A stretch of 32,824 nucleotides of DNA from Candidatus Nomurabacteria bacterium. Its GTDB lineage: Bacteria > Patescibacteriota > Minisyncoccia > Phycocordibacterales > UBA9973. The notes beneath the pieces were generated by a model that worked only from the letters and a program-made list of their open reading frames with translations, was not told where the DNA came from and did not search any database. Positions 1-32,824 of the stretch are shown here, one piece after another (the first letter of the stretch is position 1; each line of letters begins with the position of its first letter). Position numbers and translations under genes: made by a program. The DNA lies in contig JAQBRM010000001.1 in assembly GCA_028286485.1 (NCBI GenBank), positions 1 to 32,824 of the forward strand, given 5' to 3'.

Positions 1-2
1 TC

Positions 3-635
3 TATACACCGGGAGTATATTGTACATCCGGTCCGGGAGCAGCATCAATCGGCACTGCCGGTATTACACTGTCCGGTATCGGTACCTACATTTTCAAGAT
101 TAATGGAGCATTGACCTCAGTGGCCAACTCTGCGGTGACACTGCAAGGCACTTCAGCCTGTGGCGTCTTCTGGGCACCGACGCAAGCTACTACCTTGGGA
201 GCCAACTCCACGTTTGCCGGAACCAACATTGATGCTTCAGGCATTACCTTGGGCAGCAATGTGACATGGACAGGGCACGCATTGGCATTTGGCGGAACAG
301 TCACGACTGATACTGATACCATTAATGTGCCATCGTGCGGTGCTCAGACTTCTTCAGGCGGATCCGGCGGTGCCGGCATTATCACCGGTGGATGTTCATG
401 GACTGGTCCTAATCCTTGCAGTTCATTCGGTATTACCAAGCCGGGAACAGCGACTCAGACACCTGCCGTGCCTTCACCTGTGGTAAATCCACCGATCAAG
501 ATCTCCGCTACGAAACTACCGAATACCGGACTTCCTCCCCATCAGAGTAGTACGCCGTGGAGCATGCTGATACTGTCCGCCGCGGCACTATTGTCATTGG
601 GTAGTTACGCAGCGCTCAGAAAGCAACTACGTTGA
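3..635 (+). CDS. Ice-binding-like (DUF3494-type) surface protein, C-terminal part, LPXTG-anchored; 5' truncated by window edge
   Basis: Frame is open from the window edge (YTPGVYCTSG...TYIFKINGALTSVANSAVTL...CGVFW..ATTLGANSTFAGTNIDASGITLG), matching the DUF3494 motif pattern. C-terminus has LPNTG, a hydrophobic segment and RKQLR. The ORF-track start at 111 is only an internal TTG. Confidence 0.85.
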   Translation, partial: YTPGVYCTSGPGAASIGTAGITLSGIGTYIFKINGALTSVANSAVTLQGTSACGVFWAPTQATTLGANSTFAGTNIDASGITLGSNVTWTGHALAFGGTVTTDTDTINVPSCGAQTSSGGSGGAGIITGGCSWTGPNPCSSFGITKPGTATQTPAVPSPVVNPPIKISATKLPNTGLPPHQSSTPWSMLILSAAALLSLGSYAALRKQLR

Positions 636-1192
636 ACATTCCCTCATTTCGAAAAATAGCACTGGTCATTTTTATATGCTGCGTCATTTCACTGGGCCTT
701 ATTTTTGAGACTCGTTTGAAATTTCCGACCAAGAATAATGTACCCCCCGTCGTACTATCCATGCGTTTGAGCATTCCCCGTATCAAAGTGGATGCGGCGA
801 TTGAATCAGTCGGACTCACCGCTGATGGTGCCATGGGCGTACCGCAAGGACCGGCCGATGCAGCGTGGTTCAATCTGGGAGCCATACCGGGCGAGCAAGG
901 CACGGCGGTCATCGATGGACACTCGGGCTGGGCCAATAACATTCCGGCCGTACTTGATGACTTATACAAACTGAAGAAAGGGGACAGTATCATAGTGACC
1001 GACGCACAGGGCGTGGCGACGACATTTATCGTACGCGATATGCATACCTATGATCCTAATGCTGATGCCGCAACCGTGTTCACTTCCACCGACGGCGCAT
1101 CTCATCTCAATCTCATCACCTGTGCCGGTGATTGGAATCCTACCCTCAAAACCCATTCGAGCAGGCTGGTCGTCTTTGCCGATAAGAAATAA
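632..1192 (+). CDS. Sortase (class E/F-like)
   Basis: N-terminal TM, DGHSGW, LITCAG and SSRLVVF motifs (His-Cys-Arg catalytic pattern). TTG start overlaps the upstream stop (TTGA). Confidence 0.88.
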   Translation: MNIPSFRKIALVIFICCVISLGLIFETRLKFPTKNNVPPVVLSMRLSIPRIKVDAAIESVGLTADGAMGVPQGPADAAWFNLGAIPGEQGTAVIDGHSGWANNIPAVLDDLYKLKKGDSIIVTDAQGVATTFIVRDMHTYDPNADAATVFTSTDGASHLNLITCAGDWNPTLKTHSSRLVVFADKK

Positions 1193-1194
1193 AA

Positions 1195-1216
1195 AATCCC
1201 CTCATATGAGAGGGGA
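1195..1216 (-). terminator. Rho-independent terminator for the minus-strand gene
   Basis: CCCCTC / GAGGGG stem; on the minus strand it is followed by TTTTTT. Confidence 0.6.
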
Positions 1217-1229
1217 GTAATGAATATTT

Positions 1230-1652
1230 TTACTTGGAAAGAATAGCCCAGAGCATGCCGAGGGCAAACCACGCACCGCCGATGCAGATGATGCCACGGA
1301 AAACCCGCAAGGTTCTTTCAGGCAAGTTGTTCTTATCGCTCCAATGATACATGACACCCGCCATCATCATAATAGGAATACCCCACAATGAGAGTATGCG
1401 GCGCATGTCGTAGAGACTGCCCGCCTCAATAAAGCCTTGGTATTGAACGCTGTACCGAAAAGCCATCAGCCCGGCCATTGATAGGAAGGCGATAAGCATA
1501 ACAATACCTTCGCCCGTGCTCAACCGCTCTAATGGATGACCTGGTCGCCCGTGTCTAAACACCACTTTCATATTTTTCATATTTATTTTTTTAAGTGTAA
1601 GTGAATGAACTAATTTGACCCTCAACATACCACGCTCCATTTGACTCGTCAA
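1230..1652 (-). CDS. Small predicted membrane protein (start uncertain; MKNMKVVF internal start possible)
   Basis: Several hydrophobic segments (GIVMLIAFLSMAGLMAF, GIICIGGAWFALGMLWAIL). Confidence 0.5.
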   Translation of the reverse strand: MTSQMERGMLRVKLVHSLTLKKINMKNMKVVFRHGRPGHPLERLSTGEGIVMLIAFLSMAGLMAFRYSVQYQGFIEAGSLYDMRRILSLWGIPIMMMAGVMYHWSDKNNLPERTLRVFRGIICIGGAWFALGMLWAILSK

Positions 1653-1655
1653 TTT

Positions 1656-1693
1656 AATAAATGGGGACAGGCCCCTTTTTAGAATTTCTTTAT
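1656..1693. repeat. Left arm of perfect 38-bp inverted repeat flanking tRNA-Glu
   Basis: AATAAATGGGGACAGGCCCCTTTTTAGAATTTCTTTAT; exact reverse complement at 1860-1897. Confidence 0.95.
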
Positions 1694-1737
1694 AACTTGC
1701 TCAAATCTCAAACAATCGATACTATACATGTGCACTT

Positions 1738-1809
1738 GGCCCCATCGTCTAACGGTTAGGACGAATCCTTCTCAAGGATTAAATCGGAGTTCGATTCTCC
1801 GTGGGGTCA
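1738..1809 (+). tRNA. tRNA-Glu (CTC)
   Basis: GGCCCCA...TGGGGTC acceptor, anticodon stem AATCC/GGATT with loop TTCTCAA, T-arm GGAGTTCGATTCTCC; CCA not encoded. Confidence 0.95.
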
Positions 1810-1859
1810 CTACGCCTTTTCAGTCTTATTTTATAAGCACATTATAGAATTTTTTATAC

Positions 1860-1897
1860 ATAAAGAAATTCTAAAAAGGGGCCTGTCCCCATTTATT
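1860..1897. repeat. Right arm of the 38-bp inverted repeat
   Basis: Exact reverse complement of 1656-1693; overlaps the stop codon of the 1893-2450 gene. Confidence 0.95.
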
Positions 1898-2450
1898 TCT
1901 CGCTCAAATATTCAAAGGCTTCGTCTTGGACGGTGGAGAAATCATCGGATACATCAAAAAACATAATGCCGTGCTTGGCGCATTCCTCTTGGAGGAACAT
2001 GCTGTACTCGATCATTTTCTCAATCATCTCGAGCAACGCTTCATCGGTTTGTTCATTGGTCCAGTCGGTGTCGCCGCGGTTGTAGGTGCGGACAAAGTTC
2101 AGTTTTTCCTCGGCGGAGAGTTTGGTGTAGCCGATGAAGCAGCAGCGGATTTCCTTGTCATGCGTTTTCTTAAACTCAACAACCTGTTCGGGCAATATAC
2201 AGTCGCCCTCAACCAGATAATTTTCTTCTTCATACAGAAAGTGGTTGAAAAGATGTTCGGTGAAGCGCCAGACTTTTTCAGACTTTATTTTGAATGAAAG
2301 ATCATGATTTATATCAAACTCGGGAGCGGCAAATGTAAGGGTGCCAATAAGGGCATCCAAAGGGAAAAACGGTACTTGATTTTCTACGAGCATTCGTTGA
2401 GCCAATAAGGATTTTCCCGCGCGAGGCGCGCCACCGATCAGATAAAGCAT
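1893..2450 (-). CDS. P-loop NTPase / kinase-like protein
   Basis: Walker A GGAPRAGKS at N-terminus; TATACT-N6-ATG promoter/start arrangement. Confidence 0.75.
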   Translation of the reverse strand: MLYLIGGAPRAGKSLLAQRMLVENQVPFFPLDALIGTLTFAAPEFDINHDLSFKIKSEKVWRFTEHLFNHFLYEEENYLVEGDCILPEQVVEFKKTHDKEIRCCFIGYTKLSAEEKLNFVRTYNRGDTDWTNEQTDEALLEMIEKMIEYSMFLQEECAKHGIMFFDVSDDFSTVQDEAFEYLSEK

Positions 2451-2499
2451 TGATGAAGTATAGCAGAAAGGTTTTTAATTTTTAAGGTATACTATCCGT

Positions 2500-2970
2500 A
2501 TGAAAAGAAGGTATTATTTCTTGATAGTGGTACTGCTATTGATCGGCGCAGCGTGGGGTTTCAGTGAGATCGTGCGGGTCAGTGTAGTGACACCGCCGGC
2601 TCCTTCGGCGAATAGTATCGTCACGCCGGAAGTACCCGCTGCTGCCATGCCGACAACTGATGTGGTCGTGGATGCGCCCATGCAAGGACAATTAATCACG
2701 TCGCCGGTTAGTATTATCGGCAAGGCGAAAGGGAACTGGTTCTTTGAAGGCTCATTTCCTATTAGTTTATACAATATGCAAGGACAGGCTATTGCGACTG
2801 GTGTGGCACAAGCACAAGGGGATTGGATGACCACGAACTACGTGCCATTCACTGCCAACCTAGCATTTCCGAGCGCCTCGCACGGCACCGGCTACCTGTT
2901 ATTGAAAAATGATAATCCATCCGGCAATCCGCAATTTGACAAGTCACTCACAATAAACGTACAGTGGTAA
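2500..2970 (+). CDS. Secreted/anchored protein with Gmad2 Ig-like domain
   Basis: N-terminal TM; WFFEGSFPISLYNMQGQ...DWMTTNYVPFTANLAF...LLLKNDNPSGNPQFD matches the Gmad2 pattern. Confidence 0.75.
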   Translation: MKRRYYFLIVVLLLIGAAWGFSEIVRVSVVTPPAPSANSIVTPEVPAAAMPTTDVVVDAPMQGQLITSPVSIIGKAKGNWFFEGSFPISLYNMQGQAIATGVAQAQGDWMTTNYVPFTANLAFPSASHGTGYLLLKNDNPSGNPQFDKSLTINVQW

Positions 2971-2971
2971 T

Positions 2972-3748
2972 ATGAAGCGGCCGCCAACATCAAAAACAAT
3001 TCTCGTTCTGGTCGTCATCGCCGGTTTGATTTTCATCGGCTGGGTATTTTTGGGACATCGCGCTGATAAAGGAATTACGCCACTGCATGTATCTGATACA
3101 GTACCGGTATCAAACGGTGAATGGCCTTCCACCAAACTGCGCGACGCCATCGTTACCGACAATGCCAGCTACTACACCATCAATGCCACCTATCCGATCG
3201 TGAAAGACGATGTCATCTCCGGTGACTTCAAGACATTTGTCGATGACAGCATTGCGCAATTCAAAAGCGATACGTCATGGGCCGCTGCCAATGGCAGCAA
3301 TGCACCGGCTGAAGCGGGAGCGTTGTCGCTTCACATTACCTATACTGAACAAAAAAACGCCCGCGTTGATAACTATGTTTTTTCAACGACAACCTATACC
3401 GGCGGGGCGCATGACTTGCAAGCCACTACCACGTTTTCATTTTCCGCGACCGGACAGCAGATTACGCTCGCTACATTGTTCACTAACGGTATCAACGGCT
3501 TGGGTATTATCGCACCCTATGTCAAAGCGCAGCTCAGCAGCGCTCTCGGAGCAGACCAAGGCATGATCAATGACGGCACGGCACCGACCGAAACAAACTA
3601 CGAAAATTTCACCGTACAGGATGACGGCGTGATATTCCTTTTTGATCCCTACCAAGTCGCTCCCTATTCAGCTGGCGCACAGTCGGTGAAAGTACCGTTG
3701 TCAGTCTTCAAGAGCATTGCCAACCCGACTATTTTTCCTATTCAGTAG
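2972..3748 (+). CDS. RsiV/DUF4163-DUF3298-like extracellular protein
   Basis: N-terminal TM; YYTINATYPIV...YTGGAHDLQATTTFSF...LFDPYQVAPYSAGAQSVKVPLSV typical of DUF4163/DUF3298. Confidence 0.75.
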   Translation: MKRPPTSKTILVLVVIAGLIFIGWVFLGHRADKGITPLHVSDTVPVSNGEWPSTKLRDAIVTDNASYYTINATYPIVKDDVISGDFKTFVDDSIAQFKSDTSWAAANGSNAPAEAGALSLHITYTEQKNARVDNYVFSTTTYTGGAHDLQATTTFSFSATGQQITLATLFTNGINGLGIIAPYVKAQLSSALGADQGMINDGTAPTETNYENFTVQDDGVIFLFDPYQVAPYSAGAQSVKVPLSVFKSIANPTIFPIQ

Positions 3749-4805
3749 TTCGTTCGATCGGACTGACATCCACCAGTAATGGTTCTATTTCATTGCCTGA
3801 GCCGGTGATGCGCATGACATCCTTGTCCACCTTCTTCAATTCCTTGCCGGCATTGCTGTAATGGTTCACCACGGTGGTCAGCGAGCCACCGATCTTATTG
3901 TGGTATTCCTCATAGGATTTGAGATGCTTGCCGAGCTCTTCCACGCGCTTCACGATATCCTTGGCGCTCTCCTCGATCTGCATGGCGCGCAAGCCTTGCA
4001 AGACGGTTTGCAAATATGCCAGGAAAGAAGTAGGGGAGACAATGATCACTTTCTTTTCAAATGCATACTGCACCAGATCCTGCGTGTTGACCTTGATGCT
4101 GCCGACTTCCGCTACGAGCAAATCATAATAGATGGATTCGTGGGGAATGAACATGAAGGCGAAGTCCAAGGTATTTTCGGCTGGGCGGATGTACTTGGAG
4201 GTTTCGTCGATGCGCTTTTTGATATCCTTGCGGAATTCATTCACGAAGGCTTCGGGATCGGTGCCGTTCTGGTTGGACTCGATGATGCGATTGTAATTTT
4301 CCAATGAGAACTTTGAGTCAATGGGAATGATCTTGTCCTTGACCATGACGACGGCATCGACGATCTCACCATTGGCGAATTTATACTGTGTCTGAAATGT
4401 TTTTGGCGGCAGCACTTTCGACAGGATGGTTTCCAAATAGTACTCGCCGAGGATGGTGCCGCGCTGCTTGGGATTCTTCAAGATGTCCTGCAGGTTGCGT
4501 AGCTGGTCGGCGAAGTTCAAGACCTGCTTGTTGCCTTCATCAAGACGGGTCAGGCATTCGGTGATGTCGCTGATGATGTTGGCGGACTGCGTGGACTGGT
4601 GCATCATGGATTCGCGGATGGACTTCTCGGACTCGCCGAGCTTTTGATCGACAGTTTTCTGCAGCTCGCTGACTTGCTGCATCAGCAGCTGGAAGCCCGT
4701 GCTATTGTCGTCATTTTTTTGCGGTTCAACTTTTTTGTTTTGTGCCAAGACATACGCGATGACACCGCCGACGACCACTCCGATAAGAATAAAGATTATT
4801 TGCAT
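3738..4805 (-). CDS. rmuC: RmuC-family DNA recombination protein
   Basis: N-terminal TM plus coiled coil; GEYYLETILSKVLPPKTFQTQYKF, IPIDSKFSLENY, FMFIPHESIYYDL, SPTSFLAYLQTVLQGL. Confidence 0.9.
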   Translation of the reverse strand: MQIIFILIGVVVGGVIAYVLAQNKKVEPQKNDDNSTGFQLLMQQVSELQKTVDQKLGESEKSIRESMMHQSTQSANIISDITECLTRLDEGNKQVLNFADQLRNLQDILKNPKQRGTILGEYYLETILSKVLPPKTFQTQYKFANGEIVDAVVMVKDKIIPIDSKFSLENYNRIIESNQNGTDPEAFVNEFRKDIKKRIDETSKYIRPAENTLDFAFMFIPHESIYYDLLVAEVGSIKVNTQDLVQYAFEKKVIIVSPTSFLAYLQTVLQGLRAMQIEESAKDIVKRVEELGKHLKSYEEYHNKIGGSLTTVVNHYSNAGKELKKVDKDVMRITGSGNEIEPLLVDVSPIERTTE

Positions 4806-4806
4806 G

Positions 4807-5526
4807 TTATGAGATGTATTTTTCTAATGTGTAAATCCAGTCCCGCTCGTCCTTGTCACTGTGCTTCTTCTGATCGAGCAGCCATGACAGGTAGCCGATA
4901 TCGCTGGCGGCCACTTCGGCAATGGTCTTGCCTTTGTACTTGCCGAAATCAAATGCGCGGATGGCCAATGGCTCGGTGCTGATGACCCGCATTTTTTCAA
5001 GGGCGGCGGCTTCATCGCAATTCCACAAGGCCATGGCTTTGGCCAGCTCGTATTCAAACAATTGCTCCAAGACCAAGACATCGGCGAAGGCTTCGTGCGC
5101 AGCCACTTCGAGCTCGATGTCGAGCGCGTAGCGCAGGTACTGCAGCTTGTGCATGGCGAAGGCTCCCTCGGTATCGAGTTCGCGAATGACCTTGAACGTG
5201 CAGAGCAGATTCTTGATGTGAATGTCGTCATTTTTCAAGATCTGCTCATCAAATGCGGCATTGTGCGCCACGCAAATAGTATCGTCACTTTCAAATAATG
5301 CTTTGAGTGCCGGATATTCGGGTGCGTCCTTGAATGACGGGCGATCAGCCACCATTTTGTTGGAAATGTGATGAATGGCGGAACATTCGAAGGGGATAGG
5401 CACGGGTGGCTTGTACATGGCATTCACTACCGGCTCCGCCACGCCGCGTTCCTTCACCGCCAGCTGACACAGGAAATCCTTTGTGCCATTGCCGGTCGTT
5501 TCCGTATCAAAAAAGATGATTTTCAT
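4807..5526 (-). CDS. DnaQ-like 3'-5' exonuclease (DEDDh)
   Basis: MKIIFFDTETTGNGTKD, HNAAFDEQIL, AAHEAFADVLVLEQL. True start is probably the ATG at 5526, not the ORF-track start at 5964. Confidence 0.85.
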   Translation of the reverse strand: MKIIFFDTETTGNGTKDFLCQLAVKERGVAEPVVNAMYKPPVPIPFECSAIHHISNKMVADRPSFKDAPEYPALKALFESDDTICVAHNAAFDEQILKNDDIHIKNLLCTFKVIRELDTEGAFAMHKLQYLRYALDIELEVAAHEAFADVLVLEQLFEYELAKAMALWNCDEAAALEKMRVISTEPLAIRAFDFGKYKGKTIAEVAASDIGYLSWLLDQKKHSDKDERDWIYTLEKYIS

Positions 5527-5556
5527 GGCTCTATTGTACCATGCTATAATTTCAGC

Positions 5557-6009
5557 ATGACTATCGCCACGGAAGTACGGGAAGAATTGAAAAATGCCAT
5601 GCGGGCAAAGGATCAGATAGCGTTGGATACCTATCGGGCAGTGCTGACAGCATTCATGAATGAATTGGTGGCAACCGGCAAGACGCCGCAGGATGAAGTG
5701 AATGATGACATGGCCTTGAAGGTCATTCAGAAGCTGATCAAGCAGCGCAAGGACGCCATCAGCCAGTTTGAAGCGGGCGGCAGAGCAGATCTCGCTGAAG
5801 AAGAGAAGAAGCAGCTGGCAGTCTTGGAAAAATTCCAACCCGCTCAAATGAGTGAAGCCGACATCCGCGCCATCGCCGAAAAGAAAAAAGCCGAACTTAA
5901 CATTACTGACAAAACCAAGTCCGGCATCCTCACCGGCGCCGTCATGAAAGAAGTAGCTGGCCAAGCCGACGGCAGCCTCGTGAAGAATATCGTAGAGTCA
6001 TTGTTTTAA
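5557..6009 (+). CDS. YqeY/GatB-domain protein
   Basis: MTIATEVREELKNAMRAKDQIALDTYRAVLTAF...EAGGRADLAEEEKKQLAVLEKFQPAQMSE...GAVMKEVAGQADGSLV. ATG at 5557 follows TATAAT-N6. Confidence 0.9.
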   Translation: MTIATEVREELKNAMRAKDQIALDTYRAVLTAFMNELVATGKTPQDEVNDDMALKVIQKLIKQRKDAISQFEAGGRADLAEEEKKQLAVLEKFQPAQMSEADIRAIAEKKKAELNITDKTKSGILTGAVMKEVAGQADGSLVKNIVESLF

Positions 6010-6016
6010 ATAAAAA

Positions 6017-6043
6017 ACACCAAATCGATATTCGATTTGGTGT
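6017..6043. terminator. Hairpin (12-bp stem, 3-nt loop) between convergent genes
   Basis: ACACCAAATCGA tat TCGATTTGGTGT. Confidence 0.6.
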
Positions 6044-6050
6044 AACTGCC

Positions 6051-6311
6051 TTACCACTCATTTGGTAAAAGTTTAAACGCTGTAAAAATTAGAAAAATAC
6101 TAATCAAATATAACACCATCGCCAGAAAGAGGAGTCCATCTTGGTGGGCAAAACTAATAGTGTCACGGTTTATTTGAAGATAGCCCCCGATCAAGAGAAT
6201 TGGTCCACCAATCAGAAGAGAAAGTCTCTTCTTTATTTCTAATCTCGAAAACAAGAATGCGCCTAAGAGTATTCCTACATACCCAACGGCTAATACAATA
6301 AGAAGATTCAT
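6051..6311 (-). CDS. Small membrane protein
   Basis: Hydrophobic 86-aa ORF between convergent structures. Confidence 0.5.
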   Translation of the reverse strand: MNLLIVLAVGYVGILLGAFLFSRLEIKKRLSLLIGGPILLIGGYLQINRDTISFAHQDGLLFLAMVLYLISIFLIFTAFKLLPNEW

Positions 6312-6412
6312 ATCTTTAGTTTTTTAAGTTTCCCTCACCATACAACCTACCATTGACTTTGGCAAGGGAGGAGGGTAGGGTGAGGTTTTTTATTATCTGC
6401 TATACTATTTGC

Positions 6413-6745
6413 ATGATATTACTGCGTTGGTTTATTACGACATTGGCGATTTTTGCGTTGCCGTTTTTCGTGCAGGGGATTGTGGTCAATAGCATCTTGA
6501 CGGCCATCATCGTGGCGGCCTGTTTGGTCTTTTTGAACATGGTGGTCAAGCCGGTCATTACGTTGCTGACGTTGCCGTTGAACATCCTGACACTGGGATT
6601 GTTCTCCATCATTATCAATGGTGCATTCTTCTGGTTCGTGGCGCAGATCATCACGGGCTTCACGGTGGCATCATTCGTGTCAGCCATCATCGGCGCCTTC
6701 GTCATCTCCATTATTACGTGGATTATCAATCACTTCATTGATTAG
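6413..6745 (+). CDS. Phage holin family 4-like (PF04020-type) membrane protein
   Basis: LLRWFITTLAIFALPFFV...VVKPVITLLTLPLNILTLGLFSIIINGAFFWFV; ATG at 6413 follows TATACT-N6. Confidence 0.8.
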   Translation: MILLRWFITTLAIFALPFFVQGIVVNSILTAIIVAACLVFLNMVVKPVITLLTLPLNILTLGLFSIIINGAFFWFVAQIITGFTVASFVSAIIGAFVISIITWIINHFID

Positions 6746-6746
6746 C

Positions 6747-7793
6747 ATGGAGCAGCCTGACTTTGCAGCATTCCGCACGGCATTTTTCGCTTTGGTTGAA
6801 AAAGCCGGGCATGTCGTCATCACCTCACACTTTTCTCCGGACGATGACTCGATCGGTTCTGTCTTATCCGTCTACGCCATTCTTACTGCGAAATATCCTT
6901 CAAAAGATATTCGTATTATCTATACCGGCCAATCAAGCGACCGTCATCGTTCCTTTGCGCAATTTGAGAAAATCACTTTTGTGCCGGATGTGGCGACGGA
7001 ACTGGCAGGAACGGATGTATTAATCATGCTGGATGCCAACCAATACGTGCGATTTTCCAAATCACCCGAAGTGTTGCAAGCCGTACCGCAGACCATTGCC
7101 ATCGATCACCATGCTTCCGCGCCCGATCAATTCACCTTGGCATTAATAGTAAAACTTTCTTCCAACTGCGAGCTCATCTATCGCGCCTTGGATGCCGAGC
7201 ACAACCTCACTCCCGTCTTGGCCGGATATTTCCTGCTCGGCATTCTGGGTGATACCGGCAACTTTGCCTACGTTACCCCCGCACAATCAGCCGTATTCGA
7301 TATTGCAAAAATACTGGTGGATAGCGTCGGCGTCTCAATTGATAGTTTCCGCGCACGGTACGGCGGCATCCCGCAACGCATTATTCCATTGCTGCAAGAG
7401 CTGGTAAAAAATACCACTTACAAAAGCATGCCCAACTGGCCGGACTTTCAGTACAGCTACGTTGAGCGGGCCACGATTGCCATTGGCAAGTTTACCGATG
7501 AAGACATGAGTGCCGCCAGTCACATTTATATGGGGCAATACCTGACGCGGGTGCAGGGCTATGAGTGGGGATTTGTCATGACACCGCGCAGTGACGGGGG
7601 TGTGCGCATGTCAGGACGGTCACTTTCAACCAGTGTGAATGTACGCGATATGCATGAGCGGCTCGGTGTCGGCAGTGGTCATGATCGGGCGGCCGGGGGA
7701 AACTTCAAGCCGGAAAACATTGACCGTGAGCCACAACAGTGTATTGTGGAGGTACTTGACTGGATGGAGCACAATACTCCGCTCATTGGATAA
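6747..7793 (+). CDS. DHH-family phosphoesterase (NrnA-like)
   Basis: ITSHFSPDDDSIGS, AIDHHAS, GILGDTGNF, GGGVRMSGRS, GGHDRAAGG-type C-terminus (GSGHDRAAGGNF). Confidence 0.88.
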   Translation: MEQPDFAAFRTAFFALVEKAGHVVITSHFSPDDDSIGSVLSVYAILTAKYPSKDIRIIYTGQSSDRHRSFAQFEKITFVPDVATELAGTDVLIMLDANQYVRFSKSPEVLQAVPQTIAIDHHASAPDQFTLALIVKLSSNCELIYRALDAEHNLTPVLAGYFLLGILGDTGNFAYVTPAQSAVFDIAKILVDSVGVSIDSFRARYGGIPQRIIPLLQELVKNTTYKSMPNWPDFQYSYVERATIAIGKFTDEDMSAASHIYMGQYLTRVQGYEWGFVMTPRSDGGVRMSGRSLSTSVNVRDMHERLGVGSGHDRAAGGNFKPENIDREPQQCIVEVLDWMEHNTPLIG

Positions 7794-7794
7794 C

Positions 7795-8793
7795 ATGGCA
7801 TTTTTAGATGAAATAACAATACAAGCAAAGGCCGGCAACGGCGGCAACGGCGTGGTGCAATGGCGTCGCGAGAAGTTCATTGCCAAAGGCGGCCCGAATG
7901 GCGGTGATGGCGGACGAGGCGGACATGTCTATATACGGGCAGTGCGCAGCTTTCGCGTGCTTGACCAATACCGCAGCAAGAAGGAATTCCTGGCAGAAGA
8001 TGGCAAGCCGGGCGGCAGCCGCTCATTCAAGGGAGGGGATGGCGATCGCCTGACGATTGATTTTCCTGTAGGCTCCGTCGTGACCAATGTCACCACCGGT
8101 ACCGTCTATGAGCTCAACAAGGAAGGGCAGGAGTACAAGATCCTGAACGGCGGCAGCGGGGGATTCGGCAATGAGCATTTCAAGAGTTCCACCAACCAAG
8201 CACCGGATCGCGCCACTGATGGCAAGCCGGGCGAGGAAGCGGAGCTGCATATCGTCGTCTCGCTCATTGCCGATGTCGGCCTGATCGGTTTTCCTAATGC
8301 CGGCAAGTCCAGCCTGCTCAATATCATGACCAATGCGCAAGCGAAAGTCGGAGACTATCCGTTTACCACGCTCGATCCGAACCTCGGTGACCTGTACGGC
8401 TACATCATTGCCGACATTCCGGGACTGATCGAAGGTGCCAGCGATGGCAAAGGACTCGGTCATAAATTCCTGCGCCACATTTCAAAGACAAAAGTGTTGG
8501 TGCATCTTGTATCATTTGAGCAGCCGAACATGATGAAAGCGTATGAGACCATTCGCAGCGAGCTCTCGAGCTACTCAATGACATCTGCTGAAGCATCACG
8601 CGACGGTACCCTTGATCAGAAGGAAGAAATTATCTTATTGACCAAGACCGATACGGTACCGGAAGAGGCAGTGGAAGCGACATTGAAGAAGTTTAAAAAA
8701 TTAGGCAAACCCGTTTTTGCCGTGACATTGTTTGATGACCAGACCGTCAAGGAATTCCAAGACGAGCTGGTGAAGTTTTTGAAGAAGGAATAA
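7795..8793 (+). CDS. obgE: GTPase Obg
   Basis: FLDEITIQAKAGNGGNGVVQWRREKFIAKGGPNGGDGG; GFPNAGKSSLL; DIPGLIEGASDGKGLGHKFLRH. Confidence 0.96.
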   Translation: MAFLDEITIQAKAGNGGNGVVQWRREKFIAKGGPNGGDGGRGGHVYIRAVRSFRVLDQYRSKKEFLAEDGKPGGSRSFKGGDGDRLTIDFPVGSVVTNVTTGTVYELNKEGQEYKILNGGSGGFGNEHFKSSTNQAPDRATDGKPGEEAELHIVVSLIADVGLIGFPNAGKSSLLNIMTNAQAKVGDYPFTTLDPNLGDLYGYIIADIPGLIEGASDGKGLGHKFLRHISKTKVLVHLVSFEQPNMMKAYETIRSELSSYSMTSAEASRDGTLDQKEEIILLTKTDTVPEEAVEATLKKFKKLGKPVFAVTLFDDQTVKEFQDELVKFLKKE

Positions 8794-8794
8794 C

Positions 8795-8821
8795 AAAACC
8801 CCGACATTGTCGGGGTTTTTA
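8795..8821 (+). terminator. Rho-independent terminator after obgE
   Basis: AAAACCCCGACattGTCGGGGTTTTT. Confidence 0.85.
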
Positions 8822-8845
8822 AGTTCTGTACTTTCTTTAATGTTT

Positions 8846-9058
8846 TTAGGTAGAGTGAATCATTCTATTCTTCACAGGATCTGCGTCATCTGTGAGGAAT
8901 GAGAGACGGGTACTCGAATACTCCGCTTTACTGTTTCTTCGATTGCAACGCGGGACATACGGTAAATAGATTTCTCCGTCTTGCAGGCCTGCAAAAAGTT
9001 CTCGCACTTCAACTCCAAGTACATTTGGATCGTTGAAAATTAGTTGATTGTGATTCAT
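8846..9058 (-). CDS. Hypothetical 70-aa protein
   Basis: Only ORF-length support in an otherwise empty gap. Confidence 0.3.
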   Translation of the reverse strand: MNHNQLIFNDPNVLGVEVRELFAGLQDGEIYLPYVPRCNRRNSKAEYSSTRLSFLTDDADPVKNRMIHST

Positions 9059-9131
9059 AATAAAGAAAGTTATTTGTTTTTCTTTATGGTACTACTTTCA
9101 AAACATACGTCAATAGCGTATACTCACTGGC

Positions 9132-10544
9132 ATGAGTAAAACGTACTATCCTGTCATCGGTTTGGAAATACACGCGGAATTGAACACTGCCAGCAAGATG
9201 TTTTGTGGCTGCCGGAACGATCCGGATGAGACCAATCCCAATGTAAATATCTGTCCCATCTGCATGGCGCATCCGGGCACGTTGCCTGTGGCCAACAAAC
9301 AGGCAGTACAGTCAGTCATCAAAGTCGGCTTGGCTCTCGGATCCGACATCGCGGACTTCACGGAGTTCGATCGCAAGAACTATTTCTATCCGGACATTCC
9401 GAAAGGCTATCAAATTTCCCAATATAAGTTTCCGATCGTATCAGGCGGTACATTGAACGGTTTTGGCATTACCCGTATCCACTTGGAAGAAGATACCGGA
9501 CTGTCGAAACATGATCGCGGCAACTTCACGTTGGTGGACTACAACCGCGCCGGCGTGCCGTTGATGGAGCTGGTGACCGAGCCGGTCATCCACAGCGCCA
9601 AGGATGCGGCCGACTTCGCCAAAGAATTGCAATTGTTGTTGCGTACGCTCGGTGTGTCCGAAGCTAACTTGGAAAAAGGCGAAATGCGCGTCGAACCGAA
9701 CATTTCCGTTTCCGATGAAGAAGGAAAGTTCGGCACGAAGGTGGAAGTCAAAAACCTGAACTCATTCCGCAGCGTGGAGCGTGCCATTGAGCATGAGCTG
9801 GCTCGCATGATTGCCCTGCATGAAGCCGGGCGACAAGATGAGATCGTACAAGAAACGCGCGGCTGGGATGAAGTAAAGCAAAGCACCTTCTCACAACGCT
9901 CCAAGGAAAATGCCCATGACTACCGCTACTTCCCGGATCCTGACCTGCCGAAAATGAAATTGCACAGCGCATTTGATATTGAAGGAATGAAAAAAGCGTT
10001 GCCGGAATTGCCATGGCAGAAGCGTGAGCGCTACGGAAAGGATTTTGGCATTAAAGAAAATGATATTGAACTGTATGTGTCCGACCCGATCCTGTCCGCT
10101 TATTTTGAATCCGTGGTGGAAGGCAAGGGTGCGGTGTTTGCACAAACTGCTTCCAATTACCTTAGCAGTGACCTGGTCGGTCTCTTGAAGAAGGACTTAG
10201 AAGCTGAGCTTCCAAGTCAGGAGCATTTTCGGCAATTGATGGATATGGTGATGAGCGGTAAAGTGACGTCTCGTGGCGCTAAGGATATTCTGGCTGTTAT
10301 TGTGAAAAATCAGGAAGTCGGACCTTCCGCCATCGCCGAAAAGGAAGGCTTATTGCAGCAAAACAATGAAGACGATCTGAAGCCGATCGTGGCGCAGGTG
10401 ATTGCGGATAATGGTGCGATGATTACCCAGTACAAGGAAGGCAAGGAAGCGGTGCTGCAAGCCTTGGTGGGTATGGTGATGAAGCAGACAAAAGGCAGTG
10501 CCAATCCGGCAGTGACCGCCAAGCTGTTGAAGGAGATGATGTAA
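9132..10544 (+). CDS. gatB: Asp/Glu-tRNA(Asn/Gln) amidotransferase subunit B
   Basis: YPVIGLEIHAELNTASKMFCGC, KNYFYPDIPKGYQISQY, RAGVPLMELVTEPVI, EVKNLNSFRSVERAIEHE, DYRYFPDPDLP. Confidence 0.97.
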   Translation: MSKTYYPVIGLEIHAELNTASKMFCGCRNDPDETNPNVNICPICMAHPGTLPVANKQAVQSVIKVGLALGSDIADFTEFDRKNYFYPDIPKGYQISQYKFPIVSGGTLNGFGITRIHLEEDTGLSKHDRGNFTLVDYNRAGVPLMELVTEPVIHSAKDAADFAKELQLLLRTLGVSEANLEKGEMRVEPNISVSDEEGKFGTKVEVKNLNSFRSVERAIEHELARMIALHEAGRQDEIVQETRGWDEVKQSTFSQRSKENAHDYRYFPDPDLPKMKLHSAFDIEGMKKALPELPWQKRERYGKDFGIKENDIELYVSDPILSAYFESVVEGKGAVFAQTASNYLSSDLVGLLKKDLEAELPSQEHFRQLMDMVMSGKVTSRGAKDILAVIVKNQEVGPSAIAEKEGLLQQNNEDDLKPIVAQVIADNGAMITQYKEGKEAVLQALVGMVMKQTKGSANPAVTAKLLKEMM

Positions 10545-10570
10545 TCCTCGACAATGCTCAGCATAAATAA

Positions 10571-10600
10571 AAAAAGCCTTGCGGATGTGCAAGGCTTTTT
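10571..10600 (+). terminator. Rho-independent terminator after gatB
   Basis: AAAAAGCCTTGC ggatgt GCAAGGCTTTTT. Confidence 0.85.
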
Positions 10601-10602
10601 GA

Positions 10603-10956
10603 TTACTTGATCAAAGAAATTTTTAAAATAAAATCCATATCATTTTTGATATGATGATCTACTTCTATAAAAATTACCTCAACAACTACGGTGCTTATTT
10701 CACCGATACATGGAAGGAAATCCGCTGAATTCTTAAACTCTCTCAAGTCAGATTCCGTGATGTAAATTTTCTCTACTGAGGCAGGGCGGTGATTTTCCTT
10801 GAAAGGAATATATAATGCCTCGTATACTTCGATTTCGAATACATCTCTATTCCTGTGTTGTTTATAATTTATATAAGCAGTAATCGCTTTTACAAAGTCA
10901 TCTTTTGAGGGCCATGGATAGGGTGTTTTTTCTAAAGGAGCGTGCTGCTTTGTCAT
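10603..10956 (-). CDS. Hypothetical protein
   Basis: 117-aa ORF filling the gap up to the gap promoter region; AT-rich. Confidence 0.5.
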   Translation of the reverse strand: MTKQHAPLEKTPYPWPSKDDFVKAITAYINYKQHRNRDVFEIEVYEALYIPFKENHRPASVEKIYITESDLREFKNSADFLPCIGEISTVVVEVIFIEVDHHIKNDMDFILKISLIK

Positions 10957-11049
10957 GATTGATTGTTATGGGTTTTCTTCACCTTACCATATATCACCCT
11001 TTCGTCAATTATGGGGATACTGCAATTATGAAGATGCTATACTGGGGGC

Positions 11050-12084
11050 ATGGATAATACAACACTAAGAGTGGCGATTAACGGATTCGGGCGCATCGGT
11101 CGGGCATTTTTGAAAATCGCTTGGCTGCGACCGGAGATAGAAATTGTGGCCGTGAATGATCTCGGCACCTTGGAAAGCCTGGCGTACTTGCTCCGTCACG
11201 ATACGGTCTATCGCAACTGGGATCATGAGGTGAAAATCGTCGAAGGCGGACTGTCTATTGATGGCAAGCTGGTGAAATTTATTTCCGAGAAAGACACGAC
11301 CAAGCTGCCATGGAAAGATCTCGGTATTGATGTGGTGGTAGAGTCCACCGGTCTGTTTACCTCATATGATAAAGCGCGTTTTCACATTGATGACGGCGCC
11401 AAGAGAGTGGTGATCTCCGCTCCTGCCAAGGATGAAGCCGGAGCCCAGCAAGCTGCTACTATTTTGCTCGGCGTGAATGAAGAAAAATTCGGCACTTGTG
11501 ATATTACTTCCAATGCCTCATGCACGACCAATGCTTCCAGTCCATTGATCGGCATCATGAGCGAGGCAATTGGTATTGAGAAAGCGATCTTGAATACAGT
11601 GCATGGCTACACTGCATCGCAATCATTGGTGGATGGACCGAGCAAGAAGGACTTGCGTGAAGGACGGGCGGCGGCGCAGAATATCGTACCGAGCTCTACT
11701 GGTGCGGCCATTGCCGTGACCGAAGCCTACCCTGCATTGAAAGGGCTCTTTGACGGCATCTCCATTCGCGTACCGGTACCGGCAGGCTCCATCGTTGATG
11801 TGACATTCATCGCCAAGCGCGACACCAGTGCCGAAGAAGTGAATGCCATCCTGACCAAGGCCGCAGCCGATCCTCACTGGGCCGGCGTCTTCGCCGTGAC
11901 CGACGAACCGCTCGTGTCCAGTGACATTCTCGGCAACCGCCACGCTTCCATCGCCGATCTCGCCATGACCCGTGTCGTTGGCGGCAACCTCGTCAAAGTC
12001 ATGGGCTGGTACGACAATGAAATGGGGTATACCTACACGCTTGTGGATCATGTCATCAAGACAGGGAAGACGATACAGAAATAA
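11050..12084 (+). CDS. gap: Type I glyceraldehyde-3-phosphate dehydrogenase
   Basis: VAINGFGRIGRAFLK, SNASCTTNASSPLIGIM, WYDNEMGYTYTLVDHV; active-site Cys conserved. Confidence 0.97.
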   Translation: MDNTTLRVAINGFGRIGRAFLKIAWLRPEIEIVAVNDLGTLESLAYLLRHDTVYRNWDHEVKIVEGGLSIDGKLVKFISEKDTTKLPWKDLGIDVVVESTGLFTSYDKARFHIDDGAKRVVISAPAKDEAGAQQAATILLGVNEEKFGTCDITSNASCTTNASSPLIGIMSEAIGIEKAILNTVHGYTASQSLVDGPSKKDLREGRAAAQNIVPSSTGAAIAVTEAYPALKGLFDGISIRVPVPAGSIVDVTFIAKRDTSAEEVNAILTKAAADPHWAGVFAVTDEPLVSSDILGNRHASIADLAMTRVVGGNLVKVMGWYDNEMGYTYTLVDHVIKTGKTIQK

Positions 12085-12090
12085 ATATCT

Positions 12091-12552
12091 ATGGAAAATT
12101 TCGAATCATTCAATAAACAAACTCCCCCTGATTCATTGAAGTATGCTCTTTCTTCTCTTTGTAATAATGCTAACCCTATGACATTACGCAATTGGATAAA
12201 AGAAAATGGCATTCAGAATGGTTCGTTTGAAATAAATAGTCATGAAAGAAAATCAATAAGTAATTTGATTGATTTTGATATGAAAATTATTGAAAAAGAA
12301 TTAGATTATAAAACTGCACTGTATCATTGGAAACTTTTATCTCAGTCCGGCTTATTGACCCAAGATGCTCTTAAGTTAGAAATCAATAACTACATACAAG
12401 AAAACATGAGTCAGTCGACTGAATCAATAGAGCAAATAAAAAATAACACCGGTATCAAACTCGATCATTATTCGGAAGAATTTATTCAGGAGTTTAAACA
12501 TGATCTTGAAGAAAACATTAAACAAGAAATCGGGTGGGAGATGGTTTTATAA
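12091..12552 (+). CDS. Hypothetical protein (AT-rich)
   Basis: 153-aa ORF, no recognised motif. Confidence 0.5.
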   Translation: MENFESFNKQTPPDSLKYALSSLCNNANPMTLRNWIKENGIQNGSFEINSHERKSISNLIDFDMKIIEKELDYKTALYHWKLLSQSGLLTQDALKLEINNYIQENMSQSTESIEQIKNNTGIKLDHYSEEFIQEFKHDLEENIKQEIGWEMVL

Positions 12553-12639
12553 TTGCTATATAAACCCCATCTTGGTAAAATGGGCATAAGTAAGCTGGAA
12601 AGGCTTTAAAAGACTATTAGTAACGAAATTTTAAATAAT

Positions 12640-12864
12640 ATGGAAAATCCAAATATGGAAGTAGTTAAAAATGAACAAGGAGATGTCGTAGGAGAAGGTT
12701 TTCATTTGGAAGGCAATGATTTGAATCAAGAACAGAATGATACCGAGCAATCAAAACTTCTTGAAAGAAGAGAAAAAATAATTGAAACAATCAATGAACT
12801 TCAGAAAGAATTGGGGGGTATAGAAGAAAAGATTAATGGCGCTAATCCTAAGATTGCGGCATAG
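12640..12864 (+). CDS. Small hypothetical acidic coiled-coil protein
   Basis: 74-aa ORF, rich in E/K/N. Confidence 0.45.
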   Translation: MENPNMEVVKNEQGDVVGEGFHLEGNDLNQEQNDTEQSKLLERREKIIETINELQKELGGIEEKINGANPKIAA

Positions 12865-12866
12865 AT

Positions 12867-13337
12867 ATGCGTATACACCTCGCGACTGATCATGCCGGCT
12901 TTCAGCACAAAGAAGCCGTGAAGGCCTACTTGCTTGAACAGGGGCTGGAGGTTATTGACCATGGGGCGGTGAGTTTTGATGGCAGGGATGACTATCCTGA
13001 TTTCATTGCGCCGGCCGCTCAAGCCGTAGGCTTGAGCGGCGGTCCGGTCATTGCTGACGGACGGCTCATTACCAGCACCGATGTCGGTATTATTTTCGGC
13101 GCATCCGGACAGGGTGAAGCCATGGTGGCCAACCGCGTACCGGGCGTGCGAGCGGCCGTGTACTACGGCGGTCCGACCGATATTCTGACACTGTCACGAG
13201 CGCACAATAATGCCAACATGCTTTCCATCGGTACCATGTTTGTCAGCATTGAGGAAACGATCACCGCCATTGCGATCTGGTCGGAGATTCCATTCTCCAA
13301 CGATGAACGCGATATCCGCCGCCTCTCAAAATTTTAA
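12867..13337 (+). CDS. rpiB: RpiB/LacA/LacB-family sugar-phosphate isomerase
   Basis: IHLATDHAGFQHKEAVKAYL, VIDHGA, YPDF, GIIFGASGQGEAMVANRVPGVRAA, HNNANMLSIG. Confidence 0.92.
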   Translation: MRIHLATDHAGFQHKEAVKAYLLEQGLEVIDHGAVSFDGRDDYPDFIAPAAQAVGLSGGPVIADGRLITSTDVGIIFGASGQGEAMVANRVPGVRAAVYYGGPTDILTLSRAHNNANMLSIGTMFVSIEETITAIAIWSEIPFSNDERDIRRLSKF

Positions 13338-13338
13338 T

Positions 13339-14061
13339 ATGATAAAGATCACCCCCGCTATTTTGCCGCATTCATACAAAGGTATTGAAATACCCGTTGA
13401 ACGCGTGCTCGGTGCGGTGACCAATGTGCAAATCGATATTGTCGACGGGCACTTTTCACCCAACCGCACCTGGCTTTTCAATAACAAGGACGAAGACAAG
13501 CTCGAAGCGATCTATGAGCAGGAGCTCGGCATGCCGTACTGGGCAGAGCTGAACTATGAATTCGACCTGATGGTCAAGGATCCGATCAAGGAAATGGATA
13601 TGTTCATTGCACTCGGTCCGGCCAAAATGATCTTTCACCTCGAAGGATTGGAAGAAGAAAAAACCGTGGCATTCTTTGAAGCCTTGCCGGAAATCATCCG
13701 CAGTGCCATTTCCTTCGGCATTGCCATCGGTATTGGCACCGATCCGGCCGGTATCGCACCGTACATTCCCTATATCGAAAGCATCCAATGCATGGGCATC
13801 AAGAATGTCGGCTACCAAGGCCAAGCATTTGATGAAGGAGTATTCACACAAATTACTGCGGTGAAAAAAATGTATCCGGACAAAAGCATCAGCGTGGATG
13901 GCGGAGTATCATTGGAAAATGCCGCGCAGCTTGTCATGGCCGGCGCGACAGAGCTTGTTATCGGCTCCGCGCTATTTCAGAATACCGACTCACGCGGTAC
14001 AATAGAAACATTCCAACGTTTATGCAACAGCGTGATTTTACAATCAGAGAACTCGAACTAA
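13339..14061 (+). CDS. rpe: Ribulose-phosphate 3-epimerase-like protein
   Basis: TPAILP, IDIVDGHFSPNRTW, GIAIGIGTDPA, SVDGGVSLENAAQLVMAGATELVIGSALF. Confidence 0.82.
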   Translation: MIKITPAILPHSYKGIEIPVERVLGAVTNVQIDIVDGHFSPNRTWLFNNKDEDKLEAIYEQELGMPYWAELNYEFDLMVKDPIKEMDMFIALGPAKMIFHLEGLEEEKTVAFFEALPEIIRSAISFGIAIGIGTDPAGIAPYIPYIESIQCMGIKNVGYQGQAFDEGVFTQITAVKKMYPDKSISVDGGVSLENAAQLVMAGATELVIGSALFQNTDSRGTIETFQRLCNSVILQSENSN

Positions 14062-14888
14062 AAGCCAACGACATCCGTCAGTCTATTATTGCAATGTTGC
14101 TTGAAGCGGGCAGCGGACATACCGCCGGACCACTCGGCATGGCCGATGTCTTCACCGCATTGTATTTTGAACTGTTGCGGCATGATCCGCAGAACCCGTC
14201 ATGGGAAGAACGCGATCGACTGGTACTATCCAACGGTCATATCTGCCCCGTACTATATGCTACCATGGCGCACGTCGGCTATTTTCCCGTAGCAGAGCTG
14301 CAGACATTGCGTAAGTTCGGCTCACGATTGCAAGGCCATCCTCATCGTGACTTTTTGCCGTACTTGGAAAATTCTTCCGGACCGCTCGGCAGCGGCCTTT
14401 CACAAGCGGTCGGCATGGCCATTGGTGATCGCATGGATAACGGCATTGCCACGGCCCGCACCATCTATTGCTTGCTCGGTGATGGAGAATTGGATGAAGG
14501 GAATAACTGGGAAGCTATCATGCTCGGCGGCAAGGAAAAACTGCACAACCTCATTGCCATTGTTGATCGCAACAATATACAAATCGATGGCTACACCGAG
14601 GACATCATGCCGCTCGACTCATTGACCGAGAAATGGCAATCATTCAACTGGCACGTGCAGGAAATCGATGGCAATAATATGCAGGCCATCATTGATGCAG
14701 TCAATAAAGCTAAGGCGGTGTTTGAGAAACCATCGGTCATTATTGCGCGTACCATTCCCGGCAAGGGCGTGAAGGAATTCGAACGCAAGTTTGAGTGGCA
14801 TGGCAAGACACCGAATAAGGAAGAAGCCGCGATCGCGCTCGAAGAACTCCGTACTTTGGGAGGGAAAATTAAGAGTGAACATCAATAA
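14022..14888 (+). CDS. Transketolase, N-terminal subunit
   Basis: LEAGSGHTAGPLGMADVFTALYF, DRLVLSNGH, GPLGSGLSQAVGMA, LLGDGELDEGNNWEA, VDRNNIQIDG. Confidence 0.93.
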   Translation: MQQRDFTIRELELKANDIRQSIIAMLLEAGSGHTAGPLGMADVFTALYFELLRHDPQNPSWEERDRLVLSNGHICPVLYATMAHVGYFPVAELQTLRKFGSRLQGHPHRDFLPYLENSSGPLGSGLSQAVGMAIGDRMDNGIATARTIYCLLGDGELDEGNNWEAIMLGGKEKLHNLIAIVDRNNIQIDGYTEDIMPLDSLTEKWQSFNWHVQEIDGNNMQAIIDAVNKAKAVFEKPSVIIARTIPGKGVKEFERKFEWHGKTPNKEEAAIALEELRTLGGKIKSEHQ

Positions 14889-14889
14889 C

Positions 14890-15882
14890 ATGCTTAATCC
14901 CGATTTGAAATTGAATATAAAAATTTTCTCCGATGATGTCGAGCAAGTGCCGATCCGCAAAGGCTTCGGTGCAGGCTTGGTGCAAGGGGGGGAGAGTAAT
15001 AAAAATATCGTAGCGCTCTGTGCCGATCTTACTGAGTCCACGCAAATGAATTTCTTCAAAGCAAAATTTCCGGAACGGTTTGTGGAGATTGGCGTGGCGG
15101 AACAGAATCTGGCGACGGTGGCCAGCGGCTTGGCAGCCATGGGCAAATATCCGTTCTTTTCTTCCTATGCCATGTTCAGTCCGGGGCGAAACTGGGAACA
15201 GATTCGCACCACTATTTGCTATAACGATCGACCGGCGGTCATTGTCGGCAGCCATGCCGGCGTGTCAGTCGGACCTGATGGCGGCACGCATCAAGCCATT
15301 GAGGATATTGCCTTGATGCGCGTCTTGCCCCGCATGACCGTGATTTCTCCGTGTGATGCCATTCAAGCCAAGAAGGCCACATTGGCGCTGTCCGCCAATC
15401 CTCGTATTGCCTACTTGCGTTTGGCTCGTGAAAAAACGCCGATCATTACCACTGAAGACACGCCATTTGAAATAGGGAAAGGGCAGATACTATATCGACC
15501 GGATGGTTTGGCGCAGGTGGCTATCGTGGCGACGGGCGGACTGGTGGCCAATGCATTGCGCGCGGCCAATGATTTGGATAAGAAAGGCGTGAAAGTAATC
15601 GTGGCGAATATTCATACCATCAAGCCGATTGATACCGACTTGCTGGTACAGTTGGCGAAGGAAACAAAAGCAATCGTATCCGTAGAGGAGCATCAGATCG
15701 CCGGTGGTCTCGGCAGTGCTATTGCAGAGACATTGGCGAAAACATATCCGGTAGCGATGGAATTCATTGGCGTACAAGATCGCTTCGGCCAGTCCGGCAC
15801 CCCGCAAGAGCTTATTGAAAAATACGGCATGGGCACGGATGCCATCATCGCCGCTGTTTTGAAAATAATAGAGAGGAAGTAA
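14890..15882 (+). CDS. Transketolase, C-terminal subunit
   Basis: ALCADLTESTQMNFFKAKFPERFVEIGVAEQNLATVASGLA, SHAGVSVGPDGGTHQAIEDIALMR, DRFGQSGTPQELIEKYG. Confidence 0.93.
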   Translation: MLNPDLKLNIKIFSDDVEQVPIRKGFGAGLVQGGESNKNIVALCADLTESTQMNFFKAKFPERFVEIGVAEQNLATVASGLAAMGKYPFFSSYAMFSPGRNWEQIRTTICYNDRPAVIVGSHAGVSVGPDGGTHQAIEDIALMRVLPRMTVISPCDAIQAKKATLALSANPRIAYLRLAREKTPIITTEDTPFEIGKGQILYRPDGLAQVAIVATGGLVANALRAANDLDKKGVKVIVANIHTIKPIDTDLLVQLAKETKAIVSVEEHQIAGGLGSAIAETLAKTYPVAMEFIGVQDRFGQSGTPQELIEKYGMGTDAIIAAVLKIIERK

Positions 15883-15910
15883 TCAAACACAGACCAATAC
15901 ACCTCCCGCA

Positions 15911-16187
15911 CCCACGCTCCGTGCATGAAATAAAAGTGTTCGGTGAACCTCTCATTTTATTTCATGCAGCTCCGCCCAGCTAATAGTGGCGATGTAATTG
16001 AAGGTGGTGTTGGGATGTTGTATTTTAAAACACAAGCACCATACAGATAGAAAGTACCACTGCACACACGGCCGGAAGAATAAAAATTAAATGACATCTG
16101 AATCCTTGGAAGATGACACTTTAATTTTTACTTCTGGAGTATGGGCCACGCGGATCAGAGTGATAGTTTTTTATTCCGGAGCGTGGG
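15911..16187. other. Structured non-coding element (candidate ncRNA or MITE) between convergent genes
   Basis: 11-bp closing inverted repeat CCCACGCTCCG (15911-15921) / CGGAGCGTGGG (16177-16187), nested perfect 14-bp hairpin (15922-15935/15955-15968) and a long AT hairpin 16072-16137. Confidence 0.6.
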
Positions 16188-16200
16188 GGCTGATGGTAAA

Positions 16201-17193
16201 TTATACTATCGGACTCGCCTGATACTGTGCTGGCGCTTGTACTAAATACTGTTGCAGCGCTTCTTTGGTGAGGAGGCCTTTCTGCGCGCCTACGTACTGG
16301 ACGACAGACATGGAATTAATCGGACCCCAGCGCAAGGCTTCGGCAAGCGGCATATCCATCAACAAGGCCGCGGACACGGTGGAAGAAAAAGCATCACCTG
16401 CACCAGTGCGTTCGAAAGGATCATGAGGATAGACCGGCATGAACCATGTGGTCGTGCCATCAGATGCATATGCGCCTTTCATGCCATCAGTAATGAAAAC
16501 GAGTTTGGGACCCAATGCATGCACGGCGTTCATTAATTCTTTGACATCGTGTGTAGGGTTTTTCGTAATCAATTGCGCTTCTTCGACATTGCAGAAAAAT
16601 GCATACGTATTGGCATAAATATCTTTCAATACTTCAGTGCCGAGCTTTATTTGAAATGTCCCCGGCTGAAAGACCACTTTCATTTCCGGATGCTGGGTAA
16701 TAAATGTCGCAATCTCATGATGGTAGGCTTCCGTGTGATCGCCCAGTGAAGAGAGGTACAACATTTTCGGTGCCACTGACATAGCAGGCATGCTAACAGG
16801 AAAGGCCGCATGCTTCACTAGAATCGTACGTTCGACATCATGCCACAATACGTAGTGATAGTTCGTTGAGAATCCTTCATTGGTAAATACGTACTCCGTA
16901 TCGACATTGTTTTTTTTCAATTCATCCAAACAAGCTTGGCCTTGCAGATCGTTGCCGACATGAGCCAGTAATGCACTTTTCAAACCAAGACGGGCAGCAG
17001 CCACGGCAGCATTGGCACTATTACCAACCGCTTTGACTTCTTCCATGGATTCATATGGCACCTTGTCACCGTATTTGAAGCACAGTAGGGGATTTGATCC
17101 GTCCGCATCGGTCTTTACCACCGCATCGTTCACCCTGATAAAAGCATCGGTCACAATATCGCCAATGGCGAGGAAATCCAGTTGTTCGTTCAT
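16201..17193 (-). CDS. PfkB-family carbohydrate kinase
   Basis: DFLAIGDIVTDAFI, GNSANAAVAAARLGLKSALLAHVGNDLQGQACLDEL, FERTGAGDAFSSTVSAALL. Confidence 0.93.
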   Translation of the reverse strand: MNEQLDFLAIGDIVTDAFIRVNDAVVKTDADGSNPLLCFKYGDKVPYESMEEVKAVGNSANAAVAAARLGLKSALLAHVGNDLQGQACLDELKKNNVDTEYVFTNEGFSTNYHYVLWHDVERTILVKHAAFPVSMPAMSVAPKMLYLSSLGDHTEAYHHEIATFITQHPEMKVVFQPGTFQIKLGTEVLKDIYANTYAFFCNVEEAQLITKNPTHDVKELMNAVHALGPKLVFITDGMKGAYASDGTTTWFMPVYPHDPFERTGAGDAFSSTVSAALLMDMPLAEALRWGPINSMSVVQYVGAQKGLLTKEALQQYLVQAPAQYQASPIV

Positions 17194-17209
17194 ATGTTAC
17201 AATTGTAGC
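17194..17209. promoter_or_regulatory. Compact bidirectional promoter with palindrome TACAATTGTA
   Basis: 16-bp gap between divergent ATGs contains TACAATTGTA (17198-17207), providing a TACAAT -10 on both strands. Confidence 0.6.
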
Positions 17210-18079
17210 ATGAAGACCCTCAAAGAATACCTGGCTGAAGCGCGCGCGGAAAAGAAAGCCATCGGCCACTTTAATTTCTCCAATATCGAGGGATTGTACG
17301 CTATTGCACGAGCAGCCAAGACGTTGGGAGTACCGGTCATTGTGGGCACAGCAGAGGGTGAAGAAGAAGCAATCGGTACTAAAGCCGCGGTAGCATTGGT
17401 CAAAATCATCCGGGAAGACTGGCAGATGCCGATATTCTTGAACGCCGATCATCATTACAGTTTTGCGACAGTCAAGGCGTGTATTGATGCAGGCTATGAC
17501 AGCGTGATCTATGACGGTGCCAAGCTGACGTTTGAAGAAAATGTCGCCATTTCAAAACAGTGCGTGGAGTATGCGCGACAAGTCAGTGCTGCAACCGGAC
17601 GGGAAATTCTGGTGGAAGTGGAGATCGGCTACATCGGTGAAGGATCGAAACTGCGTGATGAGATTCCTGACGGGCTCAGTGCGGTGACTAGTCCCGAAGA
17701 AGCGAAACTCTTTCTGGAGCAAACCGGCGCTGATATGCTGGCTCCGGCGGTTGGCAACTTCCACGGCATGCTAAAGGTTGGCGCTAAACCGCGTTTGAAC
17801 ATTGATACAATCAAAAATATTGCCGCCATCATACAAGAGCCTTTAGTACTGCACGGCGGCAGCGGGGAAGAAGCGGACTTCGCGGCGGCTATTGATGCCG
17901 GCATCAATATCATTCATGTGAATACCGAACTGCGTCGTGCATTTACCACTGCCCTCAAGGATTATTTGAATGCCAATCCCGATGACATCGCTCCGTACAA
18001 ATATACCGCCCCCGCCTCGTTGGCCATGGAAGCAGTCGTAACGGAGAAGTTGAAAATTTTTAATAAGATACAAGGCTAG
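17210..18079 (+). CDS. fba: Class II fructose-bisphosphate aldolase family protein
   Basis: MKTLKEYLAEARAEKKAIGHFNFSNIEGLYAIARAA, FLNADHHYS, YDSVIYDGAKLTFEEN, VEVEIGYIG, LAPAVGNFHG, LVLHGGSG. Confidence 0.92.
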   Translation: MKTLKEYLAEARAEKKAIGHFNFSNIEGLYAIARAAKTLGVPVIVGTAEGEEEAIGTKAAVALVKIIREDWQMPIFLNADHHYSFATVKACIDAGYDSVIYDGAKLTFEENVAISKQCVEYARQVSAATGREILVEVEIGYIGEGSKLRDEIPDGLSAVTSPEEAKLFLEQTGADMLAPAVGNFHGMLKVGAKPRLNIDTIKNIAAIIQEPLVLHGGSGEEADFAAAIDAGINIIHVNTELRRAFTTALKDYLNANPDDIAPYKYTAPASLAMEAVVTEKLKIFNKIQG

Positions 18080-18082
18080 CCT

Positions 18083-19747
18083 ATGCTGAACGTCTCCGAC
18101 TTACAAAAAAACGTGCACGGCGAAGTGATGGCGGATGATGCCACGCTGACAAAATACTCCCGAGACGCATCATTGTTTGAAGTCCGCCCGCAGGCCGTAG
18201 TGTTTCCAAAAGACGCTGCCGACGTTGAGGCGGTAGTGAAATATGTGAGTGAACACAAATCCGTGGATCCGAGCTTGTCAGTAACGGGTCGCTCAGCCGG
18301 TACCGATATGTCAGGAGGGCCTTTGAATGAAGGCATTATTCTGGATTTCACCAAATACATGAACAGTATTATTTCCGTTGATGATGACAAGGGCATTGCC
18401 CAGCCGGGCGCGTACTATCGTGATTTTGAAAAACAAACATTGGCTCGCAATAGAATAATGCCTTCATACACGGCATCAAAAGAACTGAATGCATTAGGCG
18501 GCATGGTGGCCAATAATTCCGGGGGAGAAAAATCCATCAAGTACGGCAAGACTGAGAACTATGTGCGACGACAGAAGATTGTCCTGTCTGATGGCAATGA
18601 ATATGAAATCCTCCCACTGACTAAAGCGCAGTTGGATGTCAAAATGCAGCAGAATAATTTCGAAGGGAGATTGTACAAGCAAGTATTTGATCTGATCGAC
18701 ATGCATTATGATGAAATAGAAGCAGCCAAGCCGCATGTCTCGAAAAATTCCGCCGGCTACTACCTTTGGAATGTCTGGAACAAGGAAACCGGTATCTTTG
18801 ATCTGAATAAAGTCATTGTCGGCGCGCAAGGCACCTTTGGTATGACAACAGAAATAGAACTGGGCTTGGTGCCGGTACCGAAGTTTTCAAAAATGGTGGT
18901 CATGTATTTGCCAACCATTGATCGCTTGGGCGAAGTGGTGGATGTAGTGATGAAGTACCAGCCGGAAAGTTTCGAGTCATACGATGACTACAGCATGAAG
19001 CTGGCCATCAAGTTCTCATTTGATTTCTTCTCACAACTTGGATTTTGGGGCGCCATCAAACTTGGCGTGCAATTCATTCCCGATGTGTGGAAGGTTGTTA
19101 TCGGCGGCGTACCGAAGCTTATTCTGATGGCGGAAGTGACAGGGGACGATGAGCAAGAAGTGCTGACCCGTGCCGAGGCGATCAAAACCGCAGTGAAGCC
19201 ATTCCATTATCAAACCCATGTGGCGCACAGTGCCGCCGAAGTGGAAAAGTATTGGAAAATTCGCCGCGAGAGTTTCAATCTGTTGCGCAAGCATGTCAAA
19301 GGCAAGCAAACAGCGCCCTTCATTGATGATATTATCGTTGATCCACACCAGCTGCCGAAATTCCTACCGGAACTTGAAGCCATTCTGTCGCAGTACGATC
19401 TCATCTACACCATTGCCGGGCATGCCGGAAATGGCAATTTCCACATCATTCCATTGATGGATCTGAACAATCCTATTTCCAGTGATATTATTTTGGAACT
19501 TTCCAAGAAAGTCTACAAACTCGTAGCGGACTACAACGGTTCCATTACCGCTGAACACAATGACGGCATTATTCGCACACCGTTCCTGCCGTACATGTAC
19601 CAGCCTGACATCATCCAATACTTCGCCAAACTCAAGGAAATTTTCGACCCTCTGAACATTTTCAACCCCGGCAAAAAAGTCGGCGGCTCCTTCGACTACA
19701 TCCGTTCCCACCTCGTCCAATCCCACAACGCCGAACATGGGTCGTAA
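18083..19747 (+). CDS. FAD-binding oxidoreductase (GlcD/D-lactate dehydrogenase-like)
   Basis: RPQAVVFPKDAADVEAVVKYV, GRSAGTDMSGGPLNEGIILD, GGMVANNSGGEKSIKYGKT, GHAGNGNFHIIPL, FDPLNIFNPGKK. Confidence 0.93.
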   Translation: MLNVSDLQKNVHGEVMADDATLTKYSRDASLFEVRPQAVVFPKDAADVEAVVKYVSEHKSVDPSLSVTGRSAGTDMSGGPLNEGIILDFTKYMNSIISVDDDKGIAQPGAYYRDFEKQTLARNRIMPSYTASKELNALGGMVANNSGGEKSIKYGKTENYVRRQKIVLSDGNEYEILPLTKAQLDVKMQQNNFEGRLYKQVFDLIDMHYDEIEAAKPHVSKNSAGYYLWNVWNKETGIFDLNKVIVGAQGTFGMTTEIELGLVPVPKFSKMVVMYLPTIDRLGEVVDVVMKYQPESFESYDDYSMKLAIKFSFDFFSQLGFWGAIKLGVQFIPDVWKVVIGGVPKLILMAEVTGDDEQEVLTRAEAIKTAVKPFHYQTHVAHSAAEVEKYWKIRRESFNLLRKHVKGKQTAPFIDDIIVDPHQLPKFLPELEAILSQYDLIYTIAGHAGNGNFHIIPLMDLNNPISSDIILELSKKVYKLVADYNGSITAEHNDGIIRTPFLPYMYQPDIIQYFAKLKEIFDPLNIFNPGKKVGGSFDYIRSHLVQSHNAEHGS

Positions 19748-19748
19748 T

Positions 19749-19771
19749 ACCTAGAAGCTGAGCTTCTAGGT
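19749..19771 (+). terminator. Terminator-like hairpin
   Basis: ACCTAGAAGC tga GCTTCTAGGT (10-bp stem), weak U-tract. Confidence 0.55.
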
Positions 19772-19806
19772 TGCGTAATTTTCGTTTTTCAGTATACTAA
19801 GTGCCT

Positions 19807-20424
19807 ATGATTACCCTAGAAGCAAAGCAGCGTACAGGCTCTCCGGAGGCTCTGCGCACACAAGATTTGATCCCAGCAGTGTATTACGGTGCAGGCAGTG
19901 ATGCAGTATCAATTGCCGTTCCAGCCAAGGAATTCACGAAAGTATTGAAAGAAGCGGGGGAGACCACCGCGGTGATCCTGACGATTGGCGGCGAGAAGAT
20001 CAGTACCCTTATTCATGACATGCAGCGTGACCATGTTACCGGCGCCGTGACGCATGTGGACTTTCTCATCATCGACATGAAGAAAGAAATTGAAGTGTCC
20101 GTACCGCTGGAATTCAGCGGCGTGGCTGACGTAGAAAAGAACGGACTTGGTAATGTAGTGAAATCCCTTCACGAAGTGGAAGTACGCGCATTGCCGAATG
20201 ACTTACCGCATACATTGGAAGTCGACCTCACCAGTCTTGCGACACTTGATGATCAAATTCATGCCAAAGACATCGCATTGCCAAAAGGCGTGACGCTCGT
20301 TACCGATGGTGAAGAAGTAGTCGCAGCAGTTGCCGCCTTTGTTGAAGAAGTGGAAGAAGCCGCACCGGTTGACCTCTCTGCCATTGAAGTGGAAAAGAAA
20401 GGCAAAACAGAGGACGAAGCATAA
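19807..20424 (+). CDS. rplY: 50S ribosomal protein L25/general stress protein Ctc (start at 19801 GTG or 19807 ATG)
   Basis: LIPAVYYGAGSDAVSIAVPAKEFTKVLKEAGETTAVIL, LIHDMQRDHVTGAVTHVDFL, ADVEKNGLGNVVKSLHEVEVRALPNDLPHTLEVDLT. Confidence 0.92.
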   Translation: MITLEAKQRTGSPEALRTQDLIPAVYYGAGSDAVSIAVPAKEFTKVLKEAGETTAVILTIGGEKISTLIHDMQRDHVTGAVTHVDFLIIDMKKEIEVSVPLEFSGVADVEKNGLGNVVKSLHEVEVRALPNDLPHTLEVDLTSLATLDDQIHAKDIALPKGVTLVTDGEEVVAAVAAFVEEVEEAAPVDLSAIEVEKKGKTEDEA

Positions 20425-20451
20425 GATTCCTGATATAATAGGGATCTTGCT

Positions 20452-21879
20452 ATGCCCAATAAAAAAGCCAGAAAAATCCTCACTTTCTTTTTAATATTGC
20501 TCCTCCCTGTAACATTTGTACCGCTATTTACGGTATTGCCCGTTCAAGCACAAACCGCTGCCGCAACACCGGCAGTCTGTACCAATCCCAGTACGCCTGA
20601 TATCGCGCAGGCTTGTGCTGACTATGCGGCCGAAAATAAAATCCTGGCTCAATTACAAGCGCAATTGAGCCAACAAAAGGCGAAAAGCGGCAGCTTGCAG
20701 AAAAACGTCAATGCCCTTATTTCTCAAATAGGTGCCACCCAAGGCAAAATTTCCGGTGAAATCAGCACCATCAATACCTTGAGCTTGGAAATCAACCAAA
20801 AGCAAGTGGCTATCAATGATTTGAATACCCAGCTCAATCAAGAGAATGCCTCCATGGCGCAGCTTATTACCCGTAGTGATGAGATTGATCAAAAGGGCGC
20901 GTTGTATGTGTTACTGAGTGCCAACTCTATTTCAAATTTTTATCAGGATCTTGATGATTTCTTTTCCATAAAACAATCACTCTACTCAACATTGACGTAT
21001 GTAAAGCAAATAAAGTCAACCACACAAGGTCAGGAACAGCAGCTACAAGACAAACAGTCACAAGCCCTTAATGCCAAAAATGCTTTAGTCAGTGAAAAAA
21101 ACCAACTCGCCAGTTCCCAGCAGCAAGTGCAGCAGTTATTGAATACCAGTAAATCCCAAGAGCAAACCCAAGCGGCATTGGTGGCTCAAGAGCAGAAAAA
21201 AGTGGCGGCTATTGAGAGCAAGCTCTTCAGCTTTGCCGGCGGAGCAACCGGTGCCATTCCATTCAGCCAAGCCTATGCGTATGCTACTGCCGCTTCGAAT
21301 GCCACTGGGGTACGTGCGGCCTTCATCTTGGCTATTCTGACACAAGAATCCAACCTAGGAAGAAATGTCGGTACCTGTAACCGTGCCGGCGATCCGCCAT
21401 CAAAAAGCTACAAAAATATCATGCCGGGTCCCGATCAAAAAGCGTCTGGCGCTTCTTCACGTGATGACCAAACAATTTTCTTGCGTATTACGAGTGCGTT
21501 GGGATTGAATCCTGATACCACACCGGTATCGTGTCCGATCGGCGGCGGGTGGGGAGGCGCCATGGGTCCGGCGCAGTTTATTCCTACCACGTGGATACTT
21601 ATTGCTCCGCGCGTAGCTTCCGCATTGGGAGAAAGCACTGCAAATCCATGGAACGCTCGAGATGCCATTATGGCTTCAGCATTTTATTTGTCGGATAGAG
21701 GCGCAACAGGGGGGGAAGATAACGAACGAAATGCGGCATGTAAATACTATTCGGGTCGAGCCTGTGATGGTCGGGCTCCAGCCAACAGTTTCTATGGCAA
21801 TAGCGTAATGGCGTTGGCGCGGAGCATTCAAAGTGATATTGACTATTTGGTACAATATGGTGTTTCCAAACGTTCATAG
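20452..21879 (+). CDS. Coiled-coil peptidoglycan hydrolase with lytic transglycosylase-like domain
   Basis: Signal peptide, CwlO/EnvC-like coiled coil, then AAFILAILTQESNLGRNVG...GGGWGGAMGPAQFIPTTW...NARDAIMASAFYLSDRGA. Confidence 0.85.
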   Translation: MPNKKARKILTFFLILLLPVTFVPLFTVLPVQAQTAAATPAVCTNPSTPDIAQACADYAAENKILAQLQAQLSQQKAKSGSLQKNVNALISQIGATQGKISGEISTINTLSLEINQKQVAINDLNTQLNQENASMAQLITRSDEIDQKGALYVLLSANSISNFYQDLDDFFSIKQSLYSTLTYVKQIKSTTQGQEQQLQDKQSQALNAKNALVSEKNQLASSQQQVQQLLNTSKSQEQTQAALVAQEQKKVAAIESKLFSFAGGATGAIPFSQAYAYATAASNATGVRAAFILAILTQESNLGRNVGTCNRAGDPPSKSYKNIMPGPDQKASGASSRDDQTIFLRITSALGLNPDTTPVSCPIGGGWGGAMGPAQFIPTTWILIAPRVASALGESTANPWNARDAIMASAFYLSDRGATGGEDNERNAACKYYSGRACDGRAPANSFYGNSVMALARSIQSDIDYLVQYGVSKRS

Positions 21880-21932
21880 GGCGTGAAAATGTCTCTTGAA
21901 TTCCAGAGAAACTATGCTACAATAGACCAACT

Positions 21933-22190
21933 ATGAAAAAAGACATTCATCCAAAGAACTTTCGCGAGGTAGTATTTCATGATAACTCATCAGATACGGA
22001 TTTTGTGATTGCTTCAACCGTAAAGACTACGGACACCACTACGCTTAAGGGCAAGGAATACCCGCTGTATCGCGTGGAAATTTCCAGTGCTTCACATCCG
22101 TTCTATACCGGTAACGAAAAGGTTATCGATACTGCCGGCCGTGTGGATCGTTTCAACAAGCGTCGTGCTGCTACTTCTGCGAAGAAGTAA
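21933..22190 (+). CDS. rpmE2: 50S ribosomal protein L31 type B
   Basis: [32 protein letters not shown]...[29 protein letters not shown]. Confidence 0.95.
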
Positions 22191-22198
22191 TTCTAGAG

Positions 22199-22320
22199 GA
22201 TACAAGTTCCGCAAAACACGCCCTCTCGCCGTCGCGTAATTTTCTGCTGAAAATTCGCTCACCCTCGGACCAGTCGTCCTGCGAGAGCCGGCTCGAGGGG
22301 TGTTTTGTTACACTTGTATC
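22199..22320. repeat. Structured repeat element, copy 1 (candidate structured RNA or mobile hairpin)
   Basis: Outer arms GATACAAGT/ACTTGTATC enclosing a 96-bp core CAAAACACGCCCTCTCGCC...CTCGAGGGGTGTTTTG identical to copy 2; inner hairpins GCGtAATTTT-ctgctg-AAAATTCGC and GGAC-cagtc-GTCC. Confidence 0.9.
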
Positions 22321-22331
22321 ATACCTATATC

Positions 22332-23270
22332 GTGGATATCGAAGCATTAAAAAAGAATCACAAGACGGAATATCTCGCTGAGCAGTACGAGCGGCTTTTG
22401 CAGCAGGAGAAAGAAACACAGGCAATGATTGAAAATGATCCTTCCATGGCCGAGATGGCACAAGAAGAATTGTCAGCTATTGCCATTCAAAAGAATGCCT
22501 TGGAAGAGCAGTTTGCCGCCATTGAAGCATCTGAAAAAGAAGAAGAGGAATTTCCCAATGAAATTATTTTGGAAGCCCGTGCCGGTGCCGGTGGCGATGA
22601 AGCCTCACTCTTCGCGCATCAGTTGGTGGACATGTACTGTCGCTTTGCCGAAGCGCGCGGCTGGCAGTGGAAGATGATTGATGACATGACGGTGGAAATA
22701 AAAGGCAAGGACGTGTATCGTTTATTGCGTTATGAGACGGGCGTGCATCGCGTGCAGCGCGTACCCGTGACGGAAAAGAACGGCCGTATCCACACCTCCA
22801 CTGCTTCCATTGCCATCTTGCCAATGAAAAAGAAAGTGAAGTTTGAAATCAATCCGGCGGACTTGGACATGGAATACTCCCGTTCCGGCGGAGCGGGCGG
22901 ACAGAACGTCAACAAGGTGGAAACAGCGGTGCGTTTGATCCACAAGCCGACCGGCATTGATGTGCGTTCCACCAGCGAGCGCAGCCAGCTGGCCAACCGC
23001 GAGAAAGCCTTTGAAATCTTGACCGCCAAGCTGCAGCAGTTGAAAGAGGAGGAAGAAGCGGCGAAATACGCCGGCAATCGCAAGAGCCAGATCGGCACGG
23101 CTGATCGCAGTGAGAAAATCCGCACGTACAACTTCCCGCAGGATCGCGTGACGGACCATCGCATCAAGCAAAACTTCTCAAACATCGAAGTCATTATGCT
23201 TGGCAAGATCGACAAGATGATTGATGCCTTGCAGGTGGGCGAGGTGGGAGAAGCTTCAGAGGAAGAATAA
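22332..23270 (+). CDS. prfA: Peptide chain release factor 1
   Basis: [87 protein letters not shown]. Start codon GTG at 22332 inferred. Confidence 0.93.
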
Positions 23271-23273
23271 ACG

Positions 23274-23393
23274 ATTCAAGCTCCACAAAACACGCCCTCT
23301 CGCCGTCGCGTAATTTTCTGCTGAAAATTCGCTCACCCTCGGACCAGTCGTCCTGCGAGAGCCGGCTCGAGGGGTGTTTTGCTACGCTTGAAT
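23274..23393. repeat. Structured repeat element, copy 2
   Basis: Outer arms ATTCAAGC/GCTTGAAT enclosing the same 96-bp core as copy 1 at 22199-22320. Confidence 0.9.
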
Positions 23394-23465
23394 AAACCTC
23401 AAAATTTGGTATAGTTATGCAGCGAAGTAAGCGTGCATTGCATCGCCGTAGTTCGAAGAACGTAG

Positions 23466-23537
23466 GCGTGTATAGTTCAGTGGTAGAACGCTGTCCTGAT
23501 AAGACAGAGGCCCTTGGTCCGATTCCAAGTACACGCA
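23466..23537 (+). tRNA. tRNA-Ile (GAT)
   Basis: GCGTGTA/TACACGC acceptor, anticodon stem CTGTC/GACAG with loop CTGATAA, T-arm CTTGGTCCGATTCCAAG; CCA not encoded. Confidence 0.95.
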
Positions 23538-23604
23538 CAAAACCGTAAACCTTGCCATTTCTCACTTTTAGTATATAGTATGCAAAAAGAAAGGAGGCAT
23601 ATAA

Positions 23605-24282
23605 TTGAAAACTGAAGCACTAAATAGCATACTGGATTCGGTTTTTTCAAAATTGTTAAAAAGAGACCAGATTATCCGATATTCCTCCTTGGAAGGAATA
23701 TATAATGATGAGGATCAAACATACTCGATTTGTTATCAGGCTACTCTCAGGGGTACCGATAACTATTGCGTGAGTTTTGTTTTCAATATCCATTGGCCAT
23801 GGCGCGATAAGTATCTTCACCGATGTTCCAATTCACGCACGGCGTTCGCATACCTGACACGTAATTATTTACTGGATAATACCAATGATGTGTATACGTC
23901 CTTGGTATGTCAAATCAAGCAATGGCGAAAAGGGGAGCAAAACGAACGGCTCTTCTATAAAAGATTCCTTGAATCATTGCCAAAAAAATATCCGGCATTG
24001 ATCAAGCATGTGGCAAAAAGTTCTCCGGAAATGGACAAACATTGCGGAGTTGATTTCAGCATATGGTTTGAAACAGAAGAAGACGGCCGCGTAAAATTGA
24101 AACAATTTGATTTTAACATCAAATCCTCTGATTCGTTTTTGGATAAGCACTATTCAAAATATCCGAAAGTCGGCACATTTATTTTCAACAAAAATGATTT
24201 AAAAAACAGACAAGCACTAGAGGAAGAATTTCTGGAATACGTATATTCCTCCGAACACCTGCACACTACCCTTTATTGGTAA
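23605..24282 (+). CDS. Hypothetical protein (TTG start with strong Shine-Dalgarno)
   Basis: 225-aa ORF; AAAGGAGG 7 nt before TTG; followed by a terminator. Confidence 0.65.
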   Translation: MKTEALNSILDSVFSKLLKRDQIIRYSSLEGIYNDEDQTYSICYQATLRGTDNYCVSFVFNIHWPWRDKYLHRCSNSRTAFAYLTRNYLLDNTNDVYTSLVCQIKQWRKGEQNERLFYKRFLESLPKKYPALIKHVAKSSPEMDKHCGVDFSIWFETEEDGRVKLKQFDFNIKSSDSFLDKHYSKYPKVGTFIFNKNDLKNRQALEEEFLEYVYSSEHLHTTLYW

Positions 24283-24311
24283 AACCCGGCAATACATATG
24301 TCGGGTTTTTT
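24281..24311 (+). terminator. Rho-independent terminator
   Basis: AAAACCCG...CGGGTTTTTT. Confidence 0.8.
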
Positions 24312-24350
24312 ATTGGCAATTCATCACCGGTAGGGTAGGATAGGTGATAT

Positions 24351-25031
24351 ATGACACTGTATATAGTAGCCACGCCCATTGGCAATCTTTCGGATTGCTC
24401 GCCGCGCGCCAAAGCCATGCTCACTGAAGCGACATTGGTGATTGCGGAAGATACGCGCACTACCGGACAATTGTTAAAATTATTGGACATTGGCGGCAAG
24501 AAGGACTTCCTGTCGTCACACGCGCAGAGCAGCGCCCATGCCCTCGAAAAGACGTTGCAGGCATGTGCGCTGCACGGTACCATCTGCCTCGTGACCGATG
24601 CCGGCACCCCTGCCATTTCTGACCCCGGATCATTCTTCATCAGCCATTTCCGCACCATGTATCCTGAGGCGCTGGTGGTGCCTATTCCGGGCCCCTCAGC
24701 GGTCATTACGGCCCTGTCCGTATCGGGCTTTCCTTCCAGTCATTTTGAATTTCTGGGGTTTATTCCTCATAAAAAGGGTCGTCAAACACTATTTCAATCA
24801 TTAGCCGCCAAAGAACATACGATCGTGCTCTATGAATCCCCCCACCGTATTTTGAAAACACTGGAAGCATTAACCGAAGTGCTGGGCGGGCGACTCATCA
24901 TGGTAGGACGGGAAATGACCAAACAGTTTGAAGAGTATCCGGTCAACACCGCCGGTGCTTTGTTGCAGTACTACACCGAGCATCCTGATAAGGTACGGGG
25001 AGAATTTGTCATTGTGGTCAGCCCGATATGA
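24351..25031 (+). CDS. rsmI: 16S rRNA (cytidine(1402)-2'-O)-methyltransferase
   Basis: LYIVATPIGNLSDCSPRAKAMLTEATLVIAEDTRTTGQLLKLL, VTDAGTPAISDPG, PIPGPSAVITALSVSGFPSSHFEFLGFIPHKKG. Confidence 0.95.
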   Translation: MTLYIVATPIGNLSDCSPRAKAMLTEATLVIAEDTRTTGQLLKLLDIGGKKDFLSSHAQSSAHALEKTLQACALHGTICLVTDAGTPAISDPGSFFISHFRTMYPEALVVPIPGPSAVITALSVSGFPSSHFEFLGFIPHKKGRQTLFQSLAAKEHTIVLYESPHRILKTLEALTEVLGGRLIMVGREMTKQFEEYPVNTAGALLQYYTEHPDKVRGEFVIVVSPI

Positions 25032-25043
25032 TATACTGATGCA

Positions 25044-25259
25044 ATGATTGGCAAACTTCGACTATTATTTTGGCTGGGCATTGTCATGCTCTTCTTGCCC
25101 TTTCTCGGCATTCCCAATACATGGAAAATGATTCTGGCCATGCTGATCGGCATTGGATTGATTGCCTTGGCACTCTCGCTCCGCAAACAGCACCGTTCTC
25201 TGCGCCACACCATCCGTACACTGGAACATAGCATTACCGAATCAATCCATCATGAGTAA
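25044..25259 (+). CDS. Small membrane protein
   Basis: 71-aa hydrophobic ORF preceded by TATACT-N6-ATG. Confidence 0.6.
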   Translation: MIGKLRLLFWLGIVMLFLPFLGIPNTWKMILAMLIGIGLIALALSLRKQHRSLRHTIRTLEHSITESIHHE

Positions 25260-26487
25260 CGAATCATCCAAGTATCCTCCACAGATTAAAATCGCGCTCC
25301 GCATCATCGGCGGCTTGGTGGTGATTGCCGCTATTTTCCTGGGTGGCGTGTATGTCGGCTATGACAATAGACCGGCTTTTGCGAAAGTGACGTCAGTGGT
25401 CCATCAAACCGATACGACAGTCAGTACCGCGGACTTTGCGCCGTTTTGGAAAGCATGGCAAGTAGTCAGCCAGAATTTTGCCGCCGGCAAGAACGCTTCC
25501 GCGACTACCGATCAGGATCATATTTATGGAGCCATACAGGGCATGGTAGCCTCATTCGGTGATCCCTACACGACATTCTTCCCCCCAGCCGAGAATACCC
25601 AGTTCCAAAGTCAGATTGCCGGGGAGTTCAGCGGTATCGGTATTGAGATAGGGGAGAAGGACGGCATTCTGACAGTCATTGCTCCACTGAAAGGTACACC
25701 AGCTGACACCGCTGGAGTAAAATCAGGCGATCAGATTATCAAAATCGACAACACAATCACTTCCGCAGTGACCGTCGATCAAGCGATCGATATGATTCGC
25801 GGCAAAGACGGTACTGCGGTGACATTGACCTTGGCCCGTCAAGGAGCCGCTACACCGATCGTATTAACTATCACTCGCAACACTATCAACTTGCCGACCG
25901 TTGATACGGAAAATCGTTCTGCTCAGGGTGTCTTCATCATTCATTTGTACAGCTTCTCCGCCCAATCCCCCGGATTATTCAAGACAGCGCTCAATAGCTA
26001 CCTAGCATCCGGTGACCATAAACTCTTGCTCGATTTGCGTGGCAATCCCGGTGGCTATCTGGAGGCAGCGGTGCAGATTGGCAGTGAATTCATTCCCGAA
26101 GGCAAAACGATTGTCAAAGAGATTGGCAAAAATCCGGCTGACACTACCACTTACAACAGTACGGGACCAAAAGTCTTTCCGAATGGCGACCAACTCATTA
26201 TTCTTGCTGACCAAGGCTCGGCTTCTGCCGCTGAAATTCTGGCCGGAGCATTGAGTGAGCAGGGTATTGGTACCTTAGTAGGCACGCAAACATTTGGTAA
26301 AGGTTCGGTGCAACAAGTCCTTCCATTAACGAATGACACCTCACTGAAGATCACTATTGCGCATTGGTACACGCCAAATGGTATTTCCATTTCGGCCAAA
26401 GGTCTGACACCAAAAATCATTATTCCGTATGATAGTACCGCCAAGACAGATACGCAGCTCGCGAAAGCAATCGCGCTATTCAAATAA
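25252..26487 (+). CDS. S41 family C-terminal processing peptidase
   Basis: N-terminal TM, PDZ region (GIGIEIGEKDGILTVIAPLKGTPADTAGVKSGDQIIKID), LLLDLRGNPGGYLEAAV, ILADQGSASAAEILAGAL, GTQTFGKGSVQ. Confidence 0.95.
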   Translation: MSNESSKYPPQIKIALRIIGGLVVIAAIFLGGVYVGYDNRPAFAKVTSVVHQTDTTVSTADFAPFWKAWQVVSQNFAAGKNASATTDQDHIYGAIQGMVASFGDPYTTFFPPAENTQFQSQIAGEFSGIGIEIGEKDGILTVIAPLKGTPADTAGVKSGDQIIKIDNTITSAVTVDQAIDMIRGKDGTAVTLTLARQGAATPIVLTITRNTINLPTVDTENRSAQGVFIIHLYSFSAQSPGLFKTALNSYLASGDHKLLLDLRGNPGGYLEAAVQIGSEFIPEGKTIVKEIGKNPADTTTYNSTGPKVFPNGDQLIILADQGSASAAEILAGALSEQGIGTLVGTQTFGKGSVQQVLPLTNDTSLKITIAHWYTPNGISISAKGLTPKIIIPYDSTAKTDTQLAKAIALFK

Positions 26488-26513
26488 TCTTGTCAAATAA
26501 TCTGTTAAATACT

Positions 26514-26954
26514 ATGAAAGTCATTCTCTTAAAAAGCGTTCCAAAACTCGGCAAGAAAGACGAAGTGATCACCGTACCGGATGGCTACGCACAGAATGCG
26601 TTGTTACCAAAAAAATTAGCGATCATTGCTACCGATCAAGCAGTGGCGGCGTTGAAGCGCACGCAGGAAAACAAGATCACCGAGAAGAAAATCCAGCACG
26701 AGCTGCTGGATAAAGCCATCGAAAGCTTGGCAGGGCAGACGCTGGTCTATCACACCAAGAAAAATGAGAAGGGAAGCCTCTTCTCAAAAGTGACTGAGAG
26801 CGACATCAGCAAAACGTTGCTCGATCAGCATCGGATTTCCATTGATGCCAAACTCATGACCATTAAAGAAGGACATATCAAACAAATTGGTACTTACACT
26901 GTCGACATCACAGACGGGGACTACAAGTCTGAGTTCATTGTGTCAGTTGAATAA
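26514..26954 (+). CDS. rplI: 50S ribosomal protein L9
   Basis: MKVILLKSVPKLGKKDEVITVPDGYAQNALLPKKLA. Confidence 0.93.
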   Translation: MKVILLKSVPKLGKKDEVITVPDGYAQNALLPKKLAIIATDQAVAALKRTQENKITEKKIQHELLDKAIESLAGQTLVYHTKKNEKGSLFSKVTESDISKTLLDQHRISIDAKLMTIKEGHIKQIGTYTVDITDGDYKSEFIVSVE

Positions 26955-26984
26955 AAAAATCCTCTCATCTGAGAGGATTTTTTT
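26953..26984. terminator. Bidirectional terminator between convergent rplI and rpmA
   Basis: AAAAAAATCCTCTC atct GAGAGGATTTTTTT. Confidence 0.88.
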
Positions 26985-27270
26985 ATTGCGTGCGAGTATC
27001 TAAAATGTTTACCATTTTGCGAACGGTAGTGGTACCGTCGAAGTTGAGCTTGCGCTTGTTGTTGAATTTCACAAAACCGGGCTTCAATGCGTAGAGGGTG
27101 TGGTCTTTGCCCATGCCGACTGCTTTGCCGGGAAGGATTTTGGTGCCGCGCTGACGAACGATGATAGAACCTGCAATAGCAGTCTGACCATCATAGAGCT
27201 TGGTACCGAGGTATTTTGGATTGGAATCCGTTAGGTTTTTTGCCGCGCCTTGGGCTTTCTTATGTGCCAT
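26983..27270 (-). CDS. rpmA: 50S ribosomal protein L27
   Basis: [62 protein letters not shown]. Confidence 0.94.
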
Positions 27271-27337
27271 TGTGGTAGTATGATAGCCCATCGGCACTTT
27301 CCTGTCAATATAAGGCTTTGTGCGCTATACTGGCGCT

Positions 27338-27691
27338 ATGCAGGCCTTTATCGCCCGATACTACCAGCCTATTTTGTTCTCATTATTGGCCCTATTACTT
27401 GGCGTGGTTTTCTATGCCGGCTACTTGGAAGGGAAGGGCAGTAACACTCAGCCTGTAGTGCTCGCATGTACACAAAACGTTTTAGATAAATTGTCAATCC
27501 CGACCGAGGCGATAGGGAATGGCACCGCCTCAGCGCCGGTAACGAGCGGGGTGTATGTCGGTTCAAAAAATGGTACAAAGTACTATACGCCAAGCTGCAG
27601 TGAGGTGAAGCGCATCAAGCCGGCGAACTATATCTGGTTCAAAAGTGCAGAGGACGCTCAAATACAAGGCTATACTCTCGGATCATGTTAA
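27338..27691 (+). CDS. Membrane-anchored protein with Ada metal-binding-like C-terminus
   Basis: TM near N-terminus; VGSKNGTKYYTPSCSEVKRIKPANYIWFKSAEDAQIQGYTLGSC; TATACT-N6-ATG. Confidence 0.6.
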   Translation: MQAFIARYYQPILFSLLALLLGVVFYAGYLEGKGSNTQPVVLACTQNVLDKLSIPTEAIGNGTASAPVTSGVYVGSKNGTKYYTPSCSEVKRIKPANYIWFKSAEDAQIQGYTLGSC

Positions 27692-28626
27692 AGTCAATTC
27701 TCTCAATATGCATAATGGCCGCGGCGGGATTACTGGTCTTCGCGCTGATGCTGCCGACACAAGCCAACCAACTTGCCCAGTCAGTACTAGGGGAGACAGT
27801 ATCGGTGGCACACACCAACAGCATTTCGACTTCTTCAAAAAAAGTATCGGCCATTCTTGACTCCACTATCTCATCGGTTTTATCCAAGCCGCGTACGACC
27901 GCAAAAAGTACCGTAACCCCAAATGCTGTTATCGATACTTCACCATTATCGGTAGAAAATATTATTGATGCCACCAATCAAGAGCGTATCAAAGCCGGAC
28001 TACAGCCATTGAAAACCAGTACCAAACTCGAACAGTCGGCAAAAATAAAAACCGAAGACATGATTACCAATCATTACTTCGAGCATACCTCGCCGAATGG
28101 GAAGACGGTGGCGGACTTGGGCAATGAGGTGGGGTACAACTACGTGGTGATGGGTGAGAACTTGGCGGTGGGAGACTTTACTGATGCACATGACTTGCTC
28201 ACCGCATGGATGAACAGTCCGGGCCATCGCGCCAATATTTTGAATACCAGCTATGAGGACATCGGCGTCTATGCGGCCCAAGGCACGTACCAAGGTCGCA
28301 CTGTCTGGTTCGCTGTCCAACACTTTGGAACGGAACGGGGAGTCTGTCCCATTATTAGTAGCAGCTTGAAAAACAGTATTGATGCCCTTAATACCAGTAT
28401 CACAGCCCAAGAAGCGGCTATTACGGCCTTGCGTACGAAAATAGAGGATCCAAACCATACTGACGACCAAGCGTATAAGGATATGATCACACAATTCAAC
28501 GCGCTCGTTGCGAAATACAATGCCGACCTTATAACTTCTCAAACCAAGATCGCTGCCTACAACAAACAAGTCGTGGCCTTCAACAACTGCCTATCCCAAT
28601 ATCAAGTCTCTACACTGAAAGAGTAG
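27685..28626 (+). CDS. CAP (SCP/PR-1)-domain secreted protein
   Basis: IIDATNQERIKAGLQPLKTSTKLEQSAKIKTEDM...YFEHTSPNGK...GENLAVGDF...LLTAWMNSPGHRANILNTSYEDIGV. Confidence 0.92.
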   Translation: MLKSILSICIMAAAGLLVFALMLPTQANQLAQSVLGETVSVAHTNSISTSSKKVSAILDSTISSVLSKPRTTAKSTVTPNAVIDTSPLSVENIIDATNQERIKAGLQPLKTSTKLEQSAKIKTEDMITNHYFEHTSPNGKTVADLGNEVGYNYVVMGENLAVGDFTDAHDLLTAWMNSPGHRANILNTSYEDIGVYAAQGTYQGRTVWFAVQHFGTERGVCPIISSSLKNSIDALNTSITAQEAAITALRTKIEDPNHTDDQAYKDMITQFNALVAKYNADLITSQTKIAAYNKQVVAFNNCLSQYQVSTLKE

Positions 28627-28650
28627 CAGGAATGGTAAGATATATTACGT

Positions 28651-29109
28651 ATGAGTCATATTAGAATAATCCCTGAATTATACTCTAAATATATTAAGGG
28701 AACTGCAGAAGAAGCAATCGTTCAGAATGTTCAGGTGTTAGTTTGCAACCTTACAGTTGTAGTTATGAAAGGCATTAACAGCGGCTGTAATCGTGTGTAT
28801 ATAAATACGAGAGTATTGAAACATGTTTATGATAAAAGGCCAGCGGAAGAATTTGATTTTTTGATTGAATATGTTCATCAGGTTATTAAATTTCCCAATC
28901 AAGTTTATAAAAATAAAACAGGGAAGAAGGGGAGTTATGTTTTTGTAAAGGAGATTAAAAACAAAAAATATCTCTGTTCAATAGAAGTAAAATCCGTAGA
29001 CGAATCAGTACATTGTGAAATAGTAACTTTCTTCAGAGTGAGGAAGGAGGATTATCTCAATGGTTATGAACTATTATGGGAATGGAAGGACGGCAATCCT
29101 TCATCGTAG
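28651..29109 (+). CDS. Hypothetical protein, possibly BECR-fold (PBECR-like) nuclease
   Basis: RVYINTRVLKHVYDKRPAEEFDFLIEYVHQVIKFPNQVYKNKTGKKGSYVFVKEI...CEIVTFFRVRKEDYLNGYELLWE resembles PBECR/BECR patterns by eye only. Confidence 0.45.
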   Translation: MSHIRIIPELYSKYIKGTAEEAIVQNVQVLVCNLTVVVMKGINSGCNRVYINTRVLKHVYDKRPAEEFDFLIEYVHQVIKFPNQVYKNKTGKKGSYVFVKEIKNKKYLCSIEVKSVDESVHCEIVTFFRVRKEDYLNGYELLWEWKDGNPSS

Positions 29110-29407
29110 TATTTTCGATTCTAGCAAGCTAGCCTAATCATACCCCGCAGTAGAGCCTTTCTGACTTTCACTCCCATAGCAATTCACAATCTTAATCTCA
29201 TTTTCTATTATACGTACTATATACATACGTGCAAGCTTGTAAAAACATTACCATTCATCCTTAAAGGGAAGGGATATAAAGAAATACATAACGTCGCACA
29301 ATCAAGCTATTGAAACCGACTACTGGGGATAACTCGACTTTTCCCCACGATGTGGTTTGACTTGGTGTATTACGCAACCTAAAATTTAGTAGTTATTAAT
29401 TAAACAT

Positions 29408-29456
29408 CCATTGTCCCGAAAGGGATGAGGCCTCGACCGCCTTATGCTAGCAATGG
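29408..29456. other. Predicted three-way-junction structure in long non-coding region
   Basis: CCATTG [TCCC-GAAA-GGGA] TG [AGGC-ctcgacc-GCCT] tatgctag CAATGG. Confidence 0.45.
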
Positions 29457-29569
29457 CCTTGTACGTTTTTCTTTCAATGTACTGTTAATTTAGTATAATT
29501 GATTGAGAAATATTTTCTGCTTTGCAGTTGAGAGAGTTACTCTTTCTCGTCAAAGTATTTAGGTACAAG

Positions 29570-29595
29570 CCCAGAGACTAGCATCTCTGGGTTTT
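29570..29595 (+). terminator. Terminator/attenuator hairpin 8 nt upstream of recombinase start
   Basis: CCCAGAGA ctagca TCTCTGGG TTTT. Confidence 0.75.
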
Positions 29596-29603
29596 GTATT
29601 TGT

Positions 29604-30464
29604 ATGGAAAAATATATAAATGAATTCATAGAATTCAAAACGGGGGGAAGACTCAAGGCTTCATCCGCTCGTGATTATCTTAATTCCTTGAATAAGTTTA
29701 AGACAATCGTAGGGAAACCCTTAGAGGAAGTGGGTAGAGAAGACATTATAAAGTTTCGGACTATCTTGAATATGGGATACGCTCCAAAAGCGGTAGAACA
29801 TCACTTCAATATACTCCATTGCTTTATCAAATTTTGGAATCCAGAAATAAAATGTATTTCGCATGAGAGAATAGAAGTGCCTTTAGCTCGATCAAATCCG
29901 AGGCTCACAATAACAGAAGCAGAACACAAACAAATGCTTTCTGTTTTGGCGGAAAATGAATACAATGAGTTACAAAAGAGGTTGTGCTTACAGCTCCTCT
30001 GGGATTGTGGATGTAGAGTAGGGGAACTATGCTCAATAAATTTAGATGATATAGATTTTGACAATAGAAAAGTAAAAATCTTTACCGAAAAAACCAAAAA
30101 GGAGCGAGTATTATTTTGGAGTAAAGATACGCATGCAACTTTATGCAAAATGCTACCTATAAGGTGGGAAATTAAAAGAAGTAATGCCCTGCTTATAGGT
30201 TTGTATAATAGTGGCGAGTATTCTGATCGAGTTACCACAAAAACAATTCAAAGGTGGTTTAAGGAGATTAAACGTCGGGCTGGAATAAAAAGACAAATAG
30301 TCCCACATAGCTATAGACATTCCAGAATTCAACGTTGGGTTAGTACTGGAATATCTCTCATTGAGGTCTCGTATCTCTCCGGACATAACAACATTACATC
30401 TTTGGAACATTATATGAGACTTGGAACAGCACAAGTAGAAGCAATCGCTCGAAAAGCAATGTAA
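29604..30464 (+). CDS. Tyrosine recombinase/site-specific integrase
   Basis: N-terminal SAM-like core-binding region; LQLLWDCGCRVGELCSINLDDID (first Arg), PHSYRHSRIQRWVSTGISLIEVSYLSGHNNITSLEHYMRL (HxxR...GH...Y). Confidence 0.93.
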   Translation: MEKYINEFIEFKTGGRLKASSARDYLNSLNKFKTIVGKPLEEVGREDIIKFRTILNMGYAPKAVEHHFNILHCFIKFWNPEIKCISHERIEVPLARSNPRLTITEAEHKQMLSVLAENEYNELQKRLCLQLLWDCGCRVGELCSINLDDIDFDNRKVKIFTEKTKKERVLFWSKDTHATLCKMLPIRWEIKRSNALLIGLYNSGEYSDRVTTKTIQRWFKEIKRRAGIKRQIVPHSYRHSRIQRWVSTGISLIEVSYLSGHNNITSLEHYMRLGTAQVEAIARKAM

Positions 30465-30492
30465 TTGTATTATTCACTTAATTCTAAAATTT

Positions 30493-30888
30493 ATGCAAAA
30501 CGACTTTGATGTGTGGAATGAACTAAAAAAGAAAATTGAAATTAGTACCGATGAGCCAATAGGATTTCCGCAAGAAGGGGAAGTGTGGATGTGTTCTCTA
30601 GGTAAAAATATTGGTTATGAACAGAATGGTGCTAATGATAATTTCTCTCGACCTGTTTTAGTGGTAAAGAAATTCAATAATCACATGTTCTGGTCTGTGC
30701 CGTTATCTACTAAACAAAAGAGATTTGATTTCTACTTCAACTTCACTGATCCGGATAGTAAAAAAGTATCTGCTATTTTGGCTCAAATGAAACTGGTAAG
30801 TATTAAGAGATTAAAAAGAAAGTTGTACGATCTGCCTAAAGATACTCTGATTGATATTAAGGCTAAATTGCAAAAGTTCCTTAAATAG
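30493..30888 (+). CDS. MazF/PemK-like toxin
   Basis: GEVWMCSLGKNIGYEQNGANDNFSRPVLVVKKFNNHMFWSVPLSTK...AILAQMKLVSIKRLKRKL matches the PemK/MazF layout. Confidence 0.8.
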   Translation: MQNDFDVWNELKKKIEISTDEPIGFPQEGEVWMCSLGKNIGYEQNGANDNFSRPVLVVKKFNNHMFWSVPLSTKQKRFDFYFNFTDPDSKKVSAILAQMKLVSIKRLKRKLYDLPKDTLIDIKAKLQKFLK

Positions 30889-30895
30889 ATAAATC

Positions 30896-30922
30896 GAAAC
30901 CCCACGTCTTAGGTGGGGTTTC
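30896..30922 (+). terminator. Rho-independent terminator-like hairpin
   Basis: GAAACCCCAC gtctta(g) GTGGGGTTTC. Confidence 0.75.
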
Positions 30923-30943
30923 TCGGAGCCTTTCGGCGCTTTG

Positions 30944-30968
30944 TACCCATAGTATATACCTATGGGTA
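30944..30968. repeat. 25-bp palindrome
   Basis: TACCCATAG tatatac CTATGGGTA, perfect 9-bp arms. Confidence 0.85.
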
Positions 30969-31004
30969 TGAAAGTCAAGTGAATATGGACAATCTTAAGT
31001 TATA

Positions 31005-32311
31005 TTATCTCTTAGTGTATTTTTTTGTTGGAATAGGTTTTTTTACTTCTCTTTCTATATTCGCAAAATCAATTCCCATAAAGCGGAATAATCTGTCACC
31101 AATTTCTGGCGTTAGCTTGCTAAATGGATGTCTATTTGTAATTTTAGTATATATAGTAATGTAATAACTTCTTAACTCTTTTTCAGCAGAGCTGATAATC
31201 TTAACAAGTGATGCAACTGTCCTGCTGTAATGTGGTTTTTTATAATGGTCAATATAGCCATTCAACCTAGACTCAATACTTTTAGTTTTTTTCAAAAAAT
31301 TAGTTCCTGTTGAATGGACGATTTCTTTTATTTTTTTATCTATCTCATCTTTCTTTTTTTGACTTATATCAACATCGGTATTGTTGAATGTTAAACCAAG
31401 AAAATCAAAAGCTTTTGCACCGTAACCCCGTGCAAGTGTAATTTTTGTTTTTTCTAAGCCACTGGTTTTATGTTTTTCTCCCAATTCGTATATATCTACC
31501 TCCATACTTTTAAGTTTTTTCTTCACCAATTCATACATTTTTTTAGCAGTTGGATCATCTTTACAAAGGACAATAAAATCATCTACATACCTCACGAGTT
31601 TTACATCAGGCATACCACAGATATACATATCAAATTCATACAAATATATACTCGCAAGTATCGGAGACAAAGAGGATCCTTGAGCCACCCCTTTAGTAGG
31701 CGGATAATCTTTTGCACCAGTCTCCGAAGATGGCTCGACTGTAAAGTATATGATTTGTCTTATTAGTTCTATAACGTTTTCGTTTTTAATATGTCTCTTA
31801 ATTAAATTGAATATCTTTTCCTTTGGAACATTATCAAAAAATTTCTTTATATCTGCTTCAAAAACCCAGACGTATCCTTGATTTAAATATGTCTGTATTT
31901 TTTCAACAGCTAACGGCGTGCCTTCAAATTCTGGTTCATCGGATTCTTCTTCATTTTCTACTATGTATAATCCCTTTCGAGAAAAATCGTGATTGGAGTT
32001 CAAATGCTCTAAACGAGGAAACACGGATTTAAGTATTGAAATTGCTAAAATCCTTTCATCTATCCTGTACACAAGTATTTCTCTTCCTTTTTCCACCATA
32101 ACCCTTCTCAAGGGGGAGAATTTAAATGTACCTTGAACTAATTTATTTTTTAATTCCAAAAGCTTTGCAGTGTAATCCTTAGAAAAGGTATTTATCGTTT
32201 CATCATTACTGCCTCGTGTATTTTTTCTGGGATGTTTCCTTAGTTGTTCCCACGCAAAAGGTAAACCCTCAATGACTTCTTTAAAATCTTTTTTGTATTT
32301 TTTCTTCGGCA
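31005..32311 (-). CDS. Group-II-intron-like reverse transcriptase (no HNH seen); alternative TTG start at 32333
   Basis: VFEADIKKFFDNVPKE, GVAQGSSLSPILASIYLYEFD, VRYVDDFIVL, KITLARGYGAKAFDFLGLTF, SIESRLNGYIDHYKK. Confidence 0.92.
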
Positions 32312-32331
32312 TAAATAGATGGTATATACGC

Positions 32332-32355
32332 AATAAAGGCCGAGAGGCCTTTATT
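32332..32355 (-). promoter_or_regulatory. Hairpin in RT 5' leader (attenuator/terminator-like)
   Basis: AATAAAGGCC tctc GGCCTTTATT on the minus strand, perfect 10-bp stem, 20 nt upstream of RT ATG. Confidence 0.7.
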
Positions 32356-32403
32356 CATTACTTCTATTTAAACACGAGATGATTCACATGCGATGCATTG
32401 AAT

Positions 32404-32521
32404 GTTCAGAAAGGAGAGTGCTACAAGTTGTAACGTTGTCTGCTTCCATCTTCTCTCGTCTTGTCGTCGTACGCTCTGCTAAATCTGCGATGAGCAGTGT
32501 CAGCGTGGCGAACGATTGAAG
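32404..32521. repeat. 118-bp direct repeat, copy 1
   Basis: GTTCAGAAAGGAGAGTGCTACAAG...GCGAACGATTGAAG identical to 32707-32824. Confidence 0.97.
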
Positions 32522-32534
32522 ATAAGCTTTTGTC

Positions 32535-32562
32535 ATTATAACAAATTTTGTGGTCATGTCAA
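32535..32562 (-). promoter_or_regulatory. Consensus sigma70-type promoter reading toward repeat copy 1 and the RT
   Basis: Minus strand TTGACA-N16-TATAAT (-35 at 32562-32557, -10 at 32540-32535). Confidence 0.75.
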
Positions 32563-32706
32563 TCAGGATTATGATTAATGTGCCGAAAACTTGACAAAAG
32601 TTGCTTTCCGTGGCGAAACTCGCTGGCAAACTTACAATAAAGGCAATAGCTCTTAGAAGTATTTGGTTCGTGTAGAGCTGTAAGTTTGTGCTTGTCGCTG
32701 GTCGAG

Positions 32707-32824
32707 GTTCAGAAAGGAGAGTGCTACAAGTTGTAACGTTGTCTGCTTCCATCTTCTCTCGTCTTGTCGTCGTACGCTCTGCTAAATCTGCGATGAGCAG
32801 TGTCAGCGTGGCGAACGATTGAAG
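32707..32824. repeat. 118-bp direct repeat, copy 2, ending exactly at window end
   Basis: Identical to 32404-32521, offset 303 bp. Confidence 0.97.

Follow-up and report, generated by a model that had tools for sequence, protein, structure and literature searches.

A pair of long, near-identical direct repeats upstream of a reverse transcriptase (RT) gene, recurring across a clade of such enzymes, is the most informative feature of the locus at the right end of the DNA analysed here (the window; 32,824 nucleotides, contig JAQBRM010000001.1 of Candidatus Nomurabacteria bacterium). The repeats, R1 and R2, enclose a spacer, B, and are followed by a segment C that leads to the RT gene. The copies lie a multiple of three nucleotides apart, five lineages carry a stop-free frame through the repeat unit, a promoter sits at the end of B and the leader is conserved. 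We propose, with a probability of roughly one half, that an R-B-R RNA serves, through strand transfer from R1 to R2, as the template for concatemeric cDNA in which the promoter of B would lie upstream of a stopless hydrophobic open reading frame (ORF). The broader claim falls somewhat short of this level: judged from sequence, the locus may represent an undescribed RT system in which long direct repeats act like miniature LTRs, generating tandem-repeat DNA and an endless gene, and thus a second origin, outside DRT2, of the Neo strategy.

Architecture of the locus and recurrence of the repeat pair

The window corresponds to contig C13 in a 560-kb assembly of 32 contigs, and the elements of the locus are ordered R1-B-R2-C-RT on its minus strand, toward the RT. 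R1 (118 nt, 32707..32824), truncated by the contig end, is identical to R2 (118 nt, 32404..32521), which forms the 5' part of the leader RNA, the R-to-R distance being 303 nt. Between them lies B (185 nt, 32522..32706), and C (91 nt, 32313..32403) runs from R2 to the RT start, with blocks complementary to sequence at the start of B. At its 3' end, B contains a sigma-70 promoter directed toward R2 and the RT (TTGACA-N16-TATAAT, 32535..32562), which matches the consensus at 12/12 positions and is the best among 16 promoter-like sites in the region, where a loose pattern expects 12.8. C contains a perfect, terminator-like hairpin (AATAAAGGCC-TCTC-GGCCTTTATT, 10 bp, 4-nt loop, 32332..32355), and B a stem-loop of 10 + 5 bp (32627..32688) with ACACGA and TACTTCTA, complementary to C, in its loop. 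Promoter and hairpin had both been described in the first-pass annotation and are indeed present, and its order of promoter, conserved RNA, hairpin and RT without an intron is supported. The leader of about 190 nt with a 118-nt repeat had to be revised: the repeat is real, but the leader measures ~215 nt from its likely start to the ATG and contains one copy only, R2. The second copy, R1, lies 303 nt upstream of R2, outside the leader, and had been missed.

A k-mer end artefact is an unlikely source of the repeat. Two other contigs of the assembly share its one exact terminal overlap, which at 127 nt exceeds the 118 nt of the repeat and fits an assembler word of 127, so that a simple word-overlap artefact is unlikely, and the R1-B-R2-C-RT layout also occurs on plasmids recorded as complete and circular. 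A scaffold gap or contig end is found within or just upstream of the repeat region in L021 (4755-4854), in L124 (1-250) and in the window (32824); given these three members, short-read assemblies may break at the repeats, which would hide the clade.

The same architecture recurs in Pedobacter, in another Bacteroidota genome, in three Acinetobacter lineages (plasmid records) and in a viral contig, although these relatives share just 20-30% protein identity with the window RT. Loci of the clade thus come from Patescibacteria and Bacteroidota, from plasmid records of Acinetobacter and from a viral contig. R and the R-to-R distance measure 118 and 303 nt in the window, 107 and 318 nt in the Pedobacter locus L007, 88 and 381 nt in L093 (Bacteroidota), 122 and 399 nt in A. 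pittii (L100) and A. seifertii (L103), 123 and 378 nt in an A. baumannii-labelled locus (L105), 129 and 387 nt in A. soli (L106) and 141 and 381 nt in the viral locus L161. In L021, where R measures 111 nt, a scaffold gap interrupts the second copy, and the distance as assembled, 341 nt, is not a multiple of three. Within each locus R1 and R2 are 98-100% identical over their 88-141 nt. Between lineages, R is mostly unalignable by eye, the exceptions being two pairs, the window and L006 (81%) and L100 and its near-copy L103; the alignment of L105 to L106 is poor. The R1/R2 mismatches (three in L100, two in L161, one in L248) are not adenine-specific. Those in L100 (2417-2538 versus 2816-2937) and L161 (2389-2529 versus 2770-2910) are clustered at one spot, and in both loci they abolish an ATG that R1 possesses.

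We scanned 270 fetched loci, mostly RTs, for repeats of at least 60 nt lying 250-460 nt apart. Apart from a simple tandem array in a gene of L104, the 16 positive loci are clade members or duplicate fetches, and about 250 other RT loci are without a repeat pair. L107 carries the L105 repeat next to a broken RT, and a decayed member on a viral contig (L248, 1848-2441) combines an RT full of frameshifts with a repeat pair of 142 nt spaced 452 nt apart. No repeat pair is visible in the clade members L006, L102 and L104, and the upstream region of L124 is cut off. Viral scans with single proteins of L007, L105 and L100 yielded nothing new, and in searches of Patescibacteria L006 (genome G303) was the only match.

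Counting loci with a measured distance and no RT decay, and taking L100 and L103 as one lineage, the R-to-R distance is divisible by three in 7/7 lineages, for which the chance is (1/3)^7 = 5e-4. In L248 the spacing of 452 nt is off triplet and places R1 and R2 in different frames, as expected for a decayed member with a broken RT. R plus B of the window comprises 303 nt, or 101 codons, and is read through by one sense frame without stops; this R1-B-R2 frame (32384..32824, minus strand, 146 codons shown) ends 17 nt past R2. One sense frame is likewise stop-free through R+B in L100, L105, L106 and L161, bringing the number of lineages to five, with dinucleotide-shuffle P values of 0.015 (window), 0.005 (L100), 0.0003 (L105), 0.0003 (L106) and 0.44 (L161). 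The frame starts 0-42 nt before R1 (this side is cut off in the window), ends 12-64 nt after R2 and contains hydrophobic 19-aa windows (KD 1.8-2.7), the window having two hydrophobic segments in B. As a universal rule the endless sense frame fails, since the unit contains one stop in L007 and four in L093. The only stop-free frame through the L007 unit (4427-4849, minus strand) is antisense to the RT, like the neo of DRT2. Comparison of B between L105 and L106 gave a dN/dS of 0.61, against 0.52-0.78 in the other frames, and hence no clear amino-acid-level selection. TATAAT promoters are located at the end of B in the window, L105 and L106. In L105 and L106 start codons with Shine-Dalgarno-like motifs lie inside B, upstream of this promoter; as the chromosomal promoter is downstream of these starts, it would be upstream of them only in a concatemer.

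Close to its start, B has two short blocks, each complementary to a block of C, in crossing order. In the window the B blocks are located in and beside the loop of the B stem-loop, and the 5' arm of the C hairpin is also complementary to GCCTTTATT in B. The complementarity reached P values of 0.001 in the window, 0.0005 in L007 and 0.03-0.04 in L093, L105, L106 and L021, all of them optimistic because the pattern was first spotted by eye in several of the loci tested and the tests were designed after several loci had been viewed; in L100 and L161 it is not significant.

The closest homolog of the window RT is L006 from Zambryskibacteria (84% amino acid identity), which has different gene surroundings. 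Its leader is homologous to that of the window, starting just past the TATAAT box and continuing to the RT, so that a conserved upstream element, the lack of which in homologs would have spoken against the first-pass reading, is present. Synonymous sites are saturated between the two RTs (dS 4.9, dN 0.10), whereas R differs with a dS of 0.28 (81% identity) and ~80 nt of C between R2 and the RT are nearly identical, indicating strong nucleotide-level constraint on the leader. We rejected a conventional conserved peptide as the reason for leader conservation, the changes in R between the window and L006 being mostly non-synonymous (dN/dS 0.69). L006 lacks B and carries R only once, no second R being found elsewhere in its genome. 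Folding of R is moderately better than that of shuffles at most (z -0.2 to -2.8).

Class of the reverse transcriptase and its genomic setting

ORF, profile, tree and fold evidence identify the gene at 31005..32312 (minus strand, ATG at 32312, stop at 31005) as an intact group II-like RT of 435 aa with a YVDD active site. It matches Pfam RVT_1 (E=6e-22) and contains the group-II-like motifs QGSSLSP, YVDDF and FLGLTF, all noted in the first-pass annotation, which had also seen neither an HNH domain nor an intron domain V. Both absences were borne out, as the Pfam search revealed no HNH domain and Rfam no group II intron match in the window region, even at E<=5; L006 likewise gave no Rfam group II intron match at this threshold. 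With NCBIfam TIGR04416, the equivalog for group II RT/maturases, the window RT scores 165 bits, below the cutoff of 300.

In a tree of 48 rows, including DGR RTs, true DRT2 and group II intron RTs, the repeat-bearing RTs and L006 make up one side of a branch (96/89), with L102, L104 and L124 placed inside this clade. The clade adjoins the group II intron RTs (97/89), whereas DGR RTs and true DRT2 branch elsewhere. An RT nested within group II intron ORFs, which would have contradicted the initial reading, was thus not found: the clade is a sister group, and no ribozyme was detected. The window RT is therefore group II-like in the broad sense, lying near group II RTs with no intron RNA found. 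An AlphaFold model of modest confidence (pLDDT 68) finds its best fold matches in G2L4 RT (9d4s, E=1e-17), then GsI-IIC RT.

Several class assignments were compared. The active site is YVDD in the window RT and YADD in other clade members; G2L4 has YIDD, which argues against G2L4 membership. The YVDD motif expected of UG10 (formerly G2L3) is present, and the 25 best PADLOC matches listed include no UG10 profile. Membership in DRT2 (UG2) is contradicted by the separate clade in the tree and by profile scores far below those of true members, 57 bits with the PADLOC Drt2 profile, on which true members reach 408-461 bits, and 63 bits with that of NCBIfam (cutoff 390). The UG17 (DRT10) profile gives 137 bits for the window RT, but this match is unspecific because a group II RT scores as high (142 bits), and the contig neighbours are an integrase and PemK, no SLATT gene being identified. 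With the profile of one retron type, St85, the RT reaches 64 bits against a cutoff of 235. A DGR identity does not fit, as DGR RTs form a separate clade and the window repeats are identical, without an adenine pattern. The likeness to retron and DRT loci seen in the first-pass annotation thus finds no support as membership: the RT fails those retron, DGR and DRT profiles compared and groups beside group II intron RTs.

Pfam matches confirm the adjacent tyrosine recombinase (29604-30464, plus strand) and PemK/MazF-like gene (30493-30888, plus strand), which had been read as consistent with a mobile or defence setting. Both genes are real, but they look incidental to the RT because they are convergent with it and are not seen beside other members. 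An ORF further away (28651-29109, plus strand) matches PBECR3, a phage Barnase-EndoU-ColicinE5/D-RelE-like nuclease family. Neighbours of the relatives include an AbiEi-like protein (L100), DNA methylases (L161), type ISP restriction (L104) and DarT/NADAR (L106). Such genes suggest defence or mobile settings, patchily and with no consistent partners. The genome of the window also has a DGR of its own (L001, G000:C23), with a DGR-type RT match at 1501-2112 and, upstream of it, a pair of similar ~110-nt segments, one template-like (~770-890) and one variable-like (~310-430); one of the two is at the 3' end of an ORF.

A possible concatemer mechanism and its alternatives

We envisage a retroelement in two parts: a template RNA that carries long direct repeats at its ends (R1-B-R2, followed by C), and the downstream gene for the RT. 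Transcription would begin upstream of R1; the Bacteroidetes-type promoters that precede R1 in L007 and L021 are in keeping with this. The RT would copy R2, then B, up to R1. As the two repeats are identical, the extending cDNA could re-anneal to R2 or jump there, and repeated copying would result in (R-B)n DNA, with B-C pairing keeping the R2/C and R1/B junctions close for the jump. Following a presumed second-strand synthesis of the concatemer, the B-end promoter would be positioned upstream of start codons in R or at the start of B, and translation of the frame without a stop would give a repetitive hydrophobic polypeptide that probably harms or arrests the cell. The most plausible role of such an element would be phage defence.

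Much of the stop-free stretch could be accounted for by an ordinary B-R2 ORF, and a concatemer is specifically needed just for the R1-R2 triplet register and the R1-B opening. Of the alternatives, an ordinary operon is the least improbable, though still unlikely. In it, the chromosomal copy of B-R2, or of R1-B in Bacteroidota, would code for a small hydrophobic protein, the second R would be regulatory or left over from a duplication, and the RT would make separate use of the RNA. This reading agrees with the Shine-Dalgarno-like motif and ATG in B followed by an ORF through R2 in L105, L106, L100 and L161, and with the R1-B ORF of L007, where a Bacteroidetes-type promoter precedes R1. However, it leaves unexplained why R1 and R2 are 98-100% identical in every lineage, silent sites included, and why 7/7 spacings are triplets, and the B-end promoter of L105 and L106 is downstream of the start. 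A far more doubtful possibility is that R1 x R2 recombination excises a circular R-B DNA carrying the promoter and the endless frame, with the RT acting elsewhere. Long perfect direct repeats do recombine and L006, with one R and no B, resembles an excised product, yet no role would be left for the conserved RT, the C segment and the B-C complementarity.

Two further alternatives let the RT copy the leader in another way, and we consider both improbable, the second by a shade more than the first. In DGR-like copying from template to target, R2 would be the template and R1 the target, cDNA homing maintaining their identity. The succession of repeat, hairpin, repeat, spacer and RT does recall that of variable repeat, hairpin, template repeat and RT, and homogenisation would account for copies that agree within a locus and diverge between lineages. 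Against this reading, the RT is unlike those of DGRs (DGR RTs, including that of this very genome, form a separate clade), the few R1/R2 differences in L100, L161 and L248 are not adenine-specific, and R1 was not observed at a target gene's 3' end. Alternatively, the leader RNA might template a short or low-complexity cDNA, as in retrons or DRT9/DRT10, with the repeats serving recombination or copy number only. A structured RNA immediately upstream of the RT is in line with this, as are the single-R members L006 and L104, which retain promoter, leader and RT; against it, the RT falls short on the retron St85 profile and on those of DRTs, and the repeats are in triplet register and more than ten times longer than the A-B-A' of DRT10 (PMC12632851).

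Implications and comparison with known systems

No family in Rfam, PADLOC, NCBIfam or PHROGs names this system, and the open papers that we searched nowhere describe such RTs as preceded by long direct repeats. If the concatemer reading is true, gene-making by reverse transcription of a repeated template arose at least twice, the second time in RTs near group II introns, and is not an oddity of DRT2. It would leave a simple mark in genomes that can be searched for directly: an RT preceded by perfect direct repeats whose spacing is divisible by three. Should the endless-gene step prove wrong, the recurrence of the repeat pair still sets apart an RT family for whose leader RNA we found no name in Rfam, PADLOC, NCBIfam or the open papers searched.

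In DRT2 a template is copied repeatedly into concatemeric cDNA (PMC12039810; PMC11100668), the units being divisible by three, the frame stop-free across the junctions and the promoter reconstituted (PMC12039810). The clade described here resembles DRT2 in that an RNA precedes the RT, the concatenated unit is divisible by three and stop-free across its junctions (in the window 303 nt, in the sense frame), the promoter would come to lie upstream of the start only through concatenation, and the predicted product is hydrophobic. It differs in its direct repeats of 88-141 nt, DRT2 using short ACA motifs, in a frame that is mostly sense, the neo frame of DRT2 being antisense to the RNA, and in a unit of 303-399 nt compared with about 120 nt. 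Moreover, its RT clade adjoins group II introns, and the window RT scores 57 bits on a PADLOC Drt2 profile on which true members exceed 400. Group II intron RTs and G2L4 provide the closest fold and the closest clade in the tree, but no intron RNA was found, the window RT is below the TIGR04416 cutoff and the clade is separate from the group II rows. DRT10 (UG17) shares an upstream leader RNA and a template with repeated ends for realignment, whereas in the window no SLATT gene was identified beside the RT on the contig and the repeats exceed those of DRT10 in length more than tenfold. Finally, as in the R regions of LTR retroelements, direct repeats are located at both template ends, where they would serve strand transfer; in contrast to these elements, there is no LTR gene set, and the repeats lie within a short leader upstream of the RT instead of flanking it.
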